A DNA stretch of 64,000 nt, from positions 62,001 to 126,000 of the forward strand of contig JAETRR010000001.1 in assembly GCA_021770065.1 (NCBI GenBank). Reading direction: 5' to 3'. Numbering within the stretch: the first letter of the stretch is position 1; every line of letters begins with the position of its first letter. This document shows positions 1 through 64,000 of this stretch, piece by piece. The position numbers and the translations under genes were made by a program. Origin of the DNA: Lachnoclostridium sp. GTDB lineage: Bacteria > Bacillota > Clostridia > Lachnospirales > Lachnospiraceae. The notes below the pieces were generated by a model. That model made no database searches. It saw only the letters and a program-made list of their open reading frames with translations, and was not told where the DNA came from.

Positions 1-633
1 TCCAAAGGTAAGACACACGTCTAAAGGCGCGTCTATCTCACAGGGATGGCCTGCATGAAGCATCTTGTGACGGCAGTAGCAGGTACCGAGACCGATATAC
101 TCAGCCTCCTCCACAATATGGCTGGCACGCTCGTGATCCAGAATGTGCAGGGTATTGGCATTTGTCAGCACCGGCTCCTGAACGAAGACACGTCCAAGAC
201 GGGTTTCCGTCACAAAGAACAGATCTTTTACAAAGTCCTCCTCCACATTCATATATTGGTAATACAATTCACTCAGATATTTCTGATCAATATCCCCTCT
301 GGTGCGCATCAGGGCAAATTCGATAAAGCCGGCCATGGGAGGCGGCATAACAAATTTGCGCACGCCGTTGTGGTAAGAATCTACCAGTAAAGCCTTTTCA
401 CACAGGTGGGTAAGAAACTTTTCCGCCTTTGCCTCACTGGTGTCCCAGATACGGGCGGCCTTTTTTGCTGTAAAGGGGCGCACGGGCAGCAGGGCTACCC
501 ATTTGGCTTCTTTTTCTGTATAGAGCACTTGAAGAATCTTGTAGAGAGTATCCGATACCGGCGCACCCTGGGTAAACCAGTTGATGCGGTCCTCCAGATT
601 CTTGTAAGCGTCTCTGCTTGCCAGATGTCCCAT
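1..633 (-). CDS. 4Fe-4S ferredoxin-like protein, N-terminal part (runs off left edge)
   Basis: Not in the ORF track because it has no stop inside the window. Reading the minus strand from the ATG at 633, after a strong AGGAAGGAGAG ribosome site, gives 211 uninterrupted codons beginning MGHLASRDAYKNLEDRINWF. Residues about 30-90 look like a winged-helix segment (ARIWDTSEAKAEKFLTHLCE). Near the left edge is a cysteine cluster, CYCRHKMLHAGHPCE followed by DVCLTFG, the kind of Cx-C...C...C pattern seen in 4Fe-4S oxidoreductase-associated proteins of Clostridia. It probably binds an iron-sulfur cluster in the cytoplasm; the partner or substrate cannot be told. ORFs 46..390(+), 406..687(+) and 495..683(-) are shadows of it. 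Confidence 0.7.
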   Translation of the reverse strand, partial: MGHLASRDAYKNLEDRINWFTQGAPVSDTLYKILQVLYTEKEAKWVALLPVRPFTAKKAARIWDTSEAKAEKFLTHLCEKALLVDSYHNGVRKFVMPPPMAGFIEFALMRTRGDIDQKYLSELYYQYMNVEEDFVKDLFFVTETRLGRVFVQEPVLTNANTLHILDHERASHIVEEAEYIGLGTCYCRHKMLHAGHPCEIDAPLDVCLTFG

Positions 634-690
634 GATTTTTCTCTCCTTCCTCTTTCTATTCTACTAAGGCGTTTGCGAAACACCTAAAGC

Positions 691-718
691 CGTATAAATA
701 CGACATTTTTGTTGTCAA
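691..718 (-). promoter_or_regulatory. Putative sigma-A promoter for the 4Fe-4S gene
   Basis: On the minus strand TTGACA is followed after 16 bases by TATACG. It lies about 60 bases upstream of the ATG at 633. Confidence 0.4.
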
Positions 719-802
719 GATAAAATATCCCCTCAAGGTTTATAGTAAAATAGAGTTTACCAGAACCTAAATAACCATCCGTCTGAAAGGAGATATACCT
801 AT

Positions 803-868
803 ATGATAACACATAAGCAGCTCTCTTTAGCAAAAATTTCCAGCGGAGGAGCTAAAGGGCAGAGTTGA
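803..868 (+). pseudogene. Transposase N-terminal remnant
   Basis: After a consensus AAAGGAG site an ATG opens MITHKQLSLAKI and then stops after 22 codons. The first 11 residues resemble the start of a DDE transposase common in Lachnospiraceae (recalled family start M-I-x-H-K-Q-L-S-L-A-E-I); everything after is unrelated. I read it as a 5' stump left by deletion of an insertion sequence. The recall is from memory and a database search would settle it. Confidence 0.35.
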
Positions 869-931
869 CAGCCGCTCCTTTAATTCCCGGCCATCCGCCC
901 CCGCTATCGTTGTACAATTCGCCAATGCCAT
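827..931 (-). pseudogene. Short minus-strand ORF with good ribosome site, probable gene stump
   Basis: Reads MALANCTTIAGADGRELKER and ends after 34 codons. It has a good AAAGGAG site 7 bases before the ATG. The product is not recognised. It overlaps the transposase stump on the other strand, so at most one of the two junctions is an original gene. It is listed because the ribosome site is convincing, not because a function is known. Confidence 0.25.
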
Positions 932-1064
932 AATGTGCTCCTTTTGAAGATTTTATCATATAAAAATGGAGATATTGTTCTAACTTTCATCAAAAATTGT
1001 TGATATAATCATATCATTAGATGCATCTGAATACAACAGCAAACTCAAAACAGGAGATCTAGTT

Positions 1065-1304
1065 ATGATTCGATTTATGTACATTCCAAATATGAAAAAA
1101 TTTGCAGAGGCCCTTGAAAAATGTTATGGTAATGTATTGCTTCATCTCTCTGACAATACAACCTGTGATTTAAAATCCAATTCCGCCGCAATGCAAATGT
1201 TGAAAATGCTGCCCTCAGGTTACACCAATCTATGCCTTACCTTTACTGATTCCCGTGATTCCTCTGCTTTTATACAGTATATGGTAACCGCAGCTCATGG
1301 TTGA
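1065..1304 (+). CDS. Small HPr-like conserved protein (79 aa)
   Basis: A CAGGAGATCTAGTT leader precedes the ATG. The protein shares its plan with the 77-aa protein at 40049..40282: KKFAEALEKCYGNVLLHL here against DKFFEVVDSCQGKVELVT there, then LKS, and a final FMxxxxG-like end (FIQYMVTAAHG against VSFMING). That spacing and length suggest an HPr-like alpha/beta fold; the family is uncharacterised and sometimes labelled polyA polymerase in databases. Its stop overlaps the start of the PHP fragment (ATG at 1297), so the two were translationally coupled. It may be non-functional because its partner is broken. Confidence 0.6.
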   Translation: MIRFMYIPNMKKFAEALEKCYGNVLLHLSDNTTCDLKSNSAAMQMLKMLPSGYTNLCLTFTDSRDSSAFIQYMVTAAHG

Positions 1305-1488
1305 CCTGCATATCCACAGCCTCTACAGCGACAACGGGGAGTTTACGCCCTTGCAGCTTGTTGCCCAGTGCAATGCAGGCATATCCATTACAGATCATAA
1401 TTGCGCCCGTATACGCCGCAATAGCGGTATTCATCTGTATCTGCCGATGTATTTTGTCAGGTCTTCAATGTGCCCAAGTCTTGTATAG
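1297..1488 (+). pseudogene. PHP-domain phosphoesterase, truncated N-terminus
   Basis: Begins MVDLHIHSLYSDNGEFTPLQ, the classic PHP motif I (HxH) of metal-dependent phosphoesterases, then reaches ITDHN but with a shortened stretch before it. After ITDHNCAR the sequence is no longer PHP-like and stops at 63 codons; the intact family is roughly 200-280 residues. The ATG overlaps the preceding ORF by 8 bases. Read as a 5' remnant joined to foreign sequence. Confidence 0.6.
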
Positions 1489-1534
1489 CTCCATGAATTG
1501 GAGCTGTAAAACATAACAATCTGATTCCCCTAAT

Positions 1535-1807
1535 TCAGAACGATATCTCCGCCAGGGCCTCTGCCGCAGCGTTGTTTTCCAAAGCGACAGTAAATGTGCT
1601 GCCGCCGACCTGTACACGCATCTTCATTTCTGCATTCTCCTCCTCATGTACCTTATTCAAAAGGCATCTTCTGTGATTTTCCAGCTGCTTCAAAAGCCCT
1701 GCTTTTTTGCCTCTGTTCAGGCAGGCCATACAGCATTCAATACTATCCTCACTGCATCCTGCATCCCTCAGATTTTGAATAATCGCTTCTTTTGAGTCAT
1801 ATTCCAT
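1535..1807 (-). pseudogene. Chimeric remnant: small conserved protein joined to the start of a cyclophilin-like protein
   Basis: The first about 52 residues (AIIQNLRDAGCSEDSIECC ... RRCLLNKVHEEE) match my recollection of a small conserved clostridial protein that normally continues for a further 15-20 residues. The last about 30 residues start with a methionine and read MKMRVQVGGSTFTVALENNA, like the first strand-turn of cyclophilin-like proteins, which are normally above 100 residues; a stop follows at once. The simplest reading is a deletion fusing two adjacent genes. Whether the 90-residue product is made is unknown. Confidence 0.5.
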
Positions 1808-1811
1808 TAAC

Positions 1812-2346
1812 TTCTCTGATCAGATTATCGTAGGCGATGTCTATATCGGAACCGGCGAAACCGATGCCGTCCGCTTTGCGGCAAAAGCCGCACGGGAGCT
1901 TTATGGGGCCTATCCCGGCATTCATTACCATATTGCCAGCGGAAATGCCGTATTTGTAATGGAGCAGTTAGATAAGGGATTGATTGACTTTGGAATCGTA
2001 TTCGGTTCTGTGGATCATGCAAAAGTGGGACAAACCTCTGATCTTATCACAACAGGAAGATAATTACGGGGAATTGACAGCCTGGCTGCAAAAAGAAATA
2101 TCAGAATTGGAAATCGTTGCAACCTCTAACCTGCTCTTCAATGCTTCCCTAATGGTTGAGGAAGGCTTGGGATATGCCATCGGATTTGATAAAATCATCA
2201 ATACCTCCGGCAGCAGCCTGTGCTTCCGCCCTCTCGCACCCAAAAGGGAAGCATCTATGAGCATTATCTGGAAAAAATATCAAGTATTTTCTAAGGCTTC
2301 GGAAAAGTTTATGCAGAAATTGAAAGAACTTCCGGAAATAATGTAA
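1812..2346 (+). pseudogene. LysR-family regulator, missing the HTH domain and with an internal deletion
   Basis: In frame from about 1818 the plus strand reads GDVYIGTGETDAVRFAAKAA and FVMEQLDKGLIDFGIVFGSV, typical of a LysR substrate-binding domain, and stops at 2060. In another frame from about 2013 it resumes WDKPLILSQQEDNYGELTAW to MQKLKELPEIM, the second half of the same domain. About 30 codons expected between the halves are absent and the frame shifts. The N-terminal winged-helix DNA-binding domain is absent. This cannot be a working regulator. Confidence 0.75.
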
Positions 2347-2359
2347 AGAATATTCCGCC

Positions 2360-2710
2360 TTAAAAAATGACCTGGAAATTTCTTTGGATTATAATGTTTC
2401 TTCTAAAATAGAATTTATACCCTGTAAGCTCGGAACGGAACAGTTGATAGCCCGCCTCTAACTGCGGAACTGCTTCATCTATATTGCCGCCCTTTAACTC
2501 TATAAAATAAGCGTTTTTCAAACTATCATTTATCAAAAGGAAATCGCAGCAAGTCCTCTGCGAAATAATATTTCCGTCCAGCTTGTAATGCCGGACATTA
2601 TATTTTTGCTGTGGGTTATTTGCACGATGCTTTCTTTGTGTCCCTGCATCCCTTGAAACAATGATTTTCTGCCGGGATTCACAAAGAGATTTGTCTTGGG
2701 TAAGCAGCAT
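2360..2710 (-). CDS. Small PD-(D/E)XK-like nuclease partner of the AAA ATPase
   Basis: 116 residues. The central part reads CCDFLLINDSLKNAYFIELKG: Asp56, then a strand carrying Glu71-Leu-Lys73, the D...ExK signature of the PD-(D/E)XK nuclease fold, followed by a helix (DEAVPQLEAGYQLF). The gene starts 1 base beyond the ATPase stop (TAG-T-ATG) with a GGGGAGGTGGAG site lying inside the ATPase 3' end, so the two are co-translated. The last about 15 residues (after FYFRR) look out of frame: another frame reads KKHYNPKKFPGHF, so a C-terminal frameshift or truncation next to the LysR remnant is possible. The fold assignment is by motif only, but the pairing is clear. Confidence 0.55.
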   Translation of the reverse strand: MLLTQDKSLCESRQKIIVSRDAGTQRKHRANNPQQKYNVRHYKLDGNIISQRTCCDFLLINDSLKNAYFIELKGGNIDEAVPQLEAGYQLFRSELTGYKFYFRRNIIIQRNFQVIF

Positions 2711-2711
2711 A

Positions 2712-4037
2712 CTACTCCACCTCCCCGGACAAGTATTTTTCTTTCAATAATACCATCTGCTCGTAGTCCCGGTTAATATCTGCTGAAGCCCCATCTATCA
2801 CTTCATTTTCAATAGACCCAAATTCATTATCCGTACAGGACTCTACCTGCCCGTCTTTCAGAAAGAATGCCGACAACTTGGAAAACTGCAGCCATGTATC
2901 CTGTGAAATAATTTTATTCAGTTCCGTTTTATCCACAATTCCGGAAATTCTATCGGCATACAGCAAATTATTAATTGTACCTAAAATATACGGGCTGTGT
3001 GTGGTAATAAAAATTTGATTTTTTCCATCACTCTTAGCCATAGCTATAAATTCTGTTATCAGCTTTTGTGCATTGGGAAACAAATGTGATTCCGGTTCCT
3101 CAATAATAAAATATGCTTTTTTATTGTTGAGCAGATAGTAAAATATGACATTTAAAATCCAGACAACTTCCTGCTGTCCAGAAGATGCAAAATTAATTTT
3201 TACATAACGGTTCTCAGAAACTTGAAGTCTTTCCTCTCCATCTACATTTCTGTATTCTCCCTGCAAAATACGTTTCATCAACTCTGCAGCAGAAAAAAGA
3301 AGCTGCTTATTTATCTTAGTGTCAGTCAAGCGCATAGTGTTCTGGATCATCTGTGTAATGCTGAGAAAAAAGCTTGGCTTTAATTGTAAAATTCTTTCCA
3401 GATAATTCTGTGTACAATAATCCAGATTTTTTTTCTGTGTATCGTCCATAGAACTATAGATATAATTCAGCTGTGTACTCAGCAGCGTAATCATACTGCG
3501 CCCTGCCGGTATATATACAATTTCCGCATTATCATCAAAGAAGCTGTTGATTTTTTCTTTGACATCCTCCAATGCTTCCTGAGATACTAAGGCTGGCTCT
3601 TTTGGCATCATATATTCCAATGAGTTTATAAACTTCGTCAAATCAGGGCTGAGTTCAATCCATATATAATTAGGGGACAGTGAATCTTCCTTCAATGAAA
3701 CCATGATACTCGTCTCATTCTTGTAGCAGCAGGAAAGACACATAGACATATCCATGTGCCATGTGGTGCCAAAAATCTGAAGAAAATTGGAACGTATCTC
3801 TCGCTCTGTACGCCTTTTCAATGAAAGTCTCAGTTCATCATCCATCAATGTGTGGTTCAACAGGCATTGTTTTTTAAACTGCGCAAACAGGATATTTTTT
3901 ATATTTTTAAAGAAAAATATGCTTTTCGCAACTGTACTCTTCCCAGAGGCCTGCGGACCTGTAAATACAGTAAAATCACCAATCTCCAATTCACAGTGAT
4001 CTACCGGCCCTAATTTATGAATCTCTATTTTCTGCAT
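2712..4037 (-). CDS. AAA family ATPase (OLD/PtuA/RecF-like, ABC-type ATPase domain)
   Basis: 441 residues from the internal ATG at 4037, chosen because AGGGAG lies 6-7 bases upstream and the protein then begins at the first strand (MQKIEIHKLGPVDHCELEIG); the ORF-track start at 4091 has no such site. Walker A is GPQASGKST at residues 27-35, an ABC-like signature SSGQQEVV follows a long helical insert, Walker B is AYFIIEEPESHLFP and the switch histidine is in TTHSPYIL. This order is that of the AAA_15/AAA_21 ATPases found in OLD, Septu (PtuA) and PARIS (AriA) anti-phage systems, and of orphan members. No TOPRIM domain is visible; the effector seems to be the separate downstream protein. The gene is intact amid decayed neighbours. 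Confidence 0.8.
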   Translation of the reverse strand: MQKIEIHKLGPVDHCELEIGDFTVFTGPQASGKSTVAKSIFFFKNIKNILFAQFKKQCLLNHTLMDDELRLSLKRRTEREIRSNFLQIFGTTWHMDMSMCLSCCYKNETSIMVSLKEDSLSPNYIWIELSPDLTKFINSLEYMMPKEPALVSQEALEDVKEKINSFFDDNAEIVYIPAGRSMITLLSTQLNYIYSSMDDTQKKNLDYCTQNYLERILQLKPSFFLSITQMIQNTMRLTDTKINKQLLFSAAELMKRILQGEYRNVDGEERLQVSENRYVKINFASSGQQEVVWILNVIFYYLLNNKKAYFIIEEPESHLFPNAQKLITEFIAMAKSDGKNQIFITTHSPYILGTINNLLYADRISGIVDKTELNKIISQDTWLQFSKLSAFFLKDGQVESCTDNEFGSIENEVIDGASADINRDYEQMVLLKEKYLSGEVE

Positions 4038-4132
4038 ACAATGCTCCCTAAAACAATATTTTCTAACATTATACCTTCTTTCCAATTGCATAACAAGTCA
4101 TTTTTCTTCGCAGAAGCGATGTAAACTTCTAA

Positions 4133-4178
4133 GGCCGAAAAGCTGTTTATTGGAAAAACCAATAAACATTTTTCGGCC
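4133..4178. repeat. Inverted repeat / hairpin upstream of the ATPase gene
   Basis: GGCCGAAAAGCTGTTTATTGG and its near-complement CCAATAAACATTTTTCGGCC flank a 5-base loop, a stem of about 20 bp with one or two mismatches. It lies about 95 bases upstream of the ATPase start. It could be a terminator for decayed upstream genes, an attenuator, or an operator for autoregulation. Confidence 0.5.
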
Positions 4179-4251
4179 CTAAAAATTGCCTGCATCTTTT
4201 GCGCCTGCCGCGAACAAATTGTCCGGATGATTGTAAACCCCAAAGAATCTA

Positions 4252-4401
4252 TTATATTTTTGACAGCCCACTAAACATACCGTTAGCTTTCATAAAATGC
4301 GCAATATTAACATGCCGAATTCCATTACGATGTTGAATCAGGTCATTTCTTGTAATCAGATATTTAGAATAGTTATCCTTTCCGCCTGAATTGTTTTCCA
4401 T
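4252..4401 (-). CDS. Unrecognised 49-aa ORF, probably a gene fragment
   Basis: Too short for the ORF track. Reads MENNSGGKDNYSKYLITRND and then IRHVNIAHFMKANGMFSG. The composition is protein-like, the ribosome site is weak (GGAAG). A protein-like stretch in another frame just upstream (FDEYLWMEAFL) suggests a frameshifted longer gene. No function assigned. Confidence 0.3.
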   Translation of the reverse strand: MENNSGGKDNYSKYLITRNDLIQHRNGIRHVNIAHFMKANGMFSGLSKI

Positions 4402-4468
4402 AAGAATGCTTCCATCCACAAATATTCATCAAAACTTAATGTATACCCTCTAAAATCATTATTTGCAA

Positions 4469-4515
4469 GTTAAAGGGGTAATATTTTAATTATTTGAAAT
4501 ATTATCCCCTTTAAC
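4469..4515. repeat. Strong hairpin, A/T-rich
   Basis: GTTAAAGGGG-TAATATTT pairs with AAATATTATCCCCTTTAAC around a 10-base loop, with one bulged base. It has no T-run, so it is not an obvious terminator; it may be a small mobile palindrome or a remnant element end. Confidence 0.5.
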
Positions 4516-4585
4516 AATGCTATTTTAATGCATTTATACGTAACTTACGCAAAATTTGTATGATATCTTCGAATTGGCTTATTTG

Positions 4586-4828
4586 CTATTCCCTATAATC
4601 CTCAGCCTTATATTCCATCCGTAAATATTCCATCTGCGAAAATGCCCCTATATAATTCCTTGTAATCAAATACACCGGATAAAGGGCTGTCTCATACCTT
4701 AATGAATCCTTTTTCTCACATACACGCAGCAGTGCTCGGAATCATGGATACGCACGCTTAAATTCTTCAAGCCTGCTGCCATTGAATCTCCGGCCCCATC
4801 CCATTAATTTCTGTCTCACTCTTCGCAT
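4586..4828 (-). pseudogene. Gene fragment with an in-frame TGA
   Basis: From ATG 4828 the minus strand reads MRRVRQKLMGWGRRFNGSRL EEFKRAYP, then TGA, then FRALLRVCEKKDSLRYETAL and YPVYLITRNYIGAFSQMEYL, ending at 4586. The protein-like character is uninterrupted across the TGA, as if a TGG (Trp) had mutated. The family is not recognised; the piece is about 80 codons and may be the 3' part of a larger gene. Counted as a pseudogene. Confidence 0.5.
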
Positions 4829-4863
4829 ATAATTTTAACAATCTCCCAATAAGGAGCTTTCAA

Positions 4864-6282
4864 ATGACCGCCTTCACTTCTTTCATAGAAACCATCAACC
4901 ACTACCTCTGGGGCATGCCCATGATTGTGCTCCTCTTCGGCACCCACCTTTTTATGACCTGGAAAACCGGGTTTATACAACGGAAAACTCCGCTGGCGAT
5001 CCGGCTTTCCTTAACAAAGGACCCGGATTCCTGCGGTGATATCAGTCCTTTTGCCGCCCTCTCCACCTCTCTTGCCTCCACCCTGGGAACCGGCAATATC
5101 ATCGGTGTGGGGACCGCCATTGCCCTGGGCGGACCGGGAGCCGTATTCTGGTGCTGGCTTACCGGAGTCTTTGGCATGGCCACCAGCTATGCGGAATCTT
5201 TGATTGCGGTCAAGTACCGGGTGCGGACAAAGGACGGAACGATGCTGGGCGGTGCCATGTATGCCCTGGAACGGGGACTGGGGATGCGATGGCTGGGAGT
5301 TCTTTTTGCCTGTTTCGGAGTTCTTACCTCCTTCGGTATCGGATGCGGCGTTCAGGTGAATGCGATCGCTGTTATTATTGATTCCTCTGTCCGCTCTGCC
5401 GTAAAAGGAACTTCTTCTTTTATTGCCCGGCTTCTGGAAGCACGTCCCGATTTTATCTGCTTAACTGTGGGAGTTGTAACCGGACTTATCACCTGCATGG
5501 TTATTTTAGGCGGCGTTCACTCTATTTCCAAAGTCTGTGAACGGCTTGTCCCCTTTATGGCACTTTCCTATCTGGGGGGCTGTTTTATCATTCTCTTTCT
5601 AAACAGAAGCTTTTTAGGGGAGAGTATTTCTCTGATTTTATCCTCTGCTTTCGGAAGCTCCCGGACCATAACCGGCGGACTGGCCGGATCCGGTATCATG
5701 CTGGCCGCCCGCTACGGCATTGCCCGGGGACTTTTTACCAATGAAGCCGGTATGGGATCGGCGCCTATTATTGCCGCAGCCGCCCGTACACGCAATCCGG
5801 TCCGGCAGGCTTTGATTGCTTCTACTGCTCCTTTTTGGGATACGGTCGTTGTCTGTCTGATCACCGGACTGGTTCTGGTCAGCAGTATTCTGCGAGGAGG
5901 TACTGTCTCCTGGGATACTCTTTCCGGAGGAGAACTGACTGCCGCCGCCTTTTCCCAGATCCCTTATATCGGCAGGCCTATACTTATCTTCGGCATCATC
6001 ACCTTTGCCTATGCTACCATATTAGGCTGGTCTTACTATGGGGAGCGGTGCCTGGAATATCTGTTTGGAAAAATATCTTTATTCCCTTACCGCTTTCTCT
6101 GGATTATGGTCCTTGTTTTTGCGCCCGTTATGCGGCTGGAGCTGGTATGGAGCATCTCCGACACGCTGAATGCCCTTATGGCTGTTCCCAATCTGCTGGC
6201 TGTTCTGCTGCTTTCCGGAACCATTGCCGGGGATACCCTGTATTATTTGAAACATCTGGATGAAAAAGATAAGCAGCGTTGA
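4864..6282 (+). CDS. agcS: Alanine/glycine:cation symporter (AGCS family)
   Basis: 472 residues, full length for the family. The signature GTGNIIGVGTAIALGGPGAV lies near residues 78-97, followed by the conserved FTNEAGMGSAPIIAAAA, and about ten hydrophobic segments are visible. It imports alanine and/or glycine with Na+ (or H+) across the cytoplasmic membrane. The start is supported by AATAAGGAGCTTTCAA. The PfkB-family kinase follows 74 bases downstream on the same strand, so co-transcription is likely. Substrate choice cannot be read from sequence. Confidence 0.9.
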   Translation: MTAFTSFIETINHYLWGMPMIVLLFGTHLFMTWKTGFIQRKTPLAIRLSLTKDPDSCGDISPFAALSTSLASTLGTGNIIGVGTAIALGGPGAVFWCWLTGVFGMATSYAESLIAVKYRVRTKDGTMLGGAMYALERGLGMRWLGVLFACFGVLTSFGIGCGVQVNAIAVIIDSSVRSAVKGTSSFIARLLEARPDFICLTVGVVTGLITCMVILGGVHSISKVCERLVPFMALSYLGGCFIILFLNRSFLGESISLILSSAFGSSRTITGGLAGSGIMLAARYGIARGLFTNEAGMGSAPIIAAAARTRNPVRQALIASTAPFWDTVVVCLITGLVLVSSILRGGTVSWDTLSGGELTAAAFSQIPYIGRPILIFGIITFAYATILGWSYYGERCLEYLFGKISLFPYRFLWIMVLVFAPVMRLELVWSISDTLNALMAVPNLLAVLLLSGTIAGDTLYYLKHLDEKDKQR

Positions 6283-6356
6283 AAACCTGCCATCCGTATG
6301 ATAATATAGGCTCAGATATTTTTTACAATCTGGAAAGGAAAAAAATAAGAATCTCT

Positions 6357-7301
6357 ATGTACGACATCACCATCATCGGAGCCGCAGTTCTGGATGTTCT
6401 GGCTCAGCCTGTTTCTAAAAATCAGCTTCTCGGACGCTCTTGTCCTGCAGACCGCGTCACCCTTACTCCGGGCGGCGATGCCTGTAATGAAGCCGTTACC
6501 CTGGCCCGGCTTGGAAAACGGGTAAACCTTATCACCAAAACCGGCAATGACTTAAGCGGACAGATTCTTCTGAATTACCTCCGGGAAAACGGGGTTTCCA
6601 CAGAGGACACCGTCATAGAAGCCGGCCTGGATACCGGAATCAATATCGTTTTGGTGGATGAAGAAGCCGAGCGCTCCTTTATCACCAGCCGGAACGGCTC
6701 TCTGCGCAGATTGTCCCTTCCGGATATAAATATAAAGGCATTAGAAAAAGCTCCTGTCCTCTGCTTTGCCAGTATCTTTGTGTCCCCCTGTTTTACAGTT
6801 GCGGATATGGCCTCTCTCTTTCGTTCCGCCAAAGAACGGGGCTGCATTCTCTGCGCTGATATGACACGCTGTAAAAATAATGAGCGGCTCCCGGATATCC
6901 GGGAAGCCATCCAGTATCTTGATTATCTCTTTCCCAACTACGAGGAGGCAAAAGCCGTGTCCGGCCTTGCGGATCCCGATGAGATTGCAGATGCCTTTCT
7001 GGCCTGTGGGGTGTCCTGTATGGTCATTAAAATGGGAAGCAGAGGCTGCTTTATCAAATCAAAAAAAGAGTGTCTTTCTGTCCCTGCCTATCCGCATACA
7101 AACTGCGTCGACACTACAGGAGCCGGGGATAATTTCGCCGCCGGATTTCTCTATGCACTTTCGGAACAGATGGATTTGGCTGACTGCGGACGTTTTGCCA
7201 ATATGACGGCCTCCCTTGCGGTGGAATCTCTGGGGGCCTGTACAGGTGTGCGTTCTCTTTCACAGGTAATGAAGCGTTTTCGGGAAATTACTTCAAACTG
7301 A
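6357..7301 (+). CDS. PfkB-family carbohydrate kinase
   Basis: 314 residues from ATG 6357; the ORF-track start is a TTG overlapping the symporter stop and would add 26 residues not found in the family. The fold begins MYDITIIGAAVLDV; the first signature region reads GGDACNEAVTLARLGKRV and the second DTTGAGDNFAAGFLYAL, with the catalytic Asp in GAGD. This is a ribokinase-like sugar kinase that phosphorylates a sugar, nucleoside or related hydroxyl compound with ATP in the cytosol; the substrate is not determinable. It is linked to a transporter of amino acids rather than sugars, which gives no direct hint. Confidence 0.85.
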   Translation: MYDITIIGAAVLDVLAQPVSKNQLLGRSCPADRVTLTPGGDACNEAVTLARLGKRVNLITKTGNDLSGQILLNYLRENGVSTEDTVIEAGLDTGINIVLVDEEAERSFITSRNGSLRRLSLPDINIKALEKAPVLCFASIFVSPCFTVADMASLFRSAKERGCILCADMTRCKNNERLPDIREAIQYLDYLFPNYEEAKAVSGLADPDEIADAFLACGVSCMVIKMGSRGCFIKSKKECLSVPAYPHTNCVDTTGAGDNFAAGFLYALSEQMDLADCGRFANMTASLAVESLGACTGVRSLSQVMKRFREITSN

Positions 7302-7358
7302 AACACCCACATAGCTGCGCTGCGGCTTATCAGCGCTCAAAGGCTGTCTCTAAACAGG

Positions 7359-7390
7359 AAAAAACTGCGGAGTCTCAAGTTCTCCGCAGC
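7359..7390 (-). terminator. Intrinsic terminator of the SH3/SleB hydrolase gene
   Basis: On the minus strand CTGCGGAG...CTCCGCAG is followed by TTTTTTCC, just downstream of the stop at 7407. Confidence 0.75.
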
Positions 7391-7406
7391 CTCTTCCTTT
7401 CATTCT

Positions 7407-8447
7407 TTAATAAAATACGTGGCTTCCTATCACAATACTGTCCGAACCCACTTCTGAGCCCGCCCGTCTGAAATGTGTATAGCTGCCAATTGTCGTATAG
7501 CCGTTGATAGCCTCCTGTGCCGCCTGCATGCAGCTTGCCTTAGGGCCTCCGATATACTGCATCATGGTACCGTTGCTTACCGGTCCGAACTGACCCGGCG
7601 CATAGATAACATCCGCAATGGTATTCGGATATCCCGGACTCTTCACACGGTTCATTACCACCGCTCCGATAGCCACCTGGCCGTCATATGGCTGATTGCC
7701 GCCTTCTGCCTGGATGAGTGCTGCCAGAAGCGTAACCTCATTACCGTTTGCCTTAAAGGAATCCCTCTGCTGTTTCAGCTTCTCGCGCTTTTCCTCAGCC
7801 TCTTTTTTCTCAATCTCATCCATGGTCATGGCCTCGCCCAGCTCAAATTCCACACTGACAAACTCCGCTGACACATAGCCTGTCTTTTCCTCCGCATACT
7901 GTATATGGATCCACTCGGCTCCTTCCGTCTCTTCACCGGCTACCACATCCAGTTTCGTTCCCTCGCCCACATTCTTCAGAATCTTTGCCTCCATGCTGGC
8001 CTCGGAACGGATGCGCAGGCCGCCCGTCAGAGATGTGGCTACCAGTGTAACCTCCTCCTGGGCCTGCTCATAGGCTTCGTAACCGAACAGAAGATAATCA
8101 TTGTTCACATAGCCGTTCACATTGCCGGACTGCACTCTCGTCCAGCCCTCAAGACGCTCTACAACCTCACCGCCGTCGCCCTTGAACATGCGCCCCAGAG
8201 CGGTAGATTCCGCATTGGGCTCTGAACGCACCGTCACATAATCCTCAACATTTGCAAGTACTTTTTCCTGCCATTCTTCTTCAATCTGCAGCTTTTCAAA
8301 ATCTTCTCCTGTCAAATCGTCCATCACAGACTCTATGCCGGCCGTTGTCTCTACATCCAGCTCCTCGATTCCCTCAAATCCGGATGACATCACCCAAATC
8401 AGTAACAGGCTTAGTAAAACCGGCAGCTTTCTGCTGATTGTTTTCAT
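7407..8447 (-). CDS. Secreted cell wall hydrolase with two SH3 domains and a SleB-like catalytic domain
   Basis: 346 residues. The N-terminal KLPVLLSLLLIWVMSSGF is a signal peptide or signal anchor. Two bacterial SH3-type domains follow (about residues 68-120, NVEDYVTVRSEPNAESTALG; and about 135-200, GGLRIRSEASMEAKILKNVG), a charged coiled-coil linker (EIEKKEAEEKREKLKQQ), then a Hydrolase_2/SleB domain (LLAALIQAEGGNQPYDGQVA ... AIGAVVMNRVKSPGYPNT) carrying the expected Glu of the QAEGG motif. It likely cleaves peptidoglycan outside the membrane, in growth or sporulation/germination. The start has a CAGGGAGG site. It is followed by its own terminator. Confidence 0.88.
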   Translation of the reverse strand: MKTISRKLPVLLSLLLIWVMSSGFEGIEELDVETTAGIESVMDDLTGEDFEKLQIEEEWQEKVLANVEDYVTVRSEPNAESTALGRMFKGDGGEVVERLEGWTRVQSGNVNGYVNNDYLLFGYEAYEQAQEEVTLVATSLTGGLRIRSEASMEAKILKNVGEGTKLDVVAGEETEGAEWIHIQYAEEKTGYVSAEFVSVEFELGEAMTMDEIEKKEAEEKREKLKQQRDSFKANGNEVTLLAALIQAEGGNQPYDGQVAIGAVVMNRVKSPGYPNTIADVIYAPGQFGPVSNGTMMQYIGGPKASCMQAAQEAINGYTTIGSYTHFRRAGSEVGSDSIVIGSHVFY

Positions 8448-8609
8448 AAGAACCTCCCTGTGTAATATATGCGTTCCGGTTATTATGTTACAAATATGAT
8501 CGCAAATATTACAATTTTGTTACGATGCCATTTTAGCAGGAAGCAGGGCTCTTGTCAAGGGTATAAACACAAAAGTGGTGGCCGCGGGAACATTTTCAGC
8601 AAAAAACAC

Positions 8610-8675
8610 AAAAAAAGTGGGGCTTTACATACCAATATGCCCATAACCGGACAAATCGGCATGTAAAACAGCCCC
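8610..8675 (-). terminator. Terminator hairpin downstream of the TrmH-type gene
   Basis: On the minus strand GGGGCTGTTTTACAT pairs with ATGTAAAGCCCC across a long loop and is followed by ACTTTTTTTG. Confidence 0.65.
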
Positions 8676-8685
8676 TGTAACAAAC

Positions 8686-9459
8686 TTATAAATTTCTCTG
8701 GCGATATGCTTCATACAACAGAATTGCAGAGGCCGCCGACACATTCAGCGACTCAAGCTTTCCCTCCATGGGAATCCGGATGCAGGTATCGGCACAGGAT
8801 GCCAGCTCCCTTGTAAGGCCGTTCCCCTCATTTCCCAGAAGAAATGCCGTTCCCTCTCTGTAATCCGGTTCATCATAGCTTTCGGATCCGTCGAGATAAG
8901 CCGCGAACGTCTTCACTCCCTGTTTTTTAAGCTCCGCTATGGTCTCTTTTAAATCCCCGGCTCTGAAAAACGGTACACGGTATACGGATCCCATGGTAGA
9001 GCGGATGGCTTTGGGATTGTACAAATCCACACAGCCCGGACTTAGTATTACGCCGTCCGCCCCTGCCCCCTCTGCTGTCCGGATCATCGTACCTAAGTTC
9101 CCCGGGTCCTGGATATTTTCCAGAATAAGCAGCAGCGGATTCTTTTTTTTCAGAAGATCCGCCAGCAGGCAGCGGCGCTGCTTTACCAGACAGAGAATTC
9201 CCTGAGGGGTCTGGGTGTCACACATGGCCTTAAATACGGAATCCCGGACTATTTCACAGGGTACTTCTGTCTCTTTTTCTTTCCACTGATTTTTAAAATA
9301 GGTTTCTGACAGATATATTTTCTCTATCCAGTCCCTGGGCGCCTCCCGGAACATCCTGGGGCCCTCTGCTATAAAAATACCCTCTGCATCCCTAAGCCGC
9401 CCCTTCTTATTTAGCTGGATCAGATGCTTAACCTGCTGATTCGCCGTACTTGTTATCAT
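8686..9459 (-). CDS. TrmH/SpoU-family RNA 2'-O-methyltransferase
   Basis: 257 residues from the second ATG (MITSTANQQVKHLIQLNKKG), preferred because the first ATG abuts the AGGG of the ribosome site. The N-terminal part is an RNA-binding L30e-like domain. The SPOUT knot follows: LENIQDPGNLGTMIRTAEGA (motif 1), GNEGNGL (motif 2) and IPMEGKLESLNVSAASAILL (motif 3). It transfers a methyl group from S-adenosylmethionine to a ribose 2'-OH in 23S rRNA or tRNA. It is third in the dnaE-pfkA-trmH run, 30 bases after pfkA. The exact target nucleotide is unknown. Confidence 0.9.
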   Translation of the reverse strand: MITSTANQQVKHLIQLNKKGRLRDAEGIFIAEGPRMFREAPRDWIEKIYLSETYFKNQWKEKETEVPCEIVRDSVFKAMCDTQTPQGILCLVKQRRCLLADLLKKKNPLLLILENIQDPGNLGTMIRTAEGAGADGVILSPGCVDLYNPKAIRSTMGSVYRVPFFRAGDLKETIAELKKQGVKTFAAYLDGSESYDEPDYREGTAFLLGNEGNGLTRELASCADTCIRIPMEGKLESLNVSAASAILLYEAYRQRNL

Positions 9460-9488
9460 ATAGCCCATTCCCTGCCTGCAGATTTCCC

Positions 9489-10466
9489 TTAATGCTTCGA
9501 GAGCGCCTGTGCAATCTCATACTGGTAAGGATCGATCCCCTTATCCATAGCCAGAGCCTCATTGATGTCGAAATCCTGGAACCGGCCATGCTGATAGCCC
9601 ACTACCCGGTTTGTCTTGCCCGCACAGAGCAGATCCGCCGCCATAGCACCCATCATGGATGCATACACGCGATCCTTGCAGGTGGGGCTTCCGCCTCTCT
9701 GCATATGACCTAAAATAGTGGCTCTCGTCTCAATTCCTGTAGCCGCCTCAATCCGCCGCGCCATACTGGTAGAATGGCCCACGCCCTCGGCATTTACAAT
9801 AATATGATGCTTCTTGCCGCGCTTCCGGTTGGCAATGATGTTGTTGATAATCTTCTGCTCATCGTAATCGTAATTCTCCGGAATCAGAATATCCTCCGCG
9901 CCGTTGGCAATGCCGCACCAGAGGGCAATATATCCGGCATTCCTTCCCATTACCTCTATAATACTGCAGCGCTCATGGGAGGTGGAGGTATCGCGCACCT
10001 TGTCAATGGCTTCCATGGCCGTATTCACCGCCGTGTCAAAGCCGATGGTATATTCCGTACAGGAAATATCCAGGTCAATGGTACCAGGTACGCCTACTGT
10101 ATTTACCCCAAGATTCGCCAGTGCCTGTGCGCCCTTAAAGGAACCGTCTCCGCCAATGACCACGATCCCGTCAATTCCGTGCTTTTCGCAAATCTCGGCG
10201 CCGCGCTCCTGGCCTTCCTTCGTCATAAATTCTTTGCAGCGGGCTGTAAAAAGGATGGTTCCGCCGCGCTCAATCGTGTTGGATACATCGTTGGCCGTCA
10301 TATCTATGATCTCTTCATTTAAAAGGCCGGAATAACCTTTGCGGATTCCCTTGACTTTCTTTCCATTGGCAAGGGCTTTTCTGACAACCGCACGGATAGC
10401 CGCGTTCATTCCCGGGGCGTCTCCTCCGCTTGTTAATACTCCGATGGTGTTAATCTCTTTTGTCAT
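9489..10466 (-). CDS. pfkA: ATP-dependent 6-phosphofructokinase
   Basis: 325 residues, normal for bacterial PfkA. It begins with the nucleotide-binding GVLTSGGDAPGMNAAIRAVV; GGDGSFKGA carries the Gly typical of ATP rather than pyrophosphate users; the catalytic loop reads GTIDLDISCTEYTIGFDTAV; IEVMGRNAGYIAL binds fructose 6-phosphate. The usual TIDND is TIDLD here, a variant I recall from related Lachnospiraceae; the catalytic Asp is kept. It commits glucose to glycolysis and so drains the glucose 6-phosphate produced by the three PTS/GH1 routes in the window. It lies between dnaE and trmH on the same strand. Confidence 0.95.
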   Translation of the reverse strand: MTKEINTIGVLTSGGDAPGMNAAIRAVVRKALANGKKVKGIRKGYSGLLNEEIIDMTANDVSNTIERGGTILFTARCKEFMTKEGQERGAEICEKHGIDGIVVIGGDGSFKGAQALANLGVNTVGVPGTIDLDISCTEYTIGFDTAVNTAMEAIDKVRDTSTSHERCSIIEVMGRNAGYIALWCGIANGAEDILIPENYDYDEQKIINNIIANRKRGKKHHIIVNAEGVGHSTSMARRIEAATGIETRATILGHMQRGGSPTCKDRVYASMMGAMAADLLCAGKTNRVVGYQHGRFQDFDINEALAMDKGIDPYQYEIAQALSKH

Positions 10467-10547
10467 GCTTTTCTCCCTTCCGGTTCCGTAGTGTCCCGGA
10501 CACTACTGCTTCTATACAATTATCGCATATCAAATCTGTTAATTATT

Positions 10548-13500
10548 CTAATGCATTCTTCTCAGCTTTTCAATACGTTTCTCCACAACTTTTACATTAT
10601 CTGCCCCGAAGCGCTCCCGAAGCTTTGCAAGGAGCTCTCCCTCCGCACGGACGTTTTTTCCGGTTCCCAGCCGCTTCGTGCTTCTCTCCGCCGATGCATA
10701 AAGCACTACAGGATCACTGCCGTCACTGTCATGGAGCAGCTCCAGAAGTTCCGCCTCCTGCTCCACACAGGCCGCCTGATTGGGAAACTGTATCCAAAGC
10801 TCCCGTTTCCCCTCGTCAAAGGAAAAAATACGGTCACAGATCAGCTTGCTTGCCTTTTCCTCCTCTGCATTTACATGACCGCTGACAAATACCTTGGCTT
10901 CCTCCATAAGCATTCCGGAATTGCGCTCATAAATATTCGGAAAAACAATCACTTCTACGGTTCCCACCAGATCCTCGATCTGCAGGAAAGCCATCACACG
11001 GTTATTTTTTGTGTACTTAATGGTTTTTCCCGTAATCATGCCCCCGATAATCACCATCTCTCCGTCACGCACCCGGGTCTTATTGGTCTCCTCATCCAGC
11101 TGGAAATCCGTGGTCACTGCCGTAATATTTTTCCGCCAGCGTTCCTCGTACTCTTCCAGGGGATGCCCGCTGATGTAGACGCCGAGAACCTCTTTTTCAA
11201 AAGACAGAAGAAGCTCCTTTTTATACTCCTCCACCCTGGGAAGCTGAATTCTGAAGTGCTCCTTTTCCTCCTCATCCACCAGGTCAAAGAGGCTCATCTG
11301 TCCGGTCATGGTAGTTTTGCGGCTCTGAGCCGCGCTGTCCATAATACTTCCGTAGGCCATCATATACTGCTGTCGGTTCCCGCCCAGGCTGTCCAGAGCT
11401 CCCGCCTTTATGAGATTCTCCAGGGTCTTTTTGTTGACTTCTTTTCCGGTCATCCGCTCTATAAAGTCTGTAAGACTCTTAAAGTTTCCCCCCAGCTTCC
11501 GCTCTGCCACAATGCTCTCCACCACAGGCCGGCCGATGCTCTTGATGGCGGACAGGCCATAGCGGATAGACTTGTCCGAGATGGAAAACGCGGCCTCCCC
11601 CTCGTTGATGTCCGGCGGAAGAATGGCGATATCCATCTGGCGGCAGGTTAAAATATACTCGGACACCTTTGACGGATTGTCAATGCAGGAGGTCATCAGA
11701 GCCGCCATGAATTCCACCGGATAGTAATATTTGAGGTAAGCGGTCTGATAGGCCACCACCGCGTAAACTACGGCATGGGACTTGTTAAAGGCATATTTTG
11801 CAAAATCCGTCATTTCGTCAAAGATTTTGTGCGCAGTTTTTTCCGGAATTCCGTTACTGATACAGCCCGGAACTCCTTCCTCCGGATTGCCGTAGACAAA
11901 ATTCCGGCGTTCCTTCTCCATCACAGAGGCTTTTTTCTTGGACATGGCCCGGCGCACCAGATCGCTTCTTCCCAGAGTATATCCGGCTAACCGCTGCACA
12001 ATCTGCATAACCTGTTCCTGGTAGACAATACAGCCGTAGGTCGGCTCCAGTATCTCCTCCAGCTGCGGGCAGTCATAGGAAATGGTTTCCGGGTGATCCT
12101 TGCCCCGGATATACTGGGGAATAAAGTCCATGGGGCCGGGACGGTAGAGGGCGATTCCGGCTATCACGTCCTCCAGGTTCTTAGGCTTTAACTCCTTCAT
12201 GAAGTTTTTCATGCCTGCGCTCTCAAGCTGAAATATACCGTCCGTCTTTCCGCTTCCGATAGAGGCAAATACAGCCTTGTCATCATAATCAATCCGCTCC
12301 ATATCCAGGCGGATGTCAAAACTCTTTTCCGCAAGTCCGGCCGCATCCTGGATCACCGTCAGCGTCCGCAGCCCCAGAAAATCCATTTTCAGAAGACCGA
12401 GTTCTTCTAATGTAGTCATGGTGAACTGGGTGGTGATGGAACCGTCAGCAGCCCTGGACAGGGGTACATATTCGTCCGCTGCCTTCTGGCAGATGACCAC
12501 GCCGGCCGCATGCATGGAAGTATGGCGCGGAAGGCCCTCCAGCCGCATGGACATGTCCACCAGCTCGTGGACCTGAGGATCATTCTCATAGCTCGTCCGA
12601 AATTCCGGATTCATCTTCAAGGCATCCTTCAGAGTCACGGTTTTCCCCGGCTCGGCAGGAATCATTTTGGCAATGGAATCCACAAAAGCATAGGGCAGAT
12701 CCATGACGCGGCCCACATCCCGGATAACGCCCCGGGCTGCCATGGTACCGAAGGTTACGATCTGAACCACCCGGTCCTTGCCGTATTTTCGCACGACATA
12801 GTCGATAACTTCCTGCCGCCGTTCATAGCAGAAATCGATATCAATATCCGGCATGGATACCCGCTCCGGGTTTAAAAACCGCTCAAAAATAAGCTGATAA
12901 CGCATGGGATCGATGTTGGTTATATGCATAACGTAGGAAACGATGCTGCCTGCAGCAGAGCCGCGGCCGGGACCTACCGCAATGCCGTGATCGCGGGCGT
13001 ATTTGATAAAGTCCCACACAATCAGGAAGTAATCGACATATCCCATGTTTTTGATCACGCCAAGCTCATACTCCAGACGCTCTTTTCTGCTTCCGTCGTC
13101 GTCGGGGTAGCGTTCTTTCAGCCCCTCAAAGCAGATTTTATTGAGGTATTCCCAGGAAGTGCTGCCCTCGGGCACATCGAATTTCGGAAGCTTTGTAACT
13201 CCGAATTCGATTTCCACGTTGCAGCGCTCTGCTATCTTCCCCGTATTTTCCAAAGCTTCCTTTGCATAAGGGAATAACGCTTCCATTTCCTCCGGGGATT
13301 TTACGTAGTACTGGCCTCCTTCATAGCGCATTCTGTCCTCATCCTGGAGCTTTTTGGCTGTCTGGATGCAGAGAAGGATATCGTGGGGTTTTACGTCGTC
13401 GGCATTGGTGTAGTGGATATCATTGGTGGCCGCCAGAGGAATCTGAAGCTCCCGGCTCATGCGCAGAAGCGCCTGGTTGACGGTTTTCTGATCCGGGAGA

Positions 13501-14036
13501 CCGTGATCCTGGAGTTCCAGGAAGTAGTTCCCTTTTCCAAAAATTCCTTCATATTTCAAAGCCGTCTTTTTGGCTTCGTCGTAGAGGCCTTTTACAATAT
13601 AGCGCTGTACCTCTCCGGCCAGACAGGCGCTCAGGGCAATAATGCCCTTATGGTACTGTGCCAATACCTCCATGTCTACCCGGGGACGGTAGTAGAAGCC
13701 CTCTACATATCCTTTGGATACGATTTTGATCAAGTTGGCGTAGCCTTCGTTTGTTTCGGCCAGGAGCACCAGGTGGTAATAGCGGTCCTCTCCTCCGGTG
13801 AGTTCTTTGTCAAAACGGGAATTCGGAGCCACATAGACCTCGCAGCCCAGAATGGGTTTGATGCCTTCTGCACGGGCGGCCCGGTAAAAGTCAATGACGC
13901 CGAACATGGCGCCGTGATCCGTGATGGCGGCGGCTTTCATGCCCAGCTCTTTTACCCTGGCTACGTACTCCTTGATTTTATTGGAACCGTCTAAGAGACT
14001 GTATTCTGTGTGGGTATGCAAGTGTACAAATGACAT
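10548..14036 (-). CDS. dnaE: DNA polymerase III subunit alpha (DnaE)
   Basis: 1162 residues from ATG 14036, set by a GGAGGAAGAGA site and the canonical opening MSFVHLHTHTEYSLLDGSNK; the longer ORF-track start has no support. The PHP domain is at residues 1-210, the polymerase core contains GPGRGSAAGSIVSYV and PDIDIDF (catalytic acidic pair) near residues 385-430, then a thumb/finger region with LYRPGPMDFIPQYI, a helix-hairpin-helix region (EVNKKTLENLIKAGALDSLG) and an OB-fold near 990-1070 (VIIGGMITGKTIKYTKNNR). It is the chromosomal replicase of the dnaE type; a PolC would be expected elsewhere in the genome. It heads the dnaE-pfkA-trmH group. Confidence 0.97.
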   Translation of the reverse strand: MSFVHLHTHTEYSLLDGSNKIKEYVARVKELGMKAAAITDHGAMFGVIDFYRAARAEGIKPILGCEVYVAPNSRFDKELTGGEDRYYHLVLLAETNEGYANLIKIVSKGYVEGFYYRPRVDMEVLAQYHKGIIALSACLAGEVQRYIVKGLYDEAKKTALKYEGIFGKGNYFLELQDHGLPDQKTVNQALLRMSRELQIPLAATNDIHYTNADDVKPHDILLCIQTAKKLQDEDRMRYEGGQYYVKSPEEMEALFPYAKEALENTGKIAERCNVEIEFGVTKLPKFDVPEGSTSWEYLNKICFEGLKERYPDDDGSRKERLEYELGVIKNMGYVDYFLIVWDFIKYARDHGIAVGPGRGSAAGSIVSYVMHITNIDPMRYQLIFERFLNPERVSMPDIDIDFCYERRQEVIDYVVRKYGKDRVVQIVTFGTMAARGVIRDVGRVMDLPYAFVDSIAKMIPAEPGKTVTLKDALKMNPEFRTSYENDPQVHELVDMSMRLEGLPRHTSMHAAGVVICQKAADEYVPLSRAADGSITTQFTMTTLEELGLLKMDFLGLRTLTVIQDAAGLAEKSFDIRLDMERIDYDDKAVFASIGSGKTDGIFQLESAGMKNFMKELKPKNLEDVIAGIALYRPGPMDFIPQYIRGKDHPETISYDCPQLEEILEPTYGCIVYQEQVMQIVQRLAGYTLGRSDLVRRAMSKKKASVMEKERRNFVYGNPEEGVPGCISNGIPEKTAHKIFDEMTDFAKYAFNKSHAVVYAVVAYQTAYLKYYYPVEFMAALMTSCIDNPSKVSEYILTCRQMDIAILPPDINEGEAAFSISDKSIRYGLSAIKSIGRPVVESIVAERKLGGNFKSLTDFIERMTGKEVNKKTLENLIKAGALDSLGGNRQQYMMAYGSIMDSAAQSRKTTMTGQMSLFDLVDEEEKEHFRIQLPRVEEYKKELLLSFEKEVLGVYISGHPLEEYEERWRKNITAVTTDFQLDEETNKTRVRDGEMVIIGGMITGKTIKYTKNNRVMAFLQIEDLVGTVEVIVFPNIYERNSGMLMEEAKVFVSGHVNAEEEKASKLICDRIFSFDEGKRELWIQFPNQAACVEQEAELLELLHDSDGSDPVVLYASAERSTKRLGTGKNVRAEGELLAKLRERFGADNVKVVEKRIEKLRRMH

Positions 14037-14103
14037 TCTCTTCCTCCGTGAGTGAATGGCAGTTTCCGCCGCATGATGCCGCATCGGAAGCTGTTATTTT
14101 GAG

Positions 14104-14130
14104 GTTACTGGTCACGGAGTGAACAGTAAC
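14104..14130. repeat. 27-bp palindromic repeat, copy 1
   Basis: GTTACTGGTCAC-GGAG-TGAACAGTAAC, an imperfect palindrome. The same element recurs at 15375 (inverse orientation) and, slightly diverged, at 48113. This copy contains the last codons and the stop of coaBC. Confidence 0.75.
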
Positions 14131-15325
14131 ATTTTGAGAGCTCGTACCGGAGCGTGTCCAGAATACGGTGGGCCGCCTGCTCCTTTGTCATCAGTTCTAA
14201 CGGGATCTCTTTTTCTCTGGTGAGCAGGGTGATCCGGTTGGTATCTGTACCAAAACCCACACCTTCTTCCCGAAGACTGTTGGCGCAGATGAGATCGCAG
14301 TTTTTAGCTTCCAGTTTCTTTCTGGAATTTTCAAGCAGGTCTTCTGTCTCCATGGCAAAACCGCAGAGAAGCTGGCCTTCTTTTTTATGCTCTCCTAAGT
14401 ATTTCAGGATATCCTTTGTGCGTCTCAGTTCTATGGTTAAATCCTGATCGGATTTCTTCAGCTTATTCGCCGCTGTAACTGCCGGGGTATAATCTGCCAC
14501 CGCCGCCGCCTTGATAATATAGTCCATGGTATCTGCTTCTTTTACTACTGCTTCAAACATATCCTCCGCCGATGCCGCCGGCACAATCCGGACAAACATG
14601 GGAGGTTCCGCTTCCGTATGCGCAGCCACAAGCGTAACGTCCGCTCCCCGCAGCATGGCAGCCCTTGCCAATGCGTAACCCATCTTTCCGCTGGAATGAT
14701 TGGTAATAAATCTTACCGGGTCAATGGATTCTCTGGTAGCTCCTGCGGTAATCAATACTTTTCTGCCTGCCAGATCCTTTTCAAAAGCAATCTCTTTTAA
14801 AATATATTCCAGAAGCACCCGTTCCTCCGGCATTCTTCCGTCCCCCTGGTCGCCATTGGCCAGCATTCCTGTGTCCGGGGGAATGATCTCATAACCGAAA
14901 CGGGACAGCTTGTCAAGGTTGTCCTGGACAATCGGGTTGTGGTACATGTTATGATTCATGGCCGGGGATACCAGTTTTCTGCAGGGACAGGCCATGACGG
15001 TGGTGGTCAGCATATCGTCCGCGATGCCCCCCGCTATTTTTCCGATGACGTCGGCGGAAGCCGGGGCAATCAAGACAAGATCGGCCTGCTTGGCCAGGGC
15101 TACGTGTTCGACGCTGTATTGGAAGTTCCGGTCAAAGGTGTCGATGAGGCATTTTTTTCCGGTCAGGCTTTCGAAGGTGATGGGGTTGATGAAGTTCACG
15201 GCATTTTTTGTCATCAATACCTGGACGCTGCATTCCAGTTTTTTCAGCATTCTGGCCAGGTTTGCGATTTTATAGGCCGCAATGCTGCCGGATACGGCCA
15301 GGATGACTGTTTTTCCTTTTAACAT
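14105..15325 (-). CDS. coaBC: Bifunctional phosphopantothenoylcysteine decarboxylase / phosphopantothenate-cysteine ligase
   Basis: 406 residues. The N-terminal half is the flavin decarboxylase CoaC (VSGSIAAYKIANLARMLKK; PASADVIGKIAGGIADDML; PAMNHNMYHNP with the catalytic motif). The C-terminal half is the ligase CoaB (VLITAGATRESIDPVRFITN, then AAAVADYTP). Together they make 4'-phosphopantetheine for coenzyme A. The last residues (CYCSLRDQ) and the stop are encoded by the 27-bp palindromic repeat, so the natural C-terminus has probably been replaced. It is divergent from panT and coaX, completing a CoA locus. Confidence 0.95.
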   Translation of the reverse strand: MLKGKTVILAVSGSIAAYKIANLARMLKKLECSVQVLMTKNAVNFINPITFESLTGKKCLIDTFDRNFQYSVEHVALAKQADLVLIAPASADVIGKIAGGIADDMLTTTVMACPCRKLVSPAMNHNMYHNPIVQDNLDKLSRFGYEIIPPDTGMLANGDQGDGRMPEERVLLEYILKEIAFEKDLAGRKVLITAGATRESIDPVRFITNHSSGKMGYALARAAMLRGADVTLVAAHTEAEPPMFVRIVPAASAEDMFEAVVKEADTMDYIIKAAAVADYTPAVTAANKLKKSDQDLTIELRRTKDILKYLGEHKKEGQLLCGFAMETEDLLENSRKKLEAKNCDLICANSLREEGVGFGTDTNRITLLTREKEIPLELMTKEQAAHRILDTLRYELSKCYCSLRDQ

Positions 15326-15374
15326 GGGGACTTGCTCCTTTTATGTTCGTGCTGATCACCGGACGGGGCTCCAT

Positions 15375-15401
15375 GTTACTGTTCACTCCGTGACCAGTAA
15401 C
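15375..15401. repeat. 27-bp palindromic repeat, copy 2
   Basis: Same element as at 14104 in inverse orientation, between the coaBC and panT starts. The two copies bracket coaBC. Confidence 0.75.
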
Positions 15402-15569
15402 GGCTTCATCCCCTGTTTCCCGGCAGTGTCTTGTGTTTTTGTTTCGACTGTTTTTAGTATATCATAAAAATATTATTTTTTTGTATATTTTTTTTCGGAT
15501 CTGTGGTATAAAGGTAGATGTATTGTATCTCCCTTTGGAGAATAATAACATTTAGGAGGAAAACTGAAT

Positions 15570-16205
15570 ATGGAGAAATCAAGAAAAGACACTCGTTGGA
15601 TGGTCAGTGTTGCACTTATGGCTGCGATCGTCATTCTGCTGGCGAATACACCGCTGGGAATGATTCAGCTTCCGATTATCAAGGCAACAACTGTGCATAT
15701 TCCGGTGATTATCGGGGCAATTCTTCTGGGACCCTCGGCCGGAGCGATTCTGGGGGGCGTGTTCGGAGTCTGCTCGATGATTAGCAATACGACGGCTCCT
15801 ACGCTGCTTTCTTTTGCTTTTTCGCCGTTTCTTGCGGAGGATCTGCCTGGTGTTGTGAAGACGCTCTGGATCGCCATCGGATGCCGGATTATGATCGGCA
15901 TTGTGTCCGGATGGGTCTGGATCGGCCTTCAAAAGATTCATATGTCGCCCTGGATTGCGCTTCCGATTACCGGTTTTGTCGGGTCTTTGACAAATACGGT
16001 TTTTGTAATGGGGAGTATTTACGGACTTCTGGCTTCACAGTATGCGACGGCCAAGGAGGTTGCTCTGGATGCTGTGTGGGGGCTGATTATGGGGACTGTG
16101 ACGGCTTCGGGAATTCCGGAGGCTATTGCGGCGGCTGTTCTGGTGACGGCTCTCGGAAAGGCCCTTCTGGTGTTTTTCCGAAGACAGATGGCGGTTGCCC
16201 GTTAG
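15570..16205 (+). CDS. panT: ECF transporter S component, pantothenate-type
   Basis: 211 residues with about six hydrophobic helices (WMVSVALMAAIVILLANTPL; VHIPVIIGAILLGPSAGAIL and others), the usual size and character of an ECF substrate-capture protein. It needs a shared EcfAAT energising module, not seen in this window. The substrate is inferred as pantothenate because it lies between coaBC and coaX, the CoA pathway genes; the sequence alone does not prove it. A TAGGAGG site precedes the ATG. Confidence 0.75.
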   Translation: MEKSRKDTRWMVSVALMAAIVILLANTPLGMIQLPIIKATTVHIPVIIGAILLGPSAGAILGGVFGVCSMISNTTAPTLLSFAFSPFLAEDLPGVVKTLWIAIGCRIMIGIVSGWVWIGLQKIHMSPWIALPITGFVGSLTNTVFVMGSIYGLLASQYATAKEVALDAVWGLIMGTVTASGIPEAIAAAVLVTALGKALLVFFRRQMAVAR

Positions 16206-16236
16206 GAGGCTGCGGTTCTCTGCTGATGAATTTTAT

Positions 16237-16273
16237 TACCCTCTGCAGGCGGTTATATTGCCTGCGGAGGGTA
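16237..16273. repeat. Hairpin between panT and coaX
   Basis: TACCCTCTGCAGGC pairs with GCCTGCGGAGGGTA around a 9-base loop. No T-run follows, so it may stabilise or partly terminate the panT transcript rather than end it. Confidence 0.5.
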
Positions 16274-16380
16274 TTCGCTGTTGTTCTACATGGCAATATC
16301 CTGTTTGATAAATCCACTTACTTTACAGGCTTTTAATGATGTTCGCAATTTTTATTTTTAGGAGGAGCTCTGGCTTAATT

Positions 16381-17184
16381 ATGGTTTTGACGATTGATAT
16401 TGGAAATACGAATATTGTAATGGGATGCTTTGATAAGGATCGACTGCTCTTTCATGAGCGCTTTGAGACAAATCAGCAGTCCTCGAGCCTGGAATATGCC
16501 GTGATTCTCCGGGAGACCTTTTCTCTTTATGGCATTGACGCCTCCCGGGTTGAAGGGGGTATTATTTCTTCTGTGGTTCCTTCTGTTACGGATACGATCA
16601 AAATTGCCGCGGAACGGTATACCGGTTCCAGATTTCTGGTGGTGGGGCCCGGTATCAAAACCGGCCTTAAGATGGAAGTGGACAATCCCGCCCAGCAGGG
16701 AAGCGATCTGGTAGTAGGAGCCGTTGCCGGTATCAACTGCTATCCTGTTCCCCAGATCTTAATTGATATGGGTACGGCTACTACCGTTTCGGTCATCAAC
16801 CGGAATAAAGCTTTTATCGGGAAAATGATTCTGCCGGGTGCTGCCATCTCCCTGGAGGCGTTAGCCTCCCGTACCGCCCAGCTTCCCAGAGTATCTATTG
16901 ATCCGCCTAAACATCTGATTGGCCGCAATACGGTGGATTCTATTAAAAGCGGCATTCTCTATGGCAATGCCGGAGCCCTGGACGGGCTTATAGACCGCAT
17001 TGAACAGGAACTCGGGGAACCCTGTACCATTGTTGCCACCGGCGGACTGGCTTCTGTGATCACGCCCCTGTGCAGGCATCAGATTCATTTGGATGAGGAC
17101 CTGCTTTTAAAAGGGCTTTTGCTTCTTTATAAAAAAAATCATATTGATGACCGCCCAAATCGGCAGTCTCATAATCCTACATAA
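16381..17184 (+). CDS. coaX: Type III pantothenate kinase
   Basis: 267 residues from the internal ATG, which opens MVLTIDIGNTNIVMGCFDKD, the ASKHA phosphate-1 motif; the 15 upstream codons in the ORF track are untypical. DMGTATTVSVINRNKAFIGK is the second nucleotide/metal-binding motif and ATGGLASVI the adenosine motif. It phosphorylates pantothenate, the first step of CoA synthesis, completing the pathway with CoaBC and the PanT importer. Its 3' end overlaps the convergent antiterminator gene by 8 bases. Confidence 0.95.
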   Translation: MVLTIDIGNTNIVMGCFDKDRLLFHERFETNQQSSSLEYAVILRETFSLYGIDASRVEGGIISSVVPSVTDTIKIAAERYTGSRFLVVGPGIKTGLKMEVDNPAQQGSDLVVGAVAGINCYPVPQILIDMGTATTVSVINRNKAFIGKMILPGAAISLEALASRTAQLPRVSIDPPKHLIGRNTVDSIKSGILYGNAGALDGLIDRIEQELGEPCTIVATGGLASVITPLCRHQIHLDEDLLLKGLLLLYKKNHIDDRPNRQSHNPT

Positions 17185-18007
17185 TGATCCTGGAAATATG
17201 AATTGTTAAATACAACAATTCCTCCCGTGAGATGTCCACCCCTAAAGAACCTTTGATATAATTGCCGATCCTGTTCGCACAGCTATAACTCTCCGGTGAC
17301 TGAACAATAATCTGTTCAAATATGGCCAGATCATTGCCGGAAAGCATTTTGTGCTCAAGAACACGCTGCAGGAAAAACTGGATATGTGTGACGAAACGGG
17401 AATAGTGGATGGAGTCTGTTTTGATTTTCCCGGGAAAAGTAAAGCACACAATATTTGAGATATCTTTTAACATCCGTACTGCCAGCATGGTCCGTTCCAT
17501 ATCTGGATTTTCCGTCTGGGCATTTACCAAATGAAATGCAATATTGCCCGCCTCCTCCTCTGGTAAATTGACACTAAGCTTTTGATTTATACAATGAATC
17601 ATCTTCGTTCCCAGCGAAAATTCCTTTGGGTAAAACTGACGTACTTCCCACAACAGCCGGTTTTGCAGCACAACGTGTTTTTCCAGGCGTTCCAGTGCAA
17701 AAACCAGGTGGTCAAATAGGGTAATAAAAACCTGCTCACTAATTGTTCCCGGCATAACTTCGTCAGCCAGACTGATAGCCATATGAATTGCTTCTGCATA
17801 GGAATCCGGTACATTTTCCAGCATCTGTTCCCAGTCACGGGCAGCTTTTTCATCCTTCAGCAGAAAGATTTTTTGGACAGTTCCGCCTTCTAACTCTTTT
17901 CCGGCCTCATTGCAAAAGCGCAGACCTTTTCCCATAACAATCTGCTCACGCCCATTTTCATCTTCTACCAGCAAATAGTTATTGTTCAGTATTTTTAGTA
18001 CCCTCAT
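17177..18007 (-). CDS. BglG/LicT-family transcription antiterminator (first beta-glucoside locus)
   Basis: 276 residues. The N-terminal co-antiterminator RNA-binding domain reads MRVLKILNNNYLLVEDENG (residues 1-55), followed by two PRD domains with conserved histidines (about 65-170, LFDHLVFALER; about 175-276, HYSRFVTHIQFFLQR and LYLTIHISRI). When the PTS is active these histidines are phosphorylated or freed, and the protein binds a RAT hairpin to prevent termination. It is last in the PTS-GH1-BglG operon, and the matching RAT/terminator sits upstream of the PTS gene at 21372-21442. Confidence 0.93.
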   Translation of the reverse strand: MRVLKILNNNYLLVEDENGREQIVMGKGLRFCNEAGKELEGGTVQKIFLLKDEKAARDWEQMLENVPDSYAEAIHMAISLADEVMPGTISEQVFITLFDHLVFALERLEKHVVLQNRLLWEVRQFYPKEFSLGTKMIHCINQKLSVNLPEEEAGNIAFHLVNAQTENPDMERTMLAVRMLKDISNIVCFTFPGKIKTDSIHYSRFVTHIQFFLQRVLEHKMLSGNDLAIFEQIIVQSPESYSCANRIGNYIKGSLGVDISREELLYLTIHISRIIM

Positions 18008-18037
18008 GACACAACCCTCTTTTACTTTATCCCTATT

Positions 18038-21346
<3,309 letters not shown>

Positions 21347-21371
21347 TCATTGGCCTGTTTTTGAACACAAA

Positions 21372-21419
21372 AAGACCACGACAAAAATACGCCGTCAGAC
21401 GTATCTTTTGCGTGGTCTT
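21372..21419 (-). terminator. Conditional terminator overlapping the RAT site (first PTS operon)
   Basis: On the minus strand AAGACCACG pairs with CGTGGTCTT over a loop that contains a second inverted pair (ATACGTC...GACGGCGTAT), followed by TTTTTGTG. It shares the GACC bases with the RAT element, as in bgl/lic systems. Confidence 0.85.
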
Positions 21420-21442
21420 GCCTGCATTACCAGTAACAGCCA
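21414..21442 (-). promoter_or_regulatory. RAT antiterminator site, BglG/LicT type
   Basis: The minus-strand sequence GTTACTGGTAATGCAGGC followed by AAGACC matches the ribonucleic antiterminator consensus. Binding of the BglG protein encoded at 17177..18007 would block the overlapping terminator. Confidence 0.85.
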
Positions 21443-21460
21443 TTTAGTTTTAATATATAC

Positions 21461-21489
21461 AATATAACAAATGACATTAAAAAGATCAA
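21461..21489 (-). promoter_or_regulatory. Putative promoter of the first beta-glucoside operon
   Basis: TTGATC, 17 bases, TATATT on the minus strand, placing the start of transcription about 10 bases before the RAT site. Confidence 0.55.
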
Positions 21490-21672
21490 TTAGTAAAAAT
21501 AGTAAAAAATGGCACTAAATATACAATAAAAATTATAGATAGTGAGGAATATACAGTTTTTGTAAAATTGCAGATATAAAATGTTTCCCAGAAATTACTG
21601 AGCGGCAGCAATTACGATAATTCCTTTGCATATTCTGTCAGTATCGATCCGTCCCTTCTTCCAACTCACTCT

Positions 21673-21701
21673 TAAAAAACAGGAGGTGCAATCGCACCTC
21701 C
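21673..21701 (-). terminator. Terminator of the ROK-regulator operon
   Basis: GGAGGTGCGATTGCACCTCC followed by TGTTTTTT on the minus strand, 26 bases past the stop at 21727. The remaining non-coding bases between here and 21460 show nothing further. Confidence 0.85.
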
Positions 21702-21726
21702 CGGCTATAAACCACTCCTTCTTTCA

Positions 21727-22908
21727 TTACCCCGCATTCGTTATAATCTCATCAATGCTGTTCCTCTGTGCGATAAAAGCAGCACCCGTCATGCTGTTAT
21801 TTCTTGTCTTAATCTGAATAATCTTCAAATCGGAATACAAATTAGAATGAATCAAATCGGCTAATTTATCTCTTGCCAGATCTAACAGCTCCGGAAAATC
21901 CACAATCAGCGCCCCGCCTACTAATATATAATTAGTATTATACATATAAACCAGATTTCTAATCAGCATTGCAAGGTCAGAGGCCGTCTTATTAATAAAT
22001 TCTACCATCCACTCCGTTCCGGTTCTGTACAGGTCAAAGATCTGTTCAACCTGCGTAATGTCATATCCTGCATCCCGGCATTCCTCTATTAAACTATTGC
22101 GCGTCAGCGTCGTCTGCACACACCCCCGCTGTCCGCAGTCACATTTACGTCCTCCCGGCTGCACAATTACATGTCCTACCTCGCCAAAAGCATTGTTACT
22201 TCCTCTTGCTATTTTCCCTTTGAGTATAACTGCAGATCCAACACCCATTCCGATTGACAAATAAGTAATATCTGCCTGCTTGTATCCCTTTTCCTGACGG
22301 ACAACACTGATAGCCGCCGCTTTCAAATCATTTTCCATATAAATCGGCTTCTTTAGTACATCACCGGCCTTTTTTCCAAAATCCACATGACTCCACCCAA
22401 ATTGAGGTGCAAAATAAATGTCTCCCTTTCTATAATCCACATTGCCGATACAGGAAATGCCTATCGCCCTTATCTGCTGCCTGGTATAAGGGATCTCAGC
22501 ACAAAGCAGTGTAAACATGGAATCGATCATCTCCACAATCTCATCCGGATCGTAATGCCGGCTCTCTAACAAAACCGTCTTAGAAGCAATTATCTCATCC
22601 GAAAAATTCATTACGCATAAGCTGACATTGTCTGAGTCAATCGATACGCCTGCAGTAATCAGGCCGTCTGCCGTCGCTTTCAGCCTGGTTCCCTTCCGTC
22701 CCACTTTGTCCGAATTGATTGCCGCATCTTCTTTTACCAGCCCGCATGAAATCAACGTATCCACAATCCGGGAAATACTTGTAGCACTCATATGCGTCAT
22801 CTTTGCAATGTCCGCTCGTGAAATATCTGTATTCTGATATTCCTTTATGATTTCTAACACCATTTTCAGATTATTCATTTTAATGTTTTGTTGATTTTGA
22901 GTTTGCAT
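21727..22908 (-). CDS. ROK-family transcriptional regulator (NagC/XylR type)
   Basis: 393 residues from ATG 22908 (GGCGGGGATAAA site); the longer ORF-track start would overlap the M20 gene. A winged helix-turn-helix occupies residues about 10-70 (DISRADIAKMTHMSATSISR), followed by a ROK sugar-sensing domain with GEVGHVIVQPGG and the zinc cluster CDCGQRGC. It is last in the ABC/M20/M24/ROK-kinase operon and most likely represses it in the absence of the imported compound. The inducer is unknown. Confidence 0.9.
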   Translation of the reverse strand: MQTQNQQNIKMNNLKMVLEIIKEYQNTDISRADIAKMTHMSATSISRIVDTLISCGLVKEDAAINSDKVGRKGTRLKATADGLITAGVSIDSDNVSLCVMNFSDEIIASKTVLLESRHYDPDEIVEMIDSMFTLLCAEIPYTRQQIRAIGISCIGNVDYRKGDIYFAPQFGWSHVDFGKKAGDVLKKPIYMENDLKAAAISVVRQEKGYKQADITYLSIGMGVGSAVILKGKIARGSNNAFGEVGHVIVQPGGRKCDCGQRGCVQTTLTRNSLIEECRDAGYDITQVEQIFDLYRTGTEWMVEFINKTASDLAMLIRNLVYMYNTNYILVGGALIVDFPELLDLARDKLADLIHSNLYSDLKIIQIKTRNNSMTGAAFIAQRNSIDEIITNAG

Positions 22909-22993
22909 TTTATCCCCGCCGGTAAAAGTTATGGATTCATTATAGCATGAAAATACAAATTTTGGTAGGCTTTTCTGCCCCTTTCTCTCCTGA

Positions 22994-24337
22994 CTAAACA
23001 CTGTTGCACCAGTCCATGCAAACCATTGCAACTGTTTTACAGCATGCGGCCACGTCCTCAACCTTACATCTTTCATTTGTACTATGTGCCAGCGCCGGAT
23101 TGCCCGGCCCGTAATTTACAACAGGTATCCCTGCGACACGCATGAGCCAGCCCGTATCCGTATGGAAACCGGAACCTATAAGCCGGCTTCCTTCATGCAC
23201 AGCCCTGGCATTTTCCTCAAATACCTGTACAAAAGGAAAATCTCTCGGAACCTCTGAGCAATCTGCCTCACAAACCCAATTGATCTCAGGCGGATTGTCC
23301 CGCAACCAGGGATCTGCCTCACTGACCTTTTGAATAAATTCTTCAAATTCTTTCATCACTCCGGAGCCTAAACCGAATTCATCAGTCTCCTGGGGCAGCA
23401 CCTGAATATTAAAAGAAATCTCACAGACAGCCGGATAGCTTGACCGATGATGTCCCCCCTGTATCATAGCTACCTTTACCTGGCATGGAAGCTTTTCTAA
23501 TGGATGATTTTTATCCGGACGCTTTTCCCATTCTTTATTTAACCGATCAATCTGATCCATGATGTATCTCGCTTTTTCGATAGCATCCACAGGTCCGCCC
23601 TGGCTCCAGTGGGGCTGCCACTCCTCCAGATGGCCTGTCCGCCCGTAAATAGTCATATCGCCCCACTGGATATTGCGGCACAGCAGACTGATATCCAGAT
23701 CTGTCGGCTCTCCCATAATTCCTGCGTCAATATGAATCCCACGTTTTTTAAACCAATCTGCTACGGCCAGAACCCCGGTTCCTCCCGATTCCTCACATAC
23801 CACACTGGAGAACCAGATATCTCCCTTCGGCCGGTTGCCTGTCTTAATGATTGCTTCCATTGCGATCAGCTGGCTGATTAATCCGCCCAGCTCGTCCACG
23901 CAGCCCCTTCCGTATAAAACGCCGTCCTCAATCTCTGCCGCAAAGGGAGGATACTTCCACTGATCCACATCATCGGCTGCCACTACATCACAATGTCCGA
24001 TGAGCAGAATGGATCTCCCTTCCTCCGGGGCCGTTCCCGGAAGCTTTGCTATAATATTGGGGCGATCCTTAAAATCAATCTTGTCTGTATAGCCCGTTAT
24101 AAATCCCGGCTTTCCCCGATATGGCTCCAGTTCATCCAAATTCACATCAAAAGTGTAAAGCTCCACTCCCAGCTCTTTCAGTTTATCTGCTATAATCTGT
24201 TCACAGGCCGCCTCATTATATCCATGTAATTGTGCATACAATGGATTTACCGGCTTTGAACGGATACACTCCTGCAAAAGTCCAATCAGATCGTCTCTGT
24301 GTTCCTCAATATAATCATATATGACTTGCCATTTCAT
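22994..24337 (-). CDS. M20-family metallohydrolase (peptidase/deacylase)
   Basis: 447 residues. The binuclear-zinc ligands are all visible: GHCDVVAADD (His, Asp), GRGCVDELGG (bridging Asp), CEESGGTG (catalytic Glu pair), GEPTDLD, and a late His in GSGFHTDTGW. Relatives are ArgE/DapE/aminoacylase-type enzymes that cut a peptide or N-acyl bond. It sits between the ABC permease and the ROK repressor, so it probably processes the imported compound in the cytosol, for example by removing an acyl or amino-acyl group. Specificity is not determinable. Good GGAGG site. Confidence 0.85.
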   Translation of the reverse strand: MKWQVIYDYIEEHRDDLIGLLQECIRSKPVNPLYAQLHGYNEAACEQIIADKLKELGVELYTFDVNLDELEPYRGKPGFITGYTDKIDFKDRPNIIAKLPGTAPEEGRSILLIGHCDVVAADDVDQWKYPPFAAEIEDGVLYGRGCVDELGGLISQLIAMEAIIKTGNRPKGDIWFSSVVCEESGGTGVLAVADWFKKRGIHIDAGIMGEPTDLDISLLCRNIQWGDMTIYGRTGHLEEWQPHWSQGGPVDAIEKARYIMDQIDRLNKEWEKRPDKNHPLEKLPCQVKVAMIQGGHHRSSYPAVCEISFNIQVLPQETDEFGLGSGVMKEFEEFIQKVSEADPWLRDNPPEINWVCEADCSEVPRDFPFVQVFEENARAVHEGSRLIGSGFHTDTGWLMRVAGIPVVNYGPGNPALAHSTNERCKVEDVAACCKTVAMVCMDWCNSV

Positions 24338-24359
24338 TGTATACTCCTCCTATCTCCAA

Positions 24360-25304
24360 TTAGTTTGTTTTTTCTCTTACAGTACTCACGGCTACTGCAA
24401 GAATGATCACCAGGCCTCTTACAATCTCTTGCTGGTACACACTCAATCCATACATAACCAGTGCATTATCAAGCATTCCCATCATCAGAGCGCCTGCGAT
24501 TGCTCCAAATAAAGATACGACTCCGCCCATCATAGAGGTTCCGCCCAAAACAGATGCTGCGATAACCGCTGTACCGGAATCCTCCCCCAGTGTATACCGG
24601 CCGCCTCCAAAACGGCCCGCCCAGAGAATTCCGGCCAGAGCACATAAGAATCCCATTAAAACCATAACCTTCATCTGGATCGCCTCAATATTGATTCCGG
24701 AGTAACGGGCCGAGGTAACATTCCCTCCCACTGCCAGAACCTTCCGCCCAAAAGGCATCTTGTACATCAGCAAAGCTCCCAGTACAATAACCGCTACCAT
24801 CCAGATAAACACGGACGGAATGACACCTGCATTACCTCCGCCAAAAATTTTTGTAAAGGTCTGGTTCGTAATCGGCACAGACTGCAGATTTGTCATTGTC
24901 CTGGCCAATCCCGAGAAGACAGTCTGTGTTCCCAGGGTAGCAATGAAGGGCGGCATTTTCAAATATGCAATCAGAAATCCATTTGCCATACCGGCCAGAA
25001 TTCCAAAGATAAGCCCTGCACACACGCCTGCTGCCACACCAAATCTCTGCACAAAAATTGCGCAGATAAGGGAAGTACATGCCACCATAGGGCCTGTAGA
25101 CAAATCAATCAGGGCTGCTCCTAACACAAAAGTCATTCCGACTGCCATAACCGCCACCAGGCAGGTCTGTCTAAGTATATTCATCAGATTGCTCACAGAC
25201 GCAAATCCAACTCCCACATTCCTTAGGGTCACCGAAAAAATAATAAACAAAGCTGCAAAGGCAATGTAAATAATCGACTGTCTGATATCAAACTTCTTTT
25301 TCAA
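24360..25304 (-). CDS. ABC transporter permease, ribose/sugar type (RbsC-like)
   Basis: 314 residues with eight to ten hydrophobic segments and the family motif near VLGGTSMMGGVVSLFGAIAG. The start codon is TTG after GAGGAGGCAGGAAAG. It forms the membrane channel of the importer whose ATPase and binding protein are encoded just upstream. Only one permease gene is present, so a homodimer is expected. Confidence 0.9.
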   Translation of the reverse strand: MKKKFDIRQSIIYIAFAALFIIFSVTLRNVGVGFASVSNLMNILRQTCLVAVMAVGMTFVLGAALIDLSTGPMVACTSLICAIFVQRFGVAAGVCAGLIFGILAGMANGFLIAYLKMPPFIATLGTQTVFSGLARTMTNLQSVPITNQTFTKIFGGGNAGVIPSVFIWMVAVIVLGALLMYKMPFGRKVLAVGGNVTSARYSGINIEAIQMKVMVLMGFLCALAGILWAGRFGGGRYTLGEDSGTAVIAASVLGGTSMMGGVVSLFGAIAGALMMGMLDNALVMYGLSVYQQEIVRGLVIILAVAVSTVREKTN

Positions 25305-25318
25305 CTTTCCTGCCTCCT

Positions 25319-26809
25319 CTACTGTATTGCTGCTGCCAGCTTATCTTGAGAAACCGTAAGATAATCTTCATTTTGCAGCTCCCCTGACAGTTTCCGGTTC
25401 TTCAGAATCAAAATCCGGTTACAATTCTGGTTTACTTCTTCTATCTCAGAGGATGCCAGCAATACGGCTCCTCCCTTTTTCTTAAATTCATCAATAATTT
25501 TCATAATCTCAGCCTTTGCTCCCACGTCTACTCCATATGTCGGATCATCCATCAGCAACACCTTAGGATCTGTGGCCAGCGCTTTTGCAATTACAACCTT
25601 TTGCTGATTCCCTCCTGATAAGCTTTTTACTTTGTCCTCTCTGCTGTTTGATTTGATATTCATTCGTCTGATATATTCATCGATTGTACGGTTTCCTTCC
25701 TTCTCATCCAAAAACAGCCTCTTTGTCAGCTTCTTTAACAGCGGAATCTCTATATTAAATTTAATTGTATGTTCTACACTAAGTCCCTGAAAGCGGCGGC
25801 TCTCCGGAATCAGAAAGATACCGGCCTTCACGGCATCCGTCGTACCCCTCAGCCTGAGCTTTTTCCCGGAAACATAGATTTCTCCGGATTTTAACGGATC
25901 CAGACCAAAGACTGCTCTGAAAATTTCTGTCCTTCCGCAGCCCTTTAAACCGGCAAGACCAACTACCTCTCCCGGATAGACCTGTAAAGATAGCGGCGTC
26001 CGGATAGCTTCTGTCTGTACCTCCCGAAGTTCCAGAACCGGCCGGCTCTTATCGATCTCTGAGATACTTCTTGCAAAAGAAAGATCAGTCTGTTCCTGTC
26101 CTAACATTGCCTCTATCATCTTTTCCATGGTTACTTCTTTTGTACCTGCATGTAACGTCATGATTCCATCCCGAATCACTGCTATCGTATCACAATTCTC
26201 TATAATTTCCTTCAAATGGTGCGTGATTAAAATCATAGAAATACCGTTTTCCTTCAGCTGGCTCACCATATGATACAGCTTTGCTGCCTGTTCATCATCT
26301 AAGGCTGCTGTCGGTTCATCCAGCAGCAGAATCTTCTTATCCTTCAATACGGCTTTGCAGATTTCTACCATTTGTTTATCTGAGGAGCTCAGGTTTTTTA
26401 CCTTTTCATAAATATCAATATGAATATTATATTTCTCCATAAACTCCTGTACTTTGCATTCTTCCTGACGAGTTTGAATCATGTTGTGTTCTTTTATCTC
26501 ATAATTAAGAAAAACATTTTCCAATACACTCATTTCAGGGATAAGGCTTAGTTCCTGAAATATCATTCCCACAGAATCAAACGCCTTTCCATGAGATTCC
26601 CTAACATCCTGTCCTAAGATCTCTATGCTTCCCTGATCCGCCCGATAGAGCCCCTGTATAATTTTTAAAAGTGTACTTTTTCCGGCTCCGTTTTTTCCCA
26701 CAAGACCACAAACCTGTCCTGCCTCCAAAGAAAAATCAATGTTTTTCAACACCTGAACACCGTTAAAGCCTATACAGATTTCTTTCATATTTAGAGCCTT
26801 TTGATCCAT
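25319..26809 (-). CDS. Sugar ABC transporter ATP-binding protein with two nucleotide-binding domains (RbsA-like)
   Basis: 496 residues. The first domain has Walker A GLVGKNGAGKSTLLK and LLLDEPTAALDD; the second has the degenerate GLAGLKGCGRTEIFRA, LSGGNQQKVVIAKALA and LLMDDPTYGVDVGA. The tandem arrangement is that of ribose, galactose and autoinducer-2 importers (CUT2 class), which bring in unphosphorylated monosaccharides or similar small molecules. It lies 14 bases before the permease gene. Confidence 0.92.
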   Translation of the reverse strand: MDQKALNMKEICIGFNGVQVLKNIDFSLEAGQVCGLVGKNGAGKSTLLKIIQGLYRADQGSIEILGQDVRESHGKAFDSVGMIFQELSLIPEMSVLENVFLNYEIKEHNMIQTRQEECKVQEFMEKYNIHIDIYEKVKNLSSSDKQMVEICKAVLKDKKILLLDEPTAALDDEQAAKLYHMVSQLKENGISMILITHHLKEIIENCDTIAVIRDGIMTLHAGTKEVTMEKMIEAMLGQEQTDLSFARSISEIDKSRPVLELREVQTEAIRTPLSLQVYPGEVVGLAGLKGCGRTEIFRAVFGLDPLKSGEIYVSGKKLRLRGTTDAVKAGIFLIPESRRFQGLSVEHTIKFNIEIPLLKKLTKRLFLDEKEGNRTIDEYIRRMNIKSNSREDKVKSLSGGNQQKVVIAKALATDPKVLLMDDPTYGVDVGAKAEIMKIIDEFKKKGGAVLLASSEIEEVNQNCNRILILKNRKLSGELQNEDYLTVSQDKLAAAIQ

Positions 26810-26826
26810 GCCGTGTCTCCTACTCT

Positions 26827-26888
26827 GATTTAGAGGCTGTCGGAAAATAAGGCCGCAGACTTTTCTGATATCTTATTTCCCGACAGCC
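26827..26888. repeat. Inverted-repeat element between binding-protein and ATPase genes
   Basis: GGCTGTCGGAAAATAAG and its complement CTTATTTCCCGACAGCC enclose about 20 bases ending CTTTTCTGATAT. A related hairpin with the same inner words lies at 59123-59181, and another ending TTATTTCCCGACAGCCCC lies at 63905-63937. It may be a processing or partial-termination hairpin keeping binding-protein mRNA in excess. Confidence 0.6.
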
Positions 26889-26902
26889 CCTTATACCTGC
26901 TG

Positions 26903-28054
26903 TTACTTTCCTATTCCTTCCAATGCCTTTGACAGATCATCCGGTACATCTGTACCAAAAGACCACTGCCACATTTCTCTCATATTATCAAGCGTTACCT
27001 GCTTGCCGGGTCCCGCTAATTCACCCGGAACTTCCTGGCCCAGGAAATCTTTTGCTAACCCTACAACTGCAGCTGCCGCATAATAATATGCAGAATCACA
27101 CACAATACCGGCAATATTTCCCCCATTAATCATGTCAAGACAGCATACGGTATCCAGGTCAATGGTAACAATCTTAAAATCTTCCATCCCCAGGCTCTTC
27201 ACTATATCTAAAACCTCAAGAGCGGGCGTTGAGAAGGTTACAAACATTCCGTCTGCATCCGGATGTCTTGCTAAAAGTCCGCTTGCTATAGATGCCGCGT
27301 CACTGGCAGACTCAATTCCGCCCACTTCTGCCAGTTCAATATCCGGATATTTTTCATTGATGGCATCAATAAATGCATTGTCCCGGGTATTGGAAACATA
27401 ATTTACACTGGAAATCTTAATTGCCAGAATCTTTCCCTTGCCTCCAATAGCCTCTGCAAGGTAGTCTGCCGCCAGCTCGCCTTCCTTTGCAAATTCATCT
27501 GTTACTTCTGTTACATATTGGTCTCCGGCCGAATAGCCGTCAGGATGGGAACCGGTAAATGCCAGCTTAATTCCCGCTTCCACAACAGGATCAAATCTGG
27601 ATGCCGCAGTGTCTGCGTCCTGAGGCTGACACACAATTCCGTCTACTCCCATAGAGATAAAGTTCTCCATATTTGCCTGCTGCACTGCCGGATCCAAACC
27701 GCATGCAGTCTCTCCCGCAACCTTGATTCCAAGAGCTTCACACGCATCCTCAAAGCCTCTCATCTGTCCATAACCAAATTCAGACTCTGTAGGTGTCTCA
27801 ATTGCAAAGCTTAGATTTAAAGCCTTAACCTGTTCTATTTCCTCTGCGGAAAGTCCCCACTGCTGGTCTGCCCACTCAATGTAATAGTCCTCGCCCGCCG
27901 CTGCCTCTTCCGGCTCAGATTCCTGCGGCGCTTCTTCTGCTTCCGCTTCCGGTTCTGGTGCCGGTGCCGCCGGCTCTGCCTCGCTGCTGCAGCCCGACAG
28001 CATTGAAATACTCATTGCCATAGATAAAACCACTGCCAATACTTTGTTTTTCAT
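26903..28054 (-). CDS. Sugar-type ABC transporter substrate-binding lipoprotein
   Basis: 383 residues from ATG 28054 (GGAGGAAAGAAA site). The signal peptide ends in a lipobox, MSISMLSGCSS, so the protein is anchored outside the membrane after a Pro/Glu/Ala-rich linker. The mature part is a periplasmic-binding-protein type 1 fold (peripla_BP_4): FGYGQMRGFEDACEALGIKV, MGVDGIVCQPQDADTA, GIVCDSAYYYAAAAVVGLA. It captures the ligand for the RbsA/RbsC-like importer. The ligand is unknown; the operon suggests a conjugate of a sugar with an amino-acid or acyl group. Confidence 0.9.
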   Translation of the reverse strand: MKNKVLAVVLSMAMSISMLSGCSSEAEPAAPAPEPEAEAEEAPQESEPEEAAAGEDYYIEWADQQWGLSAEEIEQVKALNLSFAIETPTESEFGYGQMRGFEDACEALGIKVAGETACGLDPAVQQANMENFISMGVDGIVCQPQDADTAASRFDPVVEAGIKLAFTGSHPDGYSAGDQYVTEVTDEFAKEGELAADYLAEAIGGKGKILAIKISSVNYVSNTRDNAFIDAINEKYPDIELAEVGGIESASDAASIASGLLARHPDADGMFVTFSTPALEVLDIVKSLGMEDFKIVTIDLDTVCCLDMINGGNIAGIVCDSAYYYAAAAVVGLAKDFLGQEVPGELAGPGKQVTLDNMREMWQWSFGTDVPDDLSKALEGIGK

Positions 28055-28119
28055 TTTCTTTCCTCCGTTTTGTTTAATTTTTATAAAAAGAGTTTTTTCT
28101 CTTCCTACCACTTTTATGC

Positions 28120-28282
28120 TAGTGTGCTGACATGTTGATATTTAGTAAAACTGCGCAGGATATTCGTTCATCTGCAAGGCGGATTTTCGACGGCGCAGCG
28201 GTGGCTGCGACTAGAAAATCCAACGCGGCAGATGGGCGAATAGACAAGTAGTTTTATTAAATATCAGCGTGTCAGTGCACTA
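28120..28282. repeat. 163-bp imperfect palindromic element
   Basis: The ends TAGTGTGCTGACATGTTGAT and ATCAGCGTGTCAGTGCACTA are inverted copies, and the pairing continues inward (TATTCGTTCATCTGC against GCAGATGGGCGAATA; GGATTTTC against GAAAATCC). No ORF inside. It fits a MITE- or REPIN-like palindrome. Its edge lies inside the M24-like gene and supplies that gene's stop codon. Confidence 0.75.
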
Positions 28283-29669
28283 ATTTCATAGCTTTTGAAT
28301 GATTCAGTATATAAGGTCTGAGATAACCTGCCAAATCAGACAGGGGAAGAACATCCTCATGGAGAGGAATCCGCAGCTCCTGGATCATATATTCCCTGCG
28401 GCGCTGAATGCGCTCCCATACCTTGGGATATTGTTCCTTCAGCTCCTCCCGAAGCGCTTTATCTGCCAGGGCGATTCCGTCCTCTGCGTTTACCCCCTTC
28501 ATGCCCCTGCGGCTTATGAGAATATCCATCTGCAGCATAGTGCCGCTGGCCAAAATCACATCTGAGTCCGGATATACGGGGGAAGACAGCCATTCTTCCT
28601 CTCCGATGTAATGGCCCGGATTTAATTTCCAGCCATAGATTTTTTTAGGGATACAGCTCTCAATAGAATCATAAAGGTCTCCCGCTCTCATTCCCACATG
28701 AACGGATGAATACCAGGTAGCCGCCGCCGCAAAATAAGGCTTTACCATCCGGTCCAGATAAGCTTTGTCCGTTTCCCGCAGATCCTCTTTATCTCTGGCC
28801 ATAACAGCTTTTCTGGCCGTTAATCCGCCGCACATGCCCAGAGTAATCGAGATCGTATCTCCCAGTTCTATGCTCTTATTTCTGGGCTGGACAACTGCAT
28901 TGCGAAAGCGGTCTTCCCCGGCGCAGATCGTCTGTACAGTAATCGGCTGTCCCAGGGCCTCCAGCCCGTCTGCTATCTCCATCTCTGTCATTCCCGCATC
29001 GACGCGATTCATCGCATCCAATATTCTGCTTGATACAAGCATTGCTCCATATTCAAAATAAGCAATTTCATTTGCATTGACCCGAATCCGAACACCGCTG
29101 CCCGGATGAATCAATATATCCGCTGCATTCACTACCCGGCCTTTTTCGCCTGCCAGTTCTTTGAGTGACTGTACAATATAAAAGGGGACATCAAATAACT
29201 GCTCATTGTCCTCTGCCGTGCTTGTAAACAGCTTCCATCCCGCAACTCCTATTACAGAGCCCTTCACAATTTGGGCCTTCTCAAGCAGTTTCTGAAAAGG
29301 TTCTTTTTCCATAGGCTGATTGGGAAGGGAAAAATATGAGGTATGAATTGCCTCTGCCTGAATCCGGCTGTGGGCTTCCATTCCCATCATTTCATTTCCC
29401 AGCATAAAATAATTCTTTTTATCCTTATGAAGAACCAGCAGCGCCTCCTCAAACCGCGGTGAAAATCCACTTAAAAATTTGAAATTGCCATAATGCTCCC
29501 TGTCTGCATAAATGACCAGAATATCCAATCCTCTCTCCGCCATGGCATCATAAGTTCTGGAAAGCCGTTCGTGAATTGTTGCGTCTGTAAGCTCCACCGG
29601 CTCATTCACAAATAAATCCTCCGGCGGCCTTACCTCTTCATAGCACACATCCTTTTCCGTAAATAGCAT
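28272..29669 (-). CDS. Creatinase/M24-fold protein lacking most metal ligands
   Basis: 465 residues. The first about 210 form the creatinase N-terminal domain (DILVIYADREHYGNFKFLSG), the rest a pita-bread M24 domain. Of the five metal ligands of M24 peptidases only the His (NPGHYIG) and the last Glu (NAEDGIAL) are recognisable; where VDxG and DxTR are expected the sequence reads ISITLGMCGG and LTARKAV. This resembles creatinase, which is metal-free and cuts a C-N bond. A non-peptidase hydrolase of the imported compound is therefore plausible. The last four residues (KLVH) and the stop lie in the palindromic element. Confidence 0.75.
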   Translation of the reverse strand: MLFTEKDVCYEEVRPPEDLFVNEPVELTDATIHERLSRTYDAMAERGLDILVIYADREHYGNFKFLSGFSPRFEEALLVLHKDKKNYFMLGNEMMGMEAHSRIQAEAIHTSYFSLPNQPMEKEPFQKLLEKAQIVKGSVIGVAGWKLFTSTAEDNEQLFDVPFYIVQSLKELAGEKGRVVNAADILIHPGSGVRIRVNANEIAYFEYGAMLVSSRILDAMNRVDAGMTEMEIADGLEALGQPITVQTICAGEDRFRNAVVQPRNKSIELGDTISITLGMCGGLTARKAVMARDKEDLRETDKAYLDRMVKPYFAAAATWYSSVHVGMRAGDLYDSIESCIPKKIYGWKLNPGHYIGEEEWLSSPVYPDSDVILASGTMLQMDILISRRGMKGVNAEDGIALADKALREELKEQYPKVWERIQRRREYMIQELRIPLHEDVLPLSDLAGYLRPYILNHSKAMKLVH

Positions 29670-29671
29670 CT

Positions 29672-30622
29672 CTAATCTCCCTTCCTGTCTAGAATCATTT
29701 TTGCCGCACCATAAATCCCTGCATCATTTCCTAATGCGGCAAGCTTAATCTCTGTCCTCTCGGGCATCAAATAAAGATTGGATAAATAATGTTCTTCGAT
29801 GATATCTATCAATAACTGACCTGCCTTCGCCATTCCTCCGCCTATCAAAAAGATGTCAGGATCTATCACATGTGCTGTGACAGCCAGCCCCTTTGCAAGG
29901 CATCCCATACAATAATTCAGGGTTTTTAAAGCTATCGCATCTCCTTTCCTGGCTGCATCGGTTAAATCGATGCAGTTGAAATCCTTCTTTTCTCTCAAAA
30001 CGGAATATGCCGAATCCTCCTGCAGAAATCTTTTTGCATAATGCAGAACTCCGAATACAGATGCGATCTGATTGAGATGTCCTGTCCCACCGCAGGTACA
30101 CTTCTCTGTCTCCTCGGGGTCTATTGTAAAATGACCTATCTCTCCGGCCAGACCATGGAGACCATTCACAATCTTACCGTCAATGATAATGCCGCTTCCA
30201 ACTCCTGTTCCTAACGTGACGAGAAGGATATTGCGTTTTCCCTGTGCACTTCCCTTCCACATTTCTCCAAGGGCTGCCACATTGGCATCATTTCCAATCT
30301 GTACGCTCATTCCTCCCATGCGTTTAGTTATTTCCTGTTCCGGATAAATATTGGTAATTCCCAGATTGACACATTTTCGGACGAATGACTGATTATCTAC
30401 CGGCCCGGGGATCCCGCATCCAATTCCAAGAACAGAGCTTCGGGAAACAGACTGCTCATTCATCTTCTGACGGATCTCCTTCGCAATATCATCAAAAATA
30501 AGCTGCCCATTGTTCATTACCCTGGTTGAAATCTGCCATCTGGACAGAAGCTGTCCGTCCTCCTGAAACATCCCCAATTTTATATCTGTACCGCCTATAT
30601 CCACACCAAATATAATATTCAT
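29672..30622 (-). CDS. ROK-family sugar kinase (glucokinase-like)
   Basis: 316 residues. The ATP phosphate motif is GVDIGGTDIKLGMFQ; ATP/sugar motifs are VTLGTGVGSGIIIDGK and GEIGHFTIDPEE. The zinc cluster is unusual: CTCGGTGH instead of CxCGxxGC, the last Cys being His. It probably phosphorylates the sugar released inside the cell by the M20/M24-like enzymes or taken up by the importer. It is the first gene of the operon, 2 bases upstream of the M24-like gene. Confidence 0.88.
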   Translation of the reverse strand: MNIIFGVDIGGTDIKLGMFQEDGQLLSRWQISTRVMNNGQLIFDDIAKEIRQKMNEQSVSRSSVLGIGCGIPGPVDNQSFVRKCVNLGITNIYPEQEITKRMGGMSVQIGNDANVAALGEMWKGSAQGKRNILLVTLGTGVGSGIIIDGKIVNGLHGLAGEIGHFTIDPEETEKCTCGGTGHLNQIASVFGVLHYAKRFLQEDSAYSVLREKKDFNCIDLTDAARKGDAIALKTLNYCMGCLAKGLAVTAHVIDPDIFLIGGGMAKAGQLLIDIIEEHYLSNLYLMPERTEIKLAALGNDAGIYGAAKMILDRKGD

Positions 30623-30665
30623 ATCCCACCTGTGTAATATTTATTTCTCCATCGATGTTATTAAT

Positions 30666-30694
30666 ATGATAATACAATTTTTATAAAAAATCAA
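30666..30694 (-). promoter_or_regulatory. Putative promoter of the ABC/M20/M24/ROK operon
   Basis: TTGATT, 17 bases, TATCAT on the minus strand, about 45 bases upstream of the ROK kinase ATG. The surrounding A/T-rich dyads could hold the ROK operator. The rest of 30700-30890 shows no gene. Confidence 0.5.
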
Positions 30695-30896
30695 TAGTTA
30701 TTATTTATTTTTTTTCTATATTTTTATAGTAATGGCAGTCTGCATCAGAAATTCCTGTGCATATTTCCGAGAACATCCAGTATATATCACTGATTTTAGT
30801 ATTTAAAATTCATCTTTATATCAATTTGAACTATAATGTTATTATAATCTGCGCGTACTGCAGCCGCTAAACCCCGGATGCGCTTTCTTTACATAC

Positions 30897-30936
30897 AAAA
30901 AGAGGCTGTCGCAATAAGCCGTCAGCCCCTCTTTTT
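30897..30936 (-). terminator. Terminator of the cobalamin/heme-type ABC operon
   Basis: AAAAAGAGGGGCTG pairs with CAGCCTCTTTTT on the minus strand just past the ATPase stop at 30943. T-runs on both strands make it potentially bidirectional. Confidence 0.8.
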
Positions 30937-30942
30937 ACAATT

Positions 30943-32067
30943 TTATTCTACATCTTTGTTCCCTTCAAGCTGCAGCTTCCCCGCTTCCACCGCATACCCT
31001 GCAATCTCCCGAAGTTCTTCCATCCATTCCCCCGGTTCTTCCAAATCCACAGTGCATATCACTCTCTTACATCCATCAATCAATTCCTTCGCCCTCTGCA
31101 CCTTTTCTTGACTTATCCTGTAAAAAGCTTTCTCCAGCACCACCTCTGAAGCCAGGGCCTTTGCCGGGGGACAATCCAGATCATTTTCCCACAAAACCCC
31201 CGCCGCAAAGGGCGTTCCTTCCCTCTGCAGTCTTCGAAAAACCGCTGTTCCGCTTCCGGCTCCGGCAATGACAAAAACCTGCGGCTCCCCCTTTGCAGGC
31301 TCAAGCTCCGGATTCCCTGTTTTCTCATCATAGCTCCCCGCTGTCATCTCATACAAATCGGCAATATACCCGGGAACAAACACTTCCTCCGGTGTTCCGA
31401 ACCTATCCACCTTATCTCCTTTTACACACACTATCTTATCAGAGATCCGCTCCGCCAGCTCCAGTTCATGAAGCGACATAATCACCGACAGATTCCGGCT
31501 TCTTGACATCCCCTGAAGAACAGACAAAAATTCCAGCTTATAACGAATATCAAGAAAAGAAGTGGGCTCGTCCAGCACAATAATATCCGGCTCCTGGCAG
31601 ATGGCCCTGGCCAGCATCACACGCTGCTTCTGCCCGTCGCTGGTTCTGGTAAAATCCCGATCCATAAGCTCCTCAATATGAACCAGTTTCATGGACTCCC
31701 GTACAATCCTCCGATCCTCCTCTTGGAGAACCCCGAATTTCCCGGTATAAGGATAACGCCCTGTAGCCACCACATCCTCACAGGTCATCAGCTCCGGACG
31801 CACACGCTCCGTGAGAACCACCGAAAGCTTTTTCGAAAGCTCTTTTCCCGAAAGCCCCCGGATCTCCCGTCCATCCAGATGCACCAATCCTCCGAGAGGT
31901 TCAAGCTGACGGATAATACTCTTTAATATAGTAGTTTTACCTGCACCGTTAGGTCCAATAAGGGTAAGAATCTCCCCCTTTTTCAACCGAATCTCAATAT
32001 TTTTAATAAGCGGAACACCCTGATAACCTACGGTAAGGCCCTCCGTATAAAAATAGAATTCTTCCAT
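30943..32067 (-). CDS. ABC transporter ATP-binding protein, BtuD/FepC type
   Basis: About 374 residues. Walker A GPNGAGKTTILKS, signature TSDGQKQRVMLARAI (SDGQ instead of SGGQ), Walker B DIIVLDEPTSFLD. After about residue 255 there is an extra about 110-residue domain (VFVIAGAGSGTAVFRRLQRE, GVLWENDLDCPPAKALASE) seen in clostridial homologues and absent from E. coli BtuD. A GTG at 32076 overlapping the permease stop (GTGA) is an alternative start. It energises the FecCD permease next to it. Confidence 0.88.
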   Translation of the reverse strand: MEEFYFYTEGLTVGYQGVPLIKNIEIRLKKGEILTLIGPNGAGKTTILKSIIRQLEPLGGLVHLDGREIRGLSGKELSKKLSVVLTERVRPELMTCEDVVATGRYPYTGKFGVLQEEDRRIVRESMKLVHIEELMDRDFTRTSDGQKQRVMLARAICQEPDIIVLDEPTSFLDIRYKLEFLSVLQGMSRSRNLSVIMSLHELELAERISDKIVCVKGDKVDRFGTPEEVFVPGYIADLYEMTAGSYDEKTGNPELEPAKGEPQVFVIAGAGSGTAVFRRLQREGTPFAAGVLWENDLDCPPAKALASEVVLEKAFYRISQEKVQRAKELIDGCKRVICTVDLEEPGEWMEELREIAGYAVEAGKLQLEGNKDVE

Positions 32068-32072
32068 ATGAC

Positions 32073-33089
32073 TCACTCTGCTTTCTCTTTCCTTCGATGA
32101 ACCATAACAAAAATTACAATAGGCGCTCCGAAAACTGCGGTTACCGTGCTGATACTAAGCTCTGTGGGAGCAAACAAAATGCGTGCCAGAAGATCACACA
32201 GCAGGCAGAAAACCGCTCCCCCCAGGAAGCAGCCCGGAATCATCAAAATAGGCTTCGCAGTCCGAAACAGGCTTTTCACCAAATGGGGAACCGCAATTCC
32301 CACAAAAGAAACCGGGCCGGCAAATGCGGTCACACAGGCGGAAAGCACACTGGATAAAACCACCAGCACGGAGCGGAATACCTGAATATTCACTCCCATA
32401 TTTTTTGCATAGGATTCTCCCATCTGATAAGCGCTGATGGGCTTAGACATGAAAAACACCAGAGCCGAGGCCAGAAAGGTCACCACTGACATGAGGGCAA
32501 CATTTTCCCAGCTGATTCCGGAAAAACTCCCTTTCGACCAGTTATGCAGGTTCACAATATTAGAATCATCCGCAAAGGTTACAATAAAATCCGTCACTGC
32601 AGAACAGATATACCCAATCATGACCCCGCTCACAATCAGCATGGACATCCGATCCATCATACGGGACATCAGAAGAACAAATCCCATAGAAATCATCGCC
32701 CCCACAAAGGCAGCAGCAATCATCACCATGGAGCTGATATGAATGGCCCGTCCCAGAGCAAACACCATCACCAGGGCAACTACCAGCTTTGCCCCGGAAG
32801 AAATGCCCAAAATAAAAGGTCCTGCAATGGGATTGTGGAAAAAAGTCTGCAAGAGATAACCTGACAGGGCCAGCCCGCCCCCCAGAACAGCTGCCGCCAA
32901 AGCCCGGGGGAAGCGTATTTCCATAATAATATCCGTAAACATTCCATCCGCATCCCCGCCTAAGAGTATATTCAGAACCTCTTTTATAGGCACCTGTACA
33001 CTTCCCGCACACAAATTCAGCGCCAGAAAAAAAACAACTAAAATTCCTAATATGAAAAATGATAACACATACCGTCTATTCTTCATCAC
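32073..33089 (-). CDS. FecCD/BtuC-type ABC permease
   Basis: 338 residues, about nine to ten membrane helices. Conserved stretches include ALAAAVLGGGLALSGYLLQT, NPIAGPFILGISSGA and SFVGIAVPHLVK, typical of the permeases for cobalamin, heme and siderophores. The ATG abuts the stop of the binding-protein gene, consistent with translational coupling. Confidence 0.92.
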   Translation of the reverse strand: MMKNRRYVLSFFILGILVVFFLALNLCAGSVQVPIKEVLNILLGGDADGMFTDIIMEIRFPRALAAAVLGGGLALSGYLLQTFFHNPIAGPFILGISSGAKLVVALVMVFALGRAIHISSMVMIAAAFVGAMISMGFVLLMSRMMDRMSMLIVSGVMIGYICSAVTDFIVTFADDSNIVNLHNWSKGSFSGISWENVALMSVVTFLASALVFFMSKPISAYQMGESYAKNMGVNIQVFRSVLVVLSSVLSACVTAFAGPVSFVGIAVPHLVKSLFRTAKPILMIPGCFLGGAVFCLLCDLLARILFAPTELSISTVTAVFGAPIVIFVMVHRRKEKAE

Positions 33090-34235
33090 CTACTCCAACT
33101 TATACAGATAAGTCATGCCATCCTCGTCCATAAGCATTTTGTGCATATCGGAAATAATGGTTCCAAGCTCCATAGAAGACTGATAGAGATTTTTCGTCGT
33201 ACAGTAAACCTTTCCCTCCTGTACTGCCTGAAACCGTTCCAGCAGGCTGCTTTTTTCCAGCAAATCTTCTATGGAGGACAGCTCCTCTGTAGTGGTACTG
33301 TTATAAATAATATAGTCCGCATTACGGGCCGCAGCGTAGAATTCCTCCATCTGCATAGTCACATTAGAAGAAGCCGTATCTTCTTCATCTCCCAGATGTT
33401 CAAACACATAACTGCCCCCGGCCATCTCAATCATTTTCGGGAGATAATCCGAGGAGCGGCGCACATTGATTTCCCCATTGGCAGTAATATAGAAGAAAGC
33501 CACTGTGCTTCCCGTTTTCTCTCCCTGATCTACAGCCTCAAATGCCTCTGCTTCCTTCTCAAAAGCTGCTTCTGCCTCTGCCTCTTTATCGGTCAGTACC
33601 CCGTACAGTCTGACCCACTCTGTTCTTCCAAGAGGATGGCTCTCGTAGCTGGAATAATCCACCAGCACGGGAACTTTCAGCTTTTCCAACTGCTCCTTAA
33701 CCTCTGGTGTATGATAAATCATGGTATTTTCCACCGCCAGTCCGCAGCCCTTTGACACTATCTGCTCATAGTCCGGAGCCGCATAACTGCCTGCGTGAAG
33801 AATCTCCCCCCGCTCCATAGCCTCTCTTGCTTCATCAATATACCAGGAGTCCGCCTTTAAGCCGGAAAATCCAACTCTGTCAAGGGCATCCAGAGACACA
33901 AACATATCCATCACTGCAGACGCCACCAGATAGATATTTTCAACAGGCTGCTGCAGCACAATGATGTCGCTCTTTAAGTCCGCGGGCGCTTCCATTCCCT
34001 CCGGAACCACAAGGTAACGGCCATCCTGAGCAATGGTCAGCAGCTTATAGCCATCTTCATAATAGTCCACCCCGAATTCATTGGCATAGCGAAGCTCCAT
34101 GCTGCTCTCCCAGGTAAGCTCTGAACTGACATCCTTATTATTTTCTGCCCCCTCCCCCTTCTGCCCGGCTCTGCAGGCAGTCAGGGAAAGCATTAGTAAA
34201 CCAGCAAGACTAATTGCAGTCAGCTTTTTTTTCAT
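33090..34235 (-). CDS. ABC transporter substrate-binding lipoprotein (BtuF/FepB-like)
   Basis: 381 residues. The signal peptide ends in the lipobox LSLTAC. The mature protein has two lobes joined by a long helix (GVLTDKEAEAEAAFEKEAEA), the type III binding-protein layout for corrinoids, heme and ferric siderophores; VDYSSYESHPLGRTEWVRLY lies near the hinge. With the B12 riboswitch upstream a corrinoid is the likely ligand, but heme or another tetrapyrrole would also suit the CbiK and NEAT-like neighbours. Confidence 0.87.
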   Translation of the reverse strand: MKKKLTAISLAGLLMLSLTACRAGQKGEGAENNKDVSSELTWESSMELRYANEFGVDYYEDGYKLLTIAQDGRYLVVPEGMEAPADLKSDIIVLQQPVENIYLVASAVMDMFVSLDALDRVGFSGLKADSWYIDEAREAMERGEILHAGSYAAPDYEQIVSKGCGLAVENTMIYHTPEVKEQLEKLKVPVLVDYSSYESHPLGRTEWVRLYGVLTDKEAEAEAAFEKEAEAFEAVDQGEKTGSTVAFFYITANGEINVRRSSDYLPKMIEMAGGSYVFEHLGDEEDTASSNVTMQMEEFYAAARNADYIIYNSTTTEELSSIEDLLEKSSLLERFQAVQEGKVYCTTKNLYQSSMELGTIISDMHKMLMDEDGMTYLYKLE

Positions 34236-34278
34236 CCTCCATACACTCCTTCAACTTCCATGCATTCCAAATGATCCT

Positions 34279-34836
34279 TTAGCCCATTCTTCTTTTCTTA
34301 TTAATATAGGAAACAACAGCGCATATAAGAATAATGACAATCACCATATAAACCACACGCTGGGCTGCCGCCTGGGGCGTCTGATTCTTTGACATCACGC
34401 CATCCAGATCAAAGGTCAGCTGATAAGTAATCTCATGGGGCGTACTCATAGCCGTAGTGTCTGCGATTACTTCCATCGGTTCATTGAAAACTGTAATCGG
34501 AATCTCAAAAGTGGAGTAGCCCTCCTCATAAAGCGGAAGATATTTTTTACCCTCCACAAGCATATAGTCATAATGTGTGCTGCTCCACTCAATCCGGGCA
34601 TAAGCATGTCCGTCCAGAACCGTCAGCACTGCCGGGGAGGATACCACAGTTCTTCCCGTTCCCCCTGTCAGTTCCACTTCTATGGCATACTCTCCGTCCT
34701 CCATATCGATGAGTGCCGCCTCCGGCTCCCCGGCTCCCGCACCATAGGCCGGCAATATGGGAAAAGCAAGGCATCCGCCAAGAAGACTCACAAAAACCGA
34801 TACTTTAAACATCCGAAGCAGTTTCCTTTTTTTCAT
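34279..34836 (-). CDS. Membrane-anchored surface protein with a NEAT-like domain
   Basis: 185 residues from ATG 34836, which has TTGGAGAAATCATT before it; the longer ORF start has no ribosome site. N-terminal signal peptide (FVSLLGGCLAFPILPAYG), then a beta-sandwich-like domain (residues about 45-145: DMEDGEYAIEVELTGG, SPAVLTVLDGHAYARIEWSS, STFEIPITVFNEP, HEITYQLTFDLD), then a C-terminal helix VVYMVIVIILICAVVSYINK with a basic tail. Strand order and spacing recall heme-binding NEAT domains, though the YxxxY heme ligand pair is not evident. Likely captures or relays a tetrapyrrole to the binding protein. The assignment is by pattern only. Confidence 0.5.
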   Translation of the reverse strand: MKKRKLLRMFKVSVFVSLLGGCLAFPILPAYGAGAGEPEAALIDMEDGEYAIEVELTGGTGRTVVSSPAVLTVLDGHAYARIEWSSTHYDYMLVEGKKYLPLYEEGYSTFEIPITVFNEPMEVIADTTAMSTPHEITYQLTFDLDGVMSKNQTPQAAAQRVVYMVIVIILICAVVSYINKKRRMG

Positions 34837-34878
34837 AATGATTTCTCCAATCATAAATATAAATCTAAATCTAAATCT

Positions 34879-34921
34879 AAGGCTGCCGCAAGATAAAGCC
34901 CTCAGCTTTTGCGGCAGCCCC
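34879..34921. repeat. Intra-operon hairpin with adjacent hexamer repeat
   Basis: GGCTGCCGCAA pairs with TTGCGGCAGCC around a loop; next to it is a short tandem repeat of TAAATC (about 3 units, 34860-34879). It may tune the ratio of the two surface proteins. Confidence 0.5.
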
Positions 34922-34956
34922 CGAATGTTCGTCATCCAAAGCCAGATATGTAACCC

Positions 34957-35532
34957 CTATTCTGCTTTCCGGGGATTCGAGACGCTGACCTTATGATCGT
35001 ACCAGGTTCCCTTTGTTCCAATGAGCGCCAAGTCAAACTCTTCCTCCAGCGCCGGAACAGGAATATCGAATCCATAGACTTCTTCTGTTATGCCGTCACT
35101 GTAAGTAACGGAATCTGTAGTCGGTTCAAGAAGCTCTGCACCCTCCTTACCGGCATCCTCCGCCGTTCCGGGAAAAAGATTCACAATGTTTTTAGAAGCC
35201 AGAGAGACATGTATCACCATTTCTCCATTTTCTACGGTGAGAGTTCCTTTTCCGTCGTGGGCTTCGCACACATGAAACATGCTGCTGTCCGTATCAAATT
35301 CCGCCGTATAGGTGCCGTCCTCCAAGTCAGACGCCTGTGGGGCCGGATCTTCCTCTCCGTCTTCCCTGCTTTCCTCTTCAGAAGCCTCTTCCTCCGAAGC
35401 CGGATCCGATTCGGATTCCTCAGCCGTCTTTTCCTGCTGCGCTCCCCCCTGTCTGCCCGAAGAGGTACAGCCGTTTAAAAGCACTCCAATCACAGTAATC
35501 ATACTGACTAATAAGATGATTTTACTTTTCAT
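34957..35532 (-). CDS. Lipoprotein with a single beta-rich, NEAT-like domain
   Basis: 191 residues. Lipobox VLLNGC, then a low-complexity acidic Glu/Ser/Asp linker, then one domain: DLEDGTYTAEFDTDSSMF, GKGTLTVENGEMVIHVSLAS, EEVYGFDIPVPALEEEFDLA, GTKGTWYDHKVSVS. The opening DGxY and the closing YDHK strand parallel the protein encoded next, suggesting both are NEAT-like. Function inferred only from context: surface capture of heme or a corrinoid for the BtuFCD-like importer. Confidence 0.5.
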   Translation of the reverse strand: MKSKIILLVSMITVIGVLLNGCTSSGRQGGAQQEKTAEESESDPASEEEASEEESREDGEEDPAPQASDLEDGTYTAEFDTDSSMFHVCEAHDGKGTLTVENGEMVIHVSLASKNIVNLFPGTAEDAGKEGAELLEPTTDSVTYSDGITEEVYGFDIPVPALEEEFDLALIGTKGTWYDHKVSVSNPRKAE

Positions 35533-35567
35533 TTTCTTCTTCCTTACTTATCCACGGACTTTTATAA

Positions 35568-36800
35568 CTACTTCATCGCCGCAGCGGTATGAGCAGCATA
35601 CAAATCCTGAATGGCCGGAATCTGTCCAAGCCCCGCAATCTGTGTATCTACACTGTCAAATTTGCCGGATGACGTAAACAAGCTCTTCCAAGAATCCTCA
35701 TCATCCCCGGCCATATCGTTGTTGGCATGATCACCTGCCACCACCATCAAGGGGCGAAGAACTACTTTCTTGTAACCGGCCTCCGCTACTGCCTCAATTA
35801 CCGCCTCGCAGGCCGTCTCCTCCGGCTCTCCCTCAACGGTTCCAATAAATACATTGTCATAACCAAGCTCACTCATCTGAGTCTGCATCTGGCTGTAGGA
35901 AACTTTGGCCGTATGGGAGGTTCCATGTCCCAGGAACACAAATGCCGCACCGTCCTCTTTTGCCGCATCCAGGCTGTCATAGCCGGCTGTCTTTACGGCT
36001 TCTGCCGTAACCGCCTCTGCCACTGCCTTTTTATCTGCATTGATAGCCGCAGCATCCGTACCGACCTCGCCAAGCAGAGGCTCTGCAACCTTTACGGATT
36101 CAAACTTGTCCTTATAAGCCTCAACGGCCTCCATCAGCTCGTCATACTCTGCACCGTGCATCAGGTGAGTGGGCTGCACTACAAGATTCTTAACCCCATT
36201 GGCTGCTGCACGTTCCAAAGCCTGATCCATATTGTCAATAAACTCATTATCTCTGGCCTGTATATGATTGATAATGATCTGGGCCGTAAACGCCCTTCGA
36301 ACAGACCAGTCTGGATTTGCCGCAATCAGGGCATCCTCAATTCCCTTAATATCCGCCACACGGCTGTCATTAAAGGATGTACCGAAGCTGACCACCAAAA
36401 GCTCGTTCTCTCCAATCTCATCCTGATTAAGGGGATCGTCTTTAGAAGCGTCTCCGGTGTCTCTCCCGAAGTAATCGGGATCCGCTTCCTCGCCCTCTAC
36501 CAGCTCTTTCTGAGCATCCGTAAGTGCATCCCAGGCCGCCTTGGCCGCCGCACACTGGGCATCCGTCTCATCCGTTCTCGTCTGCACATAGATTGCATCA
36601 ATCAAAGCGGCTGCTTCATCCGCCTTGTCCTGATCGGAAGCTTCCTCTTTCGGGGCTTCTGCCTCCTCAGATGTCTCCTCCGGGACTTCTGCTTCCTCTG
36701 CCGGGGCAGATGCCGCCGGCTCCGCTTCCTTGCTGCATCCGCTCAGGCAAAAAACAAGCACCATAAGAGCGGCCAGCATAACTGACATTTTTCTTTTCAT
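35568..36800 (-). CDS. cbiK: Sirohydrochlorin cobaltochelatase CbiK, secreted lipoprotein form
   Basis: 410 residues, over 100 more than cytosolic CbiK. A lipobox (VFCLSGC) puts it outside the membrane. Residues about 25-60 are an Ala/Glu-rich linker and about 60-110 a helical FIVAR-like segment (AAKAAWDALTDAQKELVEGE). The chelatase begins at ELLVVSFGTSFNDSR; metal-binding histidines are in QPTHLMHGAEYDEL and FLGHGTSHTAK. Cytosolic CbiK inserts Co2+ into sirohydrochlorin. An exported copy is known from Desulfovibrio (periplasmic CbiK, heme-binding). First gene of the riboswitch operon. Its RBS lies at the end of a repeat element. Confidence 0.88.
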   Translation of the reverse strand: MKRKMSVMLAALMVLVFCLSGCSKEAEPAASAPAEEAEVPEETSEEAEAPKEEASDQDKADEAAALIDAIYVQTRTDETDAQCAAAKAAWDALTDAQKELVEGEEADPDYFGRDTGDASKDDPLNQDEIGENELLVVSFGTSFNDSRVADIKGIEDALIAANPDWSVRRAFTAQIIINHIQARDNEFIDNMDQALERAAANGVKNLVVQPTHLMHGAEYDELMEAVEAYKDKFESVKVAEPLLGEVGTDAAAINADKKAVAEAVTAEAVKTAGYDSLDAAKEDGAAFVFLGHGTSHTAKVSYSQMQTQMSELGYDNVFIGTVEGEPEETACEAVIEAVAEAGYKKVVLRPLMVVAGDHANNDMAGDDEDSWKSLFTSSGKFDSVDTQIAGLGQIPAIQDLYAAHTAAAMK

Positions 36801-36815
36801 TTTGTTCCTCCTATT

Positions 36816-36953
36816 CCAGTTCCGTAATATCCCTCCCAGTACACCTTAGCCTAAATCAATTTCCAGCCGCAAATGCATGCGTCTGTAAATCGATTTGTGC
36901 ACTGTGAGGGATATTACTGTTTAAATCGCTGCGCGATGGCACTAAAGGGTAAA
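36816..36953 (-). repeat. Leader-associated palindromic repeat, copy A (upstream of cbiK)
   Basis: About 138 bp, nearly identical to 54545-54685 upstream of asnB. GTAATATCCCTC and GAGGGATATTAC close a long imperfect hairpin containing AAATCAATTT and AAATCGATTT. A second small hairpin (ATCGCTGCGCGAT) lies at its upstream end. On the minus strand the sequence ends GGAATAGGAGG, the Shine-Dalgarno of cbiK. Confidence 0.8.
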
Positions 36954-37004
36954 GTCGATGCCAGGCAGCATTAGGGGGCGCCGCAGGCCGTCCCGGTTAA
37001 ATGT

Positions 37005-37034
37005 AAAAATGCCCTCCTTGTTCGGGAAAGGCAT
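37005..37034 (-). terminator. Probable expression-platform terminator of the cobalamin riboswitch
   Basis: On the minus strand GATGCCTTTCCCGAACAAGG is followed by AGGGCATTTTTAC: a stem formed by ATGCCTT and AAGG/GGCAT with a T-run, 130 bases downstream of the aptamer and before cbiK. Confidence 0.55.
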
Positions 37035-37159
37035 CGGTAAGAGGACGCAATGATGTTGTATCTTTTATGACATCTGCGACCAGTTACTCGTGGCCTCGGG
37101 GCCGGTGTGTCTATCCATCCATCTGTCAAATGCATGGTACACCGAGATTCCTCCCGAAT

Positions 37160-37345
37160 TTTCCGCAGGCAGGTCTCCTGACTTGCAGATCCTCACAGCA
37201 ATGCCGCCTTCCCAATCTCTCAGTGGCTTATCTGGCATCCTGCTCCCTGCTTACAGTGACGAGTTCGCACAGGACTTTCACCTGTTTCCCTTTTCACCAC
37301 GCCGCATCCGGACGGCGTGACACCTGCAGCCCGCTTCCTGCGAAG
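37160..37345 (-). ncRNA. Cobalamin (B12) riboswitch
   Basis: Minus-strand aptamer with all the class landmarks in order: GGGAAACAGGTGAAAGTCC, GCGAACTCGTCACTGTAAGC, GCCACTGAGAGATTGGGAAG, and the B12 box AAGTCAGGAGACCTGCC. It begins about 10 bases after the promoter at 37356-37384 and precedes the cbiK operon. Adenosyl- or other cobalamin binding should switch off the secreted CbiK, the surface proteins and the importer. Confidence 0.96.
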
Positions 37346-37355
37346 CTACGAGGGT

Positions 37356-37384
37356 AATATAACACATTGCCTGTGAAAATGCAA
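37356..37384 (-). promoter_or_regulatory. Promoter of the riboswitch operon
   Basis: TTGCAT, 17 bases, TATATT on the minus strand, immediately before the aptamer. Confidence 0.7.
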
Positions 37385-37446
37385 TACGGATCGGGAATAA
37401 TTTAGGGATAATGGATTATAACAGGGAAAATTATAAGAAATTATAG

Positions 37447-37475
37447 TTGAAAAATGCTTATAACCCCCGTATAAT
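37447..37475 (+). promoter_or_regulatory. Promoter of cobI and the ABC-2 exporter genes
   Basis: TTGAAA, 17 bases, TATAAT on the plus strand, 75 bases upstream of the cobI ATG. No riboswitch is visible on this strand. Confidence 0.75.
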
Positions 37476-37550
37476 AAGTCTCATGCATTTACAGAAGAAC
37501 CGGAAGCAGCACCTGCAGGTGTGAAACCGGAATGAGACAGGAGGACGCTT

Positions 37551-38249
37551 ATGACTGGAATCTTATATGGTGCAGGTGTCGGCCCCGGTGATCCGGAGCT
37601 TATGACTCTAAAGGCCGTGCGCCTCATTCGTGAAAATGAAGTGATTGCCCTTCCCGGGCCTAATGCCAGAGAAACGGTAGCCTACCAGATTGCCGTTCAG
37701 GCCGTACCGGAGTTAACAGAAAAAACACTTCTCTCCGTGGACATGCCTATGACCCACGACAAGGAAGAGATGAACCGGAACCATGAAAAAGCGGCCGATA
37801 TCATCGAAGCTTATCTGAAAGAGGGCAGAAATGTGGTCTTCCTTACTCTGGGAGATCCGACTATCTATTCTACCTTCCTCTATGTGCAGAAGCGCATTCT
37901 AAACCGGGGCTATCAAGCAGAACTTGTAAGCGGCATTACCTCTTTCTGCGCTGCGGCAGCACGGACAGGAACATCTTTGGCCGAATGGGACGAGCAGCTG
38001 CATATCCTGCCTGCCGTTCATAAGCTGAACAGCAGTCTTTCCCTGCCCGGCAACTATGTTCTAATGAAATCCGGACACAAAATGCAGCAGGTCAAGGAGA
38101 TTCTGAAAGCCAGCGGCCGGGATGTGGTTATGGTAGAAAACTGCGGCATGGAAAATGAACATATCTATTGCAGCACGGAAGAGATCCCCGATGATGCCGG
38201 CTACTATTCTCTGATTATTGCAAAGGAGTCCAGAGATAAGCATGATTGA
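37551..38249 (+). CDS. cobI: Precorrin-2 / cobalt-factor II C20-methyltransferase
   Basis: 232 residues. GAGVGPGDPELMTLKAVRLI is the SAM-binding motif of tetrapyrrole methylases; FLTLGDPTIYSTFLYVQKRI and ELVSGITSFCAAAARTGTSL are characteristic of the C-20 enzyme (CobI/CbiL). It adds a methyl at C20 in corrin-ring synthesis, directly after cobalt insertion in the anaerobic route. It is divergent from the cbiK operon; no other corrin-ring gene is in the window. ACAGGAGGACGCTT precedes the ATG. Its last codons overlap the next gene by 8 bases. Confidence 0.93.
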   Translation: MTGILYGAGVGPGDPELMTLKAVRLIRENEVIALPGPNARETVAYQIAVQAVPELTEKTLLSVDMPMTHDKEEMNRNHEKAADIIEAYLKEGRNVVFLTLGDPTIYSTFLYVQKRILNRGYQAELVSGITSFCAAAARTGTSLAEWDEQLHILPAVHKLNSSLSLPGNYVLMKSGHKMQQVKEILKASGRDVVMVENCGMENEHIYCSTEEIPDDAGYYSLIIAKESRDKHD

Positions 38250-39078
38250 GCTTCAAAATCTCACCAAAAAATTTGAGCATTTTACTGCTGTGGATTCCAT
38301 CAATCTTCGGATTGAGACAGGTGAATTTTTCGGTCTTTTAGGCCCAAATGGAGCCGGGAAAACAACCACTATCGGTATGCTGTCCACGTTACTGCTTCCC
38401 ACCTCCGGAGAGATCCGGATTGACGGCGGGATCTTAACCAGAAAGCGGCAGGATCTTAAGCGAAAAGTCAGTGTCATCACTCAAGAGTATTCCATGCGCC
38501 AGGATATGGATATGGATGAAATCATGGAGTATCAAGGGCGGCTCTACTTTATGCCGGTGAAGCAGATAAGGGCACGCACGGAGGAGCTTTTTGCCTTTGC
38601 AGGCCTTACGGAGCACCGCAGAAAAACCATCCGCAAATTATCCGGCGGCATGAAGCGCAAGCTGATGGTCTGCCGTGCGCTCCTGACAGAACCCGAGATT
38701 CTTCTCCTGGATGAACCCACCGCCGGAATGGATGCCATTTCCAGACGGCAGATGTGGGGGCTGCTGCGGCAGTTAAACGAACAGGGATTAACAATCCTTC
38801 TGACCACCCACTACATCGAGGAGGCCCAGTCCCTCTGTGGACGTGTAGCCCTGATGAACAGCGGAAAACTGAACGAGATTGACACACCGGCTCATTTAAT
38901 CGAAAATCTGGGTGCCTATGCCATTGATCAGACACTGCCGGACGGAATGCACAGCCGCTACTTCCATGAACGTTCCGACGCGATTGCCTGCCTTAGCAGC
39001 CTTACCGGTCAATGTACTCTCCGGGATACTACGCTGGAGGATGTGTTTGTGGAGCAGGTAGGCAAACGTCTGTCATAA
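38242..39078 (+). CDS. ABC transporter ATP-binding protein (ABC-2 exporter type)
   Basis: 278 residues from the ATG inside the cobI stop region (MIELQNLTKKFEHFTAVDSI). Walker A LLGPNGAGKTTTIG, signature KLSGGMKRKLMVCRALL, Walker B ILLLDEPTAGMDA, and a His in TTHYIEEA. This is the drug/multi-substrate exporter subfamily (CcmA/DrrA-like). Overlap with cobI implies translational coupling and a link to corrinoid or metal physiology, but the substrate is unknown. The permease gene follows after 97 bases. Confidence 0.9.
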   Translation: MIELQNLTKKFEHFTAVDSINLRIETGEFFGLLGPNGAGKTTTIGMLSTLLLPTSGEIRIDGGILTRKRQDLKRKVSVITQEYSMRQDMDMDEIMEYQGRLYFMPVKQIRARTEELFAFAGLTEHRRKTIRKLSGGMKRKLMVCRALLTEPEILLLDEPTAGMDAISRRQMWGLLRQLNEQGLTILLTTHYIEEAQSLCGRVALMNSGKLNEIDTPAHLIENLGAYAIDQTLPDGMHSRYFHERSDAIACLSSLTGQCTLRDTTLEDVFVEQVGKRLS

Positions 39079-39175
39079 AATAAAAGTTTTAGAACGCTTT
39101 TTCGTAAATATCGGATAGGAGCTCCAAAATTAAATTGGTTCGTATTTACTAAAATTGCGTCAGATGGAGTATCTT

Positions 39176-39907
39176 ATGGGAATTATCACGATTTTATGGG
39201 AAAAATGGAGAGAATTTCTGCGGGATTTTTCCCGTATCACCCTGGCGGCCCTGGTTGCCCCGTTAATGTATCTGATTGTATTCGGCTGGGGAATCCGGAC
39301 TACTATGAACGGAATGCCCTACCTCAATTTTCTGATTCCGGGCGTGGTATCCCTAACCACCATGAACGGAAGTTTCAATGCCATCGCCCAAAATCTGAAT
39401 GTACAGCGGCTTTATGAAAAGGCCTTTGATCAGGTGATTATTTCACCCACACCTCTCTGGCAGTTTATCGCCGGACAGATTCTGGCAGGAGCACTCAGAG
39501 GGCTCTATGCAGGCGCTATCATTCTGTTTCTGGTGTGGCCCGTCAAGACCGGCCTTGTGTTTAACGGAATCTCCATTTTCATTCTCTTTTTAAACGGGGC
39601 GGTTTTTTCCGCCCTTGGCATTGTGGTCTCTTTTCTGGCCCGCAGCCATGCGGATGTACCCCGGTTTTCCAATTATTTTATTATGCCTATGGCCTACCTG
39701 TGCAACACCTTTTTTTCCACGGATCGCATTCCCCACGGGGTTCGGGAATTTATTGCCGCCCTGCCTCTTTCCCAAACCAGCCGTATGGTAAGGGGCATTG
39801 CGACAAAAGAACCCGTAAACCTTATGGGTATTCTGATCCTGCTTGCTTATCTTGTTGTACTTACGGGGATTGGACTTTACTTCGTATATAAGAAAAAGAA
39901 TTTATAG
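39176..39907 (+). CDS. ABC-2 type permease
   Basis: 243 residues from ATG 39176 (GGAG 7 bases upstream); ATG 39164 is an alternative, and the ORF-track TTG start is unlikely. Six hydrophobic segments, including ITLAALVAPLMYLIVFGWGI and the C-terminal LILLAYLVVLTGIGLYFVYK. Typical half-size permease that pairs with the upstream ATPase. It exports an unknown substrate; the position behind cobI makes tetrapyrrole or cobalt handling a possibility. Confidence 0.88.
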   Translation: MGIITILWEKWREFLRDFSRITLAALVAPLMYLIVFGWGIRTTMNGMPYLNFLIPGVVSLTTMNGSFNAIAQNLNVQRLYEKAFDQVIISPTPLWQFIAGQILAGALRGLYAGAIILFLVWPVKTGLVFNGISIFILFLNGAVFSALGIVVSFLARSHADVPRFSNYFIMPMAYLCNTFFSTDRIPHGVREFIAALPLSQTSRMVRGIATKEPVNLMGILILLAYLVVLTGIGLYFVYKKKNL

Positions 39908-40002
39908 AACACTGAGCAGCGGTTTTCCGAATGGCACTGCGGCCGCCGCCAATACCTGCAGGATCTGCCGTCGACAGCTCCCTCCGGATACTTTACCAAC
40001 TT

Positions 40003-40046
40003 AAAAACGCGGCAACCGTTCCTTTCCGGAACCATTACCGCGTTTT
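40003..40046 (-). terminator. Terminator of the small HPr-like gene
   Basis: AAAACGCGG...CCGCGTTTTT on the minus strand, starting 3 bases past the stop at 40049. Confidence 0.8.
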
Positions 40047-40048
40047 AT

Positions 40049-40282
40049 CTAACCATTGATCATGAATGAAACTAATTTGTCGATATCTTCCTTCTCGTAT
40101 GCGATAATCTCAAGCTCCGGAATCTCACCGTTGGAAAAGATATTCGCCATAGACACATACTGGGAGAGTTTGGACTTCAGATTCAGTCTGTCGCCTTCGC
40201 CTGTTACCAGTTCTACCTTACCCTGGCAGCTGTCTACTACTTCAAAGAACTTATCGATGTTAGAAATGTTTTGAACTTTCAT
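40049..40282 (-). CDS. Small HPr-like conserved protein (77 aa)
   Basis: Reads MKVQNISNIDKFFEVVDSCQ, GKVELVTGEGDRLNLKSKLS and ends KLVSFMING. It is a conserved clostridial protein, sometimes annotated as polyA polymerase without evidence, with the size and strand/helix pattern of an HPr-like domain. A diverged paralogue is at 1065..1304. No active-site His of true HPr (no GxHxR) is visible, so PTS phosphotransfer is not supported. AAAGGAGTGAAAAAAAG precedes the ATG. Single gene with its own terminator. Confidence 0.75.
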   Translation of the reverse strand: MKVQNISNIDKFFEVVDSCQGKVELVTGEGDRLNLKSKLSQYVSMANIFSNGEIPELEIIAYEKEDIDKLVSFMING

Positions 40283-40376
40283 CTTTTTTTCACTCCTTTC
40301 TTCTCCCTATTATAACTGCTGAAAAGCACTTTGGAAAGCACTTTTTTCCATTTTTTCTAAATTTGTTAATAATTCA

Positions 40377-41210
40377 TCATTTTCGGAGAATGCGTTTCTC
40401 GGTTATCTCTATTTTGCCTTCCTTCAGCAGGCGGCCCACGGCTCTTTTAAATGCATTTTTACTAAGATGCAGCTCCCGTTCTATAATTTCAGGCGATACC
40501 CTGTCGTTAAAGGGAAGGACACCGTCATACTCGTCCAGAACTTTCAGCACATATTCCGCATCCTCGTCCATCTGGATATACGCCTTTTCCCGAATGCTTA
40601 AGTCCAGCTTTCCGTCTTCTTTCACAGCTGTCACGCGTGCCTCCACCCGATCGCCGATTTTCCCGTTCCCATGGAACTCTTTTTTGGGAATCAGCGCGGA
40701 ATACCTGTTATCCACGGCCACAAAAGCACCGAATTCACGGCTGATCTCATAAATCGTACCCGTAACGCGGTCCTCTGCCTTGTAGGGCGCGTCCGTCTCC
40801 AGATATTTGTATACATTCATAGTTGCACAGAGACGGCTGCTCTTGTCCACGTACAGGGCAATCAGCACCTCCTCTCCGGCGCTGACCCGTCTTGTCTGTT
40901 CCCGGAAAGGAAGAAGAAGCTCCTTTTCCAGCCCCCAGTCAAGAAAAGCCCCTATCTTCGTCACCTCCGTCACCCTGAGAACGGCAATGCCTCCAAGCTC
41001 CACTTTCGGCTCCCGGGTAGTAGAAATCAGCCGGTCCTTGGAGTCTTTATAGACGAACACCTCCAGGCTGTCTCCCGGCCCTGCACCTTCCGGTACCTGT
41101 TTCCCCGGAAGCAGAACTTTATCCGCGTCGCCTTCCTTTTCGGCCAGATACACACCGAAATCAACTTTTTTTATAATTCTCAGTTCCTGTTTTTTTCCCA
41201 GCAATATCAT
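40377..41210 (-). CDS. cvfB: S1 RNA-binding protein, CvfB family
   Basis: 277 residues from ATG 41210 (GGAGGATAAGGCAC site); the 30 upstream codons of the ORF track are unlikely. Three S1-like beta-barrels: QELRIIKKVDFGVYLAEKEG, VLRVTEVTKIGAFLDWGLEK, VTGTIYEISREFGAFVAVDN; then a C-terminal winged helix (EIIERELHLSKNAFKRAVGR). In Staphylococcus CvfB affects virulence gene expression; in Clostridia it is presumed to bind RNA in the cytosol. Confidence 0.9.
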   Translation of the reverse strand: MILLGKKQELRIIKKVDFGVYLAEKEGDADKVLLPGKQVPEGAGPGDSLEVFVYKDSKDRLISTTREPKVELGGIAVLRVTEVTKIGAFLDWGLEKELLLPFREQTRRVSAGEEVLIALYVDKSSRLCATMNVYKYLETDAPYKAEDRVTGTIYEISREFGAFVAVDNRYSALIPKKEFHGNGKIGDRVEARVTAVKEDGKLDLSIREKAYIQMDEDAEYVLKVLDEYDGVLPFNDRVSPEIIERELHLSKNAFKRAVGRLLKEGKIEITEKRILRK

Positions 41211-41316
41211 GTGCCTTATCCTCCATATTTTTCCTCCACAAGTCAAACAGACGCACCTGCATCCAGTTTCCCGTGTTCTTTTCAGTACATCTGTTTCCAA
41301 TTTTCAGCCTTTTAAA

Positions 41317-42018
41317 TTACGAAAGCTCAACCACAGCATACGGACGTCCCAGCTCATCGCAGAGAGCCGTCATATAACGGTTGTCCTCTTTCTGCACCAC
41401 CGGATAAATCATATCCCCCAGAAGAGCCGATTTCTTGTACTCTGCACGCATCTGCCTTATGGGGAAGTTCTCGGGAATATATTCCCTTGCCATCTGGATA
41501 TACTGGCCGTTATTGACATGATGGTTGGTGTCCAGATGATGCTTCTGCACGGCAAAGGCTTCCTTCCTCTCCCCGTTCCCCGGCATAGGAACCTTTCTGG
41601 ACGCATAATTCATGTCCAGTTTTTCTTCCATCACATATGCCTTCTCGATACTCTCCGGTATCCGTACCGGGCGCCCAGTGTCCGTATCCAGAAAGCTCCA
41701 GAGGGTGTTGGCGTAAGCCAGCATCTGCCCCTTTTGATCCTTCATAACAAAATTACGGTAACCGCAGAACCCTTGAAAATAATAGGGCCAGGTGGAGACT
41801 GTAATCGCCTCGCACAGATCCGGATAACGATCCACCACGATCTGCCAGGAAGAAAGCACCCAGACACGATGCATCTTCTCCAGCACTCCTACTCCCACCT
41901 GAAGCTCCTCCGACTGAAAGGTGCTGCAATCCTGAAAGTAATTGATAATTCCGTTTAAAGAAAGCTTTTTATCCTCGCCCACTTCGCTGTAGCGGACTTT
42001 GCTGTTGAATGAATACAT
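41317..42018 (-). CDS. Acyl-ACP thioesterase
   Basis: 233 residues with two hot-dog folds. The first contains GIINYFQDCSTFQSEELQVG and WVLSSWQIVVDRYP; the second has the catalytic region HLDTNHHVNNGQYIQMAREY. It releases fatty acids from acyl carrier protein. It is 106 bases downstream of the cvfB start on the same strand (cvfB follows it) and probably forms a short operon with it. Confidence 0.9.
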   Translation of the reverse strand: MYSFNSKVRYSEVGEDKKLSLNGIINYFQDCSTFQSEELQVGVGVLEKMHRVWVLSSWQIVVDRYPDLCEAITVSTWPYYFQGFCGYRNFVMKDQKGQMLAYANTLWSFLDTDTGRPVRIPESIEKAYVMEEKLDMNYASRKVPMPGNGERKEAFAVQKHHLDTNHHVNNGQYIQMAREYIPENFPIRQMRAEYKKSALLGDMIYPVVQKEDNRYMTALCDELGRPYAVVELS

Positions 42019-42201
42019 TTTGCTTTTTCACCTCTGAATGGTATTGTAGCATAATTTGCAGAAATTGGCTAGAAAAAGAAATGCATAAACAAAGCAGAGG
42101 ACTGTCTGAAAAGCCCCCTGCCGTGCTGAATAAAATACCCCGAAAACCTTTATTTCAAATCCACTCCGTCCTACAGATATGCTCCCTCCACTGGTTGGCG
42201 G

Positions 42202-43107
42202 CTACTGCTCCGCCCCAAAAGTCCTCAGATAATTACGATAAGCCCCCATCAGATTCGCTTCATTAAAGAAACGGCAGACCGCCAGCTCCACCGGTGGTAC
42301 ATCAATAGGATAAATTGCATAAAAACGATCCAAATTTTTTCTGATGCTCTCAAGAAGCTTTGGCTGTCTGCTGATTCCGCCTCCGATGGCGAATCGATCC
42401 GGATCATAGATAAACTGCAGGTTCATAATCATCCTTGCGAGCGGTCTGGTAAATTCGTCCAACACCTCAAGCATGTCCGTATCCCCCTGATTGATCCAGC
42501 GGAAAACATCTTCCCCGTTGATCGTATCAGGCTCAATTCGTCTGGCTCTGGCCGCCATCTGCAAAAGGCGTGGATTTCCACTTACAAGCCCCCAAATGTT
42601 GGACTCCTGATCCGCCCATTCTCCCATCATAGCAAAGCTGAATTCTCCGGCTGCAAAGTGAGAACCCATATGAACCTCACCGTCCTTTACCAGAGCTCCG
42701 CCAACACCGGTTCCCAGAACCAGAACTATGCCGTCCTTACAGTCTTTCAGGGCTCCCCACGCAGCTTCTGCCAGAGCTGCGGATTTTGCGTCATTCATAA
42801 TTGCAGCCGGCACTTTACAACGCCGTTCCATTTCCTCCGCCAGAGGAAGCCCATCCGCAAATCTCAGATTTCCGGCCGTAATACAGATTCCATTTTTACT
42901 GTCGATAATTCCCGGTACGGACATGGAGATTCCCTCCACCTGCCCCTCAAACTGCCGGTAGATCTCCTGGAGCCGTGACAGATATGCTTCCGTTCCCTCA
43001 TGGGGTGTAGGAACCTTCCCATAGTCCATCAGAATTCTTTTTTCATCCAGTTTTGCATACTTAATAGAGCTTCCTCCTACATCCATACATAAACAAGTTT
43101 TTCCCAT
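42202..43107 (-). CDS. ROK-family sugar kinase (BglK-like)
   Basis: 301 residues. Begins CLCMDVGGSSIKYAKLDEKR (phosphate motif); VLGTGVGGALVKDGEVHMGS and GEFSFAMMG follow. The zinc-binding CxCGxxGC is absent, as in the branch containing beta-glucoside kinase. It is downstream of the cellobiose-type PTS genes with a 175-base gap. It may phosphorylate glucose or a disaccharide liberated in that pathway. Confidence 0.85.
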   Translation of the reverse strand: MGKTCLCMDVGGSSIKYAKLDEKRILMDYGKVPTPHEGTEAYLSRLQEIYRQFEGQVEGISMSVPGIIDSKNGICITAGNLRFADGLPLAEEMERRCKVPAAIMNDAKSAALAEAAWGALKDCKDGIVLVLGTGVGGALVKDGEVHMGSHFAAGEFSFAMMGEWADQESNIWGLVSGNPRLLQMAARARRIEPDTINGEDVFRWINQGDTDMLEVLDEFTRPLARMIMNLQFIYDPDRFAIGGGISRQPKLLESIRKNLDRFYAIYPIDVPPVELAVCRFFNEANLMGAYRNYLRTFGAEQ

Positions 43108-43282
43108 ACCAATACCCTCTCTGTTCTTTTATTTTGAATAGGCCGTCCATTTATTATACACCTCTCCGGGCGTCTTGAGTGCGTAAAAGAGAATCGGGAA
43201 CCCATTTTCCAGATTCCCGTCCCATACCCTTTATCTATATACTTATATTAGTCCTCCACAGTCCGGCTTTCTGCCTGACAGC

Positions 43283-43612
43283 CTATTTCACTCCGTCCAG
43301 TCTCTTATAAAGCGCAATAAACTCCTCGGCAATAGTCTGAAAACCTTCTGCGCTCATCAGCTGATCTTCTGCATGAATCAGAAGCAGGCCGCTCTCCTTC
43401 AGTTCGCCGTTTGCCTCTTTGGCCAGCAAATCCGCATGGCCGTCATGCCCCTGAACAAAGGCATCCCTTCCCTGCTTCATCAGAGCTTCCGCCTCATCAT
43501 ACTTTCCTTCCTTGGCTTTCTGAATGGCATTAATATAACAGGAACGTGCCGTTCCTACGTATGTAATCAGTTGAAAACATGACATTACTAACTCTTCGCT
43601 CATAGAGTTCAC
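43283..43612 (-). CDS. PTS lactose/cellobiose IIA component
   Basis: 109 residues, all-helical trimer-type IIA. The phosphorylated His is in LLLIHAEDQLMSAEGFQTIA; the N-terminal EELVMSCFQLITYVGTARSC is typical. It passes phosphate from HPr to the IIB encoded at 45220. Third PTS gene of the IIB-IIC-IIA set. Confidence 0.93.
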   Translation of the reverse strand: MNSMSEELVMSCFQLITYVGTARSCYINAIQKAKEGKYDEAEALMKQGRDAFVQGHDGHADLLAKEANGELKESGLLLIHAEDQLMSAEGFQTIAEEFIALYKRLDGVK

Positions 43613-43632
43613 CTTTCCTTTTTCATCTTTTT

Positions 43633-44949
43633 TTACCAGTCATCATCCTCGTCATTGCCCTTGGCGGCCTCTTCCTCCATTTTCAAGTTCATTTTATCCA
43701 CTCTGCGGATAAATGGCAGATATACGAAGAAAGAAACAATAAAGATTACTATCTGGAGCAATGCGCTTCTCCATCCACCAACCAGGAAACCGGAAATAAT
43801 CGGCGGACAGGTCCACGGCACCTGAATCGCAGTGTAAAGGGGACAGAGTCCCGTTGCCAGAGCAGCATACTGGATCACGCAGGCGATTACCGGCATGGCA
43901 ATAAAGGGAACTGCCAGCATCGGGTTCATAACAATCGGAATACCAAACAAAATCGGCTCATTAATGTTAAACAGTGCCGGTACGGCTTCCAGCCGTCCCA
44001 GAGTTTTCAGCTGTTTGGATTTTGCGAAAGCCACCATATAGATTACAACTCCGATAGTCAGACCGGCGCCGGTTACATTGATAAACTGATCATAAAACTG
44101 CTGGGTCACGATATGTCCGCCATTTGCAACTGTCAGCTCCATTCCGCTGTCAACAATTGCCTGGTTTGCCAGGGAGTTAGCCTGCAGAAGCCCGGACATA
44201 ATGCCGCCAACAATGGTAGAACCGTGAACACCGAACATCCAGAGAAACGGCCCCATAAAGCACATCAGTATTGCTCCTCCCGGAGAATCCGTCATACCCT
44301 GCAGCGGAGTCTGGATAATACGGTAGATAAGCTCCATAGCTGTAGTGTGCAGCCCCATATCACAGATACCATGAATAACCGTTGCCCCTACAACAATGGC
44401 CCCCGCCGGAATCAGTGCGGAAAAGGCATTGGCAACACCTCCCGGTACGCCTGCCGGCATCTTGATACGAATGTTCCTCTTTAAAAACCAACAGTAGACA
44501 AAAGCCACAATCCAGCCGATCAGAATTGCACCAATCATACCCTTTCCGGCTGTCCAGTCCTTATTGATAATATTACCGACCACATCACCGTTTTCCGTCA
44601 CAACTGATGAAGGCTGAAGCAGCAGGAACACGGCCAGGGCAACGATGCCGCCGCTTAAAGGCTCCTGTCCTTCCAGCTTAACATAATTGTAAGCGATACC
44701 GACAACAGCGATCATTGCGCTGATATTGAAGGTAGCTCCATAGGCTTGATTCAATATATCCGTAATTCCGGAATCTGCCAGCGCATTGGACACTGCCGGA
44801 ATCGGGAAATTGGCCAGAATCAGGAAAATGGAACCTACAATCAACAGCGGCATGGAGTATACCATACCATCCTTCAGGGACTGAATTGCCTTGGTATTAA
44901 TAAAGGCCATGATTTTGGGGATAATCTTTTCATTCATATACTTACCCAT
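43633..44949 (-). CDS. PTS cellobiose-type IIC permease
   Basis: 438 residues with about ten membrane helices. Family features: MPLLIVGSIFLILANFPIPA, HGSTIVGGIMSG and FNINEPILFGIPIVMNPMLA, the substrate-binding NEP loop. It imports a beta-disaccharide such as cellobiose, phosphorylating it with IIB. Its ribosome site (AATAGGAGGAGAAAT) directly adjoins the tandem leader repeat. Confidence 0.93.
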   Translation of the reverse strand: MGKYMNEKIIPKIMAFINTKAIQSLKDGMVYSMPLLIVGSIFLILANFPIPAVSNALADSGITDILNQAYGATFNISAMIAVVGIAYNYVKLEGQEPLSGGIVALAVFLLLQPSSVVTENGDVVGNIINKDWTAGKGMIGAILIGWIVAFVYCWFLKRNIRIKMPAGVPGGVANAFSALIPAGAIVVGATVIHGICDMGLHTTAMELIYRIIQTPLQGMTDSPGGAILMCFMGPFLWMFGVHGSTIVGGIMSGLLQANSLANQAIVDSGMELTVANGGHIVTQQFYDQFINVTGAGLTIGVVIYMVAFAKSKQLKTLGRLEAVPALFNINEPILFGIPIVMNPMLAVPFIAMPVIACVIQYAALATGLCPLYTAIQVPWTCPPIISGFLVGGWRSALLQIVIFIVSFFVYLPFIRRVDKMNLKMEEEAAKGNDEDDDW

Positions 44950-44956
44950 ATTTCTC

Positions 44957-45068
44957 CTCCTATTTTAAGTCCCGTAATATCCTGTCAATACACCCCGAAC
45001 GAAATCAATTCCCATCCACAAAAACATGTGTCTGTAAATTGATTTGTGCATTGACAGCATATTACTGT
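44957..45068 (-). repeat. Leader-associated palindromic repeat, copy C (upstream of PTS IIC)
   Basis: About 105-bp unit: CCCGTAATATCCTGTCAATA, AAATCAATT, then AAATTGATTTGTGCATTGAC and ATATTAC. It shares layout and many words with copies A and B and adjoins the IIC Shine-Dalgarno. It is followed by a nearly identical tandem unit. Confidence 0.8.
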
Positions 45069-45205
45069 TTTAAGTCCCGTAATATCCTGTCAATACACTC
45101 TGAACGAAATCAATTCCCATCCACAAAAACATGTGTCTGTAAATTGATTTGTGCATTGACAGCATATTACTGTTTTAAGTTGCTGTATGACAGCACGAAA
45201 GGATA
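45069..45205 (-). repeat. Leader-associated palindromic repeat, copy D (tandem duplicate)
   Basis: Second copy of the 105-bp unit, differing at only about two positions (ACACTCTG against ACACCCCG). It ends with a small hairpin (TTGCTGTATGACAGCA) at the place where copies A and B carry ATCGCTGCGCGAT. Confidence 0.8.
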
Positions 45206-45219
45206 TTTTTACAGCGAAC

Positions 45220-45534
45220 TTATTTATTCTTTGCCAGCTTATAAGCAAATTTAAGCACGTTCATGCCATTGCACATCCCATAATCGGCCATAGGGATCAC
45301 GTCTACCGGAATGCCCTTCGGCGTACAGATGGATTTCGCCTTTTCCAGCTGGAAGCCTACCTGGGGCCCCAAAAGAGCTACATCAATGTCTCCGGCCTCT
45401 GCCATACGATCCAGATCCTGAATCGGGAATGCGGCTATATCCGCTTCCTTTCCTTTCTCCTTTGCTGCCTCCTGCATCTTTGCCACCAGTAAGCTTGTGG
45501 ACATACCTGCCGCACAGAATAAACGAATAACCAT
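45220..45534 (-). CDS. PTS lactose/cellobiose IIB component
   Basis: 104 residues. The phosphocysteine lies at residue 7-8 in RLFCAAGMSTSLLVAKMQEA; the rest (DVALLGPQVGFQLEKAKSIC) fits the IIB-cellobiose fold. It transfers phosphate from IIA to the sugar held by IIC. It lies 73 bases after the GH1 gene and is separated from IIC by the tandem repeats. Confidence 0.93.
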   Translation of the reverse strand: MVIRLFCAAGMSTSLLVAKMQEAAKEKGKEADIAAFPIQDLDRMAEAGDIDVALLGPQVGFQLEKAKSICTPKGIPVDVIPMADYGMCNGMNVLKFAYKLAKNK

Positions 45535-45607
45535 GTTACATTCCTCCTTTTATAGATTTTTTATCGCTATTCCCCTTAATGGAAATAAAGCACTTGTTAA
45601 AAGCTGC

Positions 45608-47170
<1,563 letters not shown>

Positions 47171-47224
47171 TTATTCTGTGGATTTTTGACAATGGTTTAC
47201 CCCTTTGACATTTGTTACATAAAT

Positions 47225-47271
47225 AAAACAGACAAAAGAGTGCTTTTAGGGCGACTTCTTTTGTCTGTTTT
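47225..47271. terminator. Bidirectional terminator between the RpiR and GH1 genes
   Basis: AAAACAGACAAAAGA and TCTTTTGTCTGTTTT form a long stem with A/T flanks on both strands, 35 bases past the RpiR stop. Confidence 0.75.
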
Positions 47272-47305
47272 CACGCCATATGTTCTTTTGGGCAATAATT
47301 GTTCA

Positions 47306-48073
47306 TCACCTTTCAGGTGCCGGGCTGTTTTTTTCCGTGAGCTTTCCTGCCACAAGCTCCAGAAGGCAGACTGCCGGAATCTGAGTAGTCAGGCAGGCCT
47401 CCCTGACCTCCGGCCATGCATAGATCAGCGGCATATAGTATGCAAAATTAAGCCCGGAGATTCGTGCAACCGTACACTGATCGGTGTTGGTGATACTGAT
47501 GAGCTTGACGCGCCTTTTCTTATAGCTGTTAATCAGGGAAAGCATATGGGCATTTTCTCCGGATATCGATAAGACAAACACCACCGTATCCTCCATATCC
47601 TTCCCCGGCGGCGGATAGTAGGGATCTGTAATGGCAAACGCCAGTACGCCCGTGCTTGAAAACAGTCTGGCGCCATATGTCCCTATGGTTCCGCTGGCTC
47701 CCTCCCCCAGAAAGAGGATCTGCTTTGCCTGAGCACACCACCGGGCTGCCTGTTCAATCTTTCCCTGGATTTCCCTGTCCCCGGCCAGGTTCTGCAGATA
47801 CTGGATTGCCGGAATACTGGATGAGTCATAGGCTACGGCTTCCCATTTCTTTTTTAAAACCTGCTGAAGCCGGTATTTGAACTCTGTATAGCCGTCACAC
47901 TCCAGCTTGCTGCAGAACCGCATAACCGTGGTCGTTGAAACTTTACAGGCCGCCGCCAGTTCCCGGATATTCATTCTGCCTGCCTCTTCTAAATGGGAAG
48001 AAACATAATTATAAACCACCAGCTCCCTCTCATTCATCTGCGCAATCTGCTGATACTGAAATAAATTTCCCAT
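47306..48073 (-). CDS. RpiR-family transcriptional regulator
   Basis: 255 residues from ATG 48073 (AGGAGGACATGCA site). N-terminal HTH_6 domain (residues about 1-75: MNIRELAAACKVSTTTVMRF), then a SIS phosphosugar-binding domain (ILFLGEGASGTIGTYGARLF). Likely senses a sugar phosphate and controls the adjacent GH1/PTS operon. It is divergent from a homologous regulator at 48316. Confidence 0.9.
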   Translation of the reverse strand: MGNLFQYQQIAQMNERELVVYNYVSSHLEEAGRMNIRELAAACKVSTTTVMRFCSKLECDGYTEFKYRLQQVLKKKWEAVAYDSSSIPAIQYLQNLAGDREIQGKIEQAARWCAQAKQILFLGEGASGTIGTYGARLFSSTGVLAFAITDPYYPPPGKDMEDTVVFVLSISGENAHMLSLINSYKKRRVKLISITNTDQCTVARISGLNFAYYMPLIYAWPEVREACLTTQIPAVCLLELVAGKLTEKNSPAPER

Positions 48074-48112
48074 TGCATGTCCTCCTTTCCCCTCCTGCAG
48101 GGTGCTTCTTAA

Positions 48113-48139
48113 GTTACCGGTCACGGGGTAAACAGTAAC
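48113..48139. repeat. 27-bp palindromic repeat, copy 3 (diverged)
   Basis: GTTACCGGTCAC-GGGG-TAAACAGTAAC, three substitutions from the copies at 14104 and 15375. It lies in the space between the divergent RpiR genes. Confidence 0.65.
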
Positions 48140-48315
48140 CTTCTTAATTTGCTGTTTCTTAATCTGCGCTGATATCTTTGACAAATCTGCCGATTACTTT
48201 TATAATTGTACTATATCTGTCAGGACTGCGTAATGTTGCTGGCCGTTGTGTAAGCGGTAACCTGCGTAATTGCCGAAAACCGTCTTAAATCTGTTTTATA
48301 GAATGGAGGGTAACT

Positions 48316-49044
48316 ATGTTCACACCGAAATTGCTTGCAGGCTTCAACGAACTGGAATTATCTATCTACAACTGCATCACCCGCAATAAAGAACGCATTC
48401 CGCATATGAAGATCAAGGAACTGGCTGACGAAGCCCATGTTTCCACAGCCACAGTTCTTCGCTTCTGCAAAAAGCTGGGCTGTGAGGGCTACAGTGAATT
48501 TCGTCTGCGCTACAAGGAATATCTAAAAAACAAGCAGATTCTTTTGAATGACACTGTTGAAACCACCTTTAAAGGCTTTGTATCCAGAATGGATTCCAAA
48601 GATTTTCAGGAGAGTATCGATAATGCCTTCCAGCTTCTGAAAGATTCCCGGCATATCATATTTATAGGCATCGGTTCCTCGGGAATCCTTGGAAAATATG
48701 GTGCCAGATACTTTTCCAATATAGGGCGCTTCAGCCTCTATGTGGAGGATCCTTTCCTTCCCATTCTTCAAGATATGACAGATCACACAGTCACCATAGT
48801 ACTCTCCGAATCCGGCGCCACCTACCAGATGCTTAAGCTGGCTAACCAGCTGAAGCAGAAGGGAAGCCGCCTGCTTGCAATCACCAACAAAGCTGATTCT
48901 CCGCTGGCAAAACTGGCAGACTGCAGTATTTCCTACTATGTACCGCAGCTTATGACAAACGGCACCAACATCACCACCCAGGTTCCGGTTGTCTACATCC
49001 TGGAAACCCTGGCAAGAAAGCTGTACACCTCTGCTGAAGGATGA
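48316..49044 (+). CDS. RpiR-family transcriptional regulator (second copy)
   Basis: 242 residues. HTH_6 (MKIKELADEAHVSTATVLRF) and SIS (IIFIGIGSSGILGKYGARYF) domains, clearly homologous to the minus-strand neighbour across the whole length. GGAGGGTAACT precedes the ATG. Two regulators may respond to different sugar phosphates, or one may control the other. Confidence 0.9.
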   Translation: MFTPKLLAGFNELELSIYNCITRNKERIPHMKIKELADEAHVSTATVLRFCKKLGCEGYSEFRLRYKEYLKNKQILLNDTVETTFKGFVSRMDSKDFQESIDNAFQLLKDSRHIIFIGIGSSGILGKYGARYFSNIGRFSLYVEDPFLPILQDMTDHTVTIVLSESGATYQMLKLANQLKQKGSRLLAITNKADSPLAKLADCSISYYVPQLMTNGTNITTQVPVVYILETLARKLYTSAEG

Positions 49045-49270
49045 TCCGGCCCTCTGTATTTCCTTTTGGATTCTCTATCTTTTATTATAAAAAATTATAG
49101 ACAGCTTCGTAAGTCTTGTAAATCTATTTGCGGATTCTGTTAAAAATATGGTCGTTTTACATATGTTACATTAAAAAAACAGGGGTAAAGCCCAAAAGCA
49201 CTAATTCTTACTGGCTTTCTGCTCTTTTCAAACGGTTCTATCCACTCGGGAATATTCCATTTTCGGACAT

Positions 49271-49302
49271 AAAAATGCCCCGGCAGATTCCTCCACCGGG
49301 GT
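49271..49302 (-). terminator. Terminator of tRNA-Gln
   Basis: CCCCGGTGGAGG...TGCCGGGG followed by CATTTTT on the minus strand, 9 bases past the tRNA 3' end. Confidence 0.8.
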
Positions 49303-49310
49303 TTACTAAA

Positions 49311-49382
49311 CAGGGCTACAAGGATTCGAACCTTGAAATGACGGAGTCAGAGTCCGTTGCCTTACCGTTTGGCGATAGCCCT
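49311..49382 (-). tRNA. tRNA-Gln (anticodon CTG)
   Basis: 72-nt cloverleaf on the minus strand: acceptor arms AGGGCTA and TAGCCCT, D-arm region TCGCCAAACGGTAAGGCAAC, anticodon stem ACGGA/TCCGT with loop CTCTGAC (anticodon CTG), and T-arm CAAGGTTCGAATCCTTG. CCA is not encoded. Confidence 0.95.
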
Positions 49383-49507
49383 TTGTTTTTCAGCGAATAT
49401 TACTATAACACATCTTATTCTAAAAAGCAAGTACTTTTTTGCAAATTTTCATGGAACTTATTATGAATACTGTAAAGCAAATTCTATTACTCCTTTTATA
49501 GACCTTA

Positions 49508-50686
49508 TCAGCTCTGGGCCACATATCCTTTCTCCATAGTCATCACGCACTGATATCTGGAATCCAGGATGCGCACCCGTTCTGTAATATTTTCCTTAAG
49601 CTGCTTTAACTCCGCTCCCTGGTAGGCGAAGGGTACTACCACGTCAAAAATCAGATTGATCTGCTTCTCCCCGTCCACCATGCGGAAATCATGGAGGGTC
49701 AGCCTCTCGTCCAGCTCTTTTAACACAGCCGTCACCTTCATCCGCACATCCGCTACCCGATCATCCCTCACCTCCACCGGATCCATATGAATCACCAGGA
49801 AAATTCCCAGCTTTTTCGCCGCCTCCCGCTCAATCTTATCAATGATTTCATGGGAAGTCTCAATACTCACATCATTGGGCACTTCCGCATGGATGGAAGC
49901 CAGGCTTCTGGTGGGCCCGTAATTGTGCACAATCAGATCATGGCTGCCCAGAATTCCCTCATATCTCTCCACAAAATCTGTAATCTGCTGGTAAAGTGCC
50001 GGATCCACTGCCGTTCCAATCAAAGGCTCCAGGGTATCCTTGGCAATCCCCACGCCGGCCCACATAACCACAAGGGCTACCGCCACACCCACAAAGCCGT
50101 CGATGTTGATTCCCGTAATACGGCAGAACAAGAGGGACAGCACCGTAGCGGAGGTGGTAACCACATCCCCCATAGCATCCGCGGCCGTCGCCATCATCAC
50201 ACTGGAATGAATCCGTTTCCCAAGCTTCCTGTTAAAATACGCCATCCACAGCTTCACTCCAATGGAGGCCAGCAGAACCAGTATGGAAACTGTGCTGAAG
50301 GCCAGTTCTTCCGGCTCTCGGATCTTCCCCACGGCAGTTTTTAAAAAGCTTAATCCTACCTCTATTACAAGAAATGACACAATCAAAGCAGCAATGTATT
50401 CAATCCGGCCGTGGCCAAAAGGATGATCCTGATCCGCGGGCTTGCTGGCCATTTTAACTCCCACAAAACCGATGACGGAAGAAGCCGCATCCGAAAGATT
50501 GTTGAATGCATCTGCCAGAACAGATACACTGTGCAGAATCAGTCCTACGGTGAATTTCCCTGCGAACAGCAGTATATTGCAGAAGATACCCACCATGCTT
50601 GCCATAACGCCGTAGCTGGTGCGCACCCCTGCATTTTCCGTATTTTCATAATCCTTTACAAATTTATGTACCAAAAAATCTACCAT
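49508..50686 (-). CDS. Cation diffusion facilitator (CDF) metal exporter
   Basis: 392 residues with six membrane helices. Metal-site motifs: SVLADAFNNLSDAASSVIGF (helix 2, NxxxD-type) and SVMMATAADAMGDVVTTSAT (helix 5). DQDHPFGHGRIEYIAAL is the His-rich signature; the C-terminal cytosolic domain (residues about 215-300) has HDLIVHNYGPTRSLASIHAE. It extrudes divalent metals (Zn, Mn, Fe or Co), specificity undetermined. It extends about 90 residues beyond short CDF proteins, as in many Firmicutes. Confidence 0.93.
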   Translation of the reverse strand: MVDFLVHKFVKDYENTENAGVRTSYGVMASMVGIFCNILLFAGKFTVGLILHSVSVLADAFNNLSDAASSVIGFVGVKMASKPADQDHPFGHGRIEYIAALIVSFLVIEVGLSFLKTAVGKIREPEELAFSTVSILVLLASIGVKLWMAYFNRKLGKRIHSSVMMATAADAMGDVVTTSATVLSLLFCRITGINIDGFVGVAVALVVMWAGVGIAKDTLEPLIGTAVDPALYQQITDFVERYEGILGSHDLIVHNYGPTRSLASIHAEVPNDVSIETSHEIIDKIEREAAKKLGIFLVIHMDPVEVRDDRVADVRMKVTAVLKELDERLTLHDFRMVDGEKQINLIFDVVVPFAYQGAELKQLKENITERVRILDSRYQCVMTMEKGYVAQS

Positions 50687-50751
50687 TGTCCTCTTCCTCT
50701 TTTCACATTCTCACTATTGTAATATATTTTATTGAAAAATGGAAGAGTGAC

Positions 50752-50780
50752 TTGTTATTTTCCTTTAAATGTGCTATTGT
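50752..50780 (+). promoter_or_regulatory. Putative promoter of the nicotinate phosphoribosyltransferase gene
   Basis: TTGTTA, 17 bases, TATTGT on the plus strand. Confidence 0.45.
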
Positions 50781-50801
50781 TAAACTATTCACAGATACTG
50801 T

Positions 50802-50840
50802 TTGTCATGTGACAAGACAGTTGTCCGATTATAATGGACA
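50802..50840 (+). promoter_or_regulatory. Dyad-rich leader of the nicotinate phosphoribosyltransferase gene
   Basis: TTGTCATGTGACAA and then TGTCCGATTATAATGGACA are two consecutive inverted repeats just after the predicted transcription start, suitable as an operator (for example for an NAD-responsive repressor) or as leader hairpins. Inference from symmetry only. Confidence 0.3.
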
Positions 50841-50943
50841 GGCCGGTACATCTGCCCGGCCCACTGCCTGCACAAATCAAATTCACGCAATGAGTTGACG
50901 GGATATCAGGCTTGCTGCGCAGGAACAAGGAGTGGAAAATATT

Positions 50944-52398
50944 ATGAGTACAATGAAACTGACACTGCTTACGGATCTTTACGAGCTTACTATGATGCAG
51001 GGATATTTTAAAAATCATTCCAATGAGACGGTTGTCTTTGATGCCTTTTACCGGAAGAACCCCTCCGGAAATGGATTTGCCATTGCGGCCGGCCTGGATC
51101 AGGTGATTGATTATATTAAGAACCTCACGTTTGACGGGAAGGATATTGAATATCTGAGAGGCCTTAAGCTTTTTGACGAAGATTTTCTTGATTACTTGAG
51201 TAAGTTCCGGTTCTCGGGAGATATTTACGGGATTCCGGAGGGTACGGTTGTATTTCCCAGAGAGCCCCTTGTGAAGGTGGTTGCACCGATTATGGAGGCG
51301 CAGCTGGTGGAGACGGCTATTTTGACGATTATCAATCATCAGAGTCTCATAGCTACAAAGACGGCACGTGTAGTTCATGCAGCTAAAGGAGACGGCATTA
51401 TGGAATTCGGCCTTCGCCGGGCTCAGGGACCGGATGCCGGGATTTACGGAGCCCGGGCCGCTATGATCGGCGGATGTATCGGAACCTCCAATGTACTGGC
51501 CGGACAGCTTTTTGATGTTCCGGTAAAGGGGACGCATGCCCATAGCTGGATTATGAGCTTTCCGGATGAGTATACGGCTTTTAAGAAGTATTCGGAGCTT
51601 TATCCGGATGCCTGTATTTTGCTTGTAGATACTTATGATACGCTGAAGTCCGGTGTTCCCAATGCTATCCGGGTGTTTACGGAGATGCGGGAGGCCGGGA
51701 TTCCCCTAACCTTCTATGGCATTCGGCTGGACAGCGGGGATTTGGCTTATATGTCGAAAAAGGCCCGGAAGATGCTGGATGAGGCCGGTTTTCCGGATGC
51801 TGTCATTTCGGCTTCCAGCGATCTGGACGAGTATCTCATCACCAGCTTGAAGGGGCAGAATGCGGCTATTACTTCCTGGGGTGTGGGAACGAATATGATT
51901 ACCTCGGCGGATTGTCCTGCTTTTGGAGGCGTGTATAAGCTGGCGGCGGTGATGGATGAGGATGGGGAGTTTATTCCTAAGATTAAACTTTCGGAGAATT
52001 CGGAGAAGATTACAAATCCGGGGAATAAGACTGTTTTTCGGATTTATGATAATGAGACGGGGAAGATACGGGCGGATCTGATTTCTCTTGCGGATGAGAC
52101 TTTTGATGTTTCACAGGATCTTTTGATTTTTGATTCGGTTGAGACGTGGAAGAAGACGAAGCTTAAGGGCGGGTCTTATCATATGCGGGAGCTTTTGGTG
52201 CCGGTGTTCCAAAAGGGGGAGTGTGTTTATACCTCTCCAAGTGTGATGGAGATTCGGGATTACTGCACCAGGGAGCAGAATACGCTTTGGGATGAGACGC
52301 GGAGATTGACGAATCCCCATGAGGTTTATGTGGATCTTTCGGATAAGCTGTTTCGGATTAAGGCGGGATTGCTGGATCAGATGAATCAAGAAGGGTAG
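50944..52398 (+). CDS. pncB: Nicotinate phosphoribosyltransferase
   Basis: 484 residues from ATG 50944 (AAGGAG 8-13 bases upstream); the GTG at 50932 overlaps the ribosome site. LLTDLYELTMMQGYFKNHSN opens the family; EFGLRRAQGPDAGIYGARAA, GTHAHSWIMSFPDEYTAFKK and FYGIRLDSGDLAYMSKKARK are the phosphoribosyl and base-binding motifs, with the catalytic His in GTHAH. It salvages nicotinate to NAD. Codon choice in its 3' part is strongly G/T-ending on the plus strand, continuing into the palindrome downstream. Confidence 0.95.
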   Translation: MSTMKLTLLTDLYELTMMQGYFKNHSNETVVFDAFYRKNPSGNGFAIAAGLDQVIDYIKNLTFDGKDIEYLRGLKLFDEDFLDYLSKFRFSGDIYGIPEGTVVFPREPLVKVVAPIMEAQLVETAILTIINHQSLIATKTARVVHAAKGDGIMEFGLRRAQGPDAGIYGARAAMIGGCIGTSNVLAGQLFDVPVKGTHAHSWIMSFPDEYTAFKKYSELYPDACILLVDTYDTLKSGVPNAIRVFTEMREAGIPLTFYGIRLDSGDLAYMSKKARKMLDEAGFPDAVISASSDLDEYLITSLKGQNAAITSWGVGTNMITSADCPAFGGVYKLAAVMDEDGEFIPKIKLSENSEKITNPGNKTVFRIYDNETGKIRADLISLADETFDVSQDLLIFDSVETWKKTKLKGGSYHMRELLVPVFQKGECVYTSPSVMEIRDYCTREQNTLWDETRRLTNPHEVYVDLSDKLFRIKAGLLDQMNQEG

Positions 52399-52404
52399 GC
52401 GGAC

Positions 52405-52612
52405 GGGCGCTCCGCAGAAGAAGGCCCCGGACTTTTCCATATCCGTGTTCGGACGGTTCACGTACACCCTGTCTGCTCCGTACGTACATTGCTTTGAGAC
52501 GTTTTATAGCGTCAAGGCTTTGAGCAATGTTCGTACGGAGCAGACAGGGTGTGCGCGAGCAGCCGGACACTTGATATCGGAAAAGCCCGGGGCCTTCTTC
52601 TGTGGAGCGCCC
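52405..52612. repeat. 208-bp near-perfect palindrome between pncB and asnB
   Basis: The arms start GGGCGCTCCGCAGAAGAAGG and end CCTTCTTCTGTGGAGCGCCC. Pairing continues through CACCCTGTCTGCTCCGTACG against CGTACGGAGCAGACAGGGTG to a short A/T centre (TTTTATA). Each arm is about 100 bases with few mismatches and some loops. No coding potential is evident. It sits between two convergent genes, so it may act as a bidirectional terminator, a palindromic mobile unit, or a structured RNA. Confidence 0.8.
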
Positions 52613-52682
52613 TGGCTTTGGCTGGTATTAGGCTGCAGGTTTTTTCTGGGCGCTGTATCAGTTAAAGGAATCAGCGGAGGGG

Positions 52683-54530
52683 TTATTGTTCGCAGAAGTA
52701 GATCTCGTACCAGATGCAGAAGGTGTAGATGGTCCATAGCTTTCTGCTGTTGTCTTTGTGTTTTTTGAGGTGTTCTTCTAATAGGTCCATTAGTTTTTCC
52801 TGGCGGAAGTAGCGCTGGGCAGCCGGTCCAGTGAAGGCTTTGCGCATGCGGGCCTGGCCTTCTTCTTCGCAGATCCAGTGGCGGATGGGGACGGGGAAGC
52901 CCAGCTTCGGGCGTTCGCTGGTGTCGGTGTCCAGCTTGAAGGCGGCGGCTTTGCGCAGGATGTATTTTGTTATGCGGCCTCTCTGCTTCATGTGGGGCGG
53001 GAGGCGCCGGGATACGGCGAATACCTCACGGTCCAGGAAGGGGACGCGGACCTCCAGGGAATGGGCCATGCTCATGCGGTCGGCTTTTTGGAGGATGTCT
53101 CCAGGAAGCCAGTGGCGCAGATCGATTTCCTGCATGCGGTCGGCATCCCGAAGGCCGAGGGTTCTGTCGTAGTCTTCTTCCAGGAAGCTTTGGGGGCTTC
53201 GGGCTCCGATGTTTTTGCAAAGCAGGGCACGGCGTTCTTCCAGGGTAAAGATGTTGGCGTTGCCGATGAAACGCTCTTCCAGGGTTTTGCTTCCGCGGAT
53301 TAAGAAGTTTTTGCCTTTCAAGTTTGGAAAGTGCCGTGCAAGGCAGGCCAGCCATGTACGCAGTTTTCCGGGCAGCATCTGGTAACGCCGGAGGGCTTCC
53401 GGTTCGCAGTAGATGCGGTAGCCGCCGAAAAGTTCGTCGGCTCCTTCGCCGGACACTACAACTTTGACATCTTTTGCCGCTTCCATGGAGAGAAAGTAGA
53501 GCGCTACTGCGGAGGCATCACCTAAGGGTTCATCCATGTAGTAAAGGACTTCGGGTACGGCCTCCCAGAATTCCTGCTCGCGGATTCTTCTGCCTTTGTG
53601 ATCCAGGCCGCACTGTTCAGCCGTGTTCCGGGCGTACCGGATCTCATTGTAGCGGCTTCCTTCCTGGCCGAAGCCTACAGTATAGGCTTTTTTCCCTCCG
53701 AATTCGGAAGCGATCAGGCCGGAGTCTACGCCGCCCGAAAGGAAGGTTCCGACTTCTACGTCGGCTATTTCGTGAGCCTTTACGGAATCTTTTATCGTCC
53801 GGTCTACGGCTTCTAACCACTCGCTTTCTCCTTTTCCTGTCTCCGGCTGTAAGGAGGGTTCAAAGTATTTCTGAATCTCCAGGATGATGCTTCCGCTTTT
53901 CCAGCGAAGAAAGCTTCCCGGTTCCAGCCGGTAAATACCTTTGAAGAAGGTTTCCTCCAGGGCGGAATACTGAAAGGAGAGAAACTGCTCCAACGCCTGC
54001 TCATTCAGCTCTTTCTGATATCCCGGATACTTGAGTATGCTTTTTATCTCGGAGGCGAAGATGAGGCTTTCGCCTGCTATGGTGTAGTAAAAGGGCTTGA
54101 TTCCGAAATAGTCCCGGGCCGCAAAGAGTTCTTTTTTTTCTTCGTCCCAGATCGCGAAGGCAAACATTCCGCGCAGACGGGAGAGCAGTTCGCTGCCCCA
54201 CTCTTCATAGCCGTGAATCAGAACTTCCGTGTCGGAGCGTGTCTTGAACTGATGTCCGGCTTTTAGCAGCTCCTTTCGAAGCTCCTGATAATTGTAGATC
54301 TCTCCGTTGAATACCAGAACCTTGCTGCCGTTTTCATTTTCCATGGGCTGGGCGCCCGTTTCCAGATCGATGATGCTTAAGCGCCGGAATCCCAGGGCCG
54401 CATCGCCGCTCAGCCAGCTTCCCCCGTCATCGGGACCCCGGTGCCGGATGGCATCCTTCATTTCCTCTAATATCTGTTCTCTATCCCAATTTTCTTTTTT
54501 CTTTCCCACAACTCCGCAGATGCCGCACAT
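52683..54530 (-). CDS. asnB: Asparagine synthetase (glutamine-hydrolysing)
   Basis: 615 residues from ATG 54530 (AGGAGGATATCAT); the mature protein begins at Cys2 (MCGICGVVG), the amidotransferase nucleophile. The glutaminase domain contains IRHRGPDDGGSW and FNGEIYNYQELR; the synthetase domain contains GTFLSGGVDSGLIASEFGG (ATP pyrophosphatase loop) and VVSGEGADELFGGYRIYCEP. It makes asparagine from aspartate, glutamine and ATP. Its leader contains repeat copy B, whose end forms the ribosome site. Confidence 0.95.
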   Translation of the reverse strand: MCGICGVVGKKKENWDREQILEEMKDAIRHRGPDDGGSWLSGDAALGFRRLSIIDLETGAQPMENENGSKVLVFNGEIYNYQELRKELLKAGHQFKTRSDTEVLIHGYEEWGSELLSRLRGMFAFAIWDEEKKELFAARDYFGIKPFYYTIAGESLIFASEIKSILKYPGYQKELNEQALEQFLSFQYSALEETFFKGIYRLEPGSFLRWKSGSIILEIQKYFEPSLQPETGKGESEWLEAVDRTIKDSVKAHEIADVEVGTFLSGGVDSGLIASEFGGKKAYTVGFGQEGSRYNEIRYARNTAEQCGLDHKGRRIREQEFWEAVPEVLYYMDEPLGDASAVALYFLSMEAAKDVKVVVSGEGADELFGGYRIYCEPEALRRYQMLPGKLRTWLACLARHFPNLKGKNFLIRGSKTLEERFIGNANIFTLEERRALLCKNIGARSPQSFLEEDYDRTLGLRDADRMQEIDLRHWLPGDILQKADRMSMAHSLEVRVPFLDREVFAVSRRLPPHMKQRGRITKYILRKAAAFKLDTDTSERPKLGFPVPIRHWICEEEGQARMRKAFTGPAAQRYFRQEKLMDLLEEHLKKHKDNSRKLWTIYTFCIWYEIYFCEQ

Positions 54531-54544
54531 ATGATATCCTCCTA

Positions 54545-54685
54545 TTCCAGTTCCGTAATATCCCTCCCTGTACACCTTAGCCTAAATCAATTTCCAGCCG
54601 CAGATACATGCGCCTGTAAATCGATTTGTGCACTGTGAGGGATATTACTGTTTTAAATCGCTGCGCGATAGCACTAAAGGGTAAA
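54545..54685 (-). repeat. Leader-associated palindromic repeat, copy B (upstream of asnB)
   Basis: About 140 bp, close to identical with 36816-36953: GTAATATCCCTC...GAGGGATATTAC arms, AAATCAATTT/AAATCGATTT inside, and an ATCGCTGCGCGAT hairpin at the far end. On the minus strand it ends GGAATAGGAGG, used as the asnB Shine-Dalgarno. Confidence 0.8.
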
Positions 54686-54833
54686 GCTTCCGCAATACTC
54701 CTCCTGTGCCCCCTGGTCTTTTCTCTTCTTTTTGGTTACCATAATCTTAGCATCGCCTTATTTCGACAAATTTTCCGACTTGTAACAAAATTGTATCCGG
54801 ATGTTAATATTGTTTTTCAATTTACTCCGCCAT

Positions 54834-54871
54834 GGTAAAGCTTGAAGCTGCATATGCAGCTCCAAGCTTTA
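54834..54871. repeat. Short palindrome with TGCATATGCA centre
   Basis: GTAAAGCTTGAAGCTGCATA pairs with TATGCAGCTCCAAGCTTTAC, nearly perfect over 18 bp, just beyond the terminator of the lipoprotein gene. No function assigned. Confidence 0.55.
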
Positions 54872-54886
54872 CGGGCTTCGCCCTAT

Positions 54887-54950
54887 AAAAAGAATCAGGG
54901 CAGATACTCTTAGTGAGCAAGCTCACAGAGTATCTGCCCTGATTCTTTTT
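54887..54950. terminator. Long bidirectional terminator
   Basis: AAAAAGAATCAGGGCAGATA and TATCTGCCCTGATTCTTTTT form a perfect stem of over 20 bp with T-runs on both strands; it closes the two-component/lipoprotein operon. Confidence 0.85.
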
Positions 54951-54967
54951 GCATGGCTCAACTTACG

Positions 54968-56404
54968 CTAAAACTCCAGTACCAGAGCCCTGCGTCCGGA
55001 TTCCCACTGTATCCTGTAGTCGGTAACGGCATATCCTTTTGATTCTTGCGTATTTTTCTCCGTATTCGTTACATTCGGAACACCGGTCTCGGCAAGAAGC
55101 CTTCGGTAAATCGGATCATACTGAAGACGTATCACATAACCCGCGTTCTGGTACAACACGCGCCTTGTCATCCCTGCTTCTTCTCCTGCGTCCATCCCCG
55201 GCTCTGCTTCCAGACTGGTATACAGACAGATATCCTGGGGCCCCGTGTCGCCCATATGATCCCGGTCGTACTCCGCCACCACAAATGCCTCGCCGCCGTC
55301 CAGCACACAGAAATCCCGGATTCCTCTTGCCGGACCGATTGGCATGCTGTTTGTATAAGCCCCGTCCGGTAAAGCAAGGCTTACAATCCCTTCCTCCGCA
55401 GAGGTAAAGTACAGGCATTCTCCTTCCGCATCCAGATACAGCTTTGTATCCCTTGGACAGCTTGCCACACCCGGCATCACCACCCCCTCTGTCTCCATCC
55501 CCGGCTCCGGAATTTCCTGAGAAAAAAAATCAATAATTGACTGTGGAGCTTCCTGATTGCTCCATTCATTCTCCTCCCTCTCCGAAACAAGAGCCGTAAG
55601 TATTTTCTTCCCGTCCCAATCTACATAAAGACGCGTCCCCTCCAGATTTCCCGGCTTCCCTATGGTTCCGGCATAGTAGTAATTGAGACGGTTAACCGTC
55701 TTCCCTGTCTCCATATCCCGAAAATACAGTATGAATTTCTCTCCCATATAGCTGTCCCAGACGGACGCATATCTTGGGTAAAAACCGTAACACAAAAGGG
55801 AGGCATCTCTGCTCCAGGCCGTAAGTATGATAAACTCATCTCCGGAATATTCCCCTCCGGCTCCTTCATCTCCATTGAGGAGAAGCTCCTCCTGTCCGCT
55901 CTCCAGATCCATCAGATAAAGATGTCCTCCCACGAAAGACGTATCTTTCCTTACATACAAAAGATACTTTCCGTCAGGAGAAAAGAACTCCGTCTCCATA
56001 TTCCTCTCATCCTCGGTCCCCTCCAGCCAGGATATTTCAAGTCCGATGGATGCCATTAACTCTCCCACAGGAAACAGCCCCGAATCATAAAAACCGTAGC
56101 GGTAATCCAGGCTCCGCACCCGGAGGCCGTCCGTGCCGCTCTCAGCCAGCCGTACTTTGTGCTCTCCCGCTCCCGGCAAAAAGGCCGTATATCCTCCATA
56201 CCAGAGGGTTTCATAGTCTTCATTGTACATTTTGCGGACAGCGTAACGATCTCCTTTTTCTCCCTCAAGGGCAACGCCCTGCTCCGTCTCCTCCTCCGGC
56301 AGCAGCATAGTCTTGGGTTCCGGCACTCTCCGGCAGCCTGCCAAAAGGGACAGACTAAGAAGGAGAGCACTTATGTTCCATCTCATACGTCTTTGTTTCT
56401 TCAC
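54968..56404 (-). CDS. Lipoprotein with beta-propeller-like sequence, partner of a two-component system
   Basis: 478 residues from a GTG at 56404 (AAGGAGAGAGACT just before it), giving VKKQRRMRWNISALLLSLSL and a lipobox LLAGCRR. The mature protein has repeated strand-turn units such as FFSPDGKYLLYVRKD, TAWSRDASLLCYGFY and LYLDAEGECLYFTSAEEG, resembling TolB/WD-type propellers. The family is not recognised. It starts 19 bases after the sensor kinase stop, so it is probably a surface accessory of, or output from, that signalling system. Confidence 0.7.
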   Translation of the reverse strand: MKKQRRMRWNISALLLSLSLLAGCRRVPEPKTMLLPEEETEQGVALEGEKGDRYAVRKMYNEDYETLWYGGYTAFLPGAGEHKVRLAESGTDGLRVRSLDYRYGFYDSGLFPVGELMASIGLEISWLEGTEDERNMETEFFSPDGKYLLYVRKDTSFVGGHLYLMDLESGQEELLLNGDEGAGGEYSGDEFIILTAWSRDASLLCYGFYPRYASVWDSYMGEKFILYFRDMETGKTVNRLNYYYAGTIGKPGNLEGTRLYVDWDGKKILTALVSEREENEWSNQEAPQSIIDFFSQEIPEPGMETEGVVMPGVASCPRDTKLYLDAEGECLYFTSAEEGIVSLALPDGAYTNSMPIGPARGIRDFCVLDGGEAFVVAEYDRDHMGDTGPQDICLYTSLEAEPGMDAGEEAGMTRRVLYQNAGYVIRLQYDPIYRRLLAETGVPNVTNTEKNTQESKGYAVTDYRIQWESGRRALVLEF

Positions 56405-56423
56405 AGTCTCTCTCCTTTCCTGC

Positions 56424-57959
56424 CTAGGTCCCCTGCTGTCTCTCCAATACCGGAAAAAGAAGGAAAAATCCAATTCTCCCTTCCGGACGGTTTTCCGCCC
56501 AGATCACGCCCTTATGCTCCCGCATAATCTTTTGGCAGATGGAAAGCCCCAGACCTGCACTCCCCTGTTCTCTGGAAAATTCCTTGTCCGCCCGGTAAAA
56601 GGGTTCAAAGATATGCTTTAGCTCCTCCTGGCTCATCTGCTTTCCCTTATTTGACACGGAAAAGAGCACCCGGCCCTTCCGGTATCCCCCGGAAATCCGA
56701 ATCTCAGAGCCTTCCTCCCCATACTTCACCGCATTATCAATGAGATTGATAAATACCTGACGAAGACGCTCCTCCTGGCCCCACACATAAAGGTTCTGCT
56801 CCAGCTTCAGGCGAATATACGCCCCATAACGGTTCGCCTTGATCTCCATGGCCTCGGAGACGCTCCGGATCAGATTTCCCATATCCACCTGCGCCCTTTC
56901 CTCCCGTTCCGTCCGGTCCGCCATTTCCAGAAGCTGGATTACCATCCGGTGAAGTCTTGTGCTCTCATGAAGAATATGCTCCATACCTTTTTCAATCAGC
57001 TCTTCATCATTTCCCTGGTCCGCCTCAATAAGCTGGGCATAGCCCTGAATTGTGGTAAGAGGGGTTTTCAGTTCATGGGTCACATTATTGTAGAATTCCT
57101 GACGGCTGTTTAAAAGCTTCAGAATCTGATCCCGGTCATCCTGCATTTTCTGAATATACTGGCCAACCTTATTCAGCATGGCGCTGTAGTGTCTGGACAG
57201 CTCCCCCATCTCATCCCGTCTGGCGGAAGATGCCAGCCCTGCCAAAAGCTCCGTATTGACTTCATCCTGCTCCAAATCAAGGCTCATCTGACGGGATACT
57301 TTGGTCAGACGCTGAACGGGCTTGATGATGCGGTCCAGCAGGAGAAAAATCAGGATAAAAGCCGCAGCAAATACGGCCGCAGCAGCCCGGATGATAATGC
57401 CTTTCATCTGTTCGCCCTGCTGCCACAGTTCCGTATAATCCATACAGTAGCGGATAATTCCCACATTTTTCTCCGCCACAATCACCGGCATGGCAAACCA
57501 GACCTCCAGTGTACCCGCCTCGGAGTATACCAGAGTGAAGGCCGTATTTCCGCTTACTGCTTCCGTAAGCTCCCCGGCGCCTCCTTCCTTGCCGTCGCTG
57601 TGGTTTTTCCGATAGTTGTAGGCCAGAAGCTCCCCGTCCTTGGAGTAGGCTGCCAGCTCATAGCGCCCGGAGGAACCGTACATTTCCTGCACGATTGTTT
57701 CCGCAAGGCTGTTAAAGCTTTCCTCATCGTTGTTGGCATTGTTTAAAATCAGAAGCTGACGCACGTAGATCTCCGTATTTTCCCGGATGGTTTGAAGCTC
57801 TCTTATAATTTGATCCTCCCGGCTTTTCTGCAGCTGCCGATCTGAGATCCAGTATAAAAAAATCCCGCTTACCAGGAACACGGCAACGAGGCCCACTGTC
57901 ATCTGCATGCGGATCCCGAAGCGTATTGTTCCATTTTCACGAGATTTTTTATGGTACAT
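56424..57959 (-). CDS. Membrane sensor histidine kinase
   Basis: 511 residues from ATG 57959, overlapping the response regulator by 11 bases. Membrane helix 1 MTVGLVAVFLVSGIFLYWIS, an extracellular sensor of about 120 residues, helix 2 IIIRAAAAVFAAAFILIFLL, HAMP, then HisKA with the phosphoacceptor in FYNNVTHELKTPLTTIQGYA and HATPase_c (N-box LIDNAVKYGEEG, GSAGLGLSICQKIM). It phosphorylates the regulator encoded upstream. The signal is unknown; the downstream lipoprotein may take part. Confidence 0.93.
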   Translation of the reverse strand: MYHKKSRENGTIRFGIRMQMTVGLVAVFLVSGIFLYWISDRQLQKSREDQIIRELQTIRENTEIYVRQLLILNNANNDEESFNSLAETIVQEMYGSSGRYELAAYSKDGELLAYNYRKNHSDGKEGGAGELTEAVSGNTAFTLVYSEAGTLEVWFAMPVIVAEKNVGIIRYCMDYTELWQQGEQMKGIIIRAAAAVFAAAFILIFLLLDRIIKPVQRLTKVSRQMSLDLEQDEVNTELLAGLASSARRDEMGELSRHYSAMLNKVGQYIQKMQDDRDQILKLLNSRQEFYNNVTHELKTPLTTIQGYAQLIEADQGNDEELIEKGMEHILHESTRLHRMVIQLLEMADRTEREERAQVDMGNLIRSVSEAMEIKANRYGAYIRLKLEQNLYVWGQEERLRQVFINLIDNAVKYGEEGSEIRISGGYRKGRVLFSVSNKGKQMSQEELKHIFEPFYRADKEFSREQGSAGLGLSICQKIMREHKGVIWAENRPEGRIGFFLLFPVLERQQGT

Positions 57960-58623
57960 ATTTGTATCCCACTCCAAATACAGTGACCAGCTTGTCTCCA
58001 AGCCCCGTCTTGCGGCGCAGACGCTGAATGTGTATATCCACGGTCCGGGTGTCACCTGCGTAGTCGTAGCCCCAGATCTGCTCCAAGAGTATCACTCTGG
58101 TAAATACCTGTCTGGGATGTTTTAAAAAGTACAATAGCAGATCGTATTCCTTGGGGGTCAGCTCTACAGGCTCACCGTTTCGATAGACCATGCGCTCCTG
58201 TTCGGACACGGTCAGACCCTCTGCCGCCGGCTCTTCCTCGCGGATACCCCGGACACGGTCAAAGCGCCGCAGGATGGTGCGCACCCTGGCTACTACCTCG
58301 CGGAGATCAAAAGGCTTGGTAATGTAATCGTCCGCACCGGATTCCAGGCCGTAAAGCTTATCTTCCACATTTCCTCGGGCAGTCAGCATAATGATGGGAA
58401 TGTTGTGCCGCTCCGTAAGCATCCGGCACACGTCCACACCGGCAATGTCCGGAAGCATCCAGTCTAAGAGCACCATATCCGGCTCATAGCCTTCCGCTTT
58501 CCCAAGGCCGCTTCCTCCCGTGTAAGCACAGGCCACCTCGAAGCCTTCCTTCTCAAATCCATATTTTAAAATGTCTGCTATGGGTTTTTCGTCCTCTATT
58601 ACCAGGATTCGTTTCTGGTCCAT
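57949..58623 (-). CDS. OmpR/PhoB-family response regulator
   Basis: 224 residues. Receiver domain with acidic pocket VIEDEKPI and phospho-Asp in MVLLDWMLPD, Thr and Lys switches in IIMLTARGN and YITKPFDL; then a winged-helix DNA-binding domain (LTPKEYDLLLYFLKHPRQVF, TRTVDIHIQRLRRKTG). First gene of the three-gene operon. Confidence 0.95.
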   Translation of the reverse strand: MDQKRILVIEDEKPIADILKYGFEKEGFEVACAYTGGSGLGKAEGYEPDMVLLDWMLPDIAGVDVCRMLTERHNIPIIMLTARGNVEDKLYGLESGADDYITKPFDLREVVARVRTILRRFDRVRGIREEEPAAEGLTVSEQERMVYRNGEPVELTPKEYDLLLYFLKHPRQVFTRVILLEQIWGYDYAGDTRTVDIHIQRLRRKTGLGDKLVTVFGVGYKYVP

Positions 58624-58811
58624 CCTTTTGCACTCCCTTTTTGTCTCAAGAATCCTGTATATCGTAGAATATTGTACCTTCTACCATATAAAAATATGCT
58701 ACACCAATGGTATAGCATATTTTTATCAAATTTGTAAACATATTGTATCAGATAAATAATTCCCTATTAAATCTGCATTTGTGTCTTATATATTTGTTTG
58801 TTCAACAATTC

Positions 58812-58985
58812 TTAAGCCTTTTTCCTGCGATTTCGCTGCACAACCGCACTCTTAAATGCTTTCATCATAGCCGGTGACAATTCTTCGCAGTCCTTATCAA
58901 AATTGATTGAGCTTTTTTTTGCCGCTTCAACTTCTTTAAGCTGTTCTTCCGTAGGTTTTTGTCCACTCTCAATAATTAATTTCAT
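58812..58985 (-). CDS. 57-aa conserved small protein, antitoxin-like
   Basis: Missing from the ORF track because it is under 60 codons. Reads MKLIIESGQKPTEEQLKEVE, then FDKDCEELSPAMMKAFKSAV and a basic tail QRNRRKKA. I recall similar orphan proteins in Lachnospiraceae that are often called antitoxins; no toxin partner is visible next to it. A good promoter (59022-59050) and a GAGG site support expression. Confidence 0.65.
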   Translation of the reverse strand: MKLIIESGQKPTEEQLKEVEAAKKSSINFDKDCEELSPAMMKAFKSAVVQRNRRKKA

Positions 58986-59021
58986 TTTTGACTGTTTCCT
59001 CTTGGATTATTCTATGATAAC

Positions 59022-59050
59022 AGTATATCATTAAACAGCAGGTCTATCAA
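59022..59050 (-). promoter_or_regulatory. Promoter of the 57-aa gene
   Basis: TTGATA, 17 bases, TATACT on the minus strand, with a leader of about 30 bases to the ATG at 58985. Confidence 0.65.
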
Positions 59051-59122
59051 ATACATTTTTTCTCTAATTGGTAGACACACCATTCCAAAACTCCTCTTTT
59101 TTAAGGCAAAAACAAAGACTGC

Positions 59123-59181
59123 AGGGAAAATAAAACATGAGACTTTTCTGATACTCAATGTCTTATTTCCCTGCAGCCCCT
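59123..59181. repeat. Inverted-repeat element related to 26827-26888
   Basis: CTGCAGGGAAAATAA and TTATTTCCCTGCAG form the stem; the loop keeps GACTTTTCTGATA seen in the 26827 element. It follows the GH1 gene on the minus strand and may end that operon. Confidence 0.55.
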
Positions 59182-59248
59182 GCATTAAATCTGCATTTTG
59201 TGCTGCCGCATTTTTCAATCTGCTTTTTAAAAATGACGAATCATGCCG

Positions 59249-60733
<1,485 letters not shown>

Positions 60734-60754
60734 TCATTCCTCCTGTTTCGATTT

Positions 60755-62611
60755 TTATTTAATTACAGTTAATAAAGCTTCACTCTTTGCAATCATGCCT
60801 TCCGTCTCATTGGGAAGCACATCCAGATAGTCCCCGGAATTTGTCACCAGAACCGGTGTTACCAGGGAGTATCCTTCTTTCAGAATCGCTGCCAAATCTG
60901 CCTCTAAGAGAACATCTCCGGCCTTTACCTTCTGATTCTCTGTTACCTTTACTTCAAAATGCTTTCCCTGAAGGTTTGCCGTATCAATTCCTACATGAAT
61001 GATACATTCCACTCCATCCTCGGAGGTAACACCTACTGCATGCCTGGTAGGATACAGCGCCGTCACCGTACCGTCAAACGGAGCCACTACCACGCCATCC
61101 TCCGGGTCTATGGCAATTCCCTTTCCCATGGTTCCGGAAGAAAATACCACGTCTTTTACCTGCTCAAGGGGAATCAGATTTCCGGTAATGGGTGCATAGA
61201 TAATTGAATTCTTCTTTCCTCCGGCTGCGGCTGCCGCCTGATGCTCTTCCTTTGTCTCCGTCCCCGAACCATCCTTTTCCTCAGAAAGCCCCATGACCAT
61301 AACCAGCACAAAACCAAGTCCGGCTGCTACGGCCATACCAAGACATACAGCCCAGAAGCCCTCTCCCATAAATACGGGAAGAGATAAAATACAGGAATTT
61401 ACATAAGCAGTTGCCCGTCCTCCAAAAGCTCCTACAATTGCTCCGCCTGCAGCACCTGCGATCATAACAGCAATCAATGCATTTTTAAACTTCAACAGAA
61501 CACCATAGATTCCAGGCTCCGTAATTCCAATGAAGGAAGAAATTGCGGTGGAAGCGCCTACGGATTTATTTTCGCTCTTCTTTGCCCTTACCATAACGCC
61601 CATGCAGACACCAAACAGCGCCAGAGTTCCCATAGTGTTCATAGGAAGCAGGAAGTCATAGCCAAATTGATTCAGGTTCTCCATACAGATAGCGCCCAGG
61701 GACAGATGCATACCGGTCAACACCACCAGCAGACGGGTTCCGCCTACAATCGCACCGGCGATGACGGGGGACAGGTCGTAAAGGAATTTTACAATGGTCA
61801 CTAAGATCCTGGAAATGTAATTTGCCAGAGGCGCAATTCCGATCAAGGTCAGGGGCGCCATAATCAGCATTACAAGCATGGGCGTGAACACCAGCCGGAG
61901 CACCTTGGGAATCACTTTATCAATCCACTTATATACAAAACTCAGCACCAGCACAGTCAAAATAATGGGAATGCTGCTGGCCGCATACTTTACAAAGGGA
62001 ATCGGCATTCCCAGGAAATGCAAGGGCGCAGCTCCTTCCGCAAGGCCGGCTGTCATAGTAGGATACAAAAGGCATCCTGCAAGGGCCATGGAGCAGGCCG
62101 TATCCGTCTTAAACCGTTTGGATGCGGACCATGCTACCAGGAATGGGAAGAAATAGAATACGCAGTCACCCGCAATAGTCAGTACCGTAATAAAATCCGA
62201 AGCCGGATCAAAACCGCAGTAGGAAGTCAAAATCGTGATTAGACCTTTAATCATACCGGTCCCGGCCAGTACCGGGATAGTGGGCAGGAAAATAGCCGCC
62301 ATGGTTTCAAACAATCCGGTTGCTTTAAATTTCTGCTTCTGGGCCATGGTTTCCTCGTTATGAACAAATCCTACCTGGGCAACTGCTGCATCATAAACAG
62401 CATTTACCTCATTTCCAATGATAATCTGGAGCTGCTCTGTCTGATACTGTGCTCCGATTACTCCGTCCAATGCTTTGATTTTCTCTAAATCTGCCAAGGA
62501 CTTATCCTTCAGGTAAAACCGCAGCCTTGTTACACAGTGGAACATTTCCTTGATGTTCTCTTTGCCGCCGACTTCCTTTAAAATCTGTCCGGCCAGTTTT
62601 TTTGCATCCAT
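60755..62611 (-). CDS. PTS beta-glucoside transporter, IIBCA (second)
   Basis: 618 residues, domain order IIB-IIC-IIA. IIB Cys in FHCVTRLRFYL; IIC with about ten helices and GITEPGIYGVLLKFKNALIA; IIA with the active His in CIIHVGIDTANLQGKHF. Paralogous to the transporter at 19469. Controlled by the RAT/terminator just upstream (62647-62720). AGGCGGAAGGATT precedes the ATG. Confidence 0.93.
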   Translation of the reverse strand: MDAKKLAGQILKEVGGKENIKEMFHCVTRLRFYLKDKSLADLEKIKALDGVIGAQYQTEQLQIIIGNEVNAVYDAAVAQVGFVHNEETMAQKQKFKATGLFETMAAIFLPTIPVLAGTGMIKGLITILTSYCGFDPASDFITVLTIAGDCVFYFFPFLVAWSASKRFKTDTACSMALAGCLLYPTMTAGLAEGAAPLHFLGMPIPFVKYAASSIPIILTVLVLSFVYKWIDKVIPKVLRLVFTPMLVMLIMAPLTLIGIAPLANYISRILVTIVKFLYDLSPVIAGAIVGGTRLLVVLTGMHLSLGAICMENLNQFGYDFLLPMNTMGTLALFGVCMGVMVRAKKSENKSVGASTAISSFIGITEPGIYGVLLKFKNALIAVMIAGAAGGAIVGAFGGRATAYVNSCILSLPVFMGEGFWAVCLGMAVAAGLGFVLVMVMGLSEEKDGSGTETKEEHQAAAAAGGKKNSIIYAPITGNLIPLEQVKDVVFSSGTMGKGIAIDPEDGVVVAPFDGTVTALYPTRHAVGVTSEDGVECIIHVGIDTANLQGKHFEVKVTENQKVKAGDVLLEADLAAILKEGYSLVTPVLVTNSGDYLDVLPNETEGMIAKSEALLTVIK

Positions 62612-62646
62612 AATCCTTCCGCCTTTCTTTTATAAACTAAGTAAAA

Positions 62647-62696
62647 TAAAAAGACCCAAATTAAGATATCTCTTCCGATACATTAATTCAGGTCTT
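62647..62696 (-). terminator. Conditional terminator before the second PTS gene
   Basis: On the minus strand AAGACCTGAATTAATGTATC pairs with the stretch ending GATATCTTAATTTGGGTCTT and is followed by TTTATTTT; the first GACC overlaps the RAT. Confidence 0.8.
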
Positions 62697-62720
62697 GCCT
62701 CCATTACGAGTCACAATCCT
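62691..62720 (-). promoter_or_regulatory. RAT site before the second PTS gene
   Basis: GGATTGTGACTCGTAATGGA continuing GGCAAGACC on the minus strand matches the BglG/LicT RNA target. The TAG stop codon of the antiterminator gene overlaps its first bases. Confidence 0.8.
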
Positions 62721-63567
62721 AAGCATTATGTTCTCTCACCCGTTCAATATGAATTGTCAGATAAAGCTTCTCTTCGTCGCTTACCTGGTATCCGAATTCC
62801 AAATGAATGTATTTTGCAATCCTCTGTGCGCATTCATAGGATTTCTTATAATTATTTTCTACAAGCGTTAATAGCTGTTTGTCGCCGTCTGTAGATGTCA
62901 ACGGCTTTTTATCCATCATTCTCTGTACGAAGAACTTCAGATGTGTTATCAGACGATAGTAATCAAGAGAATCCTCCTGAAACTCCATCTTGAAGTAATT
63001 GCGGATAATCGTCAGGGTATCCTGCACAATCTGTGTTCTCTGTACGGTATCCTCCATAGAACCAGTCATGCCTGCGTTCACAAAGTGAAACGCAATGAAA
63101 CCTGCCTCATCCTCTGGAAGCTCTGCCTCAAAGGTCCTGTTAATCAATTCGAGAGCCTCTATGGCCGCTTCATACTCCCCACGGTACATCATCTTTGTCT
63201 CAGTCAGAAGCTGATTCTTGATCAGCATTCCTTCACGGTATCTCTGAACACTGAAATGAATATGGTCCATGAGAGAAAGATAGATATTATCATCAAAATC
63301 GTGTTCCAGCTTCTTTCTGGCATTTTCAATGACCTTCTCGGTAATCTCCAGGTATTCTTCAGGGATTTCACTCAGTATCTTTTGAAATTTTGCCGCCAAA
63401 TCCGGAACCTGCTGGGAAAAGATACGTTCGATCTTATCCTTCTCTATGGTATCTCCCCGTTTTTTCCGGAAAGCAATTCCGCTTCCCATTACAATAATGT
63501 CCTCTCCCTTTTCATTCAAAGAAATGACCACATTATTGTTCAGTACTTTCACTATCTTCAGAACCAT
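62719..63567 (-). CDS. BglG/LicT-family transcription antiterminator (second locus)
   Basis: 282 residues from ATG 63567 (MVLKIVKVLNNNVVISLNEK). The ORF-track start at 63690 is wrong because those codons cover the RAT and terminator. The spacing of the ribosome site (GCGAGGG directly before ATG) is tight, so the GTG five codons later is an alternative start. CAT RNA-binding domain at 1-58, PRD1 (LMDHIHFSVQRYREG) and PRD2 (YYRLITHLKFFVQRM; LTIHIERVREH). It should bind the RAT in front of its own gene and that before the PTS gene. Confidence 0.92.
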   Translation of the reverse strand: MVLKIVKVLNNNVVISLNEKGEDIIVMGSGIAFRKKRGDTIEKDKIERIFSQQVPDLAAKFQKILSEIPEEYLEITEKVIENARKKLEHDFDDNIYLSLMDHIHFSVQRYREGMLIKNQLLTETKMMYRGEYEAAIEALELINRTFEAELPEDEAGFIAFHFVNAGMTGSMEDTVQRTQIVQDTLTIIRNYFKMEFQEDSLDYYRLITHLKFFVQRMMDKKPLTSTDGDKQLLTLVENNYKKSYECAQRIAKYIHLEFGYQVSDEEKLYLTIHIERVREHNA

Positions 63568-63621
63568 CCCTCGCTTTCTGAGTTGAATTCTCTCTTTGTC
63601 CGCCGGATATGCATTCCGGAA

Positions 63622-63671
63622 AAACAAAAAATACAGGCCACCAAAAGCAATCTTCTTCTGCTTTCGGTATT
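63622..63671 (-). terminator. Conditional terminator in the leader of the second bglG gene
   Basis: ACCGAAAGCA and TGCTTTTGGT pair on the minus strand and are followed by GGCCTGTATTTTTTGTTTTT. Confidence 0.75.
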
Positions 63672-63694
63672 GCCTGCTTCCCAGTAACAATCCT
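63667..63694 (-). promoter_or_regulatory. RAT site in the leader of the second bglG gene
   Basis: AGGATTGTTACTGGGAAGCA continuing GGCAATACC on the minus strand, a close RAT match; implies autogenous antitermination. Confidence 0.8.
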
Positions 63695-63734
63695 CATCAA
63701 GCTATGCATATGTCTTGTAAACGTCTACGTAAAT

Positions 63735-63762
63735 ATAATAACACAATAAATATTTCTGTCAA
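63735..63762 (-). promoter_or_regulatory. Promoter of the second beta-glucoside operon
   Basis: TTGACA, 16 bases, TATTAT on the minus strand, about 40 bases before the RAT. Confidence 0.65.
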
Positions 63763-63903
63763 TGAATTTTTTATTTTTTGTCTAAATTCACAATTTTCAG
63801 GCCCTGCATTTGTCTAATATTACTATGATTTTTCTAATGAACCGGCAAAGGCCGCTGTCCCATAAAGAGATGTATTATAGCTTATATTTAAATCCTGCAC
63901 ATT

Positions 63904-63941
63904 GAGAAGGGGCTGCCTTATTTCCCGACAGCCCCTTCAAC
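63904..63941. repeat. Hairpin after the right-edge gene
   Basis: GAAGGGGCTG and CAGCCCCTTC form a 10-bp stem around CCTTATTTCCCGA, words shared with the 26827 and 59123 elements. No clear T-run. Confidence 0.5.
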
Positions 63942-63955
63942 CTCAAAAAACGATT

Positions 63956-64000
63956 TTACTCAAATTCTCTTCGCAGAGTATCCTCCATTACTTTAAGCGA
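63956..64000 (-). CDS. C-terminal end of an unidentified gene (runs off right edge)
   Basis: The last 14 codons read SLKVMEDTLRREFE before a TAA, preceding a hairpin. Too short to identify; listed because the position relative to the hairpin fits a gene end. It could also be non-coding. Confidence 0.3.
   Translation of the reverse strand, partial: SLKVMEDTLRREFE

Follow-up and report, generated by a model that had tools for sequence, protein, structure and literature searches.

A probable WonAB-type abortive-infection pair in Lachnospiraceae with an effector gene shortened by a 104-bp deletion

Introduction

Does an intact gene for an OLD-type ATPase, followed at once by a gene for a protein of only 116 residues with a nuclease-like signature, represent a new minimal anti-phage system or a damaged copy of a system that already has a name? 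The question is raised by a locus in a 64,000-nucleotide stretch of a Lachnoclostridium sp. genome (hereafter the window), where a sequence-only reading had proposed a two-gene defence module with a small, stand-alone effector of a kind that it could not name. We find it quite probable that the pair is a Clostridial (Lachnospiraceae) member of the WonAB-type abortive-infection family, with an effector gene truncated by a recent 104-bp deletion. This is the best explanation of the observed homology, the gene order, the catalytic residues, the location of relatives in a defence hotspot and the deletion itself. The locus also illustrates that a deletion product can pass for a new minimal effector in a first-pass reading.

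Results

An OLD-type ATPase is followed by a small PD-(D/E)XK-like protein

The two genes and their immediate surroundings comprise the following features.

2712–4037, minus strand: OLD/ABC-type ATPase, a putative WonA-like sensor of 441 aa, with Walker A K33, R180 of PAGRS, the SSGQQE signature, Walker B E313/E314 and H347
2711, minus strand: 1-nt spacer between the ATPase stop codon (TAG, 2714–2712) and the ATG of the small gene (2710–2708)
2360–2710, minus strand: truncated gene for a WonB-like PD-(D/E)XK effector, read as 116 aa, with residues 1–103 homologous to relatives and the last 13 out of frame
4068–4096, minus strand: promoter-like site TTGTTA-17-TATAAT, about 31 bp 5′ of the ATPase ATG, a consensus match only

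The most plausible start of the ATPase is ATG 4037, which is preceded by an AGGGAG ribosome-binding site and had been given, correctly for the ATG used, as the end of the reading frame; position 4091 of the ORF listing is then an upstream start of the same frame. The protein carries the motifs GPQASGKST (Walker A, K33), SSGQQE (ABC signature), IIEEPESHLFP (E313/E314) and TTHSPY (H347), and matches Pfam AAA_15 over residues 2–351 (E = 6.6e-27) as its sole domain, with no Pfam match to TOPRIM anywhere in the 441 residues. Its model resembles the heads of PtuA, OLD, AriA, RecN and Rad50 in structure comparison, and PADLOC profiles that match it include PD-T4-4_A (6.5e-24), PDC-M29 (9.8e-23), AriA and NsnB. 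The initial assignment to the OLD/PtuA/AriA type and the motifs quoted for it are upheld. Across 20 pairs, K33, R180, E313/E314 and H347 are invariant or nearly so, with the Walker A Lys, the Walker B Glu and the H-loop His fully invariant. The two genes are likely to be translationally coupled across the 1-nt spacer. Promoter-like sites such as the one upstream of the ATPase are not commoner here than in shuffled sequence.

Pfam, NCBIfam, PADLOC and PHROGs return no match to the small protein above curated threshold, the sole Pfam match being a sub-threshold one to PDDEXK_11 (E = 0.066), and the effector profile likewise has no significant match among PDB sequences. The protein has the motif D56...E71-L-K73...Q83, and D45, D56, E71, K73 and Q83 do not vary across 20 distinct homologues. 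In an AlphaFold2 model of the intact small protein from a Hungatella metagenome-assembled genome (L004; pLDDT 81.5, pTM 0.82), a strand (57–61) follows D56, a second strand (66–73) bears E71-x-K73 and a helix (77–91) bears Q83; the C-terminal part adds a strand (99–106), a helix (117–129) and a terminal hairpin, and this order of strands and helices is that of PD-(D/E)XK. The top PDB matches of the model are the PD-(D/E)XK enzymes Hjc resolvase and BspD6I, with E-values of 0.005–0.1 (best 0.0046), which are individually weak but concordant. On this modelled structure we assign the family to the PD-(D/E)XK fold, which bears out the partner proposed from the D...ELK signature alone and runs counter to the possibility, raised at the same time, that structure prediction would reveal no nuclease fold.

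Most PD-(D/E)XK folds cut DNA. The PDB matches above are likewise DNA enzymes, and the resemblance of the ATPase to PtuA and OLD would also fit cleavage of invading DNA by a restriction-like or Septu/Gabija-like system, as opposed to an RNA-directed abortive one. We nonetheless consider a DNA-targeting system unlikely, given that toxicity of WonB, the nuclease of WonAB, stopped translation and left host genomic DNA intact (PMC12137116), a precedent by which the Bacillota clade is judged by analogy.

A 104-bp deletion removes the C-terminal part of the effector

Comparison of the small gene with its counterpart in L004 reveals a deletion with microhomology at its ends, followed by a frameshift.

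2403–2409, minus strand: deletion junction, with the 7-bp ATTTTAG common to both ends; L004 has 104 bp more here, and the frame is shifted after the junction

Homology of the window protein stops at residue 103 and some 38 C-terminal residues are gone, while the terminal ILEETL-stop of the family persists in another frame; intact relatives of the same clade have 140–144 aa (about 141), against 116 in the window. In the L004 model the missing part covers the last stretch of core strand 4 together with a helix and the terminal beta-hairpin, and the intact relatives all retain this region, in which FRIV..SK, F.KF and terminal E motifs are conserved. The suspicion of a frameshifted nuclease C-terminus in the sequence-only reading is thus well founded, and its other suggestion, that 116 residues might be a natural minimal effector, gives way to that of a deletion product of a protein of about 141 aa. 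It had further allowed that the small gene could be a truncated piece of a longer non-nuclease protein; truncated it is, but the longer protein belongs to the nuclease family itself.

What remains of the small gene has no further stops or frameshifts, and its non-synonymous divergence from L004 (pN 0.18) is close to that of the ATPase (0.17); synonymous sites are saturated and dN/dS is uninformative, hence only non-synonymous rates are used. Because the remainder is undamaged and has diverged much as the ATPase has, the deletion is probably recent. The truncated effector is probably inactive, and the loss of some 38 C-terminal residues makes the window system most likely non-functional despite its intact ATPase.

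Two other explanations bear on the truncation. In one, the 116-aa protein would still work as a short effector, with its missing part supplied by the ATPase. This would be in line with the retention of D56, E71, K73 and Q83, the lack of other lesions and a pN like that of the ATPase. We think this quite improbable, since the lost region is kept by all intact relatives and makes up a helix and the last part of the core sheet in the model, the residues that now end the protein are read out of frame, and the conservation upstream merely dates the deletion as recent. In the other, assembly or sequencing has produced a false truncation and the system of the strain is in fact intact; the genome is a draft of 145 contigs and intact copies do occur in relatives, but a clean loss of 104 bp between 7-bp microhomologies is typical of biological slippage and not of base-calling error, and we give an artefact little chance.

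The two genes form a conserved unit that is patchy and often decayed

Relatives of the ATPase are found in Roseburia hominis (L003) and in the Hungatella genome (L004) at 65–73% identity, in further genomes of the order at 30–60% and in viral contigs at 26–27%. A PD-(D/E)XK partner of 139–213 aa lies directly downstream in 14 of 15 relatives, counted from the ATPase query alone among those with downstream sequence and with contig-end cases left out. The two-gene linkage proposed earlier is borne out, and the converse possibility, that the ATPase normally occurs without the small gene, is not what we observe; in the single exception (L069) the flanks are present and neither tblastn nor the ORF listing reveals a partner. 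The gap between the genes ranges from -47 to +187 nt in a small-protein profile search, and the distance matrices of the two proteins correlate strongly (Mantel r = 0.866, with 0 of 5000 permutations as high). Taken together, the sequence comparisons indicate that the ATPase and the small nuclease are a real conserved unit. Small-protein matches with no ATPase gene beside them (L075, L076) were set aside; at one of these loci (L039/L075, G341 contig 88) a distant 196-aa relative of the small nuclease lies at the contig end and adjoins a DUF3990-type-looking ORF. At L004:236-611, not far from the intact Hungatella pair, overlapping ORFs encode repeated peptides (FNPQGPRGPR...) that suggest a tandem-repeat or CRISPR-like array.

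Of 392 genomes of the order, 6 have the effector, and within the genus one genome in 16 has DNA that matches the pair. A relative is carried by 10 of 5426 E. coli genomes, with an ATPase only about 27% identical to that of the window. Two of these E. coli loci were inspected, and in both the relative belongs to a P2-like prophage, flanked by its replication endonuclease and portal genes. This site is the gpA-gpQ hotspot, in which Rousset et al. demonstrated anti-phage systems (PMC9122126). Relatives also occur in phage contigs (L044, L086) and on a mobilizable MOBV plasmid (L043), and those in L041 and L048 adjoin SIR2-type candidates. Scans of viral contigs with the window proteins alone return nothing, and tblastn against plasmids with the intact L004 effector returns one distant pair. 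In one of the viral contigs, a further pair of ATPase and small nuclease is flanked by portal-like and terminase-like genes (L086:2584-4324). One partner has been lost repeatedly, as seen from an ATPase frameshift in L048, an in-frame ATPase stop in L072 and an 83-aa ATPase remnant in L044. The location in the P2 hotspot, in phages and on a plasmid, together with the correspondence to WonAB, favours the defence role that had been thought probable. A conserved housekeeping DNA-repair pair of the RecF/SbcCD kind, which the likeness of the ATPase head to RecN and Rad50 might suggest, is hardly credible for genes that are so patchy, so frequently decayed and carried by prophages, phages and plasmids, with a place in the P2 defence hotspot.

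The pair lies in an accessory segment

Two features of the wider locus carry no strand.

661–4824, no strand: accessory segment, approximate extent about 4.2 kb, absent from five congeners and replaced by other inserts in two
4127–4185, no strand: strong imperfect hairpin, present once in the genome and situated upstream of the promoter-like site

The downstream symporter is kept in fifteen congeners, none of which matches the pair. Among seven congeners with aligned flanks, five have the sequences of window 633–661 and 4824 onward only 140–300 bp apart, and the other two hold unrelated inserts, a sortase-type surface protein (L106) and a sugar ABC transporter cluster (L111). Because the flanks abut in five congeners and enclose unrelated inserts in two, this alignment indicates that the pair arrived with the segment of about 4.2 kb, and the patch of accessory genes described at the outset is borne out. 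A transposon was rejected, as no terminal repeats are found at the segment ends. Set against L106-L112, window 661–4824 appears as a variable integration site that lies between a 4Fe-4S protein gene and a sodium:alanine-type symporter gene. Within it, fragments that look like a PHP-domain protein and a frameshifted LysR-type regulator (1065–2346), recognized from translations and not from a database, are convergent with the pair.

The upstream hairpin that had drawn attention is real, with 27-nt arms, a 5-nt loop and a fold z of -5.85, but it is not a conserved part of the system. It matches nothing in Rfam and lacks a clear terminator tail when read on the minus strand, and in the L004 operon only 33 bp precede the ATPase, which leaves no room for such a structure; its single copy, the Rfam result and the L004 spacing rule it out as a conserved element or a repeat. 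The hairpin probably lies outside the system.

Discussion

In intact members of the family the ATPase probably dimerises and, by analogy, may sense a cue of phage infection through ATP binding and hydrolysis. If the WonAB paper is a guide, the C-terminal extension of the ATPase would be where the small nuclease is held and stabilised, and the ATPase would license the nuclease upon infection. The nuclease would then cleave nucleic acid of the host, with tRNA or rRNA as the most likely target, and translation would stop, such that the phage could not mature, in an abortive infection of the WonAB kind. A more divergent scheme, in which the pair belongs to a distinct Bacillota branch of WonAB with its own trigger and target, and in which recurrent loss of a partner would reflect either a high cost of auto-immunity or some remaining role of the survivor, strikes us as doubtful.

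Comparison with known systems

WonAB, from the WASA-1 prophage of Vibrio cholerae and published in 2025, combines an OLD-ABC ATPase with a 16.1-kDa PD-(D/E)xK nuclease, both of which are needed, and acts by abortive infection through translation shut-off; the WonA mutants K34A, R182A, E300A and H333A and the WonB mutant K71A are inactive (PMC12137116). The counterparts of these residues are K33/R180/E314/H347 and K73 in the window and K33/R181/E301/H336 and K71 in the E. coli P2 relative, whose effector is about 16.4 kDa. The likeness thus extends to the two-gene order, an OLD-type ATPase of similar size with K/R/E/H at matching positions, a PD-(D/E)xK partner of about 16 kDa with a lysine at 71–73 and carriage by prophages, while the window pair differs in its truncated effector and in large sequence divergence. 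The sequence collections searched hold no WonAB record that we could find, and the E. coli P2 relative is the only bridge, its effectors matching the clostridial ones at 4.6e-19 in hhalign; the link to WonAB itself is one of residue correspondence, size, gene order and fold and not of direct sequence alignment.

The WonAB authors assign their system to a broader class named 'OLD-ABC ATPase + Novel REase', which 0.96% of bacterial genomes contain, and compare WonAB to PD-T4-4 (PMC12137116). As summarised there, the class was defined in silico by Krishnan et al. 2020, with an example from Anaerovibrio lipolyticus, and contains all WonAB homologues (PMC12137116). Its architecture, compared by description and not by sequence, is that of the window pair, and this is most likely the named class that holds it. 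PD-T4-4 likewise combines an ATPase with a PD-(D/E)XK protein and protects E. coli experimentally (PMC9519451); the window ATPase matches PD-T4-4_A but the small protein has no match to PD-T4-4_B. For PDC-M29, a candidate catalogued in PADLOC, the ATPase of the plasmid relative matches PDC-M29A (2.9e-49) and the intact L004 effector matches PDC-M29B weakly (1.4e-5), as do three of eight family members in all, the window effector not among them; the window ATPase, however, scores as well or better with AriA, PD-T4-4_A and NsnB.

Septu (PtuAB), PARIS (AriAB), OLD and Gabija share related ABC/OLD ATPase heads with the window pair but employ HNH or TOPRIM effectors, in contrast to the small PD-(D/E)XK protein here. 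Septu was rejected on a PD-(D/E)XK-like partner with no HNH match, PARIS on the lack of a DUF4435 match for an AriB-type partner, and OLD and Gabija GajA on a 441-aa ATPase without a C-terminal TOPRIM. Judged by these sequence comparisons, the pair is probably an ordinary member of the recently described WonAB-type family and not a new kind of system. Homologues of WonAB have been reported mainly from Gram-negatives (PMC12137116). The present locus and its relatives extend this family to gut Lachnospiraceae and their kin, connect it with the defence hotspot of P2-like prophages in E. coli and bring to hand intact homologues from anaerobes for testing.

Follow-up and report, generated by a model that had tools for sequence, protein, structure and literature searches.

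Three minus-strand genes of the window (the whole stretch of 64,000 nucleotides that was analysed), encoding a CbiK-type chelatase, a PTS EIIC component and asparagine synthase, are preceded by copies of one repeat, as an earlier, sequence-only reading of this DNA had claimed: a covariance model finds the element, here called A, in all three leaders, and Pfam identifies the genes (Table 1). The count of three leaders was incomplete, as a fourth, miniature copy had been missed in front of the gene at 9489-10466. The unit of about 140 bp described in that reading is repeated but is not a single element; it consists of a hairpin of about 106 nt (A) preceded by the 3' end of a second element, B, which reads CTTTACCCTTTAGTGCYRTCGCGCAGCGAYTT. 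In the sense of the gene, A runs in the three leaders from 5'-CAGTAATAT to ATATTACGGAACTGGAA-3' and is followed by AATAGGAGG-N5-8-ATG; in the pair before the PTS EIIC gene, where the proposed tandem duplication is borne out by two adjoining A units, the tail is ATATTACGGGACTTAAA instead of ATATTACGGAACTGGAA. A cobalamin riboswitch lies upstream of cbiK, its expected target, and hence B and A (36814-36954) sit between the riboswitch and the Shine-Dalgarno (SD) sequence. In the asnB leader the order is old A (a probable remnant), B, A and SD. The 31-nt miniature reads CAG-TAGTGTCC-GGGACACTA-CGGAACCGGAA and stands directly 5' of the GGGAG-N-ATG of its gene; similar A miniatures of 39-40 nt were found in leaders L133, L157 and L187. 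At the gathering score, Rfam returned only the cobalamin riboswitch and tRNA in the window and no family for the element, and at relaxed thresholds it returned nothing above chance for the element.

Table 1. Features of the four leaders and their genes, in window coordinates.
Feature	Leader or gene	Position	Strand	Support or remark
Element A, full-length hairpin	cbiK	36814-36919	-	covariance model 116.3 bits, E 2.7e-23; fold z-score -7.6
Element B 3' end (5'-truncated copy), directly 5' of A	cbiK	36923-36954	-	pattern match
SD AGGAGG, abutted by A	cbiK	36807-36812	-	belongs to the gene, not the element
cbiK-like cobalt chelatase gene, downstream of element	cbiK	35568-36800	-	PF06180 E 5e-71
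Cobalamin riboswitch, further upstream	cbiK	37151-37342	-	RF00174, 105.9 bits
Element A, first (upstream) unit of tandem pair	PTS EIIC	45069-45172	-	86.8 bits, E 7.8e-17
Element A, second (SD-proximal) unit of tandem pair	PTS EIIC	44964-45067	-	86.3 bits, E 1e-16
Element B, degenerate 3' end upstream of the pair	PTS EIIC	about 45175-45208 (approximate limits)	-	66% match to other B ends
SD AGGAGG	PTS EIIC	44956-44961	-	
PTS EIIC gene	PTS EIIC	43633-44949	-	PF02378 E 3e-63
Element A	asnB	54545-54650	-	111.4 bits, E 3.3e-22; fold z-score -6.7
Element B 3' end (5'-truncated copy)	asnB	54655-54686	-	
Probable remnant of older A tail (GGAGTATTGCGGAA)	asnB	54687-54700	-	read from sequence
SD AGGAGG	asnB	54538-54543	-	
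asnB (asparagine synthase) gene	asnB	52683-54530	-	identity by Pfam
Miniature element, 8-bp hairpin, conserved ends CAG and CGGAAC	gene at 9489-10466	10478-10508	-	27 bits, E 9e-4

Elsewhere in the window, perfect 29-bp inverted repeats (14104-14132 and 15373-15401) flank a 406-aa ORF (14105-15325) and may mark an insertion sequence or be a pair of repeats. A 208-nt near-perfect palindrome, whose 34-bp ends are 94% complementary, occupies positions 52405-52612, close to where asnB ends on its 3' side.

Element A is a hairpin of about 105-106 nt that begins with CAG and ends with CGGAAC, usually CGGAACTGGAA; these ends pair with each other only as the foot of the hairpin. In a structure alignment of 67 A units, each less than about 86% alike, six columns (CAG...CGG) are invariant and the outer stem is fully re-sequenced. 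RNAalifold yielded 32 paired columns, and the check for compensatory changes that had been proposed from the sequence alone gave a clear result, with 30 of the 32 covarying (pair kept, both sides changed). Across the consensus pairs, G-U in the sense strand was counted 141 times vs. 16 times for A-C, which corresponds to G-T on the opposite strand; because RNAalifold itself favours G-U, the count was repeated for pairs with at least two Watson-Crick types only (120 vs. 15). In 98% of 198 copies the sense fold was better than the antisense fold (mean difference 8.1 kcal/mol), and the consensus folds at -37.2 kcal/mol in sense vs. -19.4 kcal/mol in antisense. Among 72 close copies from one genome, divergence was 0.068 in stems, 0.236 in internal unpaired positions and 0.031 at the ends, and compensated double changes numbered 56, vs. 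10.6 expected from shuffles. The folding of element A is conserved in the sense (RNA) strand, and both compensatory changes and strand preference, the criteria for structured RNA as a class, are present.

Pairing of this kind could be kept without any dedicated mobility if copies arose by template switching during replication via the shared SD motif, quasi-palindrome correction maintained the arms, and purifying selection left the copies in their present position. This explanation needs no resident enzyme, and it agrees with the SD microhomology at every junction and with tiny duplications such as GAACTGGAATA just before GGAGG (g117; L139, L182). Correction of one arm by the other would, however, erase the asymmetric bulge of about 8 nt on the 3' side that is present in nearly all aligned units, as well as the CGGAA foot present in most, and since both persist, simple arm-to-arm correction is disfavoured as the origin of the pairing. 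Template switching also predicts no excess of G-U over A-C, and does not explain why only these hairpins have spread and most genera carry none. We consider it very unlikely.

Copies of B score weakly under the covariance model of A (27-37 bits). By eye, their plan is like that of A (outer stem, GYGCAC/GTGTRY, one-sided bulge, inner stem); a relationship between the two is no more than suggested, because A itself, read on the reverse strand, scores 20-40 bits under the same model. With respect to translation, the predicted probability that the SD is unpaired was 0.67 with the element vs. 0.51 with shuffled upstream sequence, and was higher with the element in 88 of 109 genes. In the predicted fold the hairpin pairs only with itself, with the SD left unpaired, and insertions are therefore probably well tolerated by the host genes, to which they may even be helpful.

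Among the matches listed, almost all terminal A copies continue into an SD and a start codon, with the distance from SD to start peaking at 5-9 nt; the 3' end of a B copy borders on either an SD and start codon or a further A or B unit of an array. In an unbiased scan, for which sites were not chosen by SD, we searched 1.2 Mb of the sister genome G005 with the bare grammar CAG-stem-loop-stem-CGGRAC and identified 40 matches, vs. 12 in reversed sequence. Twenty-three were located directly before an SD, start codon and ORF, vs. 0 in the control, 5 more were inner units of arrays, and the rest equals background. It follows that practically every real copy is anchored at an SD and oriented in sense, and that the suspicion of a non-random placement at the ribosome site was justified. 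The copies were further checked, as proposed together with that suspicion, for random orientation, lack of covariation and lack of fixed spacing, and showed none of these. Random placement followed by selection alone is disfavoured, because several different inserts share one point in the asnB leader (see below) and the unbiased scan revealed no copies elsewhere.

According to the sequence-only reading, the element not only ends next to the SD, as it does, but also forms it; the SD, however, is not part of the hairpin and varies in type with the gene. A comparison of 30 orthologous leaders between the window's own genome (G000) and G005 showed that a gene whose SD is GGAGA in one species mostly has GGAGA in the other, and likewise for AGGAGG, whether the gene is preceded by A, by B or by nothing; the spacer, like the SD, mostly follows the gene. 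The element thus abuts the SD and does not provide it, and we rejected an element-supplied SD. The genes downstream, both those in the window (CbiK-type chelatase, PTS EIIC, asparagine synthase) and ten sampled ones, which include asparaginase, a trypsin-like protease, a DeoR regulator, an ABC permease, a Clp protein and an ArsC-like protein, have no evident common function.

The sites described individually are large samples, taken from the first hundred matches listed per search. With up to 3 mismatches allowed, 151 sites in the window's own genome (4.14 Mb) match the A 3' end, vs. 0 in the control, and the paired ends GTAATAT...ATATTAC, correctly recognised from the sequence alone, occurred 73 times vs. 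2, which excludes chance; the B end was found at 123 sites vs. 0. Within the genus, A ends per species number 194, 151, 138, 109, 80, 43, 16, at most 1, or 0 (G000, 151; G007, 109; G006, 16). In a sample of Lachnospiraceae, the covariance model produced matches in 8 of 397 genomes, corresponding to 8 of 334 genera, most of them with many copies. In six of the seven other genera, the copies that were read end in CGG(A/G)ACT-N-SD-start or run on as arrays, and the stem sequences in these other carrier genera are quite different. The viral/phage contigs and plasmids searched contained no copies. The distribution supports an amplification of A that is limited to certain lineages.

Comparison of orthologous leaders points to gain, loss and replacement. 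In 15 of the 30 leaders compared between G000 and G005 there is no recognisable element in G005, in 3 there is one of the other family, and in 12 one of the same family. The asnB leader was read in 11 genomes, with promoter-region sequence common to the closer species. Nothing lies between promoter region and SD in G006 and G004. In G000 there are the probable A remnant, a shortened B and a full-length A. A is present in G002 as a copy shortened at its 5' end, and in G005 as a full but diverged copy together with a remnant; the end of B is found in G012 and in G007, and G013 has an unrelated insert. The inserts thus differ among species and occupy the same point between the conserved promoter region and the conserved SD. 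No target-site duplication was seen at asnB or in the G005 comparisons, in which the sequences are too diverged for short duplications. Presence and absence at orthologous genes, lineage-limited amplification and near-exclusive sense placement 5' of the SD make the earlier proposal of a mobile 5'-UTR element well supported. In leaders L204 and L219, by contrast, a true MITE-like palindrome, GGCTGTCGCAGAATCAGCCGGCAGCC, flanked by a 9-bp direct repeat, GGTAGGTTG, is found some 200 nt 5' of an A copy; one genome has it in full and the other in shortened form.

The same data bear on the possibility that the element is a widespread cis-regulatory or mRNA-stabilising RNA, kept by selection, with a trans factor binding the CAG/CGGAAC foot beside the SD. 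Strong covariation, the low divergence of the foot bases (the most conserved, at 0.031), the maintenance of the structure among copies of one genome and the constant spacing from the SD in at least six other genera would all be expected under this explanation. It is at odds with the functional mixture of the downstream genes, with the absence of the element from half of the compared orthologous leaders in the sister species, with copy numbers from 0 to 194 within one genus, and with the frequency of arrays and 5'-shortened copies, and appears to us quite unlikely.

In arrays, the period is 105-107 nt for A and about 117 nt for B, and only the last unit touches the SD. Mixed orders were also found (A-C-B, B-A-A, remnant A-B-A-SD and A-C-B-SD, where C is a third module). 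For stacks such as the last two, the simplest reading is that units arrived one after another at the SD-proximal point; simple tandem duplication may account for arrays of near-identical units. Among copies, the 3' ends are constant and the 5' ends variable. Of 112 terminal copies, 72 match the consensus over at least 100 nt and 40 over 10-99 nt from the 3' end, the latter including some diverged full copies, because the measure is the match to a single consensus. A left half without the right half was present in only one of the copies read (L179). A fixed 3' end with variable 5' truncation is a trait of retroelements, and the pattern resembles 5'-truncated retrotransposition, but at least one case is a later change: at g37, G005 has only the tail, with the same private ACTTTTAATAGGAGGGTTTTACA as the full G000 copy, which indicates that this copy was shortened, or grew, in place.

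On balance, we regard it as fairly probable that these repeats form a family of small mobile RNA-structured 5'-UTR elements anchored at SDs. New copies would enter by an SD-anchored event in which the 3' end of the unit is joined just upstream of GGAGG or GGAGA on the coding strand. Such SD-proximal joining would place later arrivals nearest the SD and could leave the 5' end incomplete. The moving machinery would recognise RNA, or a sense single-stranded copy, of the hairpin, and the self-contained hairpin would render insertion at the SD harmless to translation. More tentatively, the element might move at the RNA level by docking at the SD, with a structured leader copied before another gene's SD, such that 5'-UTRs propagate; the SD of the leader transcript would then pair with, or be joined at, that of the other gene.

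No driver was found among the enzymes searched for. Movement by a reverse transcriptase would agree with the structure of the sense strand and with the 5' truncation, but RVT_1 was not found in G000 (92% complete) or G006 (83% complete), leaving a reverse transcriptase as driver unsupported in the window's own genome. Y1_Tnp is absent from G007, with its 109 A ends, and from G006, with 16, and the one copy in G000 has an in-frame stop, as do the only copies in G005. Y1 genes are present in 5 of the 7 carrier species and also in three species with no or one element match; Y1 presence thus does not track copy number, and we rejected Y1/RAYT as driver. An integron attC origin was dropped, given that the ends, inspected by eye, are without RYYYAAC/GTTRRRY cores.

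These searches weigh on the reading of the element as a conventional REP/MITE-type palindrome that a Y1 or DDE transposase mobilises in trans as DNA, the SD motif (CCTCC on the opposite strand) being its preferred target. Hairpin units, high copy number, arrays and a fixed join to a short motif are typical of Y1 targeting, and five of the seven carrier species do encode Y1. Against this stand the genomes without Y1_Tnp (G007 and G006) and the broken copy in G000, together with the many copies that lack one end and the absence of visible target duplications in the compared, diverged leaders. In addition, with CCTCC as target the element would lie on the antisense strand, whose fold is the poorer one in 98% of copies. 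Movement by a transposase is therefore unlikely in our estimation.

The usual view of small palindromic repeats in bacteria is that they are intergenic passengers whose position bears no fixed relation to genes. REP/REPIN sequences with RAYT (Y1) are short palindromes that spread in trans, form arrays and reach high copy number, features which A has in common with them; REPs occur in either orientation and often 3' of genes, whereas A is sense-only and SD-adjacent, and Y1 is absent from its carriers G007 (high-copy) and G006 and broken in G000 and G005. Among other systems, BOX of Streptococcus pneumoniae comprises modular short repeats with tandem hairpin units, transcribed and strain-variable, in many intergenic copies, and is similar to A and B in its modular repeats, tandem hairpin units and many intergenic copies; it differs in its boxA/boxC ends, its link to an IS by terminal repeats and an orientation and distance to genes that are not fixed at the SD (PMC3049150). 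Compared by description, A invariably has its 3' end next to the SD, stands in sense and keeps its structure in the RNA strand; set against the boxA-boxB(n)-boxC order, there are A arrays, B arrays and mixed orders, but no fixed A/C-type ends. The TAACTGA direct repeats of Beggiatoaceae, of which over a hundred sets lie in forward orientation just upstream of the start codons of unrelated genes, share this orientation and placement with A, but are heptamer tandems without a hairpin that overlap and usually replace the SD (PMC4679880), whereas A is a covarying hairpin of about 105 nt before an intact SD. MRSC-65-2 and other mobile or repeat structured motifs, considered selfish candidates, have a single long stem with strong covariation and dozens of copies per genome, much like A; compared by description, inconsistent gene orientation is taken in that study as their mark (PMC11109978), whereas orientation and position of A are fixed.

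None of BOX, the TAACTGA repeats and MRSC-65-2, compared by description, combines the features seen here, and no description of this element was found in the open-licence literature. We know of no repeat family that is always in gene sense, ends at the ribosome site and keeps its folding in the RNA strand. We place the element among the small interspersed palindromic repeats, as a variety new to that group, and see a modest chance that it is a new kind of mobile element acting at the RNA level. One such family has placed more than 100 genes of a single genome behind the same structured leader, in RNA sense and touching the ribosome-binding site, and its matches span at least eight genera of one family. 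If it moves as we infer, it would offer a route for wholesale swapping of 5'-UTRs between genes, of which to our knowledge there is no prior description, and a source of new translational control. The copy in the cbiK leader, with a cobalamin riboswitch on one side and the SD on the other, makes the element relevant to annotation and to studies of riboswitches.

Module C (TCCAGCTAAGAAATGTCAAG...TTTTTGCTGGA) recurs between A and B in L171, L131, L217 and L304, in the last of which it lies just upstream of a B copy. In L160, at about position 2569 on the minus strand, the 3' end of an A unit is followed by TGTTTTAACAGCAGTACCC, the start of another A unit, and the inner joint keeps only GGAACTGGAAT.
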